Shown: one piece after another, positions 1-64,000 of the stretch
Layout of the letters: each line of letters starts with the position of its first letter
Position numbering within the stretch: position 1 is the stretch's first letter
The notes under the pieces: model-generated
The model's database searches: none
Seen by the model: only the letters and a program-made list of their open reading frames with translations
Told to the model about the DNA's origin: nothing
DNA from: Kyrpidia tusciae DSM 2912
GTDB taxonomy: Bacteria; Bacillota; Bacilli; Kyrpidiales; Kyrpidiaceae
Direction of reading: 5' to 3'
Assembly (NCBI RefSeq): GCF_000092905.1
Contig: NC_014098.1
Location: 2,604,001-2,668,000 of the forward strand
DNA: 64,000 bases
Translations under genes and position numbers: made by a program

Positions 1-738
1 CTGGTGACGGTCCTGGCCATTCCCTTCATGTCCTGCTCAGCCCGGTTATCCGTCTACGCCCTGCTTGTCCCGGCCTTCTTTGCCCGGCACCAGGCGGAGA
101 TCGTATTTCTATTGTACTTGGTCGGCGTGGCAGCGGCCCTGGGGACGGCGTGGCTGTTGGGAAGACTGGTCGGAACCGGCGACTCGCTCTTTGTCATGGA
201 GCTGCCGCCCTACCATGCCCCCACCGTCCGAAACCTCACTTTGCATACGTGGGACAAGGTGAAAGGGTTCTTGCGCAAGGCGGGCACGATTATTTTTTCC
301 GTGTCGGTGTTGCTGTGGTTTCTCGGGAGATTCTCGTTTCAGGGACCCGTTCCCGTGGAACACAGCTTTCTCGCCGGGCTCGGGGGATGGATCGCCCCCT
401 TGTTCGCGCCGATGGATTTTGCCACCTGGCAGGCCGGCGTGGCCTTGATCACGGGATTTTTAGCGAAAGAATTGGTGGTGGCCACGATGGGAGTGGCCTA
501 CGGCGCGGGAGAGGCGGCGGGGGGACTCACGGCCCTGTTGCAAGGGGCGTTCACCCCGGCATCGGCGCTCGCGTTCTTATTTTTCATCCTGTTGTACACG
601 CCGTGTCTCTCCACCGTGGCGGTGATGCGCCGGGAAACAGGGTCCTGGAAATGGACAGTCGCCTCGGTGGTATACAGTGCAAGTTTGGCTTGGGTGGTTT
701 CCTGGGGGGTCTACCATATCGCCCGATGGTGGATGTGA
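1..738 (+). CDS. feoB: Ferrous iron transporter FeoB, C-terminal part
   Basis: Partial gene: the frame is open to the left edge, so about 245 C-terminal residues are present. FeoB is the membrane component of bacterial Fe(II) uptake. The visible part is the second half of the membrane domain: the hallmark PFMSCSARLSVY gate segment with its conserved Cys lies at the left end, followed by several hydrophobic helices and the FLAKELVVATMGV segment typical of FeoB. The N-terminal G domain lies outside the window. A small Cys-rich protein gene follows 71 bp downstream on the same strand, the usual partner in Firmicutes. The product is expected in the cytoplasmic membrane. Confidence 0.95.
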   Translation: MVTVLAIPFMSCSARLSVYALLVPAFFARHQAEIVFLLYLVGVAAALGTAWLLGRLVGTGDSLFVMELPPYHAPTVRNLTLHTWDKVKGFLRKAGTIIFSVSVLLWFLGRFSFQGPVPVEHSFLAGLGGWIAPLFAPMDFATWQAGVALITGFLAKELVVATMGVAYGAGEAAGGLTALLQGAFTPASALAFLFFILLYTPCLSTVAVMRRETGSWKWTVASVVYSASLAWVVSWGVYHIARWWM

Positions 739-809
739 GACACCAAAAGGCCGGCCGTACAGTCTCAAAGGCCGGTCCCATGGGTAGGTGTCAGAAAGGT
801 GGAGAGTCA

Positions 810-1022
810 ATGATCTATGTCGTGATCGCCGCCGTCCTTGGATATGCGGCCTGGCAGTTGGTCCGCCTCTTTCGCCGGACCCGCTCCGGTGGATGCGCCG
901 CAGGATGTGACCAATGCAACGCCTGCGCCCTTGGCCAAAATGCGGGCCAGTTTCAAAACAGCGCTCGGAAATCCTTTATTCAGCTCGATGAAATCCCCCT
1001 CGACCCGGGCAAACGGGAGTAA
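810..1022 (+). CDS. FeoB-associated Cys-rich membrane protein
   Basis: A 70-residue protein with an N-terminal membrane helix (about residues 2-17) and a Cys cluster GCAAGCDQCNAC. This matches the small FeoB-associated Cys-rich family found directly after feoB in many Firmicutes; its exact role in Fe(II) transport is not settled. The ATG at 810 has an AAGGTGG ribosome site 7-8 bases upstream. The frame is open further upstream through the end of feoB, but that extension is an overlap in a different frame and is not coding. Almost certainly cotranscribed with feoB. Confidence 0.85.
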   Translation: MIYVVIAAVLGYAAWQLVRLFRRTRSGGCAAGCDQCNACALGQNAGQFQNSARKSFIQLDEIPLDPGKRE

Positions 1023-1049
1023 CGGGCCCCGCCCAGGAAAGCAAAACCG

Positions 1050-1361
1050 TCACTTTTCTCCGACCCCGGGAGGTACGAGGACGAGAGCGAGTACTGCGTC
1101 TTCCAAGGACTCCACGCGGTGCGGTACTCCGGGTCCGACGGCGATCATTTCGGCCGGCCCCAGTGTCAGCGGCCCTCCTCCCGGTTCAAAAGCCTCAAAA
1201 ACCACTCGGCCCCGCAGAACAAAGGCGAGCAAGTGATCGTCCACCTGGTGTTTGTCTAAAACTCGTCCGGCGGGCAAGCTCAGTTGGATCACCCGGGCCG
1301 GTCCGCCTTGGGCGACTCGCCGGGTGAGCTTCTCGGCCATTTGAAAACGATGGTGTTCCAT
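1050..1361 (-). CDS. Small cupin-domain protein
   Basis: A 103-residue single-domain cupin. A beta-rich pattern with LPAGRVLDKHQVDDHLLAFVLRG-like spacing and a late GVPHRVESL segment carries the usual metal-binding His positions of the cupin fold. The start at 1361 was chosen because a GAGGGGAG site lies 7 bases upstream; an in-frame ATG nine codons earlier has no such site. It converges on the feoB pair, leaving only 27 bases between stop codons. The specific substrate or ligand is unknown; a metal- or iron-linked role is only suggested by location. Confidence 0.7.
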   Translation of the reverse strand: MEHHRFQMAEKLTRRVAQGGPARVIQLSLPAGRVLDKHQVDDHLLAFVLRGRVVFEAFEPGGGPLTLGPAEMIAVGPGVPHRVESLEDAVLALVLVPPGVGEK

Positions 1362-1460
1362 GCCACTCTCCCCTCGGTTTGACGTCACCGTCAGGATAAC
1401 GGACGCCCATTCAGATCGTGGTGACGCCGGTCACAGAAACTATCCGTTATAGCGGTTGGC

Positions 1461-4400
1461 CTACGAGTTTAATGCCCGCCAAAGAACACTGAAATACGGG
1501 AGGTGCTTCCATTTTTCTGGATCGCCGACGACATAAATCCGCTGTTTAGCCCGAGTTACGGCTACGTTGAGCAGGTTCGGTTCGCTCGCCGCCCACCGGA
1601 ACGCTCTAGGACGCCTTGGGTTCCCTCCCAACAGCAGAATGACCGTGTGCGCTTCTTTGCCTTGAAAGACGTGAACTGTCCCAACCCGTGTCCCTAGCCA
1701 TTTAAGGACCTCTTTCCGGTTGACATGAGGACCAGCCCAGAGCCCGTACTTTTTTTTCAGCAAGTCTTTCACCTCGTTCGAAACTTCGCGGAACGGAGAA
1801 AGCACAAAGGCATCGGGCGGAAATCCGAATTCCTCGACAAGCTGCCTCAAGATCTCGATAACGCGATCCCCTTGGGCCGGAATCCAGTGCCCGTCGGCAC
1901 CATCCGACGAAACGACACTCCAGCAACTCGGTTTGTGCAATATTTTTTCCTTTGGAACCGGCGTCGCCTGGATCATCTGACCAGCATAGGCAATCTGGTT
2001 GGAGACTGTAAACATGGGGTCGAGACACCGTCTATGGACCCACAGAGGACTTCCAATCCACCTGTCGTGTACCCGTGTCCCCCAAGCATTGGCAGAGTCG
2101 GCCAACACTTGGGCCGATGTTTTCGTGACATCCCATTCACTGCCTGCACCAAATGCCTCCCTCAGTGCGCTGCTCGCCTGAGCTGGCAGAGTAACTACTG
2201 GTTTGAGTTGCATCGGATCCCCTACAAATACCACCCTTTTCGACCTCCAAACGAGGCCGACCGGATCTTGCGGCCTAGCTTGCCCCGCTTCGTCAATTAA
2301 GGTCCACCCCAACGCTTCAGAACCGAGATCTTTGAAAAGTCTTCCTACCGATGCGAAAGTGGTCGAGACCACCGGAACCACAAGAAAAAGCGTACGCCAC
2401 AGATGAGGAATTATTTCGTTTGGAATTCTGATATCCTTTCCCGACAGGAGATCGACAAAACGAGAAAGATTGGCTTGTACAGGCTGTGCGGAAGCCTTGA
2501 TGAACGCCTCGTGCACCTTAAGCGCGGCCAAAAAAAGCTCCGACCGCCGGCGGTTCAACGTGTCACTCAACCATGGCGAGGAAAGCTGTCGGTCGCGGTC
2601 CCGGGATGCATCCCACAGGTCAATACTTGGAAACCGATCGCCCAGCTCCTGGGTCGCCGCTTCAAGCTCCGCATCCAGTAAAGCTTTCTCTTCTATCGTC
2701 CTATGTAATACCATCTCTTCCTCTTTGACTTGTCTCTTTCTTTCATTCACAACCTTCTCTAAAACGGTCAAAGCTTCCTGTGCAGATAACCATTCACGTT
2801 TAGCCTTATCAAATGTCTGCCTTGTCTGTTTATATTCCGCCCCTTTCTTCCTCCATTCACTCGGGCGGAAGACCACCTGTATCCATGCCCGCCAATCCTT
2901 TACCAATCTCAAGCATGCCCTTGCTTCTTCAAAACGGCTAGCCGCCACCTCGACGGCACCTCGTGCTTCTTCCAACTGTCCCTGAGCCTGAGTTGCCCGC
3001 TCTTTGGCTATCTGCAGTTCGGCAACACGGTTTTGCATCGTCTTCAAGATTGTCTGATGGGCCTCGGACGCATCCGCCCACGAGGCGTATTGGGCTTGCA
3101 GCTCCTGAACATTTTTCATACATTCAGCAAATTGCTCTCGAGCATCTATCCACTCCTTAGCCGCCTCTTGAGGTGCAGGGGCACTGCACAGGATTGACTT
3201 CATTGACGTGGCCTGACCCTTTTCCTTTTCAGACGATGACGAGCCAAACCAGAAGCTCCCAATAAAGTTACTCCTATTTTTACTATTGCCAAGTACGGCC
3301 GCCACCAACCCCCAAGCAGGTTTCCCCATAACACTTGTGGCTAAGTCCTTAAAATAGTCTGCCCGTTGGTGCCACTCCTCACCAATGGCATTCATGGCTC
3401 CGATCTCTTGGGTGATGTTCTCTGCAGCGTTGTTCGTGGCTGCAGCAACCACAATTTCCCACCCCGAGAGATCCTCCGCCACTTTCCACATCGGCCGTTC
3501 GCTTCTGCTGCGGCCCTTTTCCTTCTCGGTCTCGTACCTCGAGAACGCATCTTTTGGTCTCTCATACCGCACCATGGCAGCAGCCCGTTCCACCACCAAA
3601 GCTGCAATGATGTCCCGAAGGAGGGTCGTCTTGCCTGTACCAGGAGGACCGTTAACAGAAAACACCGCCGGCTTGGTAGACATCAGGAGATTGACGGCAA
3701 GCTGTTGACCAAAGACAAGTGGTTTTTCCGATCCGGTGGGCCAACGCCCCAGTGGAATCCGGGAAGGGTGCATCAGCGAGCGCTGTTCTTCACGGTTCTC
3801 CATCAAGTCGACGCGATTCGTTATGATCGCATCCCCTAGATACAAGCGCACCCCTTGTCCCGCGGTTCCTTGATCAATCGCCTGAGCCACTCTGCCGAGA
3901 TCTTTCACCACAAACGAGTTCAAAAGATCATGCTCAACTTCTGCGTCGTGCCGCCACGCTCGGGATAAAACCTCGACGTCTATTCCGGCAATATGAGAAT
4001 ACCCTTGCGTCTGCCAGCCCGCGCGATCCAGAATCTCGCGGTGAACATCGACGAGATCCAGGGCCGTAAGAGGTTTCTCAGCATGGCGATTGACCCATAC
4101 GGCAAACCACTCACGCATGTCCCTATCCCACTTCTCAAAATGATCAGCCCAATTGGAAAGTCCTCTCGGCCCCTTTGACAGGCAACCCATGGCCCAAGGC
4201 ATGCTGGACACGGCAAAGCTATCCGCTATTGCGCGTCCACATCGATCGACCCAGAATACCGCTAAACATGTTTGGTCTTGAGATAACTCTCTCCCCCCTT
4301 CTTCCCCTGCCACCCGAAGACGTTGTTCCATTTCTTGGATGACATCGACGACGTTGTAGATGCCGACCCATATGTGGAACCTGACTTCGTATCGGTCAGC

Positions 4401-4586
4401 GATGTCAGCATCTGCCATGGAGCTATTTTTTCCCCGCTGCCACTTTTGAAACGCGTCTGCCGCCAAAGCCGCCCACTCGATCGTGTCGTGTTCATTATCA
4501 ATTATTTGGATGCTATTATTTTTTACTTTTTGCGGTTCCAGGTACTCGACTGCTCTCCAGTAACGCAAGATTTCCCTCCAAGACAC
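1461..4586 (-). CDS. Large SF1 (Upf1/Dna2-like) AAA helicase with coiled-coil insert
   Basis: A 1041-residue protein. Visible motifs in order: Walker A GPPGTGKTT (residues 313-321), a long charged helical, coiled-coil-like insert (about 480-670), Walker B IDEAGQARPQD (764-774), motif III GDPMQLKP (789-796), motif IV WVHRRC (849-854), motif V GTVHVFQGKEA (969-979) and motif VI NVAVTRAKQR (1007-1016). This is the SF1 helicase core of the Upf1/Dna2 group, split by the insert between motifs I and II. The N-terminal 300 residues match nothing I recognise. It starts with GTG behind GGGAGGAAGG. The DNA is visibly AT-richer than its neighbours, which suggests transfer. Proteins of this type are often found in defence islands, but no partner gene is adjacent, so a defence role is inference. 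Confidence 0.8.
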   Translation of the reverse strand: MSWREILRYWRAVEYLEPQKVKNNSIQIIDNEHDTIEWAALAADAFQKWQRGKNSSMADADIADRYEVRFHIWVGIYNVVDVIQEMEQRLRVAGEEGGRELSQDQTCLAVFWVDRCGRAIADSFAVSSMPWAMGCLSKGPRGLSNWADHFEKWDRDMREWFAVWVNRHAEKPLTALDLVDVHREILDRAGWQTQGYSHIAGIDVEVLSRAWRHDAEVEHDLLNSFVVKDLGRVAQAIDQGTAGQGVRLYLGDAIITNRVDLMENREEQRSLMHPSRIPLGRWPTGSEKPLVFGQQLAVNLLMSTKPAVFSVNGPPGTGKTTLLRDIIAALVVERAAAMVRYERPKDAFSRYETEKEKGRSRSERPMWKVAEDLSGWEIVVAAATNNAAENITQEIGAMNAIGEEWHQRADYFKDLATSVMGKPAWGLVAAVLGNSKNRSNFIGSFWFGSSSSEKEKGQATSMKSILCSAPAPQEAAKEWIDAREQFAECMKNVQELQAQYASWADASEAHQTILKTMQNRVAELQIAKERATQAQGQLEEARGAVEVAASRFEEARACLRLVKDWRAWIQVVFRPSEWRKKGAEYKQTRQTFDKAKREWLSAQEALTVLEKVVNERKRQVKEEEMVLHRTIEEKALLDAELEAATQELGDRFPSIDLWDASRDRDRQLSSPWLSDTLNRRRSELFLAALKVHEAFIKASAQPVQANLSRFVDLLSGKDIRIPNEIIPHLWRTLFLVVPVVSTTFASVGRLFKDLGSEALGWTLIDEAGQARPQDPVGLVWRSKRVVFVGDPMQLKPVVTLPAQASSALREAFGAGSEWDVTKTSAQVLADSANAWGTRVHDRWIGSPLWVHRRCLDPMFTVSNQIAYAGQMIQATPVPKEKILHKPSCWSVVSSDGADGHWIPAQGDRVIEILRQLVEEFGFPPDAFVLSPFREVSNEVKDLLKKKYGLWAGPHVNRKEVLKWLGTRVGTVHVFQGKEAHTVILLLGGNPRRPRAFRWAASEPNLLNVAVTRAKQRIYVVGDPEKWKHLPYFSVLWRALNS

Positions 4587-4645
4587 TGGAACTTCCTTCC
4601 TCCCGTTGCGATTTCCCTACCCTTTCCGATTAGGCGGATGACCCC

Positions 4646-6124
4646 TCACCGATCCTGTTGGGGATTCTGTATGATCTGTCGGGCCTGCTGGTCAATGAGG
4701 GCAATCTGCTGGGCAATGGCTTCATCGTAACCCGGGCAATGGCCGTACAAATCCGTATACCGGGCCTTAGCCTCGGCGATGCGCCCGGTCAGCCCGCATA
4801 GGTTCGCCTGGAGGAGATCGGCCTTCCAGGCGTGAATATCCGCATCTACGTTGACCAACCCGGCGTAGTCGTCCCCTTGAGCCCGAAGGCGGCGCAGATC
4901 CTCTTCGGCAGCTTGGAGAAGCCGCTTGGCCTTTTCCACCCGAATATGGGCCAAATAGTAGTGCGAATCCGGAAACTGGGGGTCTGTTTCCTGCATCCGC
5001 TCGGCCACCCGCTCCGCTTCGTCGTAGGCGGACTCAAACAGATACGCCTGAACCAACAGCCTCTGGATCTCCAGAAGCGCCCCGAATCCCGGCGTGGTCT
5101 TGGCCCGTTCCTCCGCAGCCAGGAGAAGGCTCGTCCCCTTTTTGACGTCGCCGGCGGAAAGGACTTCCCGCCCCAGGTACATCAACCAGGTCGGGTCTGC
5201 GGGTTCTTCTTGCACCATTTGGTTCAAGAGGCGAATATTCCTCTGCAGTTTGGCGCGAATATCTGTGTGTGCCGGATCGTAGCCGTCGTGCAGGATTCGA
5301 ATCATCACCAGGTAGTCCCGGGTTCTCAAGTCTGTGTAGCGGTTGCCTTTCACAGGGGCGATCTGTTCGTGGATCCGTCCGTGAAAGCGAAGATCCCCTC
5401 GCCGGGGGAACAGGCGGGGAACGTTCATGGCAATGGAAGTCGTGGAGCCCAGGCGGTTGACAATCATCGGATGAAGAACCGGGGTTGGGGTAACGGCATC
5501 CAGCATAGCAGCGGCTTCCCGGATCAATGGTTTATCATCGGGGTGCACCCATTCGTCGGCATCGATCCAAAGCACCCAATCGGCAGCGATGTGGTCCAGG
5601 CCAAAATTCCGCGCTGCGGCAAAATCATCCTTCCACGCATAGAACAGGACCCGCACACCCGGAAACGTCTCGGCCAAGGCGGCCGTGTCATCGGTGGAAC
5701 CCGTGTCCACCACCAGGATTTCGTCCACCGCTCCCTTCAAACTTTCCAGACAGCGGCCAATGCACCGGGACTCATTCTTCGCCACAATGACCGCCGCTAC
5801 CGTCGGAACCCGCGGCCACGCCAACAGTTGCTCCACGAGAGGGTGGCTGCGACCGTTATTCAAGATCGGGTCTCCTTCTTCCGCCGGACCATTCCAGCGG
5901 GCCAGTTGTTTCTGCGGCTGAAACAAGTAAGCCCTGCGAAACGCCTTCCGTGCGGAGGTGCCGTATCCTTGGCGCAACAGGGCTTCCCCCAGGATCTCCC
6001 ATGCCTTCGTATCCGCCGGGTCAGCCCGGAGTGCCTTGAATCCGAGTCGCTCGACTTTGATCCAGTCTTTCTCCTCCAGCGCCCGGCGCATTTCCTCATG
6101 AGGCGGAACCGTCGGCCCCCGCAT
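4646..6124 (-). CDS. GT2 glycosyltransferase with TPR repeats
   Basis: A 492-residue protein with three parts. A short TPR-like N-terminus (about 10-75) is followed by a family 2 glycosyltransferase domain (about 105-330) with the nucleotide-binding VVDTGSTDDT stretch (138-147) and a DxD-type WIDADEW motif (186-192) that binds metal and sugar nucleotide. The C-terminus (about 330-480) is helical with TPR-like repeats. Related Firmicute proteins glycosylate peptides, proteins or cell-surface glycans; no substrate can be named here. Start ATG at 6124 with GGAGGG 6 bases upstream. The gene is 59 bp upstream of the helicase start on the same strand, so the two may share a transcript. Confidence 0.88.
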   Translation of the reverse strand: MRGPTVPPHEEMRRALEEKDWIKVERLGFKALRADPADTKAWEILGEALLRQGYGTSARKAFRRAYLFQPQKQLARWNGPAEEGDPILNNGRSHPLVEQLLAWPRVPTVAAVIVAKNESRCIGRCLESLKGAVDEILVVDTGSTDDTAALAETFPGVRVLFYAWKDDFAAARNFGLDHIAADWVLWIDADEWVHPDDKPLIREAAAMLDAVTPTPVLHPMIVNRLGSTTSIAMNVPRLFPRRGDLRFHGRIHEQIAPVKGNRYTDLRTRDYLVMIRILHDGYDPAHTDIRAKLQRNIRLLNQMVQEEPADPTWLMYLGREVLSAGDVKKGTSLLLAAEERAKTTPGFGALLEIQRLLVQAYLFESAYDEAERVAERMQETDPQFPDSHYYLAHIRVEKAKRLLQAAEEDLRRLRAQGDDYAGLVNVDADIHAWKADLLQANLCGLTGRIAEAKARYTDLYGHCPGYDEAIAQQIALIDQQARQIIQNPQQDR

Positions 6125-6192
6125 GCGCGTCCCTCCATCTCGGGTTTCACCGGCTTTAGGCGAAGATCCCGGTCAATTTCACCTTCTTTCTT

Positions 6193-6221
6193 ATAAAACG
6201 CCACTTGACCGCGGTCGTCAA
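6193..6221 (-). promoter_or_regulatory. Probable promoter of the GT2 gene with overlapping palindrome
   Basis: Reading leftward, TTGACG (6216-6221) and TTTTAT (6193-6198) are separated by 17 bases, about 70 bp before the glycosyltransferase start. The -35 box sits in an inverted repeat, ACTTGAC (6203-6209) and GTCAAGT (6217-6223), a possible operator. Confidence 0.45.
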
Positions 6222-6384
6222 GTCGGCCCCTCGTTCACCTGCGGCGCGCTTACCCACGCCAGGTGGCCCGGCGGATTTTCAGTCCGGCCGTTTTTCCTCC
6301 GCCCCTGCTTATATACAAGTGCCCCGAACTTGGCAAGGCAAACCGGTGTTGGACCGAATCGATGAACCGATCGTCATTCGAGAG

Positions 6385-6834
6385 GGTGGAGCGGAGTTTC
6401 GGTGGACATTCCGGGGTTGGAGCGAACCCGGGACCGACGAGATATATATAGACCCGATGCGCATGGAGCAAGCTCTGGCCAACCTGTTGTTGAACGCCAA
6501 AAAATACACCCCCCGTGACGGCCGCATCGAGGTTATCGTGAGGAAAGCCCTGGATGGCACCACCGGAGATCCCGCTCTGCTGGTGGAAGTTCAAGACAGC
6601 GGGCCGGGCATCGCCGAGGGGGATTTGCCCTTTGTTTTCGAGCGATTCTACCGGAGTGGGGAAGCGCGCAAAACCTCCCCCGCGGGGATGGGGCTCGGGC
6701 TGGCCATCTGCAAAGAGATCGTGGAGCAACACGGGGGGCGGGTTCAGGTGTCGAGCCGGCTCGGGCTGGGAAGTACCTTCACGATCGCCTTGCCGCTCCG
6801 CGCCGGCCTCACAAAGGCGGGGATGACTAGGTGA
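6385..6834 (+). pseudogene. Sensor histidine kinase fragment (ATPase domain only)
   Basis: The open frame (from a TTG at 6205) encodes a recognisable HATPase_c domain: N box NLLLNAKKYTP, G1 box DSGPGIA, F box FERFYR and G2 box GMGLGLAI. There is no sensor region, HAMP domain or HisKA phospho-acceptor His. Similarity to kinases begins only around 6385; the preceding residues are Pro/Ala-rich and look like translated non-coding DNA. No response regulator gene is nearby. It is best read as the 3' end of a deleted kinase gene. The alternative, a stand-alone ATPase like an anti-sigma factor, is less likely because the motifs are kinase-type. Confidence 0.65.
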
Positions 6835-6858
6835 CCAAAACCCTGCCACGAAATTGAA

Positions 6859-6880
6859 ACAAAAATAGCCCGTTTGAGCC
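6859..6880. repeat. 22-bp motif, copy 1 (before SCO gene)
   Basis: Motif beginning ACAAAAATAGCCCGTTT, identical to 15005-15026 except for one base. It contains an imperfect palindrome centred on CCCGTTTGAG. It ends 80 bp before the SCO start codon. Read on the minus strand it is a short hairpin followed by TATTTTTG, so a terminator-like or insertion-sequence-end origin is also possible. Confidence 0.6.
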
Positions 6881-6959
6881 ACGCCGGCCAAGGTGAGACT
6901 TGATATCATCGGAGTTGTAACATGTAGACGGATATTGAATTTGATGACGGAAAGGGTCG

Positions 6960-7652
6960 GTGACCGTGAAAGGATCGATTTCAAAACGTCCGAAGGTTCG
7001 TCGTGCGGCCCTGTGGTGGGCCGCCGGTTCCGTGGCCGTCACCGTCCTCGCGGGGTGTGGCGCCACCGCAAGCCCCGACAGCGGCACGGCCGCCCAGGGG
7101 CAGGGTGGAGTCATTCAAAACACTTCCCAGGCCCAGGACCTGCGTCAAGCCAACTGGCACATTCAACCATACCAAGCGACCGATCAGGACGGAAAACCGT
7201 TTAACACCGATCAGATGAAAGGAAAAATATGGCTGGCGGACGTCATTTACACCAACTGTCCCACCATGTGTCCGGTGATGACGCCGAACATGGCCCAGGT
7301 GCAGAAAAAGTTAAAAGAGGCCGGGACCTCGGCGGAAATTGTATCCTTTAGCTGCGACCCCGACACGGACAAACCCGAGGTCTTGAAGAAATACGCCGAA
7401 CGCTACAACGCCGATTTAAAGACGTGGCATTTTGTCACCAGCCCGGGGTTTGATATCACCAAGGATTTCGTGTTCAAAAGCTTTCATTCAGCTTTGACGA
7501 AAAATCCCCCGGAGGTATCCGGAGGCATCACCATGTACAACCATACGACCCAATTTTTCCTAATTAATCGCAACGGCCAAATCGTCAAGATGTACGACGG
7601 CTTGAAACCACCTATCGACCAGATCGTCCAGGATGTCAAAGCCCTTGAATGA
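6960..7652 (+). CDS. SCO1/SenC family copper-binding lipoprotein
   Basis: A 230-residue lipoprotein: hydrophobic signal sequence ending in the lipobox LAGC (Cys33), then a thioredoxin fold with TNCPTMC (Cys100 and Cys104) and a distal YNHTTQ His (195). These two Cys and the His are the copper ligands of SCO proteins, which deliver copper to, or reduce, the CuA site of cytochrome c oxidase. It should act on the outer face of the membrane. GTG start at 6960 with a GGAAAGG site 6 bases before; a second GTG two codons on is possible. No oxidase genes are adjacent; it stands alone between the kinase fragment and an HD hydrolase. Confidence 0.92.
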   Translation: MTVKGSISKRPKVRRAALWWAAGSVAVTVLAGCGATASPDSGTAAQGQGGVIQNTSQAQDLRQANWHIQPYQATDQDGKPFNTDQMKGKIWLADVIYTNCPTMCPVMTPNMAQVQKKLKEAGTSAEIVSFSCDPDTDKPEVLKKYAERYNADLKTWHFVTSPGFDITKDFVFKSFHSALTKNPPEVSGGITMYNHTTQFFLINRNGQIVKMYDGLKPPIDQIVQDVKALE

Positions 7653-7748
7653 CATGGGCGCTCTTCGCCCGCGATCCATTCCCAGTATATACCGCACATC
7701 AAGGCTGCGGAGTTCCTCGTAATGCGAAGTCGTTCGCCTCCCGAAGCG

Positions 7749-7780
7749 AGCGGCGGGGATTCACCCGCCGCTTCCCTTTC
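7749..7780 (+). terminator. Hairpin between convergent genes, possible terminator
   Basis: Perfect 9-bp stem AGCGGCGGG (7749-7757) and CCCGCCGCT (7764-7772) with a 6-base loop, followed on the plus strand by a pyrimidine-rich TCCCTTTC stretch. It lies between the end of the SCO gene and the end of the convergent HD gene. The T-tract is weak. Confidence 0.5.
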
Positions 7781-8366
7781 AACTTTCCGTCCCGGAAGCC
7801 TGAGCGCCCTCCAGCCCCAGTTCCCGGGCTGCACCCTTTAGAGCCTCGATGACAAACCCGATATGCTCATCGAGATCCACCCCGAGCTCCTCAGCACCCC
7901 GGCGCACATCTTCTCGGTTGACCCCCCGGGCAAAGGCTTTGTCCTTCAGTTTTTTCTTGACGGCCGGAACGTCCACATCGTCAATACTTTTCGTCGGCCG
8001 GACCAAAGCCACGGCGGTGATAAACCCGGACAGCTCATCACAGGCGTAAAGACACTTGTCCATCAAGTGTTCCCGGGGCACGCCGAGATAATCGGCGTGG
8101 CTGAGAATTGCATGGATGACATCCTCCGGGTAGCCTCTCTGCCGAAGGATCTCGGCGCCTCGGGTGGGATGGTCCTCGGGAGATGGCCAGCGGTCGTAAT
8201 CAAAGTCGTGCAATAGCCCCACAATCCCCCATTTTTCCTCATCGTCCCCATACTTGCGGGCATAGGCCCTCATGGCCGCCTCTACGGCCAGGGCGTGTTT
8301 GATGAGATTCGGGTTTTTCGTGTACTCGTTTAACAGTTCCCATGCCGCCTCGCGATCGAGTGACAT
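7779..8366 (-). CDS. HD/HDIG domain hydrolase
   Basis: A 195-residue protein. His24 and the HD pair in LLHDFDYD (residues 53-54), with further His in EDHPTRG and ILSHADYLG, form the metal-binding pattern of HD-type phosphohydrolases. The length and the DELSGFITAVALVRP segment are typical of a widespread single-domain HDIG family. The substrate is unknown; nucleotides are common for the fold. ATG start at 8366 behind GAGGAGGC. It lies head to tail, 14 bp downstream, with the UPF0637 gene, so the two may be cotranscribed. Confidence 0.8.
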   Translation of the reverse strand: MSLDREAAWELLNEYTKNPNLIKHALAVEAAMRAYARKYGDDEEKWGIVGLLHDFDYDRWPSPEDHPTRGAEILRQRGYPEDVIHAILSHADYLGVPREHLMDKCLYACDELSGFITAVALVRPTKSIDDVDVPAVKKKLKDKAFARGVNREDVRRGAEELGVDLDEHIGFVIEALKGAARELGLEGAQASGTES

Positions 8367-8380
8367 CGGATATGCCTCCT

Positions 8381-9052
8381 CTATCGGGCCGCCCCCGCCT
8401 GGGATGATGGTTCCCCGGAGGGCTCTGCGCCAGGAATCACGGCTTCATAAAGTGGAAATAGTTCCAACAACACCCTTTCAGCGAGGGTAAGAAAGGATTG
8501 TCGTTCCGCCAAGACGGGGTCCTGTTGCCCAAACCGACGGCCCACCGTCAGGCCAGCTGCTTTTTTCTCCAAGGCCACACCGAGCTCTTGGAGGGCACCT
8601 CCGTCGAGCCGAGGCCAGGGCCGATCCGAAGCCCCGTCCCGGTGCAGCGCCCACAGATAAGAAGAAGGCAGGATCGCGGCAGCCTCCTCCCCGTGCTCCC
8701 GCAGCCACCGGGCGGCCCCCGGCTTGTCATCAGCTTCAGGTTTGATCACCAGCCGCACAAACACCTCTTCAGCCCCGATTCCCACTTCAAAATGTGCATA
8801 ACGCTTATAGCCCCGGGGCGAACGGGAGAGAGCCATCCACGTCTCGTCGGGCGGGTTTACCTTTCGCCGGGCATGGGCCGCGACGTGGGGGTAAAAAGGG
8901 GCTCCCGTCTCCCGGGACAGCCGGGGGGCCAACTCGTCAGCCAGTGCGGTCAACTTCGGCCGCACCCGGGAACGGATCGCCTCCATCCGCGCCTCGAACT
9001 CCGGGATCGAAAAGACGGCAAAATCTTCCGCTTCAAAGCCATTGAACACCAT
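8381..9052 (-). CDS. UPF0637 (DUF1054, YktB-like) protein
   Basis: A 223-residue protein of a Bacillus-type family of unknown function. Recognised from the N-terminal pattern FNGFEAEDFAVFSIPEFEARM and the RPKL, FYPHVAAHARR and HFEVGIGAEEVFV segments that occur in YktB relatives. ATG at 9052 was chosen over a TTG two codons upstream because the GGAGGG site is 7 bases before the ATG but almost touches the TTG. Soluble and without membrane segments. Followed by the HD hydrolase gene. Confidence 0.82.
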   Translation of the reverse strand: MVFNGFEAEDFAVFSIPEFEARMEAIRSRVRPKLTALADELAPRLSRETGAPFYPHVAAHARRKVNPPDETWMALSRSPRGYKRYAHFEVGIGAEEVFVRLVIKPEADDKPGAARWLREHGEEAAAILPSSYLWALHRDGASDRPWPRLDGGALQELGVALEKKAAGLTVGRRFGQQDPVLAERQSFLTLAERVLLELFPLYEAVIPGAEPSGEPSSQAGAAR

Positions 9053-9118
9053 CGCCAACCCTCCTTATTTTCCATCAAGGGGTCCATCCGGGGGCGATTC
9101 CAAGCCCTTGGTCATCGG

Positions 9119-10111
9119 TCAGTACCCTTTGCGGGAATCCACCCGGTTGACCCACTCCCCGGCGCCCGATAAGTAAACCTTGAGGTTCCTTAAAAAAATC
9201 TCGAGTGCCCGGTCGTTGTAATAAGGTGAAACGCCCGAAACGTGAGGGGTGAGCAGGCAATTCTCCAATCCCCAAAAGGGGTGGTCCGGAGGAAGTGGTT
9301 CCTGTTCAAACACATCCAGGGCTGCCCCGGCAATCCACCCTTCGGTCAAGGCCTGAAGAAGGGCCAACTCGTCCACGATGCCACCCCGGGCCATGTTGAT
9401 CAAGAACGCCGTCGATTTCATGCGCCTCAGCTCCGCCTCCCCGATCATGCCCCGGGTTTGGGGTGTAAAAGGGACGAGCACCACGAGATAATCCGCCCCG
9501 GCCAAAAGTTGATCCAATCCATCTTTTCCGGAAAATACACGATCGAAACCATCCACCGCCCGTCCGCTCCGGTTATGGCCCCATACCGTCAACCCCAAGG
9601 CCCGGGATCGCGTCGCCAAATCTTGGGCAATCGCTCCGGTCCCCAGCACCCCGAGAACCTTCCCTCCCAGCTCGTCCACGCGGATCCTGCGATCCCAGAC
9701 CCGCTCCCTCTGAAGGCGGGCGAACTCCAGGAGTCGGCGGCTGTGCATGAGCATGATGCCCAGGGCGTGCTCGGCCATTTGAGGGCCGTGAACCCCCCGG
9801 GCATTGGTCACCACGATCCCCCGCCGATCCAGGGTCGCCAAGGGCATCCGATCCACCCCGGCGGAAAACACCTGGATCCACCGTAGGCTCTTCATCTCCT
9901 CCACCCGACGATCGTCCAAATCCATCCCGTACGTAATCAGGACTTCGATCTCGGCCAGATCATTCCCCATCTCTTCCAAGCCCTGCACTGTCCGGATTTC
10001 CACCCCGGGAAAAACCTGTTTCACCCGCTCGCCATGCTTGGTTTTTAACGGCACAGTGCTCACCACGTTGAGTCGCCTGTGAGTGCTCGATTCCGTTCCG
10101 CCTGGCCCCAT
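9119..10111 (-). CDS. D-isomer-specific 2-hydroxyacid dehydrogenase
   Basis: A 330-residue NAD(P)-dependent dehydrogenase. The Rossmann motif GVLGTGAIAQ, the catalytic Arg in NMARGGIVDE, the Glu in DVFEQEPLP and the active-site His in LLTPHVSG are all present in the usual order. Family members interconvert 2-oxo- and D-2-hydroxyacids; the substrate cannot be fixed from sequence. The frame extends upstream to 10528 across the phosphatase gene, but the ATG at 10111 has an AAGGAGG site 8 bases upstream and gives the normal family length, so it was chosen. Divergent from the phosphatase gene. Confidence 0.88.
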   Translation of the reverse strand: MGPGGTESSTHRRLNVVSTVPLKTKHGERVKQVFPGVEIRTVQGLEEMGNDLAEIEVLITYGMDLDDRRVEEMKSLRWIQVFSAGVDRMPLATLDRRGIVVTNARGVHGPQMAEHALGIMLMHSRRLLEFARLQRERVWDRRIRVDELGGKVLGVLGTGAIAQDLATRSRALGLTVWGHNRSGRAVDGFDRVFSGKDGLDQLLAGADYLVVLVPFTPQTRGMIGEAELRRMKSTAFLINMARGGIVDELALLQALTEGWIAGAALDVFEQEPLPPDHPFWGLENCLLTPHVSGVSPYYNDRALEIFLRNLKVYLSGAGEWVNRVDSRKGY

Positions 10112-10280
10112 CGCCTCCGCCTCCTTTCCGGTCTCCCCACCACAGTGTCGCCCGTCCCGACCCGACGCCGCCCCGCTCCCGGGAGACCTCGCAAAGAAGG
10201 TCTTCCCTACGGGTCTTGAACTTGTTACCATGAAATAAGAATAGCAAAAACATCGCCGAGGGGCGAGAAGAGGTGGGGGC

Positions 10281-10784
10281 TTGATCCGGGTTTTATTCGT
10301 GTGTCTTGGGAACATCTGTCGCTCGCCGATGGCCGAAGCCGTTTTCCGCCGGCAGGTCGAGGAAGAAGGTTTGTCCGGGTGCATCTCCGTAGATTCGGCC
10401 GGGCTGGGCACCTGGAACGTCGGGGATCCACCCCACCCCGGTACCCGCCGGGTCCTGGAGGCCCATGGCATCCCTTGGGAAGGACACCGGGCCCGGAAGG
10501 TGTCCCGGTCCGACCTGAGCCAGTTCAATTATATCGTGGCCATGGATGAGGATAACCTCGCAGGATTGAGGCGGCTTGATCCCGCCGGTGAGTACCTCCA
10601 CAAGGTGTCACTGCTCCTCGACTGGGCACCGGAAGCGGAGGTGCGGGAAGTCCCGGATCCCTTTTTTACCGGGACGTTCGATTATGTCTACCGGTTGGTG
10701 GAGGCCGGGTGCCGGGGATTATTGGAACACATCCAAACGGTGCGCCGATGTGACCCTGGCCCCGGGGATCTCGCACCGGAATGA
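10281..10784 (+). CDS. Low molecular weight protein-tyrosine phosphatase
   Basis: A 167-residue enzyme with the N-terminal P-loop VCLGNICRSP: nucleophile Cys8 and Arg14, followed by Ser, fit C-x5-R-S. The general acid Asp is in VPDPFF (about 126). Family members remove phosphate from protein tyrosine, in Firmicutes sometimes from tyrosine kinases or phosphoarginine sites. TTG start with an AGAGGTGGGG site directly upstream; no in-frame ATG lies nearby. Divergent from the dehydrogenase gene and not linked to a tyrosine kinase here. Confidence 0.92.
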   Translation: MIRVLFVCLGNICRSPMAEAVFRRQVEEEGLSGCISVDSAGLGTWNVGDPPHPGTRRVLEAHGIPWEGHRARKVSRSDLSQFNYIVAMDEDNLAGLRRLDPAGEYLHKVSLLLDWAPEAEVREVPDPFFTGTFDYVYRLVEAGCRGLLEHIQTVRRCDPGPGDLAPE

Positions 10785-10874
10785 GCCCGGGAACACACCA
10801 TCACCACCATTTCACCATAAGAATTTTATCCTTTTCCCTGGGACACTTTCTTCTCATAAGTGGTCGTCACCTGG

Positions 10875-10880
10875 TAGAAT
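10875..10880 (+). promoter_or_regulatory. Possible extended -10 promoter of metallopeptidase gene
   Basis: TGGTAGAAT fits an extended -10 element (TG-n-TAGAAT), 58 bases before the TTG start of the secreted peptidase gene. No good -35 box was found. Confidence 0.35.
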
Positions 10881-10937
10881 AGAGGCAAGAACAAGTTTCA
10901 CGTAGGGCAAAGCTGTTCGGTTAGGAGGTGGGGCCCG

Positions 10938-11996
10938 TTGAAAGGACTGTGGCTAGGGGGAATCATCCTGTTATTGGGTCCATTTCAACAGGTGGCGGTG
11001 AACCTGAACAATGTCCAGGTTCCTCCGGCGGTCGCCCAGGTCGTTCAGCACATTGAAGACGTTGCACAGCAGGTCGATGAGACATGGACTACCATCTCCA
11101 ATATGCTGGAAAGCGGCCAGGCCACTCCCGATCAGATCAATCAACAGCTCGACCAACTCTCCCAGGAACTCAACCAGCTGCACCAGGCATTGGTCGACCA
11201 GTCGTTGGCCAGGCAGATCGGTATCCACCGATTGCCGCCCGAGCGGGCAGGATCCCCGCAATCTGTATCGGGAATCAATATTATTCCCGGGGATGCCCGG
11301 GTCTCCCGGGGAGCGTTGCAAGCTGCGGCAGATCTCGTGAAAAACGTCTCTCTGCCGATCCTGAAAAACGAATTGGGTCAACAACCCCAGAAGGCGCAGA
11401 TCGTACTGTTTTCCACCCCGCGCAGTTATGGGAACGCCCTGGCCCGGGCCGGAGTCGACCCGAACTTGATTCCCCAGATGGTGGACCACACGGGAGGCGT
11501 CACCGTGGGGAGCGACATCTGGGTGCCCCTTTACCCCGTTCAGGCGGAATCGGATCTCGCCAACGTCCTCACCCACGAGTTGACCCACGTCACCCTCAAC
11601 GAGATGGGCATTGGCGATGAGCTTCCGGTGTGGATCAATGAGGGCATCGCCTGGTATGATGGGACCCAGGCCCAGGCCCAACTCGATCCGCAAAAGGTGA
11701 TCGCTCAGGATGAGGCAATGATCCAGCAACTCCGGGCTGTGGCTCGCCGCGGGGCACTGCTGCCCCTCTCGGCCGGGGAAGGACAGATCATCCAGGCTCC
11801 CTATAATGTGGAGTGGCAAGACTATCTGGCGGTGCGCCAGCTGCTCAAAGACGGAGGAATGGAGAAGTTCCGGTCGTTCCTGCAGAACGCTGCCGCTAAA
11901 GGTGTGGACCAGAGCTTCCGGGATCATTACCAGATAGACCTCGCACAGTACGAAAACCAAGTGGAATCCGCGTTGGTGGCCGCTTTGCAGGGATAG
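10938..11996 (+). CDS. Secreted gluzincin-type metallopeptidase (peptidase MA-like)
   Basis: A 352-residue protein. A short hydrophobic N-terminus (residues 2-15) looks like an export signal. Residues 30-90 form a Gln-rich helical region. The catalytic domain has THELTHVTLNEMG (His213, Glu214, His217) and, downstream, WINEGIAWYDG with the third zinc ligand Glu235. This HExxH plus NEG(I)A arrangement is that of the peptidase MA/M1-like gluzincin fold. Substrate unknown; an envelope or extracellular protein is likely. TTG start at 10938 with AGGAGGTGGGG 7 bases upstream. Single gene, with no partner nearby. Confidence 0.78.
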   Translation: MKGLWLGGIILLLGPFQQVAVNLNNVQVPPAVAQVVQHIEDVAQQVDETWTTISNMLESGQATPDQINQQLDQLSQELNQLHQALVDQSLARQIGIHRLPPERAGSPQSVSGINIIPGDARVSRGALQAAADLVKNVSLPILKNELGQQPQKAQIVLFSTPRSYGNALARAGVDPNLIPQMVDHTGGVTVGSDIWVPLYPVQAESDLANVLTHELTHVTLNEMGIGDELPVWINEGIAWYDGTQAQAQLDPQKVIAQDEAMIQQLRAVARRGALLPLSAGEGQIIQAPYNVEWQDYLAVRQLLKDGGMEKFRSFLQNAAAKGVDQSFRDHYQIDLAQYENQVESALVAALQG

Positions 11997-12063
11997 TTCG
12001 TCGGTCAGAGGGGGTGGGCGCCACCCGTCCCCTCGCGCCACCGGATTCACGAGTCAACATTTC

Positions 12064-12408
12064 TCAGTTCGCCAATCTTACCGCAATGGCCCATGTACCA
12101 GGCCAGGAATGTACAGCTACCACGGTTTTATTTAGGGGTTTTTTATACACATCTCCGCGTGGCCCTATCCTAATGATAACAATTAGTAATTGATGTTCTA
12201 TAACTTCATATATAATTCTCCAATTGCCAACCTTCAAACGATAGAATTGTCCTTCATATCCCTTCATCAACTTGGTCTTGGGATGATGACAGGGGTTCAC
12301 GCTTAATGATTCGATCGCTTGTAGGATTCGTTTTGCCGTGACTTTATCCAACTTTCTAATAACCTTACTGGCCTCTTTCGCGAACAACAATTCATAACCC
12401 GAGGTCAC
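12064..12408 (-). CDS. RelE/ParE family toxin
   Basis: A 114-residue type II toxin. The core FYRLKVGNWRIIYEV followed by IRIGPRGDVYKK is the RelE/YoeB-type beta-sheet with basic residues used for mRNA cleavage in the ribosome. After the normal end of the fold there are about 24 extra residues (PLNKTVVAVHSW onward), longer than most relatives. GTG start, overlapping the antitoxin stop by 17 bases, as expected for a coupled pair. The DNA is clearly AT-richer than its surroundings, which fits horizontal transfer. Confidence 0.85.
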   Translation of the reverse strand: MTSGYELLFAKEASKVIRKLDKVTAKRILQAIESLSVNPCHHPKTKLMKGYEGQFYRLKVGNWRIIYEVIEHQLLIVIIRIGPRGDVYKKPLNKTVVAVHSWPGTWAIAVRLAN

Positions 12409-12616
12409 GCTTCAAGTCCTCCAACGGTACGGCTTCACGTTTCATCAATTCTTGCCTGCCTTGTTCAATGGCTCGAATATCCTCTGGCGTCAACTGATCG
12501 TCTTCTTCGTCAAGCTGATTTTCCAATAGCCATGACAAAAAACTTTTTGCAACCAATTTATTTTTATCGTTCAAATGCTTGATCAGTTGTTCCAGCTCTC
12601 GCTCAAGAGCACTCAT
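12392..12616 (-). CDS. Antitoxin of the RelE-type pair
   Basis: A 74-residue acidic protein directly upstream of the toxin. It has a helical N-terminus, an SFLSWLLENQLDEEDD segment and a C-terminal AVPLEDLKRDLGL tail of the kind that wraps around RelE toxins. The start ATG at 12616 is supported by GGGAGGT 8 bases upstream; an in-frame start nine codons earlier lacks a site. It should neutralise the toxin and autorepress the operon. The subfamily is not clear from sequence alone. Confidence 0.8.
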   Translation of the reverse strand: MSALERELEQLIKHLNDKNKLVAKSFLSWLLENQLDEEDDQLTPEDIRAIEQGRQELMKREAVPLEDLKRDLGL

Positions 12617-12660
12617 GATGCTGACCTCCCCGGTGAAATTCACGGTCTTACCACAGATCC

Positions 12661-12689
12661 ATTATAGCAAAATCGCCCTAAAGTGTCCG
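12661..12689 (-). promoter_or_regulatory. Promoter of the toxin-antitoxin operon
   Basis: Perfect TATAAT (12661-12666) with an extended TG-n element, reading leftward, 45 bases before the antitoxin start. The -35 region (CGGACA, 12684-12689 with 17-base spacing) is weak. Confidence 0.55.
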
Positions 12690-12750
12690 ACGGCCCGGTG
12701 ACCATCACTGTTACCTCGAGCTGGGGCATGTCACCTCATGCCGCCCCGAT

Positions 12751-14925
12751 TCAAATTCGCACCCTTTTGAGGCGCAGGGCACCCAGCACCACCATCACGG
12801 AACTGAAAGCCATGGAGGCTCCGGCGATGAGGGGGCTCAACCAACCCGCAGCCGCAGCGGGGATGCCGATGATGTTGTACCCCAGGGCCCAGAACAGGCT
12901 TTGGCGAATGTTGCGCAAGGTCGCCCGGGAGAGGCGGACGGCGCGAACCACTCCCTCCAAACCGGTTCCAATGAGGGCTACGTCGGCGGCGTCCAGGGCC
13001 ACGTCCGCTCCCGTCCCCACGGCGATGCCCACATCGGCCGCCGCCAGGGCCGGCGCGTCGTTGATGCCATCCCCCACCATGGCCACTTTCCGACCTCTTT
13101 TTTGATACTTCCGGATCACCCGGACCTTATCCTCGGGAGAGAGTTCGGCCAGAACGTGGCGAATCCCGACCTGCCGGGAGACGACCTCGGCGGTATGCCG
13201 GTTGTCCCCGGTGACCATGACCAACTCGATCCCCATTGCTTGCAGCGCTTTCACCGCCCGACGGGACTCCTCCAATAGAACATCGGAAACGGCGATCAAA
13301 CCGGCCAATCGGCCATCCACCCCCACCTGGATCACCGTCTTGCCTTCTGACTCCCAGAGATCTTTCTCAGGGGGGACAACTCCTTCCACACCGCATTCCT
13401 CCAGGAACCGGCCGCTGCCGATCACCACCGTCCGCCCTTCCACGATGGCCCGCACTCCCCCACCTCCTGAGGACACAAAACCCTCAGGCTCCGGGAGTGG
13501 CCCCAATCCAGTAGCCCCTTCTGCCAGGATTCGCCCAAGGGGATGTTCCGAAGGCCCTTCGGCCGAAGCAGCGAGGCGAATGAGGTCATTCCGCGAGCGA
13601 AGGGGGCCCGGTCGAATCACCCGCACATCGGTCACCGCAGGTCGCCCCCGGGTAAGAGTCCCGGTTTTGTCCAGCAGCATCACCTGAACCCGGTGCAACT
13701 GCTCCAGCGCCTCCCCGCCCTTAAAAAAGATTCCCATCTGCGCCGCCCGCCCGGTTCCCACCATCACCGCGGTGGGGGTCGCCAAGCCGAAAGGGCACGG
13801 GCAAGCGATCAGAAGAACGGCCACGGCGTTCATGAGGGCGGTGGGGAGTGCGCTTGTCGTGCCGCCGCCCGCAAAAAACCACACGCCGAACGTCCCGGCG
13901 GAGATGGCGATCACCACCGGAACAAACACATTGCAAATCGAATCCGCCAACCGTTGGACCGGGGCTTTCGACGCCTGGGCCTCTTCAATGAGCCCGATGA
14001 TCCGCCCCAAGGCAGAGTCTGCACCGACCCGCTGCACCTGGATCCGGAGGGTCCCCTGTTGATTGAGCGTGGCCCCGTACACCAGATCCCCCGCCCTCTT
14101 GACGACGGGGAGCATTTCTCCGGTCATCATCGATTCATCCACATCCGATTCTCCGGCCACCACCCGACCGTCCGCCGGGATTTGTTCCCCGGGTCTGACC
14201 ACCACCACGTCCCCCACCTGGAGTTGCTGGACCGGAACGTCACGCTCCCCCTGGCGGGTCCACAGGTGGGCCAATTTGACCTGGAGGGAAACGAGCTCGG
14301 CCAGGGCGTCGGCAGTCCGGGTTTTTGCGTGAGCTTCGAGAATTTTGCCAAGCCGGACCAGTGTAATAATCAAAGCTCCAGTTTCAAAATACAAATGTCC
14401 CGACCCCCGGAGGATCATCCACACGCTGTAACCATAAGCTGCCGAAGTGCCCAAGGCCACCAGGACGTCCATGTTGGCCGAACCGCTGCGAAGGGATTTC
14501 CACGCTCCCACGTAAAAGGCCCAACCGGCGACGAATTGAATCTCGGTGGCCAAAACCCATTGCACCCGGGGATTGAGAAACGCCCTCGGGATATACGGAA
14601 AACCGGCCATATGGGCCATCACCCACAAAAACGGCAGAGATAAAATAAGGGAAAAGACAAACATTTCCCATTGACGGCGCCGATCCCCGGCCGAGTCTTT
14701 CGTCGGTTGATCAAGGTGGGCGCCGTATCCCAATTTTTCTACACGATCGATGAGCTCTTCCAAATCCACAGCCCCGGGGATGTACGTCACCGTGGCCCGC
14801 TCCAAGGCGAGATTGACGTTCACATCGAGAACCCCTTCCTGCCGTTTCACCACCCGCTCAATCCGGGTGGCGCAGGCGGCACAGTGCATGCCCGTGATCC
14901 GCAGCTTCGCTTTCCCCTTTTCCAT
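12751..14925 (-). CDS. copA: Copper-exporting P1B-type ATPase
   Basis: A 724-residue Cu(I) pump of the cytoplasmic membrane. In order: one metal-binding HMA domain with GMHCAAC (residues 12-18), eight predicted membrane helices, the TGE actuator loop (DESMMTGE), the ion-channel CPC at 375-377, phosphorylation site DKTGTLTRG (419 on), the SEHPLG nucleotide loop and [10 protein letters not shown]. Two deviations stand out. The CPC is followed by PF instead of the usual AL, and the Asn normally found in the last helix before ALRL is Gly715. All catalytic residues are intact, so it should be active. ATG start behind GGAGGGAGG. No CsoR or CopZ gene is adjacent. Confidence 0.93.
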
Positions 14926-15004
14926 CCCGCCGCCTCCCTCCGAAAAGCCAGTCTATCTGTATTCGCCATATGGACCAAGCTAGACCACCCATTTTAAGGA
15001 CAGC

Positions 15005-15026
15005 ACAAAAATAGCCCGTTTGGGCC
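15005..15026. repeat. 22-bp motif, copy 2 (before copA and the divergent membrane gene)
   Basis: Differs by one base from the copy at 6859-6880. Here the inner palindrome GCCC-GTTT-GGGC is perfect. The motif begins 80 bp before the copA start codon, in inverted orientation to that gene, and lies 101 bp before the divergent membrane-protein gene. A candidate shared operator, or the end of a mobile element. Confidence 0.6.
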
Positions 15027-15126
15027 GTGATGTCCGAGTTCTTCCAGCTCATACAGTTCAGTGACTGGCGAAATCTGAACATCGAGCGGACGGGAATTGA
15101 AGAAAGCATGAGGAGGCGGGCATGGT

Positions 15127-15741
15127 ATGGGCATATCTGCGACTGCCTCGGTACTCGGCGCCTTTGGACTGCTGGTTCTTCTGGCCTTGGCTGTAAAGGT
15201 GGCTGCCCTCGTGTTTCAAAGGCGGGGGGCGCTGTCGCTTCACACGGGCAAAGTGACGGCCATGACTGCCGGCCTGATGTGCGCCATGACCTCGGGATCC
15301 ATTCTGACGGGGATTTTCCAGTCCGACCCTCTCTGGGCCACGGTGGTCTCCACCATCGCCGGGGCCACCGTCGGCGTCCTCATCGGCATCCCCCTTCATC
15401 TTTCGATTTGCCTGGAAGGGTTTGCGGCGGGCGTGATGGGTGGAGGGATGGGGAGTATGCCCATGGTCTCGGCTCCGTATGTCCTGAGCGGGTTCTGGTG
15501 GACCCTGAGCCTGGCCGCCTTTCTTGCCCTGCACAGGCTTGTCGCAGCGAGAGAGGCGGAGTCCGCACCCAGAGCCGCACAAGAAACAGGGTGGCCTGAT
15601 GGGACCGCCGGAATTCTGCTTCGGCGAATGACAGCGACCGCCCTTGTTGCGACAGTCCTGGTAGCACTCTTCACCTTGTTGCTTCCTTTGTTTCACACCA
15701 CCTATCCGCCGCTCATTCAAACGCCAATGTGCGGATCCTAA
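15127..15741 (+). CDS. Multi-pass membrane protein next to copA, function unknown
   Basis: A 204-residue protein with about five hydrophobic segments (roughly 5-28, 40-60, 65-90, 100-135, 165-185). A Gly/Met-rich loop, VMGGGMGSMPM, and a C-terminal PMCGS give it possible thioether and thiol ligands. The position, divergent from copA with a 200-bp shared control region, makes a copper role plausible, but I do not recognise the family. ATG at 15127 has AGGAGG 10 bases upstream. The frame shows normal high-GC codon use. The long open frame on the opposite strand is its shadow. Confidence 0.65.
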   Translation: MGISATASVLGAFGLLVLLALAVKVAALVFQRRGALSLHTGKVTAMTAGLMCAMTSGSILTGIFQSDPLWATVVSTIAGATVGVLIGIPLHLSICLEGFAAGVMGGGMGSMPMVSAPYVLSGFWWTLSLAAFLALHRLVAAREAESAPRAAQETGWPDGTAGILLRRMTATALVATVLVALFTLLLPLFHTTYPPLIQTPMCGS

Positions 15742-15767
15742 AATCTATCCGCCCGGGGCGCCGGGAA

Positions 15768-16796
15768 TTACAGGGCACAGGTCTCAATCTCAAAACCGAG
15801 ATCTTCGATCATCTTCCAATCCGCCTCGGGCAACTGCCCTTCCGTTGTCAGGTAGTCGCCGACAAAAATCGAATTGGCGGCATAGAGTCCCAGAGGCTGC
15901 AGCGTCCCCAGGTTCACTTCCCGGCCGCCGGCGATGCGGATCTCTTTTGCCGGGTGGACGTAACGGAACATGGCCAGTACCTTCAGGCAGTACCGGGGAT
16001 TCAGTTCCTTTCGGCCTTCCAGGGGCGTTCCCGGAATGGGGTTGAGAAAATTAATCGGAATGGAGTCCACGTCCAAATCTTTGAGGGAGAAGGCCACGTC
16101 CACCACGTCCTCGGGGGATTCTCCCATGCCGACGATACAGCCCGAACAGGGGGAGATGCCGGCGGATTTTGCCGTCTCCACCGTCTCCACCCGGTCGCCG
16201 TAGGTGTGCGTTGAACAAATTGATTGGTACTGGTTTGCACTGGTGTTGAGATTGTGATTATAGCGGTGCACCCCGGCGTCAGCGAGTTGCTGGGCTTGTT
16301 CCGGGGTGAGAAATCCGAGGCAACAGCAGATTTTTAGATCGGTGGTGGCCCGAATCTCTCGAACCGCTTCGACGATTCGCTCCACCTCCGAGGGGGCCGG
16401 CCGTCTGCCGCTGGTGACGATGCAATAGGTGCCGGCTTTTCGCCGCACCGCCTCCCGGGCTCCTTCCAGGATCGTCTCTTTTGAAAGGAGGGGGTATTTG
16501 GCCACGTCCGCCGTGGAAATGGCGGACTGGGAGCAGTACCCGCAATCTTCGGGACAAAGGCCGCTTTTCGCATTGAGGATCATGTTCAACTTTACTTTCT
16601 TCCCAAAATACTGCCGCCTAAGCCGAAACGCCCCGTCTAAAAGGGCGGGCACGTCTTCATCCGGCGCGAGCAGAATAGCCAGGGCCTCCTCCCGGGTCAC
16701 GGCTCGCCCGCTCAGCACCTCCTGGGCCAGGCCCGCCCAATCCCACAGTCCTCTCAAAGGTGTCACCGCAACATTCGCCTCTCCCCGAGTCAACAT
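15768..16796 (-). CDS. bioB: Biotin synthase
   Basis: A 342-residue radical SAM enzyme that inserts sulfur into dethiobiotin, the last step of biotin synthesis. The SAM cluster motif is CPEDCGYC (Cys81, 85, 88). The CCCLGFL, YNHNLNTS and GMGES segments are typical of BioB and include the Cys ligands of the auxiliary [2Fe-2S] cluster. ATG start behind GGAGGGG, and its first codons overlap the bioD stop by 7 bases. It is the last gene of the bioAFDB operon. Confidence 0.96.
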   Translation of the reverse strand: MLTRGEANVAVTPLRGLWDWAGLAQEVLSGRAVTREEALAILLAPDEDVPALLDGAFRLRRQYFGKKVKLNMILNAKSGLCPEDCGYCSQSAISTADVAKYPLLSKETILEGAREAVRRKAGTYCIVTSGRRPAPSEVERIVEAVREIRATTDLKICCCLGFLTPEQAQQLADAGVHRYNHNLNTSANQYQSICSTHTYGDRVETVETAKSAGISPCSGCIVGMGESPEDVVDVAFSLKDLDVDSIPINFLNPIPGTPLEGRKELNPRYCLKVLAMFRYVHPAKEIRIAGGREVNLGTLQPLGLYAANSIFVGDYLTTEGQLPEADWKMIEDLGFEIETCAL

Positions 16797-17503
16797 CGAT
16801 CCCCTCCACGTATCGATTGAAGTATCGCTTCCAGATCCACGTGCTCCTTGACAGCGCCCAATATTTCCTCCCTCCCCGGGCGCCCGGGCAGCCAGGGTAC
16901 CCGGCCGAGGATCGGGACATCAGAATATTCCCGGATCAGTTCTGGGTTTGTTTGCTCAGCCACCGTGCCTCCATCCCGGCCTTCGCCGTTTAGAATCACT
17001 CCCACCACCCGGGGTCCCGCCTGCCTGGCGTAAGCCACGGTAAGCAGAATATGGTTGACCGTTCCGAGCCCGGCCCGGGCCACGACCAACACCGGCAGGT
17101 CCGCACCCTTCGCCAGATCGACGGCGGTGAAACCATCCGCCAGGGGGACCGTGATTCCCCCCGCTCCTTCCACGAAGACCAGGTCGTAGCGCTGAAGCCT
17201 CACATTCAAGATCTCCCGCCACTTCTGGGGATCCAGCGCCACCCCTGCCCGCCGGGCCGCCAGGGCAGGGGCCAAGGGCTCCGCCAGGGTGTACGGACAG
17301 ATGGACGATTCCTCTTCCTCCAAACCGCCGAGCCATTTCAACCGGGCGGAATCGGAGCCCGGATCTCCCGGTCTGCAGCCGCTTTGCACCGGTTTCCAGG
17401 CCGTCGCTCGGAGTCCGACCTCTCGATAGAGGCCCACCAACGCCCCGGTAATCCATGTTTTTCCGACCTCGGTGTCCGTCCCGATGACCACGGCTCCGCT
17501 CAC
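16790..17503 (-). CDS. bioD: ATP-dependent dethiobiotin synthetase
   Basis: A 237-residue enzyme that carboxylates and closes the ureido ring of 7,8-diaminopelargonate. The P-loop GTDTEVGKTW lies at the N-terminus, with the substrate-binding AWKPVQSG and VEGAGGITVPL motifs following. Its end overlaps bioB, and its start is 4 bases from the bioF stop, so translation is probably coupled along the operon. Confidence 0.96.
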   Translation of the reverse strand: MSGAVVIGTDTEVGKTWITGALVGLYREVGLRATAWKPVQSGCRPGDPGSDSARLKWLGGLEEEESSICPYTLAEPLAPALAARRAGVALDPQKWREILNVRLQRYDLVFVEGAGGITVPLADGFTAVDLAKGADLPVLVVARAGLGTVNHILLTVAYARQAGPRVVGVILNGEGRDGGTVAEQTNPELIREYSDVPILGRVPWLPGRPGREEILGAVKEHVDLEAILQSIRGGDRC

Positions 17504-17506
17504 CGA

Positions 17507-18664
17507 TCATCCCTCCGTTGTAAACACCGCCAGGATCCGATCCACATCTTCCATCCGGTGGGCGGCGGTCACCGTCAAACGAATCCGGCAAGATTCGGGT
17601 GGGACCGTGGGCGGGCGAATGGCCGGGGCAAAGATTCCGGCGTCGTCCAGCCGGGCGGCCAGACGCAGGGTCTCTCCCACCTCCCCGATGATGACCGGAA
17701 TGATGGGGGTCGAACCCTCGGGGACCCGCCAGCCTCGTTCCCGAAGACCCGTGCGCAGTCGGGATACCAAGGCGCGCAAATGGTCCCTGCGCCACTGCTC
17801 CTGCTCCATGATTTCCACCGCCACGAGGGCGGCGCCCACCGCTGCCGGAGAAGGGGCCGTGGAAAAAATAAAAGGCCTGGCGCGATTGATCAGGTAGTCG
17901 ATGACCGCCTTCGCCCCTGCCACATATGCCCCCTCTACCCCCGCCGCCTTGCTGAGCGTCCCCATTTGAATGATTCGAGGTGCTGGGGACAATCCGTAAT
18001 ATTCCATCGTCCCCCGCCCGCGCTTTCCCAGCACTCCTCCGGCATGGGCATCATCCACCACCACAAAAGCGTCGTATTTTCCCGCCACCTCCAAGAGCCG
18101 GGGCAGCGGGGCCACATCCCCGTCCATGCTGAACACCCCGTCGGTGTAGATCAGACGCCGGCGGGCGGGGCCGGCCGCGATGATTTTCGACTCTAAGTCC
18201 CCGGGATCCGCGTGGCGGTACACCGAGACCCTGGCCCGGCTCAACCGGCAACCGTCGATGATACTCGCGTGGTTCCACTCATCACTAAAAATCACATCTT
18301 CTTCACCGGCGAGGGTGGTGGCCAAGGCGACGTTAGCCATGTAGCCCGTGGCGAAAACCAGCGCCGCCTCGGTGCCCTTCCACCGGGCGATCCGCTTCTC
18401 CAGGGCTTCGTGCAGTTCCGTGTCGCCGCTGATCAAGCGAGATCCGGTGCTTCCCGCGCCGTACCGGATCATGGCCCGGTGAGCCGCCTCGATCAGGCGC
18501 GGATCCTGGGCCAGACCCAGGTAATTGTTCGAGGCACACATCAACATCCGGCGCCCTTCCACCGTCACCTCGGGCCCCGGAGCTGACTCGACCCTCCGCA
18601 ACCGCCTGCGAAGTCCCGCATCCTCCAGGTTTTGAAGTTCCGCCTCAAGGCCGGTAGAGTCCAT
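17507..18664 (-). CDS. bioF: 8-amino-7-oxononanoate synthase
   Basis: A 385-residue PLP enzyme that condenses pimeloyl-thioester and alanine. Visible: SNNYLGLA, GSTGSRLISGD, the DDAHAGGVLG motif with PLP-binding Asp and His, and the TLSKAAGVEG segment carrying the Schiff-base Lys. The start ATG at 18664 overlaps the bioA stop as TGATG; the open frame continues upstream only inside bioA. AAGGGG lies 10 bases upstream. Confidence 0.95.
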   Translation of the reverse strand: MDSTGLEAELQNLEDAGLRRRLRRVESAPGPEVTVEGRRMLMCASNNYLGLAQDPRLIEAAHRAMIRYGAGSTGSRLISGDTELHEALEKRIARWKGTEAALVFATGYMANVALATTLAGEEDVIFSDEWNHASIIDGCRLSRARVSVYRHADPGDLESKIIAAGPARRRLIYTDGVFSMDGDVAPLPRLLEVAGKYDAFVVVDDAHAGGVLGKRGRGTMEYYGLSPAPRIIQMGTLSKAAGVEGAYVAGAKAVIDYLINRARPFIFSTAPSPAAVGAALVAVEIMEQEQWRRDHLRALVSRLRTGLRERGWRVPEGSTPIIPVIIGEVGETLRLAARLDDAGIFAPAIRPPTVPPESCRIRLTVTAAHRMEDVDRILAVFTTEG

Positions 18665-20016
18665 CACGACACAGCCCCTTCTTCCACCGCCCGGATCAGG
18701 ATATCCGTCATCGCCTCCAGGTCCCCTTCCGGGGTGGCGAGAGGCGGCATAAACACCACCACGTCCCCGAGGGGACGGATGATCATCCCCTCGTCCCTGG
18801 CCTTCCGGCATACGGCAGCCCCCATGAGCCTGCGGGCGGGGAAGGGCTCCTTGGTGGCCCGGTCCGCTACGAGCTCGATCCCGACCATCATGCCCTTTTG
18901 CCGAATATCGCCGACGTGTGGATGACCGTTGAGCTCCTGAAGGCGCTTCCGGAGATACGCTTCATTCTTCCGGACACGGTCCACCAACTGCGTTTCGTCA
19001 AATAAATCGAGATTGGCCAGGGCTGCGGCACATCCCAGCGGGTTGCCGGTGTAAGAATGACCGTGATAAAAAGTTTTTTCCTCCCAGGGTTCGCCGAGAA
19101 AAGCTTCGTAGACCCGGTCGGTGGTCAGGGTGGCCGCCACGGGGAGATAACCCCCCGTCAGCCCTTTGCCGCAGGTGAGAAAATCTGGGGATACCCCGGT
19201 GTGCTCGCAGGCAAACATCTTCCCGGTCCGCCCGAACCCCACCGCCACCTCGTCGGCGATCATGAGCACGTCCCACCGGGTGCACAGGTCCCGAACCTCC
19301 CGCAGAAAACCGCCCGGCATGGCAATCATCCCGGCCGCCCCCTGCATTTCGGGCTCCACGATCAAGGCGGCGGTTTCCCCGCCGTGCGCCTCCAGGGCCT
19401 GGCGAAGCAGGTCAAGACAGGCAAAGCCGCACGTTTTTGGCTCTTGGTTCAGAGGACAACGGTAACAGTAAGGGTAAAGAACCCGAACCGTTTCGAACAA
19501 CAGTCCGCCGTACGCCCGGTGATATAAATCAATGGCGCCCACACTCACCGCACCCAGGGTGTCCCCGTGATACGCCCCGGTCATGGTGATAAATTTCCGC
19601 TTTTCGGGATGACCCACATGTTGCCAGAACTGGTATGCCATCTTGATGGCGATCTCCACCGCCTCGGCCCCGCTGTCCGAGTAAAATACTTTATTCAAGC
19701 CAGGAGGAGAGATCTCGACCAACCTTTCCGCCAATTCCACCGCCGGCACGTTGAGCTGCCCGAGCATCGTGCAGTGGGCGATTTTACCGAGCTGATCGGC
19801 GATCGCCCGATCGAGTTCCGGCACCCGGTGGCCGTGGACGTTGAGCCACAGGGAGGACACGCCGTCGTAATACCTCCGTCCCCGCACATCTTCCAGCCAC
19901 ACACCCTCCCCGCGCTCCACGATGACCGGCTCCTGATCAAAAAAATCTTTCATCTGGGTGAAAGGATTCCACACGTACCGCCTACTTTTCTCTAATAAGC
20001 CGAGATATCGTTCCAC
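18664..20016 (-). CDS. bioA: Adenosylmethionine-8-amino-7-oxononanoate aminotransferase
   Basis: A 450-residue class III aminotransferase that makes 7,8-diaminopelargonate. Signature: IADEVAVGFGRTGKMFA, then LTCGKGLTGGYLPVAA with the PLP Lys. The N-terminus WNPFTQMKDF is typical of BioA. GTG start with GGGAGG 7 bases upstream; the nearby ATG is out of frame. It is the first gene of the operon, and a BirA operator sits just before it. The operon has no bioW, bioC, bioH or bioI, so the pimelate precursor must come from genes elsewhere. Confidence 0.95.
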   Translation of the reverse strand: MERYLGLLEKSRRYVWNPFTQMKDFFDQEPVIVERGEGVWLEDVRGRRYYDGVSSLWLNVHGHRVPELDRAIADQLGKIAHCTMLGQLNVPAVELAERLVEISPPGLNKVFYSDSGAEAVEIAIKMAYQFWQHVGHPEKRKFITMTGAYHGDTLGAVSVGAIDLYHRAYGGLLFETVRVLYPYCYRCPLNQEPKTCGFACLDLLRQALEAHGGETAALIVEPEMQGAAGMIAMPGGFLREVRDLCTRWDVLMIADEVAVGFGRTGKMFACEHTGVSPDFLTCGKGLTGGYLPVAATLTTDRVYEAFLGEPWEEKTFYHGHSYTGNPLGCAAALANLDLFDETQLVDRVRKNEAYLRKRLQELNGHPHVGDIRQKGMMVGIELVADRATKEPFPARRLMGAAVCRKARDEGMIIRPLGDVVVFMPPLATPEGDLEAMTDILIRAVEEGAVS

Positions 20017-20030
20017 CCCATCGCCTCCCG

Positions 20031-20063
20031 ATTGTTAACTAAAATGAACATATCGGTTAACAT
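20031..20063 (-). promoter_or_regulatory. BirA (biotin repressor) operator of bioAFDB
   Basis: Inverted repeat TTGTTAAC (20032-20039) and GTTAACAT (20056-20063) with a 16-base spacer. This is the Firmicute BirA operator pattern. It lies 15-47 bases before the bioA start and just downstream of the likely transcription start, where bound biotin-BirA would block transcription. Confidence 0.85.
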
Positions 20064-20072
20064 CCCCGACTT

Positions 20073-20102
20073 ATGATACCAGATTGTCGTGTTCACGCGC
20101 AA
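20073..20102 (-). promoter_or_regulatory. Probable bioA promoter
   Basis: TATCAT (20073-20078) with a weak TTGCGC -35 box (20097-20102) at 18 bases. Transcription starting near 20066 would place the BirA operator at about +3 to +35. Confidence 0.4.
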
Positions 20103-20194
20103 TCCGGGGTGACATCTTCAGGGGCTGTTTCATAGATATAGAGAAAGAAGAGGAGGATTTTCTCAAAAAAATCGGGACATCGGCGATAGGTTCC

Positions 20195-20222
20195 GTATGC
20201 GATCGACCGGGAATGGTTATAC
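20195..20222 (+). promoter_or_regulatory. Possible forespore sigma-type promoter of rsfA
   Basis: GTATG (20195-20199), 15 bases, then GGTTATAC (20215-20222). This resembles the sigma-F/G pattern (GYATA, about 15 bases, GGnnAnA). In Bacillus subtilis rsfA is a forespore gene, so the match is sensible but unproven. Confidence 0.4.
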
Positions 20223-20259
20223 CAATACTAACGAAAAGGAAAGATATGGAGGCGAAACC

Positions 20260-20835
20260 ATGGAAACGGTAGAACGGTGGACCACGCGCTCTGACGCTTG
20301 GGCGCCTGAAGATGACAAAAAATTGGCGGACATTGTATTGCGCCACATTCGCGAGGGCAGCACCCAGCTTAGCGCCTTTGTCGAAGCGGCCAGCGAATTG
20401 GGCAGGACCCCCGCCGCCTGCGGCTATCGCTGGAATGGGATCATTCGGAAAAATTATGAAGAGGCGATTCAAGAGGCGAAGCGGGTGAAAAAGGAGCGGC
20501 TGGCCCAAACCCGGGGCCGCCGGGGACGTCGGCGTCAGGCAGGGCACCAGTGGAACATCGATGCGGTGATCCAGTCCCTCCGAGCCTGGGAAGAGGTATT
20601 CCAAAAAATGGAGCGGGAGAACGCGGAACTCCGGCGTGCCGTCACCCATTTGGAGGATAAAGTCCGTTCTCTGGAAGAGGAGAACCGCCAACTTCGCGAG
20701 GGAGGGGCTCTTTCCCAAGCCGAACAATTGCAACACGACTCCCGGGAATTCCTGGCCCTGGTGGATCGGGCTCGGAAGCTTTTCCAGGAAATCGGCGAAA
20801 AACAGCCGCCGTTAGGGGTGAAAGCCCAAGAGTAA
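20260..20835 (+). CDS. rsfA: RsfA-type prespore transcriptional regulator
   Basis: A 191-residue protein. The N-terminal 70 residues form a Myb/SANT-like DNA-binding domain (AWAPEDDKKLADIVLRHIREGSTQLSAF and GRTPAACGYRWN), the signature of the RsfA family. A basic linker (RGRRGRRRQ) precedes a leucine-rich coiled coil (about 120-165). RsfA modulates sigma-F-dependent genes in the forespore of Bacillus. The ATG at 20260 has ATGGAGGCG upstream; the frame is open for 21 more codons but without a site. Its presence argues for an endospore former. Confidence 0.85.
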   Translation: METVERWTTRSDAWAPEDDKKLADIVLRHIREGSTQLSAFVEAASELGRTPAACGYRWNGIIRKNYEEAIQEAKRVKKERLAQTRGRRGRRRQAGHQWNIDAVIQSLRAWEEVFQKMERENAELRRAVTHLEDKVRSLEEENRQLREGGALSQAEQLQHDSREFLALVDRARKLFQEIGEKQPPLGVKAQE

Positions 20836-20956
20836 GACCTCCCGGTGGACCGGTGGACGGCTCCGCGCCACCGCGCTCCCGCCCCCGAAGCAGGTGGTGA
20901 TATGAGATTCCCTGCTGCATCCGTGCGGGCGGCCTTCGGTTGCCCTGTCATGTCAA

Positions 20957-20994
20957 CCGCCGCCTTTCCTCGACAGTGGGCAAGAAGGCGGCGG
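20957..20994. other. 10-bp stem-loop in the rsfA downstream gap
   Basis: CCGCCGCCTT (20957-20966) pairs perfectly with AAGGCGGCGG (20985-20994) around an 18-base loop. No T-tract follows on either strand, so a terminator role is uncertain. The 297-bp gap 20836-21132 shows no other recognisable element apart from the next gene's ribosome site. Confidence 0.4.
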
Positions 20995-21132
20995 CCTTGG
21001 CGTTCTCCACTCCTTCCCACAAACTCCACTGGATCGTCATAATTTTAACGTGATCCACCCGCCCAAAGAATCGAAACGGGTTACAATAAAAGTGAGCGAT
21101 TCAGGATTTGGATGTAAAGGAGGGCGGGGTGC

Positions 21133-22134
21133 GTGGCGACTGCATCCGCATGGATTCACGCCGTACTCGGTACCCTTTTTCTTCTCTTCGTGCTGTACCT
21201 CTCCGGTGGTGCACTGGCATCCCTCGCCGCCGCCGGGTATGGGGCCCGCAATCACGACGTGCGCGGCCTCCGTTTGGCCCGCCTCGTGGTGCGAAAAACA
21301 GCGGTCCGGGAATGGGTGGTTTTTCTCCTCGGAGTCGTTCCCTCGATCATCATCGGGGTTTTCGTCCGATTGGCCGATGCCACGGCGTACATGTTGACCC
21401 AGGGTTGGCTGACGACCGTTTTCCTCCTTTTTACGGGTTGGGGAGCGCTTCAGGTGTTTAAGGTTCTATTGTATAAATATCCGCGGTCTCCGAAGCTTTT
21501 CATTCCCTTCGGCATCTCCGCGGTGGTTCTTCTGCTTCCAGTTCCGGCTGTGTTCATGGTCACCGGGGAATTCGCCGCCCAGCCAGATCTGTTTGGCGGG
21601 TTTATCACTTTGATTCTCGCTATGTTGCAGCCCTCGGTGCTCTGGCGGGCGCTGGACCTGACGATCACCACCGGGCTGATCGGTGGATTCCTGGTGGTCA
21701 GTATCGCATACCGCCGTTGGCGGCGGATGGCTGCCGATTCGCCAGTTCGCCGGTTTTATCGCTGGGCCATGGAATCCGGATTACGGGGTACCATGGTTTC
21801 CGCAGCCCTTTTGGTACTGTCCGGAGCCATCACCGTCGCTTCGTTATCTCCGAACGCCCGGGCGGCGCTGACAGGCGGGAACATCGTCCAAACTGGCCTC
21901 TTTGCGGCCGCGGGTCTTTTCCTCGTCGGGATCGCCGCCGCTTCCTGGCTGCTCAGCCGATCGAATCGCGCCCGCGGTGTGGTGGGGACCCTTGGGATCC
22001 TTCTCGCAGCCATATTGGTTGTCATGGGCAGTCTCCACGCCGAGATGCGGTCCTATCAGAACGGCCCGTATTTCGGACAGGTGCCTCCGGGGTTGTACCC
22101 GAGCATTTTGCAACAGAGGATCTGCGGGTGGTGA
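21133..22134 (+). CDS. Polytopic membrane protein, function unknown
   Basis: A 333-residue protein with about eight hydrophobic segments spread over its length and short charged loops (for example RRWRRMAADSPVRRFYRW). I do not recognise the family. A GTG start at 21133 follows an AAGGAGGG site. The C-terminus (MRSYQNGPYFGQVPPGLYPSI) is hydrophilic with several aromatic residues and resembles exported tails of quinone- or haem-linked membrane proteins, but no CxxCH or other cofactor motif is present. It is a single gene, convergent with the MFS gene, leaving 33 bp between stops. Confidence 0.7.
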   Translation: MATASAWIHAVLGTLFLLFVLYLSGGALASLAAAGYGARNHDVRGLRLARLVVRKTAVREWVVFLLGVVPSIIIGVFVRLADATAYMLTQGWLTTVFLLFTGWGALQVFKVLLYKYPRSPKLFIPFGISAVVLLLPVPAVFMVTGEFAAQPDLFGGFITLILAMLQPSVLWRALDLTITTGLIGGFLVVSIAYRRWRRMAADSPVRRFYRWAMESGLRGTMVSAALLVLSGAITVASLSPNARAALTGGNIVQTGLFAAAGLFLVGIAAASWLLSRSNRARGVVGTLGILLAAILVVMGSLHAEMRSYQNGPYFGQVPPGLYPSILQQRICGW

Positions 22135-22167
22135 TCATGGCCGGGGGCCGGCCATGCTTTCCCCGGC

Positions 22168-23367
22168 TCACGATGACGAGCCGTTCCCCCCTCTCTTTTT
22201 CGTGATGAGCAACACGGGAATGGCCACAAGCTGTACGACCACCGAAAAAGCCACGAGAGCCACAATCGACGTATCATAGAGCACACCTAGCAACCAACTA
22301 CCCACAAACCATGCAACCCCATAGACGGCGTTAAAGACCCCGTAAGCATACGCCCTGCGTTCTGGCGAGATCATAGTTGCTACTGGGGCACTCATGAGCG
22401 AGTCTTGAATGCCCATGCCGATCCCCCAGAGTACAACACCCGCTGCGGCCGCAACCCATCCACCTAAAAACGAGAGTGGAGCAAAAAAGGCGGAAAGTGC
22501 GATCGCTAATGTGAGAACGGGCATCCCACCCCGATCATACCACCTCCCGAAGATGAGCGCTGAACCACCGGCCGTCGCCATAGCCACCGCGTAAAAAATG
22601 GGAATGGCGCTCGGTGGAATCACGTGAGTCAGATGATAGGAGATGATGTTGAAGTCCGCATATCCGATAGCAACAAGGGACATGGCACTCAGATAGACCC
22701 AGAAGGAACGCGGCAATCGCTGGGCCTGTGGAGGGGTTGTCTCTGCAACCTGTTCCAACTCGTGGGGATTGGGGTATTGGAGTCTGGCCGTCATCAGCAC
22801 AATTAGCGAAATCAACGCAGGCAACGCCAGAAAGGCGAAAGCGGTATGATAGCTACCCTTCACATAGAGAATTCCAGCGACCGCCAGAGGCCCCGCCATC
22901 GCCCCAATCTGGTCCAGTGCCTCCCGCAGCGCAAAAGCCCAACCCTGACCGATCACCGTCCCAGCATGGGAAAGCATCGCGTCGCGCGGAGGGTTGCGCA
23001 ACCCCTTGCCTATCCTTTCCATAATGATGAGGACCGCCGCCAGCTGCCAACTTCCGGCAAGAGCCAGAAGAGGCACGGCCAAAAGGTTCACCACATATCC
23101 AATTCCGGTCATGAGCCAGTATCGGCCTGTGCGGCTGCTCACATACCCGGACAAAAACCTGATCCCGTAGCCGAGAAGCTCTCCAAGCCCCGAAATGAAC
23201 CCCACCGCAGCACCGGAAGCCCCCAGCACGGCGAGAAAGGGACCATTGATTCCGCGGGCACCCTCATAAGTCAGATCCGCAAACAAGCTCAAGACACCGA
23301 TCAGAACTACAAACCTGAGTGCGGCGGCACTGGAAAGCCCCTCTTTTTGAGGCCTCCGATGGCTCAT
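22168..23367 (-). CDS. MFS transporter
   Basis: A 399-residue 12-helix permease. The first-loop region (LGELLGYGIRFLSGYVSSRTGRYW), the MERIGKGLRNPPRDAMLS stretch and the cytoplasmic loop between helices 6 and 7 fit the Major Facilitator Superfamily. The substrate cannot be assigned. ATG start with an AGGAGG-like site. The gene and the next one upstream are less GC-rich than the average of the window, a hint of separate ancestry. Confidence 0.85.
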   Translation of the reverse strand: MSHRRPQKEGLSSAAALRFVVLIGVLSLFADLTYEGARGINGPFLAVLGASGAAVGFISGLGELLGYGIRFLSGYVSSRTGRYWLMTGIGYVVNLLAVPLLALAGSWQLAAVLIIMERIGKGLRNPPRDAMLSHAGTVIGQGWAFALREALDQIGAMAGPLAVAGILYVKGSYHTAFAFLALPALISLIVLMTARLQYPNPHELEQVAETTPPQAQRLPRSFWVYLSAMSLVAIGYADFNIISYHLTHVIPPSAIPIFYAVAMATAGGSALIFGRWYDRGGMPVLTLAIALSAFFAPLSFLGGWVAAAAGVVLWGIGMGIQDSLMSAPVATMISPERRAYAYGVFNAVYGVAWFVGSWLLGVLYDTSIVALVAFSVVVQLVAIPVLLITKKRGGNGSSS

Positions 23368-23518
23368 ATCTCAATTCCTCCTTCCAACAAGTTCACCCCC
23401 GGCCAAACATCATTGTCATGAAACGTTCATTACCGACGATTCTATCAATGGATGTCCAACATGCATACAATTATATCGGTTTGTACGGACGGGTTTTCAT
23501 TCGTTATCATCGTCCGTT

Positions 23519-24094
23519 TCAACCGAGGGCTTGGTGAACACCGACCAGGATGAGCAAGAATCCAGCGACCAGAGAGGAATATTTACCGAGCAGTCGTGCG
23601 AAGACCCCCACGCCAATCAGGTTCCCAAACCAGATCATGAGATATCCCCAAATCGAAATGGCCGCAGTTGTCGTCAAAATGGTCGTGGCGTTTGAAACCG
23701 TCCCACCAAAAGCACTGACAACATTTGTGAAAGACAATGCAAGACCGAGCAGTGCTCCCTGCTTCCAGTTTGGCCGTGTTTGAATCTTGACTTTTCCAGT
23801 GTGTCGGGAGATACGCGGATGAACGTATCCGGAATACCAGAAAAACAACCCTATACAAGCGAGTGCGATACAGGATGCCCACCCAGCTTCTTCGGCAGTG
23901 AAGTAATGAGAGATCAACTTACCGACGTACGCACCGAGAAATGCGGTGCAAAAACCAACACCATTGACGACCGCATTAACCCGGTGAGGAAATTTGATTT
24001 TTTGACTTCCGTACGCGATGCCCACACCACAGTTGTCAAAATTCGATCCGATGCCAATGAGATTTGCCGTAATGAACGCATTCCACCAGCTCAT
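23519..24094 (-). CDS. MntP/YtaF-like membrane protein
   Basis: A 191-residue protein with six predicted helices. The N-terminal motif LIGIGSNFDNCGVGIAYG and its partner LSFTNVVSAFGGTVSNA are the paired Asn/Asp signatures of the MntP/YtaF group, which includes manganese exporters and a sporulation membrane protein. Mn(II) export or a sporulation role are both possible. The ATG at 24094 was chosen because GGGAGGGG lies 8 bases upstream; the frame runs 14 codons further without a site. Confidence 0.78.
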   Translation of the reverse strand: MSWWNAFITANLIGIGSNFDNCGVGIAYGSQKIKFPHRVNAVVNGVGFCTAFLGAYVGKLISHYFTAEEAGWASCIALACIGLFFWYSGYVHPRISRHTGKVKIQTRPNWKQGALLGLALSFTNVVSAFGGTVSNATTILTTTAAISIWGYLMIWFGNLIGVGVFARLLGKYSSLVAGFLLILVGVHQALG

Positions 24095-24441
24095 TTTCCC
24101 GACCCCTCCCATGACACTTCTGATAGCCCTTGCCACGATATGAGGCTGGGCCGGCTCGTGTATGGGACAGGAGGATTAAGACATATACCTGTTTTGCGAT
24201 CAAGCTAAGCAAGGGAATAAAAAATACTCGCACCACAGGACACCTTAAGCCCTGCGGTAAGCGAACGGCGGGCAGCCCCCCTCAGTTCAACTCGGACTGG
24301 ACCAGTGGACAGCGAAGCGGAAAGATCCAAGTCAGCCGTCGCTCCGCCGCAGCAACGAAGAAGCTACTGGAAAAACTCCTATAAGCGAAACTCCAGTTGG
24401 ACAACCGCCACAGCTTCACTTGGATACATTTTCCTCTACAC
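24095..24441. other. Intergenic stretch with no recognised gene
   Basis: About 350 bp upstream of the MntP-like gene. I checked for a yybP-ykoY manganese riboswitch, which often precedes such genes, and did not find its conserved core. Short open frames on both strands have no ribosome sites and no family resemblance. The region may hold the promoter and a leader of the MntP-like gene. Confidence 0.4.
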
Positions 24442-24482
24442 AAAAAGGGAGTTGAGGCCCGGTTCCTGAAGCCTCCAACTCC
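24442..24482 (-). terminator. Rho-independent terminator of the pirin gene
   Basis: Reading leftward, a stem GGAGTTG(G)AGGC / GCCTCAACTCC (24471-24482 and 24448-24458, one bulged base) is followed by CTTTTTG. It lies 60 bases after the pirin stop codon. Confidence 0.8.
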
Positions 24483-24542
24483 TTTCCATTCCCAGGGAAC
24501 TCGTCGATTCACGTTTTTTCACTTTGCTCCCTTCATGGCGCT

Positions 24543-25370
24543 TCAGTCGACAAAACTGCCGCGGAAGATCGGTCGTTCGCCGATGGGTTCTCCGGCAAAC
24601 CAAATCAGGCGCAGAGCGGATGATGCCGAGTCTTCGTGGGCAACAATGCGGATCGACCGGATGGTTTCCTGAGAAAACACCAGCGCTTCCCCGGCGCCCG
24701 CTTCTACCGGCGCCTGGCCTGAAGAATCGGTGTCGAAAACAAACCGGCCTCTGCCCTCCAACACGTAGACCAATCCTTGAAAGCCTTCAATTCCCGAAAG
24801 TTGGAACTGTATGCCCGGAAAAACTGTGACATCTTCATATCTCATCGGCCGGCGGATGTCAACCGGTGAACCGTCTCCCACAATCGTTTTCACGATGGCA
24901 CCGTCGATGCGTTTTGTCGGCAATTGATCTCCGGCGACATTCTGATAGCTCGGCACCACACCTTTGTCGCTTCGCGGCAAATTGATCCAGAGCTGAATCC
25001 CTTCGTTCACATCTTCCGTGGCCGGCATCTCGGAGTGGACAATCCCCGCCCCGGCCGTAATTCGCTGCAATCCTCCAGCGGGAATGATTCCTCGATTCCC
25101 GGCGTCATCCTCATGGCGAAAAGCGCCGGTCAGCATGTACGTGATGATTTCAAACCCGCGATGCGGATGGGGAGGAAAGCCAGCCGGTGGCTTTACGGCA
25201 AAGTGATCCATCAGCAAGAATGGGTCGACCGTGAACAGCGCCCGGGTGGGCATCAGCCGCTTTACCGAAGCGCCCATTCCGTCCGTGGTGGCGGTCGGTT
25301 CGAGTTTTTGGATCAACCTGATCAACCCCTTTTGAACCCGTTTGATCGACAATGGGTTTACCAGAGCCAT
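24543..25370 (-). CDS. Pirin family protein
   Basis: A 275-residue bicupin. The N-terminal cupin carries FPPHPHRGFEIITYML with metal-binding His68 and His70, then GIVHSEMP and the FQLSGIEGFQGLVYVLEG second cupin. Pirins bind iron; some act as quercetinases or redox sensors, and the role here is unknown. The proposed ATG at 25370 has only a weak ribosome site. It has its own strong promoter with a palindrome and its own terminator, so it is a single-gene unit. Confidence 0.88.
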   Translation of the reverse strand: MALVNPLSIKRVQKGLIRLIQKLEPTATTDGMGASVKRLMPTRALFTVDPFLLMDHFAVKPPAGFPPHPHRGFEIITYMLTGAFRHEDDAGNRGIIPAGGLQRITAGAGIVHSEMPATEDVNEGIQLWINLPRSDKGVVPSYQNVAGDQLPTKRIDGAIVKTIVGDGSPVDIRRPMRYEDVTVFPGIQFQLSGIEGFQGLVYVLEGRGRFVFDTDSSGQAPVEAGAGEALVFSQETIRSIRIVAHEDSASSALRLIWFAGEPIGERPIFRGSFVD

Positions 25371-25424
25371 TCGGGTGCCCGCCCGCTTGGTCGATACTAT
25401 CTATAAGTGAGTTTCTACATAAAA

Positions 25425-25453
25425 TATATATATATAGACACTGTCTTTGTCAA
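25425..25453 (-). promoter_or_regulatory. Strong sigma-A promoter of the pirin gene with operator-like palindrome
   Basis: Consensus TTGACA (25448-25453), 17 bases, TATATA (25425-25430), reading leftward. The spacer contains the inverted repeat AGACA-n-TGTCT (25436-25446), placed exactly where a repressor would block RNA polymerase. Confidence 0.75.
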
Positions 25454-25550
25454 GTCTTGGACAATAGCGTGCCCTTTTTCTCCACGGATCACCCGGGGAT
25501 AATGTCACCCCCTCAGTGCCGGGCAGTATCCAACTGATTGCCATCCCGGG

Positions 25551-26902
<1,352 letters not shown>

Positions 26903-26986
26903 CCCATACCGCACTCCTTTCCCGCCCGCCGGCGGAGAAGACCGAAGGCGCCAACTTTGCACTGCGCACCGGCCCCCGCGTCGGGG

Positions 26987-28243
26987 TCAAACCCCGGCCT
27001 CATCATCCGTCCGCTCCGAACTCCGGCCCGCTCCCCGGGAGGCCGGCCGGCCCTCCCCGGAAGCCCCGAAGGGCGAAGGCCCGGGCTCCGGAGGAACCGC
27101 CCCCGGAGGGCCTGCCCCTTTGCCGTCCCCGCCAGGCGGGCCAGTCGGTGAATGAGGAATAAAATCGCGAAAAATCTGTGCCTGGACGAGGGAAACGATG
27201 CCCACCCACAAAACCGGACCCACAAACAAGCCAAGCACCCCGAGGATCTTCCAGCCCACGTACACGGCAATCAACGCCGAAAAGGTATCCAGGCCCATGT
27301 TGTCCGCGAGGATCTTTGGTTCGATAATGTGGCGCACCAGGGAGATCACCCCCTGCAGCGCCAGAATCTCCAGCCCCAGGGTGTATTGCCCGGTGATCAA
27401 ACACCACCCGGCCCAAGGGATTGTCACAATCAAGGATCCCACAATGGGCACGAGTCCCGTCAAACCGATCAGCGTTCCGATGGTGATCGCGTATTCCACG
27501 CGAAAAACCAACAGGCCGATGATCGACATGGCCATGGTTATCAGCGTCAGGATCAGCTGGGCCCGTACCATCCCGGTCATCGCGTGGGCCACATCCCGGA
27601 ACACCGCGGTTAATTTCAGATCCCAGCTGGGTGGCAACACGGAAACCAGCCCACGGGCAATCCGCTCCCGGTCTCTCAGAAAAAAATACGTGCTGATGAT
27701 GGCGAGCACCAAAACCGTAATCCACTCAGGAAGCCCCGTCAATCCGTGGAGCCAACTGAGGACGTAGTCCAAGAGCCGGGAGACCTCCGTCGAACCAAGT
27801 TGCGTAAAATGTTGGAGCATCGCTTCCATCTCAGCGCTCATGGACGGAGGCACGATCTCCCGGCCGTATTGAAACTGGTAGCTGATCCAATCCCGCACCG
27901 ACGCGTAGATCTGCGGCAGCTGACCCGATAACACCGCGACTTCCTGGGCGATTTGGACGACCACATAAACCAGTCCGAGGGAGATCACCCCCAGTATCAC
28001 GACCATGGCCGTCAGGATCGCAGCCGTTCGGGGCACCCGCCACCTCTCCAGCAGGCTGACGATCGGCTGCAGAAGCACGGCGGTGACCAGGCCGATGACA
28101 AAGGGCATTGTATAAGGCAAAGTTCGCAAGAATGCCCAGGACACGACGATCATGAACAAAACCAACAGGGCCGTTTCGGCCAACTTGCGAAAATACCGCA
28201 GCAACTCTGGCGGCCACATGGAACCTGGGCGCCATCGGCTCAA
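26987..28243 (-). CDS. ytvI: AI-2E family permease, YtvI-like sporulation membrane protein
   Basis: A 418-residue protein with about eight helices. It has the AI-2E/PerM fold: a paired N-terminal helix, an extended loop (about 130-180), then GLTGLVPIVGSLIVTIPW and the IIEPKILADNMGLDTFSALIAVYVGWKILGVLG region typical of YtvI. Relatives in Bacillus are sporulation-associated; transport function is unproven. A Pro/Gly-rich C-terminal tail (after about residue 365) is unusual. The TTG at 28243 follows GAGGGG by 6 bases; upstream codons to 28285 have no site. Confidence 0.75.
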   Translation of the reverse strand: MSRWRPGSMWPPELLRYFRKLAETALLVLFMIVVSWAFLRTLPYTMPFVIGLVTAVLLQPIVSLLERWRVPRTAAILTAMVVILGVISLGLVYVVVQIAQEVAVLSGQLPQIYASVRDWISYQFQYGREIVPPSMSAEMEAMLQHFTQLGSTEVSRLLDYVLSWLHGLTGLPEWITVLVLAIISTYFFLRDRERIARGLVSVLPPSWDLKLTAVFRDVAHAMTGMVRAQLILTLITMAMSIIGLLVFRVEYAITIGTLIGLTGLVPIVGSLIVTIPWAGWCLITGQYTLGLEILALQGVISLVRHIIEPKILADNMGLDTFSALIAVYVGWKILGVLGLFVGPVLWVGIVSLVQAQIFRDFIPHSPTGPPGGDGKGAGPPGAVPPEPGPSPFGASGEGRPASRGAGRSSERTDDEAGV

Positions 28244-28300
28244 TGCTATCCCCTCGCTTGACAAAAGTAAGTACATGCCCGACAATAAGTGCGACTGCCT

Positions 28301-28510
28301 TTAGCGGAGCAACCGACCCTTCCAGATAAAACCGACGCCAACAATGACCAGAGCCGCAATAAGGGCCGCCACGGCCCTTGGCACGTTGCCCACTGACAAA
28401 CTTTGCCCCACGAGGGCAAAGCAAAAGATTGCAGCCAAGGCCATGACAAAGAAGATCGGCCGGAACTTTCGCGGAACCCCGTCAGACGAGTGATTCGAAG
28501 GCTGGGTCAA
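28301..28510 (-). CDS. Small two-helix membrane protein
   Basis: A 69-residue protein with two hydrophobic helices (FFVMALAAIFCFALVG and VAALIAALVIVGVGFIW). I do not know the family. The TTG at 28510 is favoured because GAGAGGAG lies 10 bases before it. An ATG at 28549 gives 82 residues but has no ribosome site. It lies between the ytvI-like gene and the divergent GT4 gene. Confidence 0.55.
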   Translation of the reverse strand: MTQPSNHSSDGVPRKFRPIFFVMALAAIFCFALVGQSLSVGNVPRAVAALIAALVIVGVGFIWKGRLLR

Positions 28511-28631
28511 TGACGTCTGTCTCCTCTCAAAGGTTGACTTCTCGTCCATAATAGCAAAGTCTGGCGCCGGTTCAAAGGGCGCCGGGCGGGGCCTCGGACA
28601 ACATGAACGTTGGAAGGAGTTCCATGATAGA

Positions 28632-29666
28632 ATGAGTATTCTGATCGTGCTGCCCGTACCGTCTCCACCGGCCGGCGGAAACTGGGTATTCTCCGATCGC
28701 CTGCGCCGGCATTTGGCCGAGGTGAACCTCCATGTTCGCGTGACCACCTTGGATTCGGTGACAACCGAAGATATCGAGCAGTGCGATATCGTCCATCTTT
28801 TCAACGCATCCCGCACCGCCGTTCCGTTTGTCGCAAAGTTCGGCGCGCCGGAGAAACCGATGGTCATCACCTTCACCGGAACGGATGTCAATGAAGAGAT
28901 GAAACAGCCCCGGGAGCGCAGAAAGATTGTAGAGGTCGCCTGCCGGGCTCGGCAGCTCATCTTTCTCACCGCCGACGCCCTGCAAGGGTTTTGTATACAA
29001 TGCCCGGAGCTAAAGAACCATTGTGTGCATATCCCCCTGGGAATCGACGTGCCTCCCGGCCGGGGGTATGACAGGTCCAGGTGGGGATGGCAGGAAGAAG
29101 AAGTGGTCTTCTTTCTCCCAGCTGGACTTCGACCGGTCAAGCGGCCCTTACACGCCTTAAAACCTTTGGCCCAGCTTTACCGGGAAGGCTTACCCGTTCG
29201 CCTTTGCCTGGCGGGGGCGGTGTTTGACCTCGATCTGTTAAAGCAGGTGGAAACAGAAGCGGAAACGAGGCCGTGGTTTCAGTGGCTGGGCGCCGTGCCC
29301 CACCGGGAGGTGGGGGATCTCTATCGATGCGCCGATGTGGTCCTCAACACCTCTTCCTCAGAAGGTCTGTCCCACGCGCTCCTTGAAGCGATGGCTGCGG
29401 GGAGAGCGGTGATGGCCTCCCGGGTACCGGGAAACCGCGATTTGATCCGCCACGGAGAAGACGGCCTGCTGTACGGAGATGCGGAGGAATTCACGATTTC
29501 CGCTCGGAGGTTGGCGCTGGATCCCGAGTGGCGGGAATCCCTCGGGCAGCGGGCCGCCGCACGAGTAGCCCGGGAGTTCTCGCCGGTCGCCGAGCGGGAC
29601 CGCTACGCGCAGCTCTACCGCAGCCTGGTCCTTTCACCTTGCGCATCGGGTCAGGTAGCCCCATGA
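28632..29666 (+). CDS. Family 4 glycosyltransferase
   Basis: A 344-residue GT-B enzyme. The N-terminal domain begins with the glycine-containing PSPPAGGNW loop; the C-terminal donor domain has PAGLRPVKRPLHAL and the nucleotide-sugar motif SSSEGLSHALLEAMAAGRAV (E-x7-E). It resembles WcaJ/PimB-like cytoplasmic enzymes that extend glycolipids or glycans; donor and acceptor are unknown. The ATG at 28632 has AAGGAG 12 bases before it, which is long. A nearer ATG at 28624 gives only three codons. It is not in a polysaccharide cluster. Confidence 0.85.
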   Translation: MSILIVLPVPSPPAGGNWVFSDRLRRHLAEVNLHVRVTTLDSVTTEDIEQCDIVHLFNASRTAVPFVAKFGAPEKPMVITFTGTDVNEEMKQPRERRKIVEVACRARQLIFLTADALQGFCIQCPELKNHCVHIPLGIDVPPGRGYDRSRWGWQEEEVVFFLPAGLRPVKRPLHALKPLAQLYREGLPVRLCLAGAVFDLDLLKQVETEAETRPWFQWLGAVPHREVGDLYRCADVVLNTSSSEGLSHALLEAMAAGRAVMASRVPGNRDLIRHGEDGLLYGDAEEFTISARRLALDPEWRESLGQRAAARVAREFSPVAERDRYAQLYRSLVLSPCASGQVAP

Positions 29667-29708
29667 GCCGGCAAACTGTCACCGCTGCTCAAAGATCCAC
29701 ACGTGAAA

Positions 29709-29748
29709 GCGGTGGGCTCCTAGATCCGCCCGGCGGGCGGCCCACCGC
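29709..29748. terminator. Hairpin between GT4 and mutY genes
   Basis: GCGGTGGGC (29709-29717) pairs perfectly with GCCCACCGC (29740-29748). It sits between two convergent genes, so a shared terminator is likely, though no T-run follows. Confidence 0.4.
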
Positions 29749-29777
29749 CTGAGCAGGTTGAGTGGAGGTGGTCCACA

Positions 29778-30932
29778 TCACCAAACCCCTTTCTCCTCTA
29801 GCAAGGGCCAAATTTTACGGTAGACCGCGGGGAAAGGCAAGCGCCCCAGCGCCTCCGCCGGAACCCAGGCGGTCGCCGAGTTGCCCGGCCATGGCGCCCC
29901 ATCTGTCCCGGCGCCCCCCGGAACCCTCTTTATCTCCGGCAACATCCCCGGGAGGCGTTGCGAGATTCGCCCTGGTTCAACGATACACCGATACACGCGA
30001 AAATCCCATTTCAGATGGCTAAAGACATGTTCCGCCCGGGCCAGGGGCTCCACCGCCTCGGCAGCCAGCCCCGCATCGGCCATGGCCCGGGAGGCCGCCT
30101 CCTCCCAGGATTCCCCCGGACCCACCTCTACAGACGGAAATTCCCATAAGCCTGCCAGAAGCCCTCCGTCCGGACGCCGACGAACAAATACATGACCCTG
30201 CCAGCTAGCCAGACCCGCTGCCACCCGGGTGGGCCTCGGCGGCTTTTTTTTCGTTTTAACCGGATACTCGGCCCAGACTCCTTCTTCCGCCGCCCGGCAC
30301 CATCGAAGCACAGGGCACTCGTGACATTTTGGAGCCCTCGGCAGGCAGATGCCGGATCCGAGATCCATCACCGCTTGATTGAGAGCACCTCCGCAGCCCG
30401 GCGGAATGGCCGATTGCATGAGCGAGGAAATCTTTCGGCGCCCCGCCGGCTTGTCCACAGGTTCGTCCACGAGAAAGATCCGCGCGAACACCCGCAGTCC
30501 GTTGCCGTCAACAGCTGGTACATCGCGTCCGTAAGCGATGCTCAGAATCGCCCCGGCGGTGTATGGCCCCACTCCGGGAATTTCTCGAATCACCTCGGGA
30601 TCGTCCGGCACCCGACCACCAAACCGCTCCATCACCACCTGGGCGCCGCGAAGGAGATTTTGCGCCCGGGAATAATAGCCCAGCCCCTCCCACTGTTTCA
30701 GGACCTCCTCCTCGGTCGCCTGGGCCAGATCACGCACCGAGGGGAATTCCTCAAGAAATCTCTCGTAATAAGGGATCACCGTCTCCACCCGGGTTTGCTG
30801 AAGCATCGTCTCCGAGACCCAGATTCGATAGGGGTCCCGAGTTTTTCTCCAGGGGAGGTCCCGATGCTGCCTTTCGTACCACTCCACCAGGATCTGGCCC
30901 ACTCGCACCGCCAGCTCGCGTTCTCGTTCCAT
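29778..30932 (-). CDS. mutY: A/G-specific adenine glycosylase
   Basis: A 384-residue base-excision repair enzyme that removes A mispaired with 8-oxo-G. Present: catalytic Glu41 (SETMLQQTRV), helix-hairpin-helix IPGVGPYTAGAI, catalytic Asp142 (VDGNGLRVFAR) and the [4Fe-4S] ligands Cys196-x6-Cys203-x2-Cys206-x5-Cys212. A C-terminal NUDIX-like domain (from about 230), with FVRRRPDGGLLAGLWEFP, reads 8-oxo-G. Full length. Single gene. Confidence 0.95.
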   Translation of the reverse strand: MERERELAVRVGQILVEWYERQHRDLPWRKTRDPYRIWVSETMLQQTRVETVIPYYERFLEEFPSVRDLAQATEEEVLKQWEGLGYYSRAQNLLRGAQVVMERFGGRVPDDPEVIREIPGVGPYTAGAILSIAYGRDVPAVDGNGLRVFARIFLVDEPVDKPAGRRKISSLMQSAIPPGCGGALNQAVMDLGSGICLPRAPKCHECPVLRWCRAAEEGVWAEYPVKTKKKPPRPTRVAAGLASWQGHVFVRRRPDGGLLAGLWEFPSVEVGPGESWEEAASRAMADAGLAAEAVEPLARAEHVFSHLKWDFRVYRCIVEPGRISQRLPGMLPEIKRVPGGAGTDGAPWPGNSATAWVPAEALGRLPFPAVYRKIWPLLEEKGVW

Positions 30933-31002
30933 CCCATCGGCCCCCGGAAAGATTTACAGAAGTTCATCTCCAATGATACAACATGGGAAAGGAGGTTTGC
31001 CC

Positions 31003-31626
31003 ATGTCCATTTACACCCGCAGCGGCGACCGCGGCCGCACCCGCCTCGTCGGAGGTGTCCGGGACAAGGATGATATTCGCGTCGAAGCCTACGGCACCGT
31101 GGACGAGGCCAACGCTTTTGTCGGAGAAGCCATCAGTCGCCTGGATTCCGTCCGAGACGGCGACCTCGCCGGTCATCTTTTGGAGATCCAGCAGGAATTG
31201 TTCGACTGTGGAGCAGATCTCGCGGCCCTGCCGGGCAAACGCCCCTACAAGGTACACGCTGAAATGATAAACCGGTTGGAACCGCTCATCGATTCCTATC
31301 TCGCGGAAGCTCGTCCGGTGCAACGGTTCATCCTCCCAGGAGGGCACCCCGCCGCTGCCGCCCTTCACGTGTGCAGGGTGCTGGTCCGCCGGGCCGAACG
31401 CCGGGTGGTAACACTCAGCCAACGGGAGGAGATCAATCCCGAAGTCCTGCGGTATCTGAACCGGTTGTCCGATTTTTTCTTTGCCGCCGCCCGGGCGATC
31501 AATGCGCGAACAGGCACCGGCGACATTGAATACGTGCGAAGCCCCATCGTGTTTCGCAATTCTGGAGGTCAGAATCCATCCAACCCCAAACTGAATACCC
31601 CGGATGATCCAGGTGGAAATGCGTAG
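31003..31626 (+). CDS. PduO-type cob(I)alamin adenosyltransferase
   Basis: A 207-residue enzyme that transfers the adenosyl group of ATP to cob(I)alamin to make coenzyme B12. The N-terminal TRSGDRGRTRLVGG is the ATP-binding loop; VEAYGTVDEANAFVG, VRRAERRVV and LNRLSDFFFAAARA are the helix-bundle signatures of the PduO/CobO-like trimeric family. The ATG at 31003 follows AAAGGAGGT by 7 bases, which is decisive over an ATG ten codons earlier. A small membrane-anchored protein gene follows 23 bp downstream. Confidence 0.9.
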   Translation: MSIYTRSGDRGRTRLVGGVRDKDDIRVEAYGTVDEANAFVGEAISRLDSVRDGDLAGHLLEIQQELFDCGADLAALPGKRPYKVHAEMINRLEPLIDSYLAEARPVQRFILPGGHPAAAALHVCRVLVRRAERRVVTLSQREEINPEVLRYLNRLSDFFFAAARAINARTGTGDIEYVRSPIVFRNSGGQNPSNPKLNTPDDPGGNA

Positions 31627-31649
31627 ACTATAGCCGGGAGGTGGGCGAC

Positions 31650-31877
31650 GTGGTTCGACTCTGGACCAACCTCAGGCCCCGCCGTTCAAACCGCAATACC
31701 TGGACCGCCGCACTCATGGGCGCCGGAGTCGGCATCGCCCTATGGGAATGGATGCGGAAATCCGGGGAAAAACCTGTCGACCGGGACGGGGCGGAGTTGG
31801 ATTGTCTGGCCGATCAAGTGTTGCACACCGTTGAGGCGGAAGCCGCGGAACAAGAAAGCTCCGGACATTCTTTTTGA
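31650..31877 (+). CDS. Small single-helix protein, unknown
   Basis: A 75-residue protein. A basic N-terminus is followed by one hydrophobic helix (TWTAALMGAGVGIALWEW) and an acidic C-terminal tail. It resembles small YtxH-like membrane-anchored proteins in layout only. The GTG at 31650 has GGGAGG 8 bases before it; a GTG three codons upstream is too close. It shares the strand with the adenosyltransferase gene and may be cotranscribed. Confidence 0.55.
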   Translation: MVRLWTNLRPRRSNRNTWTAALMGAGVGIALWEWMRKSGEKPVDRDGAELDCLADQVLHTVEAEAAEQESSGHSF

Positions 31878-31879
31878 CG

Positions 31880-32806
31880 CTATATCCCGGGGCTTTCTCG
31901 CCCTCTGCGGTTTACCCGTTCGGACCAGATGACCCCCACCAGGATCAGTGCCACCCCTAACCACCGATCCCACCCCACCGGCTCTTTCAAAATAACGGCA
32001 GCCGCCACGACAGCCACGGGCAGCTCCATCGATCCCAGCACCGCGGCAGCTCCCCCGCCCACCGCCGGGATCGCCACAGCAAACAAAAGTGGCGGCGCGA
32101 TCTGGGCGAGAAGCGCCACAACAACACCCCAGCCATACAACCCGGCCAGCGATGGCGCTGTATAATAAGCCGCCAGCGGAGTAGTCAGAAGAATGGGAAC
32201 TCCGGCCCCCAAGGACATAAACAGGCTTCGTCGCACAGGGGACGTCTGTACTGCAATCCGCCCTGTCCCGTACAACAGGACCGAATACGTCACCGCGCCT
32301 CCCAGGGCCATGGCTACACCAATCCACGAAACTCCGCCTTCCCACTGGTCGTGCAACAACCCCACCGCAAGGCCAGTCCCCAACAGGATCATCAACAGCG
32401 CCTGCCACCGCCGGGCAGTCAGCGACTTTCTCTCCAACATAATTTCCAGTAAAATCGTGATCCACGTGAATTGAAACAAAAATACGATCGCGAGGGAAGC
32501 CGGAAGATGGACAAGAGATCGGTAATAAAGAACTGTGGTTCCCCCCGAACCGATGAGACCCAACATGAAAAGCTGGATCACCTCTCGCCCTGTGGGCCGA
32601 GTCCCGGTTCGCACTGCAAGACCCGCCACAACCCAGAAAAGAAGGGCAACGAAGTACTGAGCAGCCGTTACCCCTTCCATGGTATAACCCTGGGCGAATG
32701 CAGTTTTCATGACCGGAGAGATGAGCCCGTAACAGGACGCCCCCAGCCCAATCATCCAAAGGGCCTGTACCCGGGTAGGTCGCCATCCCCTCGGCTGCCC
32801 CATCAT
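31880..32806 (-). CDS. EamA/DMT family transporter
   Basis: A 308-residue permease with ten predicted helices arranged as two EamA repeats. The first has GLGASCYGLISPVMKTAF and ASLAIVFLFQFTWITILLE; the second has GGAAAVLGSMELPVAVVAAAVILKEPVGWDRWLGVALILVGV. Members export metabolites or amino acids; substrate unknown. Its stop is 3 bases from the convergent small gene. ATG at 32806, 15 bp downstream of the DUF6154-like gene. Confidence 0.88.
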   Translation of the reverse strand: MMGQPRGWRPTRVQALWMIGLGASCYGLISPVMKTAFAQGYTMEGVTAAQYFVALLFWVVAGLAVRTGTRPTGREVIQLFMLGLIGSGGTTVLYYRSLVHLPASLAIVFLFQFTWITILLEIMLERKSLTARRWQALLMILLGTGLAVGLLHDQWEGGVSWIGVAMALGGAVTYSVLLYGTGRIAVQTSPVRRSLFMSLGAGVPILLTTPLAAYYTAPSLAGLYGWGVVVALLAQIAPPLLFAVAIPAVGGGAAAVLGSMELPVAVVAAAVILKEPVGWDRWLGVALILVGVIWSERVNRRGRESPGI

Positions 32807-32821
32807 CTCGGAAAAACCTCC

Positions 32822-33076
32822 TTAATGAACCTCTCCGCCGTATTCGGGAATCGTGGGCGAGCCCGTGCCCTCGCGATCAATCTTCTCCCGAAGCCGGTCC
32901 ACGAGATATCGGCCGACCATCTGAAACAGTTCGTCTCGATCCAATTGAGAGACCAACTCCAACAGTTCGGCGCGGGACAGCTCCTGGAGAACGCCGGACA
33001 CGATGATCACCGCGTCGTCTTCGTCTCCGGTCAACTGGTCTTTGTACAGTGCGTAAAGATCGTCGACAAATCTCAC
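32822..33076 (-). CDS. DUF6154-like cytosolic protein
   Basis: An 84-residue acidic, helical protein: RFVDDLYALYKDQLTGDEDDA, then SRAELLELVSQLDRDELFQMVGRYLV. It matches my memory of a small Bacillus family of unknown function (DUF6154); the assignment is from pattern only. The GTG at 33076 is preferred; a GTG three codons earlier is too near the AAAGG site. It may be cotranscribed with the EamA gene 15 bp away. Confidence 0.6.
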   Translation of the reverse strand: MRFVDDLYALYKDQLTGDEDDAVIIVSGVLQELSRAELLELVSQLDRDELFQMVGRYLVDRLREKIDREGTGSPTIPEYGGEVH

Positions 33077-33166
33077 CCCGCCCACCGCCTTTCCCTGAGG
33101 AGTGATTCCTCTTCAATATACCAGGTTTCTGGCCGTCTATGATAGTCCAACAGGGCACAAACGCGT

Positions 33167-34030
33167 TTACCTCGTTTCCCGGCCCCCCTCCGCACCCTCG
33201 GACGCCTGGGCAGCATCCCGGGGTTGGTCGGAACCCGCAGGTTGGCGGCTGTAAGCCCAGTGATTCGTGGGCCCGTGACCTTCCCCCAGCCCCGGCGCTT
33301 CCCGGATGGCCGCCGAGATGAAAGCTTTGGCCGTCCCCAGGGCATCGAGCAGAGAGGCCCCTTTCGCCAACTCGGCGGTAATGGCCGCCGAAAAGGTGCA
33401 TCCCGTCCCATGGGTGTGCGGGGTGCGAACCCGGACTCCGGGGAACTCCACCACAGCCTGCCCGTCGTACAGAATGTCCAGCGGATCTCCCGCCAAATGC
33501 CCACCTTTGACCACCACCGCCCCGGGACCTAGTGCCGCAATCCGTTTGGCCGCCTCCACCATTTCGTCCCGGGTGCGAATTGTCATCCCGGTCAACGCCT
33601 CGGCCTCGGGGATATTGGGGGTCACCACCGTCGCCAAAGGAAACAGTTCGCGAATTAACGTCGAACGGGCGTCCTCTTCCAAAAGTGGCGCCCCACCTTT
33701 GGCCACCATGACCGGGTCCACCACCAGGGGAGCGATGCCCAATTCCCGGATCTTGGCCGCCACCGCTTCGATAATCTCCGCCGTTGCCAACATCCCGGTC
33801 TTTGCCGCATCCGTGCCGATGTCCCGCACCACAGCATCGATCTGGGCAGCCACCAATTCAGGCGGCACAAGATGGGATCCAAACACCCCTTTTGTGTTTT
33901 GTACCGTGATCGCCGTAATGGCCGTCATCCCGTATACCCCGAGCATCTGAAAGGTTTTTAGATCTGCTTGAATCCCCGCCCCGCCTCCGCTATCCGAACC
34001 GGCGATGGTCAAAGCCCTGGCCACCCTCAT
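33167..34030 (-). CDS. thiD: Hydroxymethylpyrimidine/phosphomethylpyrimidine kinase
   Basis: A 287-residue ribokinase-fold enzyme of thiamine synthesis, phosphorylating HMP and HMP-P. AGSDSGGGAGIQADLKTFQ at the N-terminus, VQNTKGV, VVDPVMVAKGG and the HTHGTGCTFSAAI anion-hole/catalytic Asp-type motif are typical. About 20 C-terminal residues (Gln/Glu/Gly-rich) exceed the normal length. The ATG at 34030 has GGGGGGACGAGG directly upstream; the frame is open to 34120 without a site. No other thi genes are adjacent. Confidence 0.92.
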   Translation of the reverse strand: MRVARALTIAGSDSGGGAGIQADLKTFQMLGVYGMTAITAITVQNTKGVFGSHLVPPELVAAQIDAVVRDIGTDAAKTGMLATAEIIEAVAAKIRELGIAPLVVDPVMVAKGGAPLLEEDARSTLIRELFPLATVVTPNIPEAEALTGMTIRTRDEMVEAAKRIAALGPGAVVVKGGHLAGDPLDILYDGQAVVEFPGVRVRTPHTHGTGCTFSAAITAELAKGASLLDALGTAKAFISAAIREAPGLGEGHGPTNHWAYSRQPAGSDQPRDAAQASEGAEGGRETR

Positions 34031-34097
34031 CCTCGTCCCCCCACAAGAAAGGGCCCGGCATCCCTTCCGGACCCTGAAAATCGCCTCTCGCCGAACA

Positions 34098-35630
34098 TCA
34101 TACGAATACCGGATCGGCAAATTCGGCCAGCTTCGCCAGGGACCGTTGCTGCACCTCGGCGTGGAGGCTGTTGCCGTGGGCGTCCATGGTCACGATGGCC
34201 GCGAATCCCTCCACCTGGAGGTGCCACATCGCTTCGGGAATGCCGAATTCCAGGAAATCGACCCCCTCGACCTTTTTGACGCATCTCGCATAGTATTGGG
34301 CCGCCCCGCCGATGGCATTCAGGTACACCGCCCCGAATTCCTTCAGAGCGGCCAGGGTCTTCGGCCCCATGCCCCCTTTGCCGATCACCGCCCGGATCCC
34401 GAACTTCTTGATGATGTCCGCCTGGTACGGCTCTTCCCGGCTGCTGGTGGTGGGTCCGGCGGCTTTTACATGCCATTCGCCCTCGTCGTCCTGGAGCATA
34501 ACCGGGCCGCAGTGGTAAAGAATTCCGCCTCGCAGGTCCACCGGGCTGTCGTGGTCCATCAGGTATTTATGCAGGGCGTCCCGGCCAGTGTGGATAAGTC
34601 CGTCAATAATCACCACATCGCCGACCTTCAGCTCCCGAATCTGTTCTTCACTGACCGGCGCCCGCAAAACCACCCGACGACTGCCTTCGGAACCCGCGAT
34701 TCCTTCCGCAGCCCCGAGTTCCGGCAGCTCCCCTCCGTCCCTGTACAGCCACTGGGTGATCCCGCCGGTAGCCGGGTCGATGATCACCCCGAGGCGCCGG
34801 AACGCCCAACAGTTGTAGGCGACAGACACGAAAAAGCTCGCCGGAAGGCGGTTGATCGCGCCGATTTTGCACCCGAGCAGCGTCACCCGACCGCCGAAGC
34901 CCATGGTGCCGATGTCCAAACGGTTGGCATTCTCCATAATATACGCTTCCAATTCCGCCAGGCGGGGGTCGGGATTCACGTCATCCACCCGGCGCAGGAG
35001 CTGCTCTTTTGCCGCCTCGTACCCCGTGGTGCGGTCGCCGCCGATGGCCACCCCGAGGAACCCGGCGCTGCATCCTTGCCCCTGGGCTTGGTATACCGCA
35101 TGGAGGATGCATTTTCGCACCCCGTCCAAATCTCGGCTCGCCCGGCCAAGGCCCTCCAGCTCCGTCGGCAGGCTGTATTGGATGTTCTTGTTTTCGCAGC
35201 CGCCGCCTTTCAGGAGCAGTTTGACCTCGATCTCATCCTTTTCCCACTGCTCAAAATGAATCACCGGAGTCCCGGGGCCGAGGTTGTTCCCGCTATTGTT
35301 GCCCGTGACCGAGTCCACCGAATTCGGGCGAAGTTTGCCCTCTCGCGTGGCCGCCGCCACCGCCTCCCGGATCTGGCGAGCCATCTCGATCTGGTTGGCT
35401 CCCACCGGGCAGCGGACGAAAAATGTCGGCATCCCGGTATCTTGGCAGATCGGCGCCTGGTCGTCCTGGGCCATGATGATGTTCTCCCCGATGGTGGACA
35501 AAGCCAGAGACGCCCGGGTCCCCATCTCCTCCGTCAGCTTGGCCCGGGCAATAGCCCGGCGCACATCATCGGGCAGATTGGTGGACGTCTCGACAATCAA
35601 GGTATACATACTTTCTGTGAATCGATCCAT
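34098..35630 (-). CDS. Class I fumarate hydratase ([4Fe-4S], fused alpha-beta)
   Basis: A 510-residue, oxygen-sensitive type fumarase. N-terminal alpha part: APICQDTGMPTFF, NSVDSVTGNNSGNN, GGGCENKN and GCSAGFLGVAIGGDR. C-terminal beta part: GPTTSSREEPYQADIIKKFG and GKGGMGPKT. The Cys of PICQDTG, the Cys of KGGGCENKN or QGCSAG and a later Cys are the cluster ligands. Both parts are in one chain, as in enterobacterial FumA. It interconverts fumarate and malate in the citrate cycle. The ATG at 35630 has AGAAGGGA 8 bases upstream. It lies between thiD and the IclR gene on the same strand. Confidence 0.93.
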   Translation of the reverse strand: MDRFTESMYTLIVETSTNLPDDVRRAIARAKLTEEMGTRASLALSTIGENIIMAQDDQAPICQDTGMPTFFVRCPVGANQIEMARQIREAVAAATREGKLRPNSVDSVTGNNSGNNLGPGTPVIHFEQWEKDEIEVKLLLKGGGCENKNIQYSLPTELEGLGRASRDLDGVRKCILHAVYQAQGQGCSAGFLGVAIGGDRTTGYEAAKEQLLRRVDDVNPDPRLAELEAYIMENANRLDIGTMGFGGRVTLLGCKIGAINRLPASFFVSVAYNCWAFRRLGVIIDPATGGITQWLYRDGGELPELGAAEGIAGSEGSRRVVLRAPVSEEQIRELKVGDVVIIDGLIHTGRDALHKYLMDHDSPVDLRGGILYHCGPVMLQDDEGEWHVKAAGPTTSSREEPYQADIIKKFGIRAVIGKGGMGPKTLAALKEFGAVYLNAIGGAAQYYARCVKKVEGVDFLEFGIPEAMWHLQVEGFAAIVTMDAHGNSLHAEVQQRSLAKLAEFADPVFV

Positions 35631-35703
35631 CCTCGAATTCCCTTCTTCCTCATAAGTGAGCGCCCCGCGGCATTCCACCGTCTATTATAGAGGATCCGCC
35701 AGA

Positions 35704-36498
35704 TTATCGCGACGCCACCGCCGAGGGAAAACCCAGCCGAGCGGAGATGGCGAGCCCCGCCCGGCGCACCCGCTCTACCAAATCTTTGATTCTCTCCTCG
35801 GGCATGCGCATCTTGGGAGCGGAGATGCTCAGGGAGGCACACACCCGACCTGTATGATCCCAGATCGGGGCAGCCACACAGATGATGCCGAGCTCGTTTT
35901 CTTCGAGGTCCATCGCCACACCCCGTTCCTTCACCCGCTGCAGCTCGTCCCGCAGGTCCGGCCACCGGGTGATCGTGTGGGGCGTATGGGCGGGAAGCCC
36001 GTGCCGCTCGACGATGGACTTCACGTCCTCCTCTGGGAGATACGCGAGGATGGCCTTCCCGACCCCCGTGCAATGCACCGGCGCCCGGGCGCCGACCCGG
36101 GAGTGCATGCGGATCGTTTCATCGCCCTCCACCTTTTCGATATAGACCACTTCCCCGTGATCGAGCACCACGAGATGGACCACTTCGTGGGAGTAATCGG
36201 CCAACTCCTCGAGATACGGCCGGGCTTCGCGGCGCAAGTCAAGGCTGCCCAACAACCGAGAGGCCATATCTAGAACGGCATACCCCAGTTTATACCTCCC
36301 GGTCTCCGGATCCTGTTCCACGTATCCCCGTCGGGCCAAGGTTGTCAACAACCGGTGCACAGTACTTTTGTACATCGACACCTCGGCGGCCAACTCGGTA
36401 ATGCCGACCCCTTCTTTGTATCGACTCACCCGCTCCAGGATCACCAACGCCCGATCCACCGATTTTACCGTATCCTCGCCCGAAGAGGCCATCTCCAT
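35704..36498 (-). CDS. IclR family transcriptional regulator
   Basis: A 264-residue regulator. Winged helix at about 12-75 (KSVDRALVILERVS and YKSTVHRLLTTLARRGYVEQD) and the effector-binding domain after about 90 (HLVVLDHGEVVYIEKVEG, CTGVGKAILAYLP, GIICVAAPIWDHTGRVCASLSIS). IclR proteins usually control catabolism of small organic acids. It sits just downstream of the lactate permease, and the neighbouring glc promoter has a palindrome of the kind these proteins bind, so it is the likely local regulator. The ATG at 36498 suits the GAGGT site; an ATG two codons earlier is too near. Confidence 0.9.
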   Translation of the reverse strand: MEMASSGEDTVKSVDRALVILERVSRYKEGVGITELAAEVSMYKSTVHRLLTTLARRGYVEQDPETGRYKLGYAVLDMASRLLGSLDLRREARPYLEELADYSHEVVHLVVLDHGEVVYIEKVEGDETIRMHSRVGARAPVHCTGVGKAILAYLPEEDVKSIVERHGLPAHTPHTITRWPDLRDELQRVKERGVAMDLEENELGIICVAAPIWDHTGRVCASLSISAPKMRMPEERIKDLVERVRRAGLAISARLGFPSAVASR

Positions 36499-36552
36499 CA
36501 CCATACCTCGCTAGACTATTGCCCGGATGTTCCCCGGGTGCCGAGACGCGCC

Positions 36553-38202
36553 CTACTTGGGGATCAATCCCGGGAACACGTAGGCCTCGATCGTTGTAAT
36601 CACCGAAACGATCAACACAAACAGTATACTATGTTTAAGGGTGAATCGATAAATCTCGCCTTCCCGGCCGGCCAACCCCGTCGCCGAAGCCCCCACGGCG
36701 ATGGACTGGGGAGAGATCATTTTGCCGGTCACCCCCCCGGAACTGTTCGCCCCCACCATCAGGTACGGATTGAGTCCCAACTGCTCGGCAGTAATCTTCT
36801 GCAGGTTGCCAAACAACACATTCGACGACGTGTCACTACCGGTGAGAAAGACGCCCAGCCAACCGAGAATCGGCGAGAAAAGCGGAAACAGTACGCCGGT
36901 TCCGGCCAGGGCCAAAGCGATGGTGGCGCTCATGGAGGAGTAATTCGTTACGTGGCCGAACCCCAGCACCGCGGCGATGGTGACCAACGGCCACAACAAC
37001 TGCCGGAAGGTGCGAACGAGCACCTTAAACCAAGTCCCCACCGACATGCGCACCACAAACATCGACAGAATCGAGGCGATCAGAATCGACGTCCCCGTGG
37101 CTCCCAGCCAGTCGAACTTCCACACCGCCGCCATGGGGGTGTTTTTTGCAGCTACAGGAGGAACCGAGACTACCAGTTTGTTCAGCCAGGGCCAATTCAC
37201 CGCAATCGTGGTCCCGGCGACGGCCGATTTAAAGGCGGGCAAAGACCAGATAATAATCATCACGGTGAGAATCACCCAGGGCGCCCAGGCCCGAACCATG
37301 TCCCCGGAACTGTGCTGCTGCCGGGCCGCCGCCGCTTGGTTGACAATAGCATCGGCCTTTTCATCGGCAAAATGAAATTCTTCCTTCGGGCGCCACACCC
37401 GGAGGAACAGGGCCAGAGCGATCAAGCTGACAAAAGCGGAAGCGATGTCCGGTAGCTCCGGTCCCACAAAATTGGAGACCAAAAATTGCGTGATGGCAAA
37501 GGAACCGCCGGAGATGAGAATCGCCGGCAACACCTCGATGGTCCGTTTCCACCCGCTCATGATGAGCACCAGCCAAAAAGGTAGAAACAGGGAAAGAATC
37601 GGAAGCTGACGCCCCACCACCTGGCTGATCGTGTGGGCATCCATCCCTGTGACCTGGGCGGCGGTGGTAATGGGAATCCCGATGGCGCCAAAGGCCACTG
37701 GCGCACTGTTCGCGACCAAGCATATCCCCGCAGCGTACAACGGGTTAAACCCAAGACCCGCCAGAATGGCGGCGGCGATGGCCACCGGCGTCCCAAACCC
37801 CGCCGAACCTTCCATGAATGCACTAAACGAAAATGCGATCAACAAGGCCTGCATCCGCCGGTCTCCGGTGAGCCCGGTGATCGAGTCGCGAATGACGCGA
37901 AAATACCCGGATTCTTCTGTAATGTTATACAAAAATACGGCGGTAAACACGATCCAACCGATCGGCCACAGTCCACTCAACATCCCGTAGATCGCCGTGG
38001 AGACGGCCATGGGAACCGGCATGCCGTTGACAATGATGGCGAGAATCACGGCGAGTAGCAGTGTCAACAGCCCCGCCACATGGCCTTTCATCCGGCGCAC
38101 GGCCAGCGCCCAGAAGAAGAAGGCGATGGGGATGACCGCCACCAGGGCGGACAACCAAAGGCTTCCCCCTACGGGATAATACACTTGATGCCAAGGACTC
38201 AA
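36553..38202 (-). CDS. lldP: L-lactate/glycolate permease (LctP family)
   Basis: A 549-residue polytopic transporter with more than 12 helices. AFSFSAFMEGSAGFGTPVAIAAAIL, NSAPVAFGAIGIPI and GANSSGGVTGKMISPQSIAVG are signatures of the LctP family, which import lactate and glycolate with protons. TTG start with AAGGAGGGG 8 bases upstream. It lies between the IclR gene and glcD, all on one strand, so uptake and oxidation of 2-hydroxyacids are encoded together. Confidence 0.94.
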   Translation of the reverse strand: MSPWHQVYYPVGGSLWLSALVAVIPIAFFFWALAVRRMKGHVAGLLTLLLAVILAIIVNGMPVPMAVSTAIYGMLSGLWPIGWIVFTAVFLYNITEESGYFRVIRDSITGLTGDRRMQALLIAFSFSAFMEGSAGFGTPVAIAAAILAGLGFNPLYAAGICLVANSAPVAFGAIGIPITTAAQVTGMDAHTISQVVGRQLPILSLFLPFWLVLIMSGWKRTIEVLPAILISGGSFAITQFLVSNFVGPELPDIASAFVSLIALALFLRVWRPKEEFHFADEKADAIVNQAAAARQQHSSGDMVRAWAPWVILTVMIIIWSLPAFKSAVAGTTIAVNWPWLNKLVVSVPPVAAKNTPMAAVWKFDWLGATGTSILIASILSMFVVRMSVGTWFKVLVRTFRQLLWPLVTIAAVLGFGHVTNYSSMSATIALALAGTGVLFPLFSPILGWLGVFLTGSDTSSNVLFGNLQKITAEQLGLNPYLMVGANSSGGVTGKMISPQSIAVGASATGLAGREGEIYRFTLKHSILFVLIVSVITTIEAYVFPGLIPK

Positions 38203-38269
38203 CCAGACCCCTCCTTACCTGCAATTTTCTCTCTTTTTCACCCACTGTAGATAATCTTGTCGGGTGGAG

Positions 38270-38286
38270 GGGGCCGGCCCGGCCCC
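38270..38286. other. GC-rich hairpin between glcD and lldP
   Basis: GGGGCCG (38270-38276) and CGGCCCC (38280-38286) form a 7-bp stem with a 3-base loop after the glcD stop. There is no T-run, so it may slow but not fully end transcription into lldP. Confidence 0.4.
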
Positions 38287-38310
38287 GTCAATCCGATCTC
38301 CGTGCCTGCC

Positions 38311-39744
38311 TCACCCCCTCCCGGCCGCAACGGCCTTCGCATCGATACATTTGGCGGGCCGCGGAAAGAGTTTCCCCGGGTTGCACAGTTCTTCTGCATT
38401 CCAGATTCCCCGGATCTTGAGTTGGTATTCGATGTCCGCAGGGCTAAAAATTTTCTCCATGTCGTACATTTTTTCGAGCCCCACCCCGTGCTCGCCGGTG
38501 ATCGACCCTCCCACATCGGCGCAGACCTGAAGGACCCGGGAGCCCGTCTCCACCGCCCGTTGGGTCTCTCCCGGCACCCCGGAGTCAAAGAGCACCAATG
38601 GATGGAGATTGCCGTCCCCGGCGTGAAACACGTTGGCGATGCGCAGGCCGGAATCTTTACTGATCTCGGCGATTCGGGCAAGGACATCGGGAAGGGTGGA
38701 TCTGGGAATCACTCCATCCTGCACGAGATAATCCGGGGAGATGTTCCCCATCGCCCCAAATGCTGTTTTCCGATTGTTCCACCAAAGGGTCCGCTCCGGT
38801 TCACTGGCCGCCACCCGGACGTCCCGCACCCCGTGCTCTTTGCACACCTTCACGGCATCTTCGGCCTGATCCTCCAGACCTTCCGCCGCGCCGTCCAGCT
38901 CAAGGAGCAAAACGGCTTCGATGTCCTCGGGATACCCCACCGGATACGCTCCGGCCTCCACCGCCCGCATGGCCAGCCGGTCCATCATTTCCAAAGCCCC
39001 GGGCAGGATCCCTTTCGCGATGATCCCGGAGACTGCCCGGCTGGCGTCTTCCACCCGATCGAACAGCGCCAGGATCGTCTTGACCCCGACCTGTTTTTTT
39101 AGCAGCCTCACCCAGATCCGGGTCACGATTCCGAGGGTCCCCTCCGTGCCGATGAACAACCCCCGCAGATCGTAGCCGACATCGTCACCGTTCGGCCCGC
39201 CGACCATCACCACCTGCCCGTCCGGAAGCACCCACTCCAGGGCAAGAACATGGTTGGTCGTCACCCCGTATTTGAGACAATGAGGTCCCCCGGCGTTTTC
39301 GCCGATGTTCCCTCCCAAGGTGCAGGCCTGCTGGCTCGACGGGTCGGGGGCATAGTAGTAACCCCGGGCGCCCACCACCTGGGACAACCGGCGGTTCACC
39401 ACCCCGGGCTGAACCACGGCGTAGCGGTTTTCGTAATCGATGTGGAGAATCCGATTCATGCGGACCAGATTCACCACCACCTCGCCGTGCAGCGGGATCG
39501 CCCCGCCACTGAGCCCGGTGCCCGCACCCCTCGGTACAAACGGGATCTTCTCCCGATGGAGATATTTCACCACCGCCGCCACTTGGTCCGTGTCTGCCGG
39601 AAACACCACCGCGGCGGGCAGGCCCCGCTGGATGGTATAGCCGTCACACTCGTAGGCCATGAGCTGGTGCCTGTCTGAGATGACACTCTTCGGGCCGACG
39701 ATCCGCGCCAGTTCCTCCACCAATTTCTCCCGCGCCGTGCTCAT
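38311..39744 (-). CDS. glcD: Glycolate/2-hydroxyacid oxidase FAD subunit GlcD
   Basis: A 477-residue FAD-binding oxidase. The PCMH-type FAD domain shows VPRGAGTGLSGGAIPL and the SSQQACTLGGNIGENAGGPHCLKYGVT region; the C-terminal cap has NVFHAGDGNLHPLV and the GSITGEHGVGLEK motif. It oxidises glycolate (or D-lactate) to the 2-oxoacid, passing electrons through GlcE/GlcF to quinone. The ATG at 39744 overlaps the glcF stop (ATGA) and has GAGGAGGAG upstream; the frame continues upstream only within glcF. Confidence 0.94.
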   Translation of the reverse strand: MSTAREKLVEELARIVGPKSVISDRHQLMAYECDGYTIQRGLPAAVVFPADTDQVAAVVKYLHREKIPFVPRGAGTGLSGGAIPLHGEVVVNLVRMNRILHIDYENRYAVVQPGVVNRRLSQVVGARGYYYAPDPSSQQACTLGGNIGENAGGPHCLKYGVTTNHVLALEWVLPDGQVVMVGGPNGDDVGYDLRGLFIGTEGTLGIVTRIWVRLLKKQVGVKTILALFDRVEDASRAVSGIIAKGILPGALEMMDRLAMRAVEAGAYPVGYPEDIEAVLLLELDGAAEGLEDQAEDAVKVCKEHGVRDVRVAASEPERTLWWNNRKTAFGAMGNISPDYLVQDGVIPRSTLPDVLARIAEISKDSGLRIANVFHAGDGNLHPLVLFDSGVPGETQRAVETGSRVLQVCADVGGSITGEHGVGLEKMYDMEKIFSPADIEYQLKIRGIWNAEELCNPGKLFPRPAKCIDAKAVAAGRG

Positions 39745-41123
39745 CGCGTCTCCTCCTCCGCTTGGTAGGCCGCATCGAGGATATCCACGGTGTGCAGCAC
39801 CTTGCGCGGCACCCCTGTCCTCTGGACACCCGCCCGGATTTGCATCATGCACCCGGGATTGCCCATGACAATCGCCTCGGCCTTTTCGGGGACGTCGGCC
39901 ATTTTCCGATCGAGCAAGGGACTGGCGATCTCCGGGTGGGTGAGATTGTAGATTCCCGCGCTCCCGCAGCAGCGGTCCGAATCGGGCATCTCCACGACGC
40001 GCAGACCCGGAATCGAGGCGAGAATGTCCCGGGGCTGCTGGCGAACTCCCTGGGCGTGGCTCAGATGGCAGGCATCGTGGTAAGTGACCGTCATTTCCAC
40101 CCTGCCCTTGGGAGGATCGAACCCCACTTCGGCGAGAAACTCCGCGACATCTTTGACTTTGCGGCTGAATCGCTCCGCCTTCTCACGGTAGGCCGGGTCG
40201 CTGCGCAAAAGTTCCCCGTATTCTTTCATCGCCGCACCACAGCCCGCTGCATTGATGATCACCGCATCGACGTCTTCGGCCAGAAACGCATCGATGTTCT
40301 GCTTGGCCATGGCTTTGGCTGTCTCCCGATCCCCGGCGTGCACCTGCAGGGCGCCGCAGCAAACCTGCCCCTCGGGCACCCTCACCTCGTAGCCGTTTCG
40401 GGCCAGCACCCGGGCCGTGGCCAAATTGGTGTCGGTGAACAGGACGTCCATCACACAGCCGGTGACCAGGGCAACTCGTCCCCGGCGTTGCCGCTGCGCG
40501 GGCACCTGGGCCGGGAGCAGCTCTCTGGAGCTGGTGGCGGGAATCTGCGGAAGGGCCGCCTCCATCTCCCTCAAGTGAGGCGGAAAAAGATTCAGAACCC
40601 CGGTGCTCCGGGCGAGGCGGGCCAGGCCGGTTCGCTGATAAAATCGGCCAATCCGGGCCAACCTGCGCAGGCGCTTTGGGCGCGGAAAAATCCGTTGCAA
40701 AAACAAGCGTTGAATAAAACCCTGCCAGCCCTGGGCCGGCCGGGCGGCGAACACCTGCCCCCGGGCTTGTTCGATCAGCGTCCCGACCTGAACCCCCGAC
40801 GGGCAGACCGATTCGCAAGCCCGGCAGTCGAGGCACCGGAAAACCGGGTCGATCAATGCCTCGTCCAGGGGAAGCCGCCCTTCGGAGGCCGCCCGGATGA
40901 GGTACACCCGCCCCCGGGGAGATTGGTTCTCGATGCCCAGCTCTTGATACGTTGGACATGCTTCCAAACAAAGTCCGCAATGAACGCACACGGAATATTT
41001 ATCTGGGTCCGGCGGATCGTCCCATCGAAAAGCGGTGGTCCCCTCCAAGGAGCCGGACTGCCCCGCCGCAGGCCCTGGGGAGTAATCCTCCCGGGCCGAC
41101 TCTGCCCCTGACGACGGCATCAA
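39741..41123 (-). CDS. glcF: Glycolate oxidase iron-sulfur subunit GlcF
   Basis: A 460-residue subunit with two [4Fe-4S] clusters: CVHCGLCLEACP (from Cys46) and CLDCRACESVCPSG (around residue 100). Two CCG domains follow, with VCCGALQVHAGDRE and RCCGSAGIYNL, typical of quinone-linked oxidoreductases of the GlcF/HdrD type. It carries electrons from the flavin subunits. The TTG start at 41123 directly follows the glcE stop and lies 7 bases from GGGAGG; the ATG one codon later is an alternative. Confidence 0.93.
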   Translation of the reverse strand: MMPSSGAESAREDYSPGPAAGQSGSLEGTTAFRWDDPPDPDKYSVCVHCGLCLEACPTYQELGIENQSPRGRVYLIRAASEGRLPLDEALIDPVFRCLDCRACESVCPSGVQVGTLIEQARGQVFAARPAQGWQGFIQRLFLQRIFPRPKRLRRLARIGRFYQRTGLARLARSTGVLNLFPPHLREMEAALPQIPATSSRELLPAQVPAQRQRRGRVALVTGCVMDVLFTDTNLATARVLARNGYEVRVPEGQVCCGALQVHAGDRETAKAMAKQNIDAFLAEDVDAVIINAAGCGAAMKEYGELLRSDPAYREKAERFSRKVKDVAEFLAEVGFDPPKGRVEMTVTYHDACHLSHAQGVRQQPRDILASIPGLRVVEMPDSDRCCGSAGIYNLTHPEIASPLLDRKMADVPEKAEAIVMGNPGCMMQIRAGVQRTGVPRKVLHTVDILDAAYQAEEETR

Positions 41124-42536
41124 TCATACACCTCCCATAAAATCTGCGGAGACAAAGACGTTTCCAGGATCCAGGACTTCCTTCACCCGGCGGCTAAGTG
41201 GGGACTCCGCGGCGGATCCGAGGGTCCCGAGGAGCGATTTTCTCCACGCAAAGGGCACGCGTTCCACCCGCACCCGCCCCATGTCCGATCGCACCGCCTC
41301 AGTCACCGCCGCGATCCGAGCAAGGATGTGATGGCCGGCCTCCTCAGGGACAGCGTCCCCCAAGATCCAGGCCGCCCGGACCTCTCCGGTACCGAGTCCT
41401 CCGGACACGAACAAACGATCGGTCGCTTCTTCGCGCAAAGAACTCGCGAGCCCGCCGGCCGTTCCGGGGCCATCCTCCACCTTTCCCCCAACGCGTCCGA
41501 CGTGAAGGTGCAACGCCGTTCCGGGAACCTGGCTTGGCCACATCACCCATCGCACCCGCAAAGCCGGGGTGCCGCCCAAAGCGTTACGATAGCGACTCCA
41601 AAGATCGTCCGCGTCCCGGCCCGCCCATGCCCCAATCTCTTCCAAACCATGTTCCCTCGCCAGCCGGCGCCACCCCTCCACCGCGCCCTGGGCCGACTTC
41701 GATAAGTCATCCGTGCCGAGAAGGGCGAACCATTCCTTGGGCAGACCGCAGGCCGCCGCCAAGGCCGGGTTGATCCACTCCGCCGCAGATAGACTCCAGG
41801 ACCGGTCCATCAACTCCCGGGCGAAGGATTGCAATGGTTCGACATCCGGGGCCTTGAAAGCGAGAAGCCGCCGCTCCGGCGGAAGGGGGCGAAGTTTGAT
41901 CGCCGCCTCGGTTACGAGACCGAGGCTGCCCTGGGATCCGATAAAAAGCTTCGTCACGTCATACCCGGCCACATTCTTCACTACTTTGCCGCCTGCCCGG
42001 ATCGGTCCGTCTGCGGTCACCGCTCGGAGCCCGATGACCCAGTCCCGCAGAGGTCCGTAACCGAGGCGATGCGGCCCCGCCGCCGCGGTACCGATGACGC
42101 CCCCCAAGGTGGCCCTTTCGCTCACCAGGGGATCGACGGGCAGCCATTGCCCGTGTTCCCCCGCGACCCGCTCTATTTCAGCCAGCGGTGTTCCGGACCG
42201 AACGACCATGACCAAATCTCCGGGATCGTACTCCACAACACCGGACATGGCAGCAGCAGATACGACAAGCGGCTCCGCGCCCTCCTGCAGACTCGGAATC
42301 CACTGGGTCCCCGCCCCAAGGGGCAAGAGTTGCACCCCTCTGTCCGCCGCCCAGCGAACGATCTCCGCCGCCTCCCGTTCATCCCGGGGCCGCAATTCAT
42401 CCAGATCCGCCGGCGGCCCGTCTGGTGTTCCCGCAAAGGCTCTGGCCGTCACGGCGTCCCGCCCGAAGGCGGTCCGCAGTTCCTCCCGCAGGGCGCCGAA
42501 CGTCGCCGCTTGTTTTCCACTTTGGTCCACCGCCAT
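41124..42536 (-). CDS. glcE: Glycolate oxidase FAD-binding subunit GlcE
   Basis: A 470-residue protein with a PCMH FAD domain (LLPLGAGTQW, VERATLGGVIGTAAAGPHRLGYGPLRDWV-type region, AGGKVVKNVAGYDVTKLF). The C-terminal part (SLLGTLGSAAESPLSRRVKEVLDPGNVF) is that of GlcE. It is the second flavoprotein of the glycolate oxidase. The frame is open to 42611; ATG 42536 is used because GGGAAGGGGG is just before it. First gene of the glcE-F-D group. Confidence 0.88.
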   Translation of the reverse strand: MAVDQSGKQAATFGALREELRTAFGRDAVTARAFAGTPDGPPADLDELRPRDEREAAEIVRWAADRGVQLLPLGAGTQWIPSLQEGAEPLVVSAAAMSGVVEYDPGDLVMVVRSGTPLAEIERVAGEHGQWLPVDPLVSERATLGGVIGTAAAGPHRLGYGPLRDWVIGLRAVTADGPIRAGGKVVKNVAGYDVTKLFIGSQGSLGLVTEAAIKLRPLPPERRLLAFKAPDVEPLQSFARELMDRSWSLSAAEWINPALAAACGLPKEWFALLGTDDLSKSAQGAVEGWRRLAREHGLEEIGAWAGRDADDLWSRYRNALGGTPALRVRWVMWPSQVPGTALHLHVGRVGGKVEDGPGTAGGLASSLREEATDRLFVSGGLGTGEVRAAWILGDAVPEEAGHHILARIAAVTEAVRSDMGRVRVERVPFAWRKSLLGTLGSAAESPLSRRVKEVLDPGNVFVSADFMGGV

Positions 42537-42567
42537 CCCCCTTCCCGTCCGTGCCCGACGGTGTTCT

Positions 42568-42588
42568 ATAATACGGAACATTGTTCCG
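42568..42588 (-). promoter_or_regulatory. glcE promoter region with 15-bp palindrome
   Basis: Perfect inverted repeat CGGAACA-T-TGTTCCG (42574-42588), next to a TATTAT -10 box (42568-42573 read leftward), about 32 bases before glcE. The palindrome fills the -35/-10 spacer, the position of a repressor operator. GGAAC/GTTCC arms fit IclR-type sites, and an IclR gene lies in the cluster. Confidence 0.6.
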
Positions 42589-42654
42589 ATACATACTTCA
42601 CTTCTCATCATACAAATTTCCTAAGAAAATTGTCAATCGCTTTATAAATGCCAA

Positions 42655-42680
42655 GGGCCGCAGGCAACCGCCCGCGGCCC
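42655..42680 (-). terminator. Hairpin terminator after the MFS remnant
   Basis: GGGCCGC (42655-42661) and GCGGCCC (42674-42680) form a 7-bp stem, followed leftward by TTGGCATTTAT. It ends transcription from the efe genes and the MFS fragment. Confidence 0.55.
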
Positions 42681-42699
42681 GTGTCTTCAGCCAACCCGT

Positions 42700-42918
42700 T
42701 TATCCCAAACGGCTAGAAACAGACCGGCGATAGGGCAAAAGCAGGACAAGGATCATTCCCGCCAAGAGACGGGCGGCAAGAAAAGAGACTCCACTCGCCA
42801 CCGAACCTGTGGAGGCGTTGACCGCGCCAATGATATACGGCTCCGCCAACCCACCCAAGCTACCGACAGAATTGATGATAGCGATCCCCACCGCGGTTTC
42901 AATGTTCCGCGGAAACAT
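42700..42918 (-). pseudogene. C-terminal fragment of an MFS transporter
   Basis: The frame encodes ETAVGIAIINSVGSLGGLAEPYIIG and then a hydrophobic helix ending in LLLPYRR. This is the last part (helices 11-12) of an anion:cation-symporter-type MFS permease, where IALINSIGNLGGFVGPY is usual. The remaining roughly 360 residues are missing. Its 5' side runs into the end of efeU, overlapping by 20 bases, so a deletion or recombination joined the two. It cannot make a transporter. Confidence 0.7.
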
Positions 42919-44377
42919 CCCGGCGGAGGCGCTGATCGTTGATCCGCGTCCAGATCAACCATCCCGCGGCGGCAAGCAGCAGCACCAGTTGCGGGACGGT
43001 GGTTTGCCAGGTCGGGTACATACCCAAAACCTCAATACTCGGCAGGTACGTTCCCGGTGTGGCGGGCATCACCCCCGCCGCCTGGAGATGGTTGATACCC
43101 ACGCCGACAAACTTATAGCAGAGATAGAACACCAGGACACTCGAAATCAGGAAAAAGGGTCGCACGGGGATGCGCAGGCCCGCGACAAACATGAGGCCGC
43201 CCAGTATCAGCAACAGGCCGGTTCCCGTTGCCAGCCCGAGCAGAAGGCCGCCGATGCCGATCGAGGGCGCCATGCCGATGTAAAAGAGCACCGTTTCGGT
43301 CCCCTCCCGAAAGACGGCCAGAAACGACAACAGAGCGAGAGAGACGAGACTGCCCCGGGCCAGGGCGCGGCCCGTTTTCTCCCGAATGTACTGCTGCCAT
43401 TTTACAATATTGGCGTTGCTGTGCAGCCAGTAGCTGACGTACAGCAGCATCACGGCGGCCAACAGGGCGGTCCACCCGCCGATCAGGGCGTTGTTGTCGC
43501 CGAAGGTGCCGCTGGTGAAAAGGATCTGGACGAGCACAGCCAGCAAAATGCTGACCGCGATGCCCCCCGCGACACCGGTCCAGACCCACGCCTGTTTGTC
43601 CGGATGACCGGACCGGCGCAAAAACGCCAGGAGGGCGACGACCACGAGCATCGCCTCCAGTCCCTCCCGCAGTAGGATCAGGGCGGCGTCAAAAAAGGTG
43701 TAGGAGGTGGTGCCCGAAAGCGGTGCAAGCCGGTTCTCCATGCGTTCGATGACCGTCCGGGCGTGCTCCACATCGGGGGGATTCTTGGTCAGGAGAGCTT
43801 TCGCGGTGACCATATCCTGTTCCATCGGCCCGTAGATGTCGGGGGACTTGGCCACGATCAACCCTTCTACGTCAAGCCACGACATCTGCACGCGATCGAC
43901 GGTTTCGGCCGCTTCAGCGATTTGGCCTTCACGGATTTGCTCCTGGGCCTGTTGCAGGAGCTCCACCAGGGTGGCCACGGTGGCTTTTCCGCCGGCGGAA
44001 CGAGATGGACCGGCCGGGTATCCGCCTTCAATAAATTTGCGCAATGTATCCTGAAGGGCGGTCAGGGCGTGCTCCACTTGATCGGGTTTTCCTTGGGCGA
44101 GGGCGAGCTGCACTTGTCCCATGGCGTCCTCAATGTCTTTGTACGCCTCGCGGGAGGTCTCCCGCACCCCGTCTTCCTTGGCCATCCACGCTTCCGTAAA
44201 TTGACGATAACTTTCTCCCGCCCCTTCCAGATCTCCTTGCTTGACCCGATCCAACGCTTGGCCGACCCACACTTCTGCCTGCTTCATATCGTCTGCCGGA
44301 GCAGCCCCCACCTGAAGGGCCGGGAGAACGACAAGGGCGAAAAGAAGGCATATCGCCAGGAGAACTTTTTTGATCAC
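42899..44377 (-). CDS. efeU: FTR1-family iron permease EfeU with extracytoplasmic domain
   Basis: A 492-residue protein. A signal sequence (residues 1-25) leads to a helical extracellular region (about 30-220), then the permease domain with seven helices and the two iron-binding motifs REGLEA (237) and REGTET (357). It takes up iron delivered by EfeO/EfeB. The GTG start has an AGAGGTG site. The gene is downstream of efeO and efeB on the same strand but has its own Fur box, so it may also be transcribed separately. The C-terminus ends at a junction with a broken MFS gene. Confidence 0.9.
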   Translation of the reverse strand: MIKKVLLAICLLFALVVLPALQVGAAPADDMKQAEVWVGQALDRVKQGDLEGAGESYRQFTEAWMAKEDGVRETSREAYKDIEDAMGQVQLALAQGKPDQVEHALTALQDTLRKFIEGGYPAGPSRSAGGKATVATLVELLQQAQEQIREGQIAEAAETVDRVQMSWLDVEGLIVAKSPDIYGPMEQDMVTAKALLTKNPPDVEHARTVIERMENRLAPLSGTTSYTFFDAALILLREGLEAMLVVVALLAFLRRSGHPDKQAWVWTGVAGGIAVSILLAVLVQILFTSGTFGDNNALIGGWTALLAAVMLLYVSYWLHSNANIVKWQQYIREKTGRALARGSLVSLALLSFLAVFREGTETVLFYIGMAPSIGIGGLLLGLATGTGLLLILGGLMFVAGLRIPVRPFFLISSVLVFYLCYKFVGVGINHLQAAGVMPATPGTYLPSIEVLGMYPTWQTTVPQLVLLLAAAGWLIWTRINDQRLRRDVSAEH

Positions 44378-44451
44378 GTTAGCGCACCTCTCTTCTCTAT
44401 TGGAAAAGGCTCCGGAATACGGCCCCTTGCATTCCGTGGCCGAAGTCGTTC

Positions 44452-44468
44452 TTGAGAATGATTCTCAA
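44452..44468 (-). promoter_or_regulatory. Fur box before efeU
   Basis: Perfect 17-bp palindrome TTGAGAATGATTCTCAA, a close match to the Fur consensus, 75 bases before the efeU start and after the efeB stop. Confidence 0.85.
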
Positions 44469-44598
44469 TTAGAAACCGAAAAAAGATGGAGTTTCAACTC
44501 CCTCTCCAACCATGCGATGGACAATTTGCACGATTCAATGATCACTATACCATGCCCGGGGAGAGGGCGCAACGGTCGGAAACATTAAGAATCCGACT

Positions 44599-45912
44599 TC
44601 AGCCAAGCAACGTTTCCCCGACGTACCCCCCCGGTCGCGCGCCGGGCGGGCAAGCGAAAACGGCACTTCCGATATGGGAAATGTACTCATTCAGCGCGTC
44701 TTGGGCGGCCAACCTCTCCAAAACGGGAACAAATTGCTTCTGCAGATCCCTTTGGAAAGCCATGAACACCAGACCCGCATCGAGGGAGCCCGTCTTCCCG
44801 TCGATCCCGTGCAGGTAGGAGTAACTCCGGCGCAACATCTTGACGCTCCCGTCGCCGCGCGCCAGCCGCACATGGGATGTCGCCGGCAGAAGGGCGGGGT
44901 TCACCGGGGAAAATTCGTCTTGGCCTCCGAAGGGCGCTCCGCTGTCTTTTTTCCTGCCCATGGTCTTCTCCTGGTCCGTCAGGGACGACCGGTCCCACAC
45001 CTCGATGAGCATGCGAATCCTCCGGACGGCCAGATAGGTCCCGCCCCGCATCCAGGACGGCTGATCGGTTCCATTGACCCAAATGTGCCGGTTCATCTCT
45101 CCCGGATCGGCGATATCGACATTGCCGGTACCATCCTTAAACCCGAACAAATTGCGGGGCGTCCCGGCCTCTCCCGCCGCATTCGAAGGTTTGCGGAGGA
45201 AACCCTGTTGGACCCAGCGGACCGCCGCCGCTCCCGCGGCCGCCCGGGCCAGATGCCGGATTGCGTGAAAAGCCACCTGGGGATCGTCGGAGCAAGCCTG
45301 AATGCACAAATCTCCGCCGCACCACTCCGGACGCAGGTCATCCCTGGGCATCGGCGGGATCTCTCGCAACGGCTCGGGCTGTTGGCCGGCCAGACCAAAG
45401 CGGTCCACGCCGTCTTTCCGAAAGAGCGTGGGGCCAAGTCCGAAGGTGATCGTGAGTTTGCCCGGCGCCAAGCCCACCGCCTCCCCATTGTCGTCCGGCG
45501 GAAGATACCGATTCGCCGGGTCCGCCCCAACCCGTTCCCCCCGGCACATCCGCGCCGCATACGAAGACCAGAGGCGCAACAAATCGCGCAGATCGTTGCG
45601 CCCGGAACCCGTGACGTCAAAGGACGCCAATACCAGATGATCCTGTTGGGGCGTGGCGATCCCCGCCTGATGAGGACCATAGAATTCGATGACATCCCCC
45701 CCGCCGATCCCGCCCGCACCCGCGCCGGCCGCCGCCCCTCCCTCGGGAACTTCTCCCGGACGCAACAGGCTCAAACTCCCCATTCCGAGAACCAACCCGA
45801 ACCCGGCGGCGGCCGACAGCCGCAGCACCTCTCTCCGACTCATTTTCTTGTGGAGGAAATCCGTGTCAGCGCCTTCTCGACGGATCCCACCATCCGGATG
45901 CTTCGATTCCAT
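44599..45912 (-). CDS. efeB: DyP-type peroxidase/deferrochelatase EfeB, Tat-exported
   Basis: A 437-residue haem protein. The N-terminus has a twin-arginine signal (SRREVLRLSAAAGFGLVLG, residues 25-43) after an unusual 24-residue leader. The DyP hallmark GFKDGTGN is present with the downstream proximal His region. EfeB oxidises Fe(II) or acts on haem outside the membrane and supplies EfeU. ATG start with GGAAAGGG 7 bases before. It lies 22 bp after efeO, and both are probably in one Fur-regulated unit. Confidence 0.9.
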   Translation of the reverse strand: MESKHPDGGIRREGADTDFLHKKMSRREVLRLSAAAGFGLVLGMGSLSLLRPGEVPEGGAAAGAGAGGIGGGDVIEFYGPHQAGIATPQQDHLVLASFDVTGSGRNDLRDLLRLWSSYAARMCRGERVGADPANRYLPPDDNGEAVGLAPGKLTITFGLGPTLFRKDGVDRFGLAGQQPEPLREIPPMPRDDLRPEWCGGDLCIQACSDDPQVAFHAIRHLARAAAGAAAVRWVQQGFLRKPSNAAGEAGTPRNLFGFKDGTGNVDIADPGEMNRHIWVNGTDQPSWMRGGTYLAVRRIRMLIEVWDRSSLTDQEKTMGRKKDSGAPFGGQDEFSPVNPALLPATSHVRLARGDGSVKMLRRSYSYLHGIDGKTGSLDAGLVFMAFQRDLQKQFVPVLERLAAQDALNEYISHIGSAVFACPPGARPGGYVGETLLG

Positions 45913-45934
45913 GGCTCAACCCTTTCCTTCCTGT

Positions 45935-47101
45935 TCATTCCAAGATCTTGGCCAGTTGGGAGAGAGGTTCTGCAATGCTGTTGATGGCCTGGCTGATATT
46001 CTTGGTATCTTCTGTCTTCAACTCTGCATAAGACCGGAACCCGTCCCCGGTGCGGTAGGCATCCAGCACATGTTTCGCATCCTGGAATCGCTGCTCGATC
46101 TTGGCAGCCAGATTCGCATCCTTTTGTTGAAGGACCGGTTTCACGGCATTGAACGCGGCTTCGGCGCCCTCCACATTGGCAGACAAATCGACCAGATCGG
46201 TATGGGAATACCGCTCCTCCTCCCCGGTGATTTTTGAAGAGGCGGCCTCATTGAGCAGTTCCACCGCTCCCGCCACGACCTCCGCCGGTTGAATGGTCAA
46301 CGTCTGCACCGTTTTATGGAGCTCTGTGACATTCGACAGCAATTGTCGCGCATACGGCCCCTGGTCTTGTACGGACCCGTTCACCCACAGCGCTTTTTCG
46401 ATTTCGTGAAAACCGCCCCATTCCTCCTTGGGGACATCGTTTTCCCTCGCGTCGATCTTGGCATCCAGATCCCCGAGGCTTTCCGCGATCGGTTCGATGC
46501 GTTCATAATACACCCGGGCGGGGGCATACAGCGATTTCGCTTTGTTCACATCCCCGGCCAGGACGGCGTCGACGAATCGGGAAGTATACTCGACCAATGA
46601 CTCGCTTTGTTGCACCACATAGTCGTGATACTGCTTGGCCGCGGCCTGAAGTTTCGGATTGTTCGCCCCCCCGGCACCCAACGTTTGGCTTTCCACGGCG
46701 GCCAAACATTCGTTCAACGCCTGGATCAAACCGTCATTGAACGCGGTCAGGGTCTGCACATCGAGGGAACTCGCCTTCACACCCGCCGCGAGGGGATTCA
46801 AATACTTTTCGATGTTGGCGTACTGGACCGGATCCTTTTTGCGGAGATGGTCTTCAAACGACTCCCACTGGTCGTCGAGTTTTCCCACCAGAGAGCGAAT
46901 CTGCGCCTCCTGGCCCCCGGCGAGGGCTTGTTTCAGTTGACCGGCCGTCTCCAGCATGTTCTTCAGGTTCGATTGCAGCGACTGCTCCTCGGTTTGAACG
47001 GCTTCCGGCCCGTTGGAGACCGTCGGCCCCTGGGACCCGCACCCTGCCGCCGCGAGGACGCCGGCCAGGGTGACCGCAATGACGGAATACGCGGACTTCA
47101 T
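45935..47101 (-). CDS. efeO: EfeO/EfeM-like iron-binding lipoprotein (M75 domain)
   Basis: A 388-residue lipoprotein with lipobox AAAGC near residue 20. The C-terminal imelysin-like M75 domain (about 145-385) has the conserved GGFHEIEKALW (HxxE) motif. The N-terminal part is helical, not the cupredoxin domain of E. coli EfeO, so it resembles the shorter EfeM type. It binds iron at the cell surface for EfeU. The ATG at 47101 has AAGGGGG 7 bases upstream; six earlier codons lack a site. A Fur box precedes it. Confidence 0.88.
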   Translation of the reverse strand: MKSAYSVIAVTLAGVLAAAGCGSQGPTVSNGPEAVQTEEQSLQSNLKNMLETAGQLKQALAGGQEAQIRSLVGKLDDQWESFEDHLRKKDPVQYANIEKYLNPLAAGVKASSLDVQTLTAFNDGLIQALNECLAAVESQTLGAGGANNPKLQAAAKQYHDYVVQQSESLVEYTSRFVDAVLAGDVNKAKSLYAPARVYYERIEPIAESLGDLDAKIDARENDVPKEEWGGFHEIEKALWVNGSVQDQGPYARQLLSNVTELHKTVQTLTIQPAEVVAGAVELLNEAASSKITGEEERYSHTDLVDLSANVEGAEAAFNAVKPVLQQKDANLAAKIEQRFQDAKHVLDAYRTGDGFRSYAELKTEDTKNISQAINSIAEPLSQLAKILE

Positions 47102-47140
47102 CTCAATCCCCCTTCGCATCTTGGAATGATACTAAAAAAG

Positions 47141-47158
47141 TGATAATGATTCTCATTA
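47141..47158 (-). promoter_or_regulatory. Fur box before efeO
   Basis: TGATAATGATTCTCATTA, a near-perfect Fur site, 40 bases before the efeO start. With the site before efeU it indicates iron-repressed expression of the whole group. Confidence 0.85.
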
Positions 47159-47301
47159 CCAAGACATATGCTACTATCCCGGGGCCGCCTTGTCAACCGG
47201 GTGTCGTCGCCTTTGTGCTCTTTCATCTTGCGGTCCCACGGCGTGATAACAATATGGACAAGAGCCATGCCGCCCGCCCGGGTGAGTTGGACCCGCTCAC
47301 G

Positions 47302-47335
47302 AAAAGAACCCCGGCCGTCAGGTCATGCCGGGGTT
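47302..47335 (-). terminator. Terminator overlapping the end of the small acidic-protein gene
   Basis: AACCCCGGC (47307-47315) and GCCGGGGTT (47327-47335) form a 9-bp stem, followed leftward by CTTTTC. The stop codon of the small gene (47318-47320) lies in the loop. Confidence 0.7.
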
Positions 47336-47539
47336 CTCGTCTTCCACATCCACCAGATCGTTGCGGTGTACCGGGGCATTCTCGTGGTAGTGTTCCACGA
47401 CGCCGCCGCCCTCGTTCATCATCCGGTCCATGCCTTCCTCGATGTCTTCCTCCGCCTTCTCGGCCGAGCTCATCGATTGGACCGGGATATCCGACCGCAC
47501 CGCTCCGGGTCGGCGGCCGGTCTTGGGTGTGTCCTCCAC
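47318..47539 (-). CDS. Small acidic protein of unknown function
   Basis: A 73-residue, highly charged protein (SSAEKAEEDIEEGMDRMMNEGGG, then HYHENAPVHRNDLVDVEDE). No signal peptide or membrane segment. The GTG at 47539 follows GAGGGAGGG by about 8 bases, and a good terminator overlaps the end, so it looks like a genuine gene. No family recognised; the His and Asp/Glu richness would allow metal binding. It lies between efeO (divergent context) and moaA, 145 bp from the latter. Confidence 0.55.
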   Translation of the reverse strand: MEDTPKTGRRPGAVRSDIPVQSMSSAEKAEEDIEEGMDRMMNEGGGVVEHYHENAPVHRNDLVDVEDENPGMT

Positions 47540-47684
47540 GCCGGGTCCCTCCCTCGCGATGGATCCGGTCTTGACCGACCGCTATCGGTTAGGATCACCC
47601 GGCGGAGAGACGATCATGTATGGCAACCGCCGCCGCGCATTCCAACCGCATCCCTCAATTGGCGCCGCAACGGACTTCTGAAGG

Positions 47685-48719
47685 TCACCCCCCGATCTGG
47701 GACATGCGGCGGACAGTGGGCAGATGGCTGCGTTCCTTCCCTTCCAAGGCTTCCGCCATCTCGTGACGCTCTGGCTTAATGTCCAGAGCTCGGTAAAACA
47801 TGGCCTCTAAGGCTGCTTCGTCGCCGTTACAGCGTCGGACGTTCAGTTCTTCCTGCCAATACAGGCACGGTTTTAGATAGCCGTCCGCGGTCAAGCGTAG
47901 TCGGTTACAGGCTGAGCAAAAATGTGCACTCACTGGATGAATGAGTCCGAAAGCCCCCGCCCCGCCCCGAATGCGCCAATTTTCCGCGGGGCCGTTTCCC
48001 GGCACGGCCGTCGGCTCGATCTCATACCCCAACTCCGCAGCGCGTTCCAACACCCGGTTCAAGGGCAGGTACGCTTCCTTCCATGTCTCATCTTCGTGCC
48101 CGATGGGCATATATTCGATAAACCGCACCACATACGGTTTTTCCACCGAAAGGCGCAGAAAATCGTCAATTTCCTCTTCGTTCAGGCCCTTCATCAGGAC
48201 CACGTTGATCTTGATGGGAGCCATGCCCACCCGCTCCGCCTCCTCCAGCCCGCGCAACACCCTGGCGAGATCCCCACCCCGGGTAATTTTGGCAAAGCGG
48301 TCCGGTTTTAATGAATCGATGCTGATGTTGATCCGCCGGAGCCCCGCCCGGAACAGCCGTTCGGCACGGCCGGCCAGAAGAAGGGCATTGGTGGTCATGG
48401 CCATGTCTTCAATCCCCGGAATCGCTCCGAGGGCTTCAATCAAGCGGTCGATGTCCGGCCGGACCAAGGGTTCCCCCCCGGTGATCCGCAGCCGCTTGAC
48501 CCCGAGGCGGGCCGCCACACGCACCACGGTGACGATCTCTTCGTAGGTCATCAACCGCCGGGATTCCATGAATTGAACCCCATGCGCGGGCATACAGTAC
48601 AGGCAGCGAAGATTGCAGCGGTCGGTGACGGAAATGCGCAGATAATCGTGAACCCGTCCGAACCGGTCCACCAGCCGGCCGGTGCCTACCGAATCATCCA
48701 GACAAATCAAGGGTTCCAT
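47685..48719 (-). CDS. moaA: GTP 3',8-cyclase (molybdenum cofactor)
   Basis: A 344-residue radical SAM enzyme for the first step of molybdopterin synthesis. The SAM cluster is CNLRCLYC (Cys35, 39, 42); the second [4Fe-4S] site is CSACNRLRLTADGYLKPC. The TGGEPL motif binds SAM. The usual C-terminal GG tail is present (SQIGG). ATG start at 48719. It lies 45 bp after mocA on the same strand and probably belongs to the cox maturation unit. Confidence 0.94.
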   Translation of the reverse strand: MEPLICLDDSVGTGRLVDRFGRVHDYLRISVTDRCNLRCLYCMPAHGVQFMESRRLMTYEEIVTVVRVAARLGVKRLRITGGEPLVRPDIDRLIEALGAIPGIEDMAMTTNALLLAGRAERLFRAGLRRINISIDSLKPDRFAKITRGGDLARVLRGLEEAERVGMAPIKINVVLMKGLNEEEIDDFLRLSVEKPYVVRFIEYMPIGHEDETWKEAYLPLNRVLERAAELGYEIEPTAVPGNGPAENWRIRGGAGAFGLIHPVSAHFCSACNRLRLTADGYLKPCLYWQEELNVRRCNGDEAALEAMFYRALDIKPERHEMAEALEGKERSHLPTVRRMSQIGG

Positions 48720-48764
48720 GGGTGTTCCCCCACTTTCTTTCTATGATAAACCGCCGGAATCGAT

Positions 48765-49469
48765 CTATTGGGCCCTGGTCGAGGGCGGTTCGGGATCGAC
48801 CCGTTTTCCTTGCGAACGGGAATGGTCGCCGCAACCTTGTTGAACCGGCAGAAACGTCTTCAGCAGCTGCTGATAGGCATGGGGCGTATCGATATCCAAA
48901 CCCGCCCGTTCATCCCCCCAGGGCACCATCTTCATGCGGTCCCGGTGACGGGCGAGAACGGACCGGCCGCCTTCGTCCCCGGTGATCGCCATCATCTCAG
49001 CAAAAAGTTCTTCATCGATCAGAACCGGGTGGCCGGGCAATCCCTCAAAAGTCGGGCGAACAATGCGCACCCCAGCCTTATACCCCATCTGGTATTCCTG
49101 AAGCAACGCCGAAATCAGCGATTCCGTCACCAACGGTTGGTCAGCGAGTAGGATCATGACGGCCTGCGCGCGTCCCTGTAGCTGGTCCAGACCTCGAATC
49201 AATGACGTGGACATCCCTCGATGGCGTTCCGGGTTGGGCACCACCTCCACAGTCCGATCTTTGACCACCTCGCGGAACGGCCGCGGGTCTTCGCTCCCCA
49301 CGAGAATCACCGGGTGAAGACCCGCCCGAACCGCGGCTTCCACGCTGTACAAAAAAAGCGGCCTTCCTCCCAGCGGCAGCCAACACTTCGGCCTCCCCAT
49401 GCGGGTGGACAGACCGGCCGCTAAGATCACCGCGCCCACCCGGCGTTCTACATCCCCCGGCCCGATCAT
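48765..49469 (-). CDS. mocA: Molybdenum cofactor cytidylyltransferase (MocA-like)
   Basis: A 234-residue nucleotidyltransferase. The N-terminal ILAAGLSTRMGRPKCWLPLGG is the nucleotide-binding loop, followed by LLADQPLVTE and GLPGHPVLID. MocA-type enzymes make the molybdopterin cytosine dinucleotide used by CO dehydrogenase-type hydroxylases, which fits the neighbours. The ATG at 49469 overlaps the stop of the truncated xdhC (ATGA) and has GGTGGGGG before it. The C-terminus ends in a short charged extension. Confidence 0.85.
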   Translation of the reverse strand: MIGPGDVERRVGAVILAAGLSTRMGRPKCWLPLGGRPLFLYSVEAAVRAGLHPVILVGSEDPRPFREVVKDRTVEVVPNPERHRGMSTSLIRGLDQLQGRAQAVMILLADQPLVTESLISALLQEYQMGYKAGVRIVRPTFEGLPGHPVLIDEELFAEMMAITGDEGGRSVLARHRDRMKMVPWGDERAGLDIDTPHAYQQLLKTFLPVQQGCGDHSRSQGKRVDPEPPSTRAQ

Positions 49470-49627
49470 AGAGCCCCCACCTGAAGTGCCCCGGATCGCA
49501 CCCACCTCCTCGCCCCGGCGTGGAGATAGGCGGACCCTTCTACCCCGGCCACCAGCGCTATGGCCACCGGGCGTCCGGCTTCAGATTCCGCCAACCCGGC
49601 CTCAAAGATATCTTCGAGATCCCGCAT
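49466..49627 (-). pseudogene. Truncated XdhC/CoxI family gene (first 53 residues)
   Basis: A 53-codon frame starts inside the end of coxE and stops at the mocA start. Its product (RDLEDIFEAGLAESEAGRP, then VAIALVAGVEGSAYLHAGARRW) matches the start of XdhC/CoxI proteins, which normally read ATVVxTxGSxPRxxGAR. The family is normally 250-380 residues; the GGGC motif and NAD-like domain are missing. XdhC proteins insert the sulfurated Mo cofactor. The overlaps with both neighbours suggest a clean internal deletion. A functional micro-protein is less likely but not excluded. Confidence 0.6.
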
Positions 49628-50843
49628 CGCGTTTTCCTCCCGCAGCAGATGGTTTTTCCAGGTCGCCTAGGCGTTCCCACGCCTCTTCAAAATTACGCCA
49701 ACTGTAGCCCGGCCAGTGGTGATCCACCGCACCCGCCAACCGCACCCCACCTCGGGCGGTGGGCTCGTAGTCGGGATCCGATCTGGCCGGGTTGAGCCAT
49801 ATAGTGCGGCTTGCAAGCCCCCGCAGTCTCCGCACCTCCACGCCAAGCGCCTCCGGATCTTCCGCCTCAAGACCATCGGTCACCAATATCAGAACGGACC
49901 CCGGCAAGAGCCGCCGACCCCATTCCAAGCGCAATCGCCGCAGTCCGGCCGCCAGCCGGGTGCCTCCCGACCAATCCGGCGCCCCGCCGATCATTTCCGC
50001 CAAGGCTCGATCCGCGTCTCGCAACGCTAAAGCCGGAGTCAACCGAGTCAAGCGGGTACTGCAAACAAAGAGTTCCACCGGATTTCCCGCCCTGGCCACC
50101 GCGTGCACGAACCGCAGCACCATCCGGCTGTAGGGCTCCATCGAGCCACTGATATCACAGACCCAGACAGATCGTCGCCTGCGCACCATCCGCCGGCGGC
50201 GTTTGAGTTCCAAACACTCCCCGTACCGGGCGGCACTCCGGAGGGTAGCCGACGGATCCCAGTGCCGCCCCTTTCGCCCGGTTCGCTCCCTTCGGCTGGA
50301 CCGCCACAGAGGAGCCAAATCCACCCTTTCCAATTGCCGCAGTTCCTCAGGCGTCAGCCGGGCGGCATCCCGATCGCGCAGCGTTTCCTCGGCACTCCGG
50401 CCGCCCCGCACCACGAGGGGGACCTGCGCCTCGGACTGCGATGGTTCGGAGTCGTCGCGACCGGCCCCCAGCCAGATCACCTGCGGGGGGTTCCGCCAAG
50501 ACGCCCGCAGCCTTGCGACACTCGCCATGAGCGTCTGGGTGGCAACGAGGGGTTCCCGGACCCCGACCAGCATCAGGACAAACTGCCGCCAAGCGATGTC
50601 AAACCATTGCCGCTCCGTCGGATTGTGGGCCAAGATCGCCCGCCAACCCTCCCGGATCGCCGTTTCGTCCCCCGGTGGGAGACAGGCCAAGGCCTCAACG
50701 GCAAGCGCCTCTTGTTCTGCGCTCACGGGAATCCCCATTCGCCGCAGCCCCCGAAAAAACGCCGCACAGTTGGCAAGGATCCGATTCCCGCTCGCAAGCA
50801 GCGCCCGCTCCGAGAGCAGATGATCCCCTCTCTCCGTGCTCAT
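49602..50843 (-). CDS. coxE: CoxE-like von Willebrand factor A protein
   Basis: A 413-residue protein. A helical N-terminal half leads to a VWA domain with the metal-dependent adhesion motif DISGSMEPYS (about residue 230), and later GGTRLAAGL and LVTDGLEAED. CoxE works with the MoxR ATPase CoxD to activate the Mo hydroxylase active site. The ATG overlaps the coxD stop (ATGA), so the two are translated together. An Arg-rich stretch (KRRRRMVRRRRSVW) precedes the VWA domain. Confidence 0.88.
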   Translation of the reverse strand: MSTERGDHLLSERALLASGNRILANCAAFFRGLRRMGIPVSAEQEALAVEALACLPPGDETAIREGWRAILAHNPTERQWFDIAWRQFVLMLVGVREPLVATQTLMASVARLRASWRNPPQVIWLGAGRDDSEPSQSEAQVPLVVRGGRSAEETLRDRDAARLTPEELRQLERVDLAPLWRSSRRERTGRKGRHWDPSATLRSAARYGECLELKRRRRMVRRRRSVWVCDISGSMEPYSRMVLRFVHAVARAGNPVELFVCSTRLTRLTPALALRDADRALAEMIGGAPDWSGGTRLAAGLRRLRLEWGRRLLPGSVLILVTDGLEAEDPEALGVEVRRLRGLASRTIWLNPARSDPDYEPTARGGVRLAGAVDHHWPGYSWRNFEEAWERLGDLEKPSAAGGKRDAGSRRYL

Positions 50844-51766
50844 CCCGGCATCGCCTCGATCTCGCCAAGCAGATCTGCAAAATAGGGCCGATCTTCTCGC
50901 ACCGCGGTGAGAACTTCCACGTCATCCCGGTATTTCACCAAACACCCGAGGGTCTCTTCCACGACTTTGGGATCCAATGACCGGGCTCCCAGGGCGGAAA
51001 GCGCCTCGGCCCAATGGATCGTCTCCGCCACCCCGGGCCTTTTATAGAGGGGTTCCCGGCGTAGCCGCTGGACGAATTGACAGATCCGAATCGCCAACTC
51101 CCGGGGAACCCCGGGCACCTTGAGACGCAGGATCTCCAACTCCTTCGAAAAATCCGGATAATCGATCCAATGATACAAGCAACGACGCTTCAACGCATCG
51201 TGAATTTCCCGGGTCCGATTGGACGTGAGAATGACCACCGGCTTCTCCTCGGCCCTTAGAGTACCAATCTCCGGGATCGTCACTTGAAACTCCCCGAGCA
51301 GTTCCAAAAGAAACGCCTCAAATTCCTCATCGCTCCGGTCCACCTCATCGATCAACAAAACAGGCGCGGGCCCTTGGGAATCCACGGCCGCGAGTAACGG
51401 CCGTCGCAACAAGAAGCGACGGGAAAAAAGCTCCCCTTCGAGTCGTTCTCTCCAAACTTTCTCCGTCTCCCCCTGCCCACCACCGGGCATCCCGGCCGCC
51501 TCCGCCAGACGGATGTGGAGCATCTGGCGAGGAAAATCCCATTCGTACAGGGCGCTCTCCCGGTCGATCCCTTCGTAGCACTGAAGGCGGACAAGGGGGC
51601 GGCCGACGGCTGCGGCGATCACCTTCGCCACCTCCGTCTTGCCCACCCCCGGTTCTCCCTCGAGAAAAAGAGGCCGCTCCAGCCGCAAGGTCAAAAACAC
51701 CGCGACGGCAAGGGAATGATCGGCAATATACCCTTCCCGGCGAAGAGCCGACCGGACGGCCTCCAA
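50840..51766 (-). CDS. coxD: MoxR-type AAA ATPase (CoxD)
   Basis: A 308-residue AAA+ protein. Walker A GEPGVGKTEV (about 38-47), RLQCYEGIDRESALYEWD, Walker B VLLIDEVDRSDEEFEAFLLELLGE, sensor 1 LTSNRTREIHDALKRRC. MoxR/CoxD proteins act as ATP-driven chaperones that mature CO dehydrogenase (CuMoS site). A TTG start is given. It has no good ribosome site, and a CTG seven codons earlier is possible. It has its own promoter and a leader hairpin. Confidence 0.88.
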   Translation of the reverse strand: MEAVRSALRREGYIADHSLAVAVFLTLRLERPLFLEGEPGVGKTEVAKVIAAAVGRPLVRLQCYEGIDRESALYEWDFPRQMLHIRLAEAAGMPGGGQGETEKVWRERLEGELFSRRFLLRRPLLAAVDSQGPAPVLLIDEVDRSDEEFEAFLLELLGEFQVTIPEIGTLRAEEKPVVILTSNRTREIHDALKRRCLYHWIDYPDFSKELEILRLKVPGVPRELAIRICQFVQRLRREPLYKRPGVAETIHWAEALSALGARSLDPKVVEETLGCLVKYRDDVEVLTAVREDRPYFADLLGEIEAMPG

Positions 51767-51794
51767 ATCGGTAAATGGACTGCGCAGATCATCC

Positions 51795-51822
51795 CCTGGT
51801 TACAAGTTGAGAGGTAACCAGG
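51795..51822 (-). other. Leader hairpin before coxD
   Basis: Perfect 9-bp inverted repeat CCTGGTTAC (51795-51803) and GTAACCAGG (51814-51822) with a 10-base loop. It lies in the transcribed leader, between the promoter at 51880-51907 and the coxD start. Operator or RNA hairpin. Confidence 0.5.
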
Positions 51823-51879
51823 ATCCCTCCCTTCCCGCACGCACTTCTGTTTCCACCGACTTATTGAACAGTTTGATCT

Positions 51880-51907
51880 ATTATACTACGTTTATCCCGC
51901 CCGTCAA
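51880..51907 (-). promoter_or_regulatory. Sigma-A promoter of the coxD-coxE-mocA unit
   Basis: TTGACG (51902-51907), 16 bases, TATAAT (51880-51885), read leftward. It gives a leader of about 105 bases and separates the maturation genes from coxGSLM. Confidence 0.7.
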
Positions 51908-51939
51908 ATGGCCTCTTGCAGGATTTTCAAGGGCCAAAA

Positions 51940-52794
51940 TCAGGGGAGACACCGCAGCAAAGCCTTTCGGGTGTAGACCCGGCTCAGATGCCGGCGGTAA
52001 TCCTCCGATGCAAAGAGGTCTCCGGAAAAACTGCCCTCGGCATCAGCCCGTTCTGCGGCCCGGCGCACCGTCTCCTCCCCGGCGGGCTGGCCGATCAAGG
52101 CTGCTTCCACCTCCCGGGCTCGGTACGGCGTATCCGCCACTCCGGTTATCCCTACCCGTGCGTCGCGGATTGCACCGTTCTCCACTCCGAGAACCGCCGC
52201 CACCCCCGCCACCGCATAACCAGAGGCCGGGTGGGGATATTTCTCGTACGCACCCTTCCAAGAACCCTGGGGGATTGGGAAGGCCACGGACACCACCACG
52301 TCGCTTGCCCCGAGAGACGTGAGCAGGGGGCCGAGAATAAAGTCCGCCACCGGCACCTCACTTCGTCCGCTCGGACCCTCGATCGTGACCGTGGCATCCA
52401 AGGCCAGCGCCACCGCAGGCAGATCTGAGGCCGGATCGGCATGGGCGATGTTGCCCCCCACTGTGCCCCGGTTTCGTACCTGGAGATCCCCTATCTGCTT
52501 TGCGGCTTCCGCAAGCACCGGCAACTTGTCGCGAACGATATCGCTCGACGCCACCTCATAGTGAGTCGTTAAAGCTCCCACCACCACCCGGCTTCCTTCC
52601 ACCGAGATACCGCGGAGTTCGGAGATACCACCGATATCGATCAGCACCCCGGGAGAGGTGAGCCGCAGTTTCAACAGCGGAATCAGGCTGTGCCCCCCGG
52701 AGAGGACCTTCGCCTCCCCTTGATGGGCTTCCAGCAATTGCACTGCTTCCCGAACCGATCGCGCCCGTTCGTACGCAAAAGCTGCTGGAATCAT
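51940..52794 (-). CDS. coxM: CO dehydrogenase-family medium (FAD) subunit
   Basis: A 284-residue flavoprotein. The FAD motifs SGGHSLIPLLKLR (about 32-44) and NRGTVGGNIAHADPASDLP (about 108-126) are intact. It passes electrons from the [2Fe-2S] subunit to quinone or another acceptor. The ATG overlaps the coxL stop by one base (TGATG). Last gene of the S-L-M order. Confidence 0.93.
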   Translation of the reverse strand: MIPAAFAYERARSVREAVQLLEAHQGEAKVLSGGHSLIPLLKLRLTSPGVLIDIGGISELRGISVEGSRVVVGALTTHYEVASSDIVRDKLPVLAEAAKQIGDLQVRNRGTVGGNIAHADPASDLPAVALALDATVTIEGPSGRSEVPVADFILGPLLTSLGASDVVVSVAFPIPQGSWKGAYEKYPHPASGYAVAGVAAVLGVENGAIRDARVGITGVADTPYRAREVEAALIGQPAGEETVRRAAERADAEGSFSGDLFASEDYRRHLSRVYTRKALLRCLP

Positions 52795-55136
52795 CAGGCT
52801 TCCCTCCCATGGATGACCTTCCAGATCTTCTCCGGCGTCAACGGCATCTCCAGGTCGGTGACTCCGAAAGGCGCCAGAGCATCGACCACCGCGTTGACCA
52901 CGGCAGGCGTTGCGGCGATGGTGCCCGTTTCTCCGATCCCTTTGACCCCGAGGGGATTATGCGGAGCGGGCGTGACGGTGTGGGCGGTCTCAAAGGCCGG
53001 GAAGAATTTCGCTTTGGGCATTGCGTAGTCCATGAAAGAGCCCGTCACCAGCTGCCCCTGCTCGTCGTACACCGCCCCTTCCCACAGTGCCTGGCCCACT
53101 CCCTGTACGATCCCGCCGTGCACCTGGCCTTCGACGATCATCGGATTGATCACCGGCCCGCAATCATCCACCGCCACGTAGCGGAGAATCTCAATCTTCC
53201 CCGTTTCCGGGTCCACTTCCACGACACAGGCATGGGCGCCAAAGGGATAGCAGAAATTCACCGGATCATAAAACGCTTGGGCCTCAAGGCCCGGCTCCAC
53301 CCCGGGCGGGAGGTTCCACGCCAGGTGAGCTTGAAGAACCACGTCCTGGAATTTCACCTGACGGCTGGGCACCCCTTTCACCTGAAAAGTTCCATCTGCA
53401 AATTCAACATCCTCTTCGGACACTTCGAGCATATGTGCGGCGATCTTCCGGGCCTTTTCCAGCACCCGGTCAGCGGCCACGGCAATGGCGCTGCCCCCCA
53501 CCGGCGTTGTCCGGGATCCGTAGGTTCCCCACCCCATGGAGATCCGGTCGGTGTCGCCGTGAACCACCTCCACATCTTCCACCGGAATTCCAAACCGATC
53601 TGCCACAATCTGGGCAAAGGTGGTCTCTTCCCCTTGACCGTGGGGCGAGGCGCCGGTGAACACCGTCACTTTGCCGCCTGGGTGCACCCGCACCGTGGCG
53701 CTCTCCCACAGACCGCCCTGGAATCCCACAGCGCCGGCCACCTGTGACGGCCCGAGTCCGCAAATCTCGACATAGGTCGACCATCCGAGGCCGACGTACC
53801 GGCCCTGAGCCCGGAGTCTCTCTTGCTCCTTCCGGAACTCTTCGTAATTGAGCATATCCATGGCTCTTCGCAGGGTTCCCTCGTAGTCCCCGCTGTCATA
53901 TTGCAGCCCTAGAGCCGTCGTGTAAGGAAACGCATCTGACGGAATGAAATTCTTCTTCCGAATCTCCACCGGATCTTTTCCAATCTCTTTGGCAAACAGG
54001 TCGGCCATCCGCTCGATCACATAGGTGGCCTCGGGCCTCCCCGCCCCTCGGTACGCATCCGTCGGCGTGGTGTTCGTAAAGACCCCGAACACGTCGACAT
54101 GCGCCTTGGCGATCCGGTACGGCCCCACCGTGATCAATCCAAAGAGGATCGTCGGCACCCCCGGCGCCGCCGTGGACAGGTAAGCCCCCATGTTCGCCAC
54201 CATGCGAATCCGAAGTCCCACCATGGTTCCGTCCCGCTTGCCGGCCAACTCGGCGTAGATGACCTCATCCCGGCCATGGGTCGTAACGAGAAAATTCTCC
54301 CGGCGATCTTCGGTCCATTTCACCGGCCGCCCCAATTCGCGCGCCGCAAAACCCACTAAAGCCTCATCGGCATAACAGGCAATCTTACTGCCGAATCCCC
54401 CTCCCACATCCACCGCGACAACCCGCAGCTTATGTTCCGGAATACCTAGAATATTCGACAAAAGAAAACGGTGAATGTGCGGGTTTTGGGAAGTGAGCCA
54501 CATGGTCATCTCACCGCTTCCGGCGTTATATTGAGCCACCGCCGAACGCGGCTCCATCGCGTTCGGAATCAGCCGCTGTTGGCGAAACCGATGGCGCACC
54601 ACCACATCGGCCCCTTCGAATTCCGCCGCCGGATCTTCCCCCGCCTGCCAGTGGAACGCCACGTTCCCGGGCGCGTCGTCGTGCAACACTGGCGCCCCTT
54701 CTTCCATCGCCTTCTCCGCATCCACCACCGCCGGCAAAACCTCGTAGTCGACCTCGATCAACTCCAGGGCATCCCGGGCCGCGTAGCGGCTCTCGGCCAC
54801 CACCATCGCCACGCCGTCCCCGACATAACGCACCTTTTCCACCGCCAGGGCCGGATGGGCCGTGGTCTTGATGTCCGAACCCGGAGGGAGCCACGCCGTG
54901 GGAATCGGCGCCACTTTTCCGGCCACATCCCCACCGGTGAACACCGCCACCACCCCGGGGGCCCGCTTGGCCTTCTCCACATCCAGCCGGCGAATCTTCG
55001 CATGGGCATGGGGGCTGCGCAAGATCGCCGCATACAACATACCGGGCAGCTGCACGTCATCCGTGTACCGACCGTTGCCGGTAATGAGCCTCGGGTCTTC
55101 CCGCCGTTTGATCGCTGTGCCGAACACGCTCGCCAT
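52794..55136 (-). CDS. coxL: CO dehydrogenase-family large molybdenum subunit, form II
   Basis: A 780-residue Mo-MCD subunit. VDVGGGFGSKI, the active-site loop AYRGAGR (residues 361-367) and the GIGETGT stretch with the active-site Glu near the C-terminus are visible. True form I CO dehydrogenases have AYxCSFR with the copper-binding Cys; here the form II loop is present and that Cys is missing. Form II enzymes may oxidise CO weakly or act on other small substrates, so CO use is not proven. The ATG at 55136 follows AAGGAGGG; the frame extends upstream into coxS. Confidence 0.92.
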   Translation of the reverse strand: MASVFGTAIKRREDPRLITGNGRYTDDVQLPGMLYAAILRSPHAHAKIRRLDVEKAKRAPGVVAVFTGGDVAGKVAPIPTAWLPPGSDIKTTAHPALAVEKVRYVGDGVAMVVAESRYAARDALELIEVDYEVLPAVVDAEKAMEEGAPVLHDDAPGNVAFHWQAGEDPAAEFEGADVVVRHRFRQQRLIPNAMEPRSAVAQYNAGSGEMTMWLTSQNPHIHRFLLSNILGIPEHKLRVVAVDVGGGFGSKIACYADEALVGFAARELGRPVKWTEDRRENFLVTTHGRDEVIYAELAGKRDGTMVGLRIRMVANMGAYLSTAAPGVPTILFGLITVGPYRIAKAHVDVFGVFTNTTPTDAYRGAGRPEATYVIERMADLFAKEIGKDPVEIRKKNFIPSDAFPYTTALGLQYDSGDYEGTLRRAMDMLNYEEFRKEQERLRAQGRYVGLGWSTYVEICGLGPSQVAGAVGFQGGLWESATVRVHPGGKVTVFTGASPHGQGEETTFAQIVADRFGIPVEDVEVVHGDTDRISMGWGTYGSRTTPVGGSAIAVAADRVLEKARKIAAHMLEVSEEDVEFADGTFQVKGVPSRQVKFQDVVLQAHLAWNLPPGVEPGLEAQAFYDPVNFCYPFGAHACVVEVDPETGKIEILRYVAVDDCGPVINPMIVEGQVHGGIVQGVGQALWEGAVYDEQGQLVTGSFMDYAMPKAKFFPAFETAHTVTPAPHNPLGVKGIGETGTIAATPAVVNAVVDALAPFGVTDLEMPLTPEKIWKVIHGREA

Positions 55137-55149
55137 AGCCCGTCCCTCC

Positions 55150-55629
55150 TTAACCCCGCATCCGCTCAGCGGCATATTTGACCGCGCGGACGATATTCTC
55201 GTATCCCGTGCACCGACAGATGACTCCTTCCAGACCTTCGCGAATCTCCTCATCGGTGGGATTGGGATTTTGCCTCAAAATCTCCACCGCCGTCATCATC
55301 GCCCCGGGGGTGCAATACCCACACTGGAGACCGTGCTTCTCCCAAAACCCTTCCTGCACCGGGTGAAGCTGACCCTCCTGGGCCAAGCCTTCCACCGTGG
55401 TGATTTCGTGGCCGTCGGCCTGAACAGCCAGCACTGTGCAGGACTTGACCGCCCGGCCGTCTATGAGCACCGTGCACACCCCGCATTGGCTGGTATCACA
55501 GCCAATGTGAGTCCCCGTCAGCCCCAGCACATCCCGGAGAAGATGCACCAACAACAGCCGGGGCTCCACCTCTGCCGTGCGTTCCACGCCGTTCACTTTG
55601 AGGCTTACCACCGTTTTGGTCGCCGCCAT
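55150..55629 (-). CDS. coxS: CO dehydrogenase-family small [2Fe-2S] subunit
   Basis: A 159-residue ferredoxin-like subunit with two [2Fe-2S] clusters. Proximal plant-type site: GCDTSQCGVC (Cys44, 49, 52) plus Cys64. Second site: CGYCTPG (Cys103, 106) and CRCTGY (Cys138, 140). It shuttles electrons from the Mo site to FAD. The gene is 13 bp before coxL. Confidence 0.95.
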   Translation of the reverse strand: MAATKTVVSLKVNGVERTAEVEPRLLLVHLLRDVLGLTGTHIGCDTSQCGVCTVLIDGRAVKSCTVLAVQADGHEITTVEGLAQEGQLHPVQEGFWEKHGLQCGYCTPGAMMTAVEILRQNPNPTDEEIREGLEGVICRCTGYENIVRAVKYAAERMRG

Positions 55630-55655
55630 CCTAGCCCCTCCTCACACAGTTGATC

Positions 55656-56102
55656 CTATGACTGTGCCCGCTTAATCTCCTGATCGACACCTTTGAAAAA
55701 CTGCCCCAATAACAACTTCGCCACCCCACCCATGATGCGCTGGCCCACCGAAGCCATGATTCCCGTGACATGGGCATCGGCGGAGCATATCAAGATCGTG
55801 TTCCCGTCCTGTTGCTCCAGGCGGATTTGGGCCAGGGCATCGATTCCCCCAGGCTTTCCGCTCCCTTTGACATGCAGCTTGTACTCTTGCGGCGGATGGG
55901 GATCCCGCACCTCCACCTCTCCAGTAAACGTGCCTTTGACAGGCCCCACATCGAGCCCCAGCTCCGAGGTGTACTTCCCTTCTCCCACTTCCTCCAACCG
56001 TTTGCATCCCGGGAGCCGACGCTTTAACACATCGGGATCATTCAGAATCGACCACAACTCCTCCGGCGTTGTTTGGTATGTATATCGGTATTCGACGCGC
56101 AA
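55656..56102 (-). CDS. coxG: CoxG-like SRPBCC protein
   Basis: A 148-residue START/SRPBCC-fold protein: YRYTYQTTPEELWSILNDPDVLKRRLPGCK at the N-terminus, KGTFTGEVEVRDPHPPQEYKLHVKG in the middle and a C-terminal amphipathic helix (GGVAKLLLGQFFKGV). CoxG helps attach CO dehydrogenase to the membrane. The TTG at 56102 follows GGGGGAG by 7 bases; the frame upstream to 56216 lacks a site. First gene of the cox group, 26 bp before coxS. Confidence 0.82.
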   Translation of the reverse strand: MRVEYRYTYQTTPEELWSILNDPDVLKRRLPGCKRLEEVGEGKYTSELGLDVGPVKGTFTGEVEVRDPHPPQEYKLHVKGSGKPGGIDALAQIRLEQQDGNTILICSADAHVTGIMASVGQRIMGGVAKLLLGQFFKGVDQEIKRAQS

Positions 56103-56288
56103 GAGCCCGCTCCCCCTTTTTTTGGATTGGTTGAACCTCAGGCCACAAAGGGATGACAAACATTGGTGCATAACTAAATTACCAGATTTCCAGATCTTAT
56201 TCAAGTAGAGGAGCAATATTGCAGATTAGAATAATCACAGCATTCCCGCGCCCGGCCGGGGCCTCTCCTCTCCGCCGATTCGCCGCCG

Positions 56289-56318
56289 TTGCAAAAAAAC
56301 TCGTTTTTCCATTATGAT
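56289..56318 (+). promoter_or_regulatory. Promoter of the MFS gene
   Basis: TTGCAA (56289-56294), 18 bases, TATGAT (56313-56318), giving a leader of about 100 bases. It lies in the 322-bp divergent gap between coxG and the MFS gene. The gap also has a GCAATATTGC palindrome (56213-56222); the coxG promoter could not be placed with confidence. Confidence 0.55.
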
Positions 56319-56424
56319 CGTGCTGGCCTTTTGAGCGCCAATACGCGGCCTATGCGGCCGAACGGGGTTCATGACACGCTCACCTCAGACCCATCGTCCA
56401 TCCTGTACTTCTGGAGGTCATACC

Positions 56425-57585
56425 ATGAAATGGACCGCCCTGTTGATTGTGGCGGCTTCCGTGTTCCTTGACACTGTCGTCTACGGGGCCATCGTCCCCA
56501 TCGTGCCCCTGTACCTGGCCGAAATCGGTGCCCCGGGTTGGGCCCTGGGCGCTGTATTCGCCACCTACTCCGCCGGGTTGCTGGCCGGAGGAGTACCCTT
56601 TGGCCTCCTGGCCGACCGCTGGGGGCGGCGCCCGGTGCTCCTCCTCGGCCTCGCCGGACTCGTGGTCACCACCCTGGCTTTCGCCTGGAGCGCCTCGGTG
56701 TGGCCGCTGATCCTCAGCCGCCTGCTTCAGGGACTGGCGGCGGCGGCAATCTGGAGCGCGGGCCCGGCTCTGGTGACCGATGTGGCACCCCCGGAGTGGC
56801 GGGGGCGATACCTTTCTATCGCCATGACGGGGACGAACCTCGGCACCATCGTCGGCCCGGTCTTCGGGGGCACCGTGGCCGGCTGGTTTGGCCGTTCCGC
56901 CCCTTTTTACGTCATTGCCGCCGCGGCGGCCGTCCTCTTTTTCGCCGTCTTCGCCCTGCCAAAGGGTAAAGGGATCGCCGGGGAAGAGGCGCCGCCCACC
57001 CGGGTGGTCCTGAGTGTTCCCGAAATCCGCCTGGGAGCCGTTATCATCACCGTGGCCGCCTTCGGTTACGGAATTCTGGAACCGCTGTTGCCCGGCGATC
57101 TGCACGCCCGTTTCGGCCTCGACATGGCCGGGGTGGGAATCGCCTTCGGAATCATGAGCGCCGCATACACCGCGGTGCAGCCTCTTCTCGGGTGGCTGGC
57201 CGACCGCCGGGACCACCGCTCCATGATTCTGGCGGGGACTCTGTTTGCCGCCATCCTCTCCCCCGCCGTCGCCCTCGCGCCCACCGTCGCCGCCGCCGTC
57301 ACGACCCTCACCATCTTCGGCATCGCCGGGGGGATCATGATGATTCCCTGCATGCCCATGATGACAGCGGCGGCCGACCGCACGTTTGGCTCCGGCGGAT
57401 ATGGGGTGGCCTTCGGCATCGTCAATACCGCCTACTCCCTGGGCCTGGCCGTGGGCCCGCCCGCGGCCACCGCCCTGGCGAACAACCTGGGACTGCTGGC
57501 CGTGATGATCGCCTACAGCCTCGTCCTGCTCTTGGCCGCCGGGGCGGTACTCCGGACCTTCACCCGGAGAACAGCCGCACACTGA
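56425..57585 (+). CDS. MFS multidrug-type transporter
   Basis: A 386-residue 12-helix permease. The motif A loop GLLADRWGRRPVLL (after helix 2), its echo GWLADRRDHRSM (after helix 8) and SRLLQGLAAAAIWSAGPALV with motif C-like GPVFGG in helix 5 fit the drug:H+ antiporter group. The substrate is unknown. The ATG at 56425 has GGAGGT 7 bases upstream, decisive over an earlier in-frame ATG. Divergent from the cox operon. Confidence 0.88.
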   Translation: MKWTALLIVAASVFLDTVVYGAIVPIVPLYLAEIGAPGWALGAVFATYSAGLLAGGVPFGLLADRWGRRPVLLLGLAGLVVTTLAFAWSASVWPLILSRLLQGLAAAAIWSAGPALVTDVAPPEWRGRYLSIAMTGTNLGTIVGPVFGGTVAGWFGRSAPFYVIAAAAAVLFFAVFALPKGKGIAGEEAPPTRVVLSVPEIRLGAVIITVAAFGYGILEPLLPGDLHARFGLDMAGVGIAFGIMSAAYTAVQPLLGWLADRRDHRSMILAGTLFAAILSPAVALAPTVAAAVTTLTIFGIAGGIMMIPCMPMMTAAADRTFGSGGYGVAFGIVNTAYSLGLAVGPPAATALANNLGLLAVMIAYSLVLLLAAGAVLRTFTRRTAAH

Positions 57586-57649
57586 CCGTTGCGATCCCCG
57601 GGACGGGGCCCTCCGGAACGCAGCACCGTTTCGAACCCCACCCCCCTCC

Positions 57650-58366
57650 CTACCCGGGCCGCCAGGGCGTCCAACCTTTCAACCACATCCCCTTGGGCCC
57701 GATGTCGCTCCAGATCGCCCACACCTCCACCCCGGCCCTTGCGGCGTCCCCCAGCGCCTCGGCAAAAGCCGGGTCGATGGCCCGGTGAGGCGCAAAGTCC
57801 TCCGCATCCTCCCGCAGCACCACAAACAGCGCCCACCCCCGCCCGGCCCCCAAGCGTTGCAATTCCACCAGTTCGCGAAGGTGCCGGGCTCCCCGGACCG
57901 TGGGGGCATCCGGAAACCGCGCCACCCCATCCTCGGCGTCATTCACAGACTTCACTTCAATCAAATGTCGCATACCTTCCTCATCGATCACCTCAAAATC
58001 AAACCGCCCATGCCCCCATCGGGGTTCAGGACGCCACTGGCGGATTCGACCGGCCGAGAGCCCGGGCAGCCCCTCCCGGTTCAGCATCTGTTTGATCATC
58101 CGATTGGCCACCAGCGAGTCAATGACCACCCAGTGACCCTCAGGCCGGGTCATAAACAGGCGATAAGGCAGCTTTCGCCCGGCGCCGGGCGTCGACGCCA
58201 GAAAACACGGCATCCCCGGGGCAACCGCCGTGGTCAGCCGACCGGGGCTCGGCACGTGCACCCGGACCGTCACGCCCTCCACCTCGACTTGCGCTTCAAA
58301 GCGATTCAGTCGACGCAAAAATACCCCCTCGACCAGCGGGGGAAATTCAATGCCCGTCCCTTGCAT
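57650..58366 (-). CDS. sfsA: SfsA family nuclease/sugar fermentation stimulation protein
   Basis: A 238-residue protein. LVEGVFLRRLNRFEAQVEV with HVPSPGRL is an OB-like N-terminal domain; GRFDFEVIDEEGMRHLIEVKSVN is the PD-(D/E)xK-type nuclease core. FPDAPTVRGARHLRELVEL and the C-terminal region are typical of SfsA. The E. coli protein was named for sugar metabolism; a nucleic-acid function is favoured by the fold. ATG start without a strong ribosome site. Converges on the MFS gene and is divergent from recJ. Confidence 0.9.
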   Translation of the reverse strand: MQGTGIEFPPLVEGVFLRRLNRFEAQVEVEGVTVRVHVPSPGRLTTAVAPGMPCFLASTPGAGRKLPYRLFMTRPEGHWVVIDSLVANRMIKQMLNREGLPGLSAGRIRQWRPEPRWGHGRFDFEVIDEEGMRHLIEVKSVNDAEDGVARFPDAPTVRGARHLRELVELQRLGAGRGWALFVVLREDAEDFAPHRAIDPAFAEALGDAARAGVEVWAIWSDIGPKGMWLKGWTPWRPG

Positions 58367-58432
58367 GATGTGCTCAAATCCTTTACCGTAGGTTTGGAAT
58401 CTCCATAGGCTCGCAGAGAGAAGGGATCGACA

Positions 58433-60160
58433 TTGAAACGATGGATCGCAGCCCCCGCCGACCCCGGCGCTGTCGCCACATTACAGCGGGAGGGCTTCTC
58501 TTCATTTATGGCGCGTATCCTCGCCGCGCGCAACATCCGAACCGGGGAGGAAGCCGGGCGGTTCCTGAACCCGCGCCTCGAAGACCTCGAAGACCCGGCG
58601 AAGATGAAAGGAATGCTCCCCGCCCTGGCCCGTATCCGAGAGGCCCTGGCAAACCGAGAGTCCATCGCCGTGTACGGGGACTACGACTGCGACGGGGTCT
58701 GTGCCACTTCCATCCTGTACCTGGCACTCCGCGAGCTCGGCGCCCGGGTACAGGCCTACATACCCGACCGATTTCAAGAAGGATACGGCCTTCATGAAGA
58801 AGCCATACGGGAGCTGTACGCCCGGGGAGTGCGACTCATCATCACCGTGGACACCGGGATCACGGCCCTCCGCCAGGCCGAAACCGCCCGCAGCCTCGGG
58901 GTGGACCTGATCATCACCGACCATCACCAACCGCCGGCGGAACTCCCCAGGGCCCTGGCCGTGGTCAACCCGAAGCAACCCGGGTGTCCGTACTCCGACA
59001 CAAACCTCTGCGGGGCGGGGATCGCGTTTAAAATGGTCCAGGGTTTGTTGGGGCGGGTTCCCGAGGAATTCCTGGACCTTGTGGCCATTGCCACCGTGGC
59101 GGACCTCGTCCCGCTTCTGGGGGAAAATCGCATCCTCGTTCACTTTGGCCTGAAACAGTTGCAAAACCCCCAGCGGCCGGGGCTGGCGGCTCTGATCAAA
59201 TCCGCGGGACTTGACGGGCGCCCCCTGACCTCCGGCCACCTCGGCTTTCAACTCGGCCCCCGGCTAAATGCGGCCGGGCGCATGGAGACGGCGAACGCCG
59301 CCTTCCGGCTTCTCACCACCGCCGACCCCGAAGAAGCCCAGAAGTGGACCGAGCAGTTGGAAACGCTTAATCGGGAACGGCAGCGGCTTTGCGACGAGAT
59401 CGCCGCCGTCGCCTCGGAGGAAATCGACCGGCACCCGGAATGGCGGGCACAGCCCTCCCTGGTCCTGGCCGGCGAAGGCTGGAACCCCGGCGTCATCGGG
59501 ATCGTGGCTTCGAGAATGGTGGAGCAGTATTACCGCCCGACCCTCGTCATCGCCCTGGACGGGGATACGGCCAAAGGATCCGCCCGAAGCATCCCGGGGT
59601 TCGATCTGTACAGCGGTCTGAAGGAAATCGCCGACCTTTTTGATCGCTTTGGGGGCCACACCATGGCCGCCGGTTTCTCGCTCCCGGCCAAGCGGGTGGA
59701 AGATTTGCGCCGCCGGTTTGCTGAAGTGGCCGCCTCCCGGCTCACCGCCGAGGACCTTCGCCCCCGGATTTTGTGCGACGCCGAAATCAACCTGGAGAAG
59801 ATCGATCTCCCCCTGGCCGAGTCCCTGGCGACCCTGGAGCCCCACGGTCTCGGCAATCCGGCGCCCAAACTATTTGTCCGGTCCGCCCCCCTCCTCGAGT
59901 CCCGGACCGTGGGAGCCTCGGCAGCCCACCTGAGACTCCGAATCGGAAACCCCGAACACCCCGTCACTGCCCTGGCTTGGCGAAGGGGGGACGACATTCG
60001 GTTCCTGGCCCAGGGAGTGCGGGCTGTCCACTTGGTCGGACGGGTGCAAATCAACGAGTGGAACGGCACGAAAAAGGTGCAACTGGAACTGGACGATTGG
60101 CGCCCCGCGCATAAAATCCCCAGCCTCTCCCAACGCCAATCCCTGATCGGCAGAATTTGA
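58433..60160 (+). CDS. recJ: Single-strand-specific 5'-3' exonuclease RecJ
   Basis: A 575-residue DHH-family exonuclease for recombination and mismatch repair. Motif I GDYDCDGVCA (82-91), motif III DHH (163-165) in ITDHHQPP, the DHHA1 motif GGHTMAAGFSL near 400 and the OB-fold C-terminus are present. The length equals the E. coli enzyme and is shorter than the Bacillus form, which has an extra C-terminal domain. TTG start with AGAAGGG 7 bases before. Confidence 0.94.
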   Translation: MKRWIAAPADPGAVATLQREGFSSFMARILAARNIRTGEEAGRFLNPRLEDLEDPAKMKGMLPALARIREALANRESIAVYGDYDCDGVCATSILYLALRELGARVQAYIPDRFQEGYGLHEEAIRELYARGVRLIITVDTGITALRQAETARSLGVDLIITDHHQPPAELPRALAVVNPKQPGCPYSDTNLCGAGIAFKMVQGLLGRVPEEFLDLVAIATVADLVPLLGENRILVHFGLKQLQNPQRPGLAALIKSAGLDGRPLTSGHLGFQLGPRLNAAGRMETANAAFRLLTTADPEEAQKWTEQLETLNRERQRLCDEIAAVASEEIDRHPEWRAQPSLVLAGEGWNPGVIGIVASRMVEQYYRPTLVIALDGDTAKGSARSIPGFDLYSGLKEIADLFDRFGGHTMAAGFSLPAKRVEDLRRRFAEVAASRLTAEDLRPRILCDAEINLEKIDLPLAESLATLEPHGLGNPAPKLFVRSAPLLESRTVGASAAHLRLRIGNPEHPVTALAWRRGDDIRFLAQGVRAVHLVGRVQINEWNGTKKVQLELDDWRPAHKIPSLSQRQSLIGRI

Positions 60161-60209
60161 ATCTGATCGCGGACAATGGACGGCTTCCCCGGCCGCCCGG
60201 CCCAGCCGG

Positions 60210-60425
60210 CCTCGATGACGGAGAAATCCATCTCCCTGTCCACCGCCCACGCGGCCCGGGTCCTCCGCCTTCCGGGCAAAGGACGAATCCGCCCGGGGTA
60301 CGGCGCGGATTTGATCGCCGTGGATTCTGGACTGAACATCGTCCATGTCTTTGCCCGGGGCCGCCCAATGGTTCGGAACAGCCAGCCCATCGCATGGGGG
60401 ACCTTCGGGCGGGCGGGGCCAGGGC
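60210..60425 (+). pseudogene. 3' remnant of an isoaspartyl dipeptidase-like amidohydrolase gene
   Basis: The plus frame encodes STAHAARVLRLPGKGRIRPGYGADLIAVD, then IVHVFARGRPMVRNSQPIAWGTFG. This is the C-terminal beta-sheet domain of IadA-type amidohydrolases (TANPAxxLxLxGKGxIxPGxDADLVV). The catalytic barrel, with the metal-binding His and Lys, is absent: the upstream side is recJ. The end of the frame runs antisense into jetD. It is a relic of a gene deleted or displaced, probably when the defence genes arrived. Confidence 0.6.
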
Positions 60426-60483
60426 CGCCCCACGGAACTCCCGAAGCCCAGGCGGATATCCGACGTCACCACAGGGAGCAGGC

Positions 60484-61848
60484 TCACACCAGGGTCGCCT
60501 CCTGCTCCAAAGTGCCCCCCTTCTCCAGCAAGACTCGGACCAAGGGCCAGGCCCACCGATACCGCTCTTGCTCCAGCAACCTTTCCAGCTTCGCCCTGTA
60601 AGTGGAATCATAGGGTTCCAGGCGATCCGCATATTGGCACAAGATCTCCGGGTCCATCCTCCAGGGCGCCGCCTCGGGCCAGCAGGTCTCCCGCAAATGC
60701 TGAAGAATCAAAATGCCACCATAATCCAGATCTCCCCAGTGGTCGAAGGGGGGTGGAGACTCCCCTCGGCCCTCCCACCACGCCCGAAGCCGGCGCAAAA
60801 ACCGGCGCTGGCCCGGACTGGCAAAGCCGCCGAGGTACAGGACCAGCTCCCCCTCCCGCCGTTCCGACCGCAGATAAGCGCGGTAATTGGCCTTATTCTC
60901 GATGGAAACAATGCGGGTACAGGATGCCCTTTCGAACTCCAACCTGTCCACGTCCGCCGCGTCGATGGCCAAACCGTGGGGCAAAGCTCCGGCATCGACC
61001 CAGGCGCCCCCCTGACCGCCCGGCCCTCCCCACTTGTCCTGCGTCGCCACTGCCTGCCGAAACCGAAACCGGATGGGACCGCAGAAAGCCACCCAATCGT
61101 GGGTCACTTCAATCCCCACTTCCCGCAACAGATCGGCCGGTTCGCTGTACATGTCCGGGTCCGCCCCCCAGGACGGGACGGCATAACGTTGCAAGAGTCC
61201 GATCAGGCGGCCTTGAACCTGCTGTTCGAAAACTTTGCTGTTCCCGAGATAGCGTTTGGAGAAGAGCCGCACCGGTAGGGACTCCCCGCCCTCCCGGATC
61301 AAACCCTCGATGGCGTTCAGCAGACGCCGGCGTTCCTCGGGGTCCCCGGGCACCAGCCGCGGTCCCACCCTTCCCCGACCCCGGGCGGCATCCACCACAT
61401 CCTCCACCCAGCGCTCCACCCAAGCCCATGCTCCCGTCGGAGCCAGCCCGTCCAGCCAATCCTCCATCTCTTCGGCCAAGGCCGCCGACTCCTCCCTGAC
61501 AGGCGCGCGGCCCAAGCAGGCGTACGCCCGGTCCACCCCCTCCCACTCCAAATACACCCGATCAAGCACGTTGCCCTCTTCAAAGCGCACCCAGCGCAGG
61601 CTGACAACGCCCTCTTGTTCCAGCCGGGCCAACTCCCCGTGAAACCGCTTCCGGACTTCGGGATCCATCCCTCCGCTCACATACCCCGGCACCACGCTCT
61701 CGGAGGGGCTGACCTGGGGCCGCCGGCGGGACGAGCCTTTCACCAGGGCCTGACTGCTCTCATATTTTTTAAGAAGCGCATCCAAAATCTTCACCGTGGA
61801 CTCTTCCCGGGGCATCCAGGGGGCCGCCCCCTCCCTTCCCAGGTTCAT
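60484..61848 (-). CDS. jetD: Wadjet component JetD (Toprim nuclease subunit)
   Basis: A 454-residue protein of the DUF3322/DUF2220 type. The N-terminal arm (about 15-200) is helical. The C-terminal Toprim domain has the conserved Glu in SIENKANY (316) and the DxD motif HWGDLDYGG (373-375), the metal site that cuts plasmid DNA. JetD is the effector of Wadjet, working with the SMC-like JetABC complex. The ATG overlaps the jetC stop (ATGA). Last gene of the operon. Confidence 0.85.
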   Translation of the reverse strand: MNLGREGAAPWMPREESTVKILDALLKKYESSQALVKGSSRRRPQVSPSESVVPGYVSGGMDPEVRKRFHGELARLEQEGVVSLRWVRFEEGNVLDRVYLEWEGVDRAYACLGRAPVREESAALAEEMEDWLDGLAPTGAWAWVERWVEDVVDAARGRGRVGPRLVPGDPEERRRLLNAIEGLIREGGESLPVRLFSKRYLGNSKVFEQQVQGRLIGLLQRYAVPSWGADPDMYSEPADLLREVGIEVTHDWVAFCGPIRFRFRQAVATQDKWGGPGGQGGAWVDAGALPHGLAIDAADVDRLEFERASCTRIVSIENKANYRAYLRSERREGELVLYLGGFASPGQRRFLRRLRAWWEGRGESPPPFDHWGDLDYGGILILQHLRETCWPEAAPWRMDPEILCQYADRLEPYDSTYRAKLERLLEQERYRWAWPLVRVLLEKGGTLEQEATLV

Positions 61849-64000
61849 GCCCGCATGCCCTCCTCCGCCACGGGTTCAAACAGCACCACCCGAGTTTCGG
61901 ATTTGATGCGCTGCACGACGATGGTCCGATCGACCCAGGGCACGATATCCGCGATTTTCTCCGTCGGCGCCGCCAGAACCACCTGGAGATTGAGATCCCG
62001 AACCAGCCGAATACTGTCCCGAATCCGCTGGTGGTCCATTTTGCTGTACGCCTCGTCAAAGGCCATGAGGCGGAGGGTGTTATCGAACCCGGGTTGGTAT
62101 ACCCGGTACATTTGGGCAAAGGACGCCAGCACCGCGATGTAAAACGGAGTTTGGGTCTCACCGCCGGACTTTTTGGCGATGACCCGAGAGAGCCGCGACT
62201 CCCGGCCTTCTTCATCCCGAACGATCAGGTCAAAGTCGAGATACGTGCGATAGTCGGTGAACGTCTTCAGGTGCTTCTCCAACTCGGCCTGAACCCCGGG
62301 GTCGCGTTCATCCACATCGACGATTTGCCTGAACAACTCCTCGAGAGTGTCCCCGTGTTTATCGAGGAAGGCTTGAGTGAACAGACTCCTCCCTTCCATG
62401 AGCAATTCGTCCATGATCATCCGGTAAAATCTCTCGTACTCAGGGTTGGGGGAGATTCGAAACTGATATCGCTCCCGACCGCCGAAGGAGATGTCCCGCA
62501 GGGCGTGGTTCAAATCCCGGATCTGCTGCTCCACCGTCTCGATGTTGCTCCGGAGTTTATTGATAAAATCCTCCTGGAACTGGATTTGCGCCCGTTCCTT
62601 GGCCTCCTGGATCTGCTGCGCGTATTCGGTGAGCTGGGTGGCCTTGAGCCAAGTCAGTTCCTTGTCGTAAGCCTCATTGTCCGGCCGCTGAATGTCGAAA
62701 CCGGCGCCGTACTGTCGATTGTAGGCCTCCCGCTGGCGCAACAGCACCTGGCGGGCTTCCTCGGCGCGATTTTTCTCCACATTGAGTTGCCGCCCGAAGT
62801 TCGCCCGGATCGTCTCGGCCGAGCCCAGTCGTTTCCACTCCTGCTGAAAACGCGGCTCTCCAACTTCATTGCGAAAATCCGGATCGTACTGAGACAACAC
62901 CCATTGTCGCCGCTCCTCCAAATCTTTCTCCGCCCGGGGGATCTCTTCGTTCAGCAGCCGTTCCCGCTGTTCCGACAGCCGGCCCCGGCGATCCCGCAGC
63001 CGCTCCAACTCTTGTTCCCGGCGTTTGAGCTCGTCTTCACACCGGGCGATGGCCTCTTCGATACGCGCGAGAACCAACAGGTCAAGCCCCCCAAATTCGT
63101 CCAGCACCCGGCGGTAATCCTCCCGAAGCTGCGGGAGCTCCGGCAACCGCCTCTCAAACTCCGCGAGCCCCTCCAGCTCCGAACGTGTGGGCACCGGTTC
63201 GACCGCCCACTGCTCCACCTTCGCCAACCGGAGCCGGAACGCGCCGAGCCACGTCTCCACCCGGCTAAAGCGCTGGCGCTTTTGCTCCAACTGTTGCTGA
63301 ATGGCCCTCTTGCCGATGTACAGCGTCGCCCAGCGGCTGGGATCAAGCTGGCGAGCGACGTAGTTCTGATAGAGCATCCCATCCCGGGTGATGGCGGTCC
63401 GGTGCTGGCGCAGCTCATCCACATGATCGCACTTCATCACCCGGCCCAACAGAAAATCGGCATATGCCCGGGCGAGCGGGTGATCCGTTTCAATTTCTTC
63501 GGCCAAAGATCCCGGTCTACGCTCCGGGGCTTCCCGCATCACCTTCTCAATGTCCACGAGCCCCACGCCAAAGAGACGGCGTTCGCCCTTCAGCCGGTCG
63601 TACAGCCGCAGCGCCGGAGTAAAAGCTTCGGGGGCCACGATCAGGTAAAAGCGCTGGGTGTACAGATATCCCTCGATGGCCACTTGCCAGCTCGGGTCCC
63701 GCACCTCGAGCAGGTCGGCGAAAATGTGCACGTCAGCCGGAAGTCCTTCTTTCTCCAACCCCTCGGCGAGAAGCTGCTTCAGCTGGAGGACCTTGGGGTC
63801 GTACTGTTTGATTCCCTGTTCCAGTTCCCGGATCGCCCGCTGGAGGGTCTGCGCCTCCTCGCCCCACCCCTGAACAGACTCCTGCATCACTCCTCGGGCT
63901 TGTTGCAAAAGTCGGGAGGCCTCTTGAAAATGTTCCGCCGCTTCTGCAGCGGCCTCCGCATCGACGGAAGGAAGGGGATCATCCAAGAGTCCGTGCCCCC
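61845..64000 (-). CDS. jetC: Wadjet component JetC (SMC/MukB-like ATPase), C-terminal part
   Basis: Partial: the frame is open to the right edge, leaving 717 C-terminal residues. Long coiled-coil segments (for example EEAIARCEDELKRREQELERL and RLNVEKNRAEEARQVLL-type heptads) surround a folded region. At the C-terminus the ABC signature KKSGGETQTP and Walker B LRLMAFDEAYSKMD are intact. This is the SMC-like ATPase of Wadjet that loops and recognises small circular DNA. The Walker A half, and probably jetA and jetB, lie beyond the window. The order jetC-jetD with coupled translation is the usual one. Confidence 0.85.
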   Translation of the reverse strand, partial: GHGLLDDPLPSVDAEAAAEAAEHFQEASRLLQQARGVMQESVQGWGEEAQTLQRAIRELEQGIKQYDPKVLQLKQLLAEGLEKEGLPADVHIFADLLEVRDPSWQVAIEGYLYTQRFYLIVAPEAFTPALRLYDRLKGERRLFGVGLVDIEKVMREAPERRPGSLAEEIETDHPLARAYADFLLGRVMKCDHVDELRQHRTAITRDGMLYQNYVARQLDPSRWATLYIGKRAIQQQLEQKRQRFSRVETWLGAFRLRLAKVEQWAVEPVPTRSELEGLAEFERRLPELPQLREDYRRVLDEFGGLDLLVLARIEEAIARCEDELKRREQELERLRDRRGRLSEQRERLLNEEIPRAEKDLEERRQWVLSQYDPDFRNEVGEPRFQQEWKRLGSAETIRANFGRQLNVEKNRAEEARQVLLRQREAYNRQYGAGFDIQRPDNEAYDKELTWLKATQLTEYAQQIQEAKERAQIQFQEDFINKLRSNIETVEQQIRDLNHALRDISFGGRERYQFRISPNPEYERFYRMIMDELLMEGRSLFTQAFLDKHGDTLEELFRQIVDVDERDPGVQAELEKHLKTFTDYRTYLDFDLIVRDEEGRESRLSRVIAKKSGGETQTPFYIAVLASFAQMYRVYQPGFDNTLRLMAFDEAYSKMDHQRIRDSIRLVRDLNLQVVLAAPTEKIADIVPWVDRTIVVQRIKSETRVVLFEPVAEEGMRA

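Follow-up and report, generated by a model that had tools for sequence, protein, structure and literature searches.

An in-frame internal deletion has reduced xdhC to a 53-codon relic in the Form II cox operon of Kyrpidia tusciae

The DNA analysed here, referred to as the window, is a stretch of 64,000 nucleotides (G000:C1:2604001-2668000) from the single-contig genome of the thermophilic bacterium Kyrpidia tusciae, which comprises 3,384,766 bp. On the minus strand the gene order is coxG, coxS, coxL, coxM, coxD, coxE, a 53-codon open reading frame (ORF), mocA and moaA. The features of the locus, in window coordinates and with G001 denoting a congener, are as follows.

55656-56102, minus strand: coxG-like gene, start uncertain
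55150-55629, minus strand: coxS ([2Fe-2S] subunit), read by eye from the sequence
52794-55136, minus strand: Form II coxL, with AYRGAGR motif and a dN/dS of 0.04 against G001
51940-52794, minus strand: coxM (FAD subunit), profile match
50840-51766, minus strand: coxD (AAA ATPase); identity to Form I CoxD in the same genome about 50%
49602-50843, minus strand: coxE (VWA), PF05762
49466-49627, minus strand: xdhC relic, 53 residues, made of the first 45 and the last 8 codons of its ancestor
49489-49492, minus strand: junction of the deletion, which removed 975 bp that G001 (L034) still has; the exact breakpoint is ambiguous within the GGGG microhomology
49466-49469, minus strand: relic stop and mocA start overlapping in ATGA; the likely mocA ribosome-binding site, CAGGTGGGG, lies just upstream
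48765-49469, minus strand: mocA-like cytidylyltransferase, 234 residues from ATG, PF12804 (TIGR03310 152.3 bits, below the cut-off of 186.45)
47685-48719, minus strand: moaA, Radical_SAM and Mob_synth_C

The AYRGAGR motif of CoxL and the S-L-M gene order identify the cluster as a Form II Cox operon. CoxL scores below every NCBIfam cut-off listed, the best value being 814.1 bits against 991.15 for TIGR02416, and CO oxidation by the enzyme is only putative. The mocA product is the top scorer among ten PF12804 places in the genome. According to the available text of PMC7248562, Kyrpidia spormannii carries a Form II aerobic CO dehydrogenase-like operon that is alike in coxG-S-L-M and in the AYRGAGR motif; in the window coxD and coxE follow, and the xdhC that is deleted here is intact in G001. 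We infer that G001 is a K. spormannii EA-1-like genome because both CoxL forms are present in it.

The 53-codon ORF shares 26 nt with the end of coxE, and ATGA with the start of mocA. Both overlaps had been pointed out in a sequence-only reading of the window, which took the ORF for an XdhC/CoxI protein in frame between coxE and mocA, and this identification is upheld by a Pfam profile search in which the ORF gave a weak match to PF02625 (XdhC_CoxI) above the cut-off (25.7 bits, E 1.1e-5, cut-off 24.3). The lack of XdhC profile similarity named in that reading as speaking against it was thus not seen with PF02625; NCBIfam profiles gave no match at E 0.001. The PF02625 match spans profile positions 3-38 of 68, and its final part derives from the C-terminal tail, in which the few Pfam-matched residues are fortuitous. 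Descent from an xdhC gene is documented by a colinear full gene in G001 and in G002, which belongs to the same genus. In G001 the place between coxE and mocA is occupied by a 378-residue XdhC with both domains (L034 5492-6625, minus strand), and G002 also has a full xdhC at this place. The ancestral gene encoded a two-domain XdhC related to the solved structures 3on5 and 2we7.

The window aligns colinearly with G001, at 94% identity on one side of the gap and 89% on the other, and the G001 gene (1137 nt) exceeds the window ORF (162 nt) by 975 nt, or 325 codons. On the left flank GGGG follows CGATCC in both the window and G001; on the right flank GGGG is followed by CACTTC and, in G001, preceded by CGATGG. 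As GGGG is common to both ends, the junction is placed inside it; the placement was made by hand from the sequences and gene lengths, MAFFT having misplaced the gap. The last eight residues of the relic, GALQVGAL, are the original XdhC C-terminus (GALQVGAP in G001), so the earlier reading of the ORF as a bare N-terminal end is incorrect. The ORF is the remnant of a full xdhC after an internal in-frame loss of 975 bp with a 4-bp microhomology. The sequence-only reading had proposed to check whether the deletion is shared; it is absent from G001 and G002, and a contig scan with a CoxE alignment (three loci) revealed no second strain of the species. That the gap is an assembly error in the deposited genome is extremely improbable: although the comparison has one genome per species, the microhomology is only 4 bp, and the sequence published for K. 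tusciae is a finished assembly with 5.5x Sanger and 25.2x 454 coverage. A one-base frameshift or base-loss sequencing error, foreseen as a possible flaw in the sequence-only reading, was rejected because 975 bp are absent. Relocation of the missing segment was also rejected, as profile and sequence searches found it nowhere else in the genome, and so was a split XdhC with its C-domain in another gene, since the lone C-domain ORF is what is left of Form I CoxF and has a YHS domain.

Although the first 45 residues of the relic align with the XdhC/CoxI family (PF02625 plus PF13478), it is short of 325 codons, of the SGGC cysteine and of the entire Rossmann domain. Its XdhC_CoxI N-terminal domain (68 positions) is incomplete, and the XdhC_C Rossmann domain (PF13478) occurs at two places in the genome, neither of them at the relic. 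The SGGC cysteine, which we take to be Cys82 of Rhodobacter capsulatus XdhC, is present in 30 of 34 aligned homologues. In the available text of PMC2997495 Cys82 is termed highly conserved. Because it has neither this cysteine nor the Rossmann domain, the relic is, judged from its sequence, almost certainly not a working XdhC. With G002 as outgroup and the 34-homologue alignment as guide, the changes R35L, M41R and L42W belong to the relic's own lineage and fall at conserved columns: 26 of the 34 homologues have R at the first and one has L, while none has R or W at the second and third, respectively. The alignment takes up to three sequences per genome, which are hence non-independent. Over the 45 relic codons there are three nonsynonymous and two synonymous changes in its own lineage and none and one, respectively, in that of G001, one site being ambiguous; the pairwise dN/dS against G001 is 0.47 (four nonsynonymous, three synonymous changes). 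The substitutions suggest relaxed constraint, the counts being too small for a test. They argue, few as they are, against a function of the 53-residue peptide itself, for example as a mini chaperone or regulator. Such a role is very improbable in spite of the intact frame and likely ribosome-binding site, as the peptide has no SGGC cysteine and the sole other stop-interrupted PF02625 match in 299 genomes, in G068, looks decayed. A family of natural short XdhC proteins was rejected on the same count. The G068 fragment (L059, G068:C1, about 5750-5910), from an unrelated genome, is an XdhC N-terminal part with a stop near profile position 40; no cox gene is among the ORFs listed within about 3 kb, and it has the appearance of a decayed pseudogene.

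The retained tail of the relic carries the likely mocA ribosome-binding site and the ATGA overlap, both of which are also found in G001 and G002, the G002 equivalent of CAGGTGGGG being CAGGTGGGGACGTCATGA. This arrangement is inherited. Since the deletion spared both ends of the gene and its reading frame, it is expected to be non-polar: ribosomes that finish coxE would translate the 53 codons and then restart at mocA. This fits a continued need for the downstream mocA; yet chance alone keeps the frame in a third of deletions. The idea that the stub couples mocA translation is compatible with the ribosome-binding site and ATGA in the tail, and the in-frame deletion ends 5 to 9 nt before the conserved CAGGTGGGG..ATGA element. 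That the relic was kept by selection as a coupler passing ribosomes from coxE to mocA is nevertheless unlikely: with a single event, and a one in three chance of keeping frame, selection for the frame cannot be shown, the coupling elements were inherited, and the mocA site could work alone. Coupling and the service of another XdhC to the Form II enzyme, discussed below, are not exclusive and can both hold.

PF02625 finds two places in the genome, the relic and a 351-residue ORF, and PF13478 finds the latter and a 243-residue ORF. The search for a full-length xdhC elsewhere, proposed in the sequence-only reading, therefore yields one intact XdhC, of 351 residues, which lies next to what remains of a Form I CO dehydrogenase cluster, convergent to coxE of that cluster. 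It is about 30% identical to the lost XdhC and belongs to a different clade. The remnant lies outside the window.

G000:C1:2835882-2840989 (L036 4884-8056 and 8079-9131): Form I remnant

In G001 the Form I cluster comprises coxM, coxL with AYRCSFR, coxF, coxG, coxD and coxE, and G003, G045 and G049 have the same Form I genes together with a 351-type xdhC (with coxE read in two frames in G049). In the remnant only the C-terminal part of coxF is left, coxG has a 30-residue deletion and a changed putative start, and coxD, coxE and the 351-residue xdhC are still open. Form I coxM and coxL were not found in the 32 kb surrounding the remnant; homology to G001 starts at what is left of coxF, and the 23 kb upstream of it gave no match. 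Among the PF02738 places of the whole genome no Form I CoxL was found, and the available text of PMC7248562 gives K. tusciae as lacking it. In the cox cluster of Oligotropha carboxidovorans, as presented in the available text of PMC4240915, coxD, coxE and XdhC-like helpers are in common with the window's genome; that cluster encodes a Form I enzyme and coxF is required for CO use, whereas here Form I coxF and Form II xdhC are both broken.

Three PF02738 large subunits are encoded in the genome: the Form II CoxL, a xanthine dehydrogenase matched by the PucD profile at 910 bits (cut-off 783.65), and a third CoxL-like protein that is below all NCBIfam cut-offs listed. The genome-wide profile search gave no PF02625 match near either of the latter two. 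The PucD cluster lies at L051 (G000:C1:2002000-2016000) and has no linked XdhC. G001 has three PF02738 places, namely its Form II and Form I enzymes and one whose arrangement resembles that of L052, and so seems to lack the PucD cluster.

Some genomes have relatives of the 351-residue XdhC next to Form I clusters. In the related metagenome-assembled genome (MAG) Bu84 such a relative accompanies the Form II operon, its gene being directly upstream of coxG-S-L-M-D-E on the same contig.

L060, about 7045-8094 of the reversed contig, reverse strand: 351-type xdhC of Bu84

The Bu84 operon has the same coxG-S-L-M-D-E order as the window, its CoxL being 79% identical; it differs in the xdhC upstream of coxG, and no xdhC or mocA is among the ORFs listed after coxE, whereas the operons of G001 and G002 have both genes there. 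The Bu84 XdhC is 63% identical to the 351-residue protein and 29% identical to the lost type. It is the only PF02625 place, and the Form II CoxL the only PF02738 place, in this 1.5-Mb MAG, which may be incomplete. The surviving XdhC type would thus, by linkage in Bu84, be the chaperone of a Form II enzyme elsewhere. In MAG Bu37 (G003, 79% complete) no xdhC or mocA was found in the 16 kb of the Form II contig, which begins just before coxL, so that the region upstream of coxG is outside it; its two XdhCs are both in the Form I cluster.

Co-occurrence of PF02738 and PF02625 was surveyed in 299 genomes of the class with completeness of at least 90%, taken as one draw. The enzyme is present in 104 and XdhC in 101; 99 genomes have both, five the enzyme only, two XdhC only and 193 neither. 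The best PF02738 E-values of the five enzyme-only genomes range from 5.4e-61 to 1.6e-13, and 98 of the 99 genomes with both score better than 5.4e-61, the exception being G080 (7.0e-51). In this class, one is thus rarely present without the other. The proposal that the Cox enzyme no longer needs XdhC is disfavoured. In 26 of the 99 genomes with both, that of the window included, enzymes outnumber XdhCs, in a tally of places that includes short N-domain proteins and the G068 fragment.

One intact XdhC, the Bu84 linkage and the class-wide co-occurrence make service by another XdhC the best supported of the three options that the sequence-only reading had offered, and the 351-residue protein probably now serves the Form II enzyme in trans. 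The Form II enzyme would still be made, and the 351-residue XdhC would help to insert and sulfurate its molybdenum cofactor, which would explain the tolerated loss of the dedicated xdhC. R. capsulatus XdhC is reported to bind the cofactor, to be needed for sulfuration and to be able to insert the cofactor (PMC2997495). The xanthine dehydrogenase and the third CoxL-like enzyme would likewise depend on the 351-residue protein, which perhaps serves them too. Against this reading count its low identity to, and separate clade from, the lost XdhC and the description of XdhC proteins as system-specific in PMC2997495; the possible incompleteness of the Bu84 MAG also counts against action in trans.

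Selection bears on the same question. Against G001, dN/dS in the Form II region is 0.04 for coxL, 0.10 for coxM, 0.03 for coxD, 0.20 for coxE, 0.34 for mocA and 0.04 for moaA; it is 0.09 for the 351-residue xdhC and, for Form I genes, 0.08 for coxD, 0.27 for coxE (VWA part) and 0.11 for the coxF remnant. Own-lineage synonymous and nonsynonymous changes number 27 and 4 in Form II coxL and 16 and 5 in the 351-residue xdhC. The raised values of Form I coxE and mocA count against the in-trans reading, and purifying selection on the 351-residue XdhC could stem from the xanthine dehydrogenase alone. It is rather unlikely that loss of xdhC marks an early step of operon decay, with a Form II enzyme no longer properly matured and CoxL inactive or nearly so. 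In its favour, decay has already overtaken the Form I cluster of this genome, and dN/dS is raised in mocA and Form II coxE; but Form II coxL, coxM and coxD are intact, with dN/dS of 0.03-0.10, and coxL changes are predominantly synonymous. The coxF remnant, which encodes no whole protein, still has a low dN/dS and illustrates how a broken gene can look conserved; such values therefore prove no function over so short a time, which weakens the selection argument.

Action of the 351-residue XdhC in trans may be part of a wider exchange of chaperones, which we put forward tentatively. In one loss the Form I CO dehydrogenase would have gone, with the adjoining XdhC, CoxD and CoxE kept; in another the dedicated Form II XdhC would have gone, with its enzyme kept. 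The orphaned XdhC would possibly have become the single chaperone shared by Form II Cox, xanthine dehydrogenase and the third enzyme, and its loose partner choice would have been reshuffled in nature. One XdhC for several molybdenum hydroxylases was called speculative in a 2010 review (PMC2997495), and phrase searches of the literature found no paper on K. tusciae and XdhC together, nor on a truncated or lost xdhC. In effect, xdhC has been knocked out naturally in this genome, apparently without polar effects, with one XdhC left intact and three enzymes as its candidate clients. As the search of this genome gave no Form I CoxL, the case is also relevant to the function of Form II 'CO dehydrogenases'.

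Form I CoxF was observed to have a C-terminal YHS domain, a putative metal-binding domain, in all four full copies examined and in the remnant.

L035 4467-5471, L037 9932-10942, L039 10788-11798 and L040 7229-8260: full coxF copies with YHS
L036 4884-5606: coxF remnant with YHS

Literature searches found no paper pairing CoxF with a YHS domain; the domain would agree with a part of CoxF in copper delivery, as proposed in PMC4240915. The coxF remnant (L036 4884-5606) has a dS of 0.087 against G001 (L035 4749-5471), beside a Form I coxD with a dS of 0.44, a contrast that hints at different histories of neighbouring segments.
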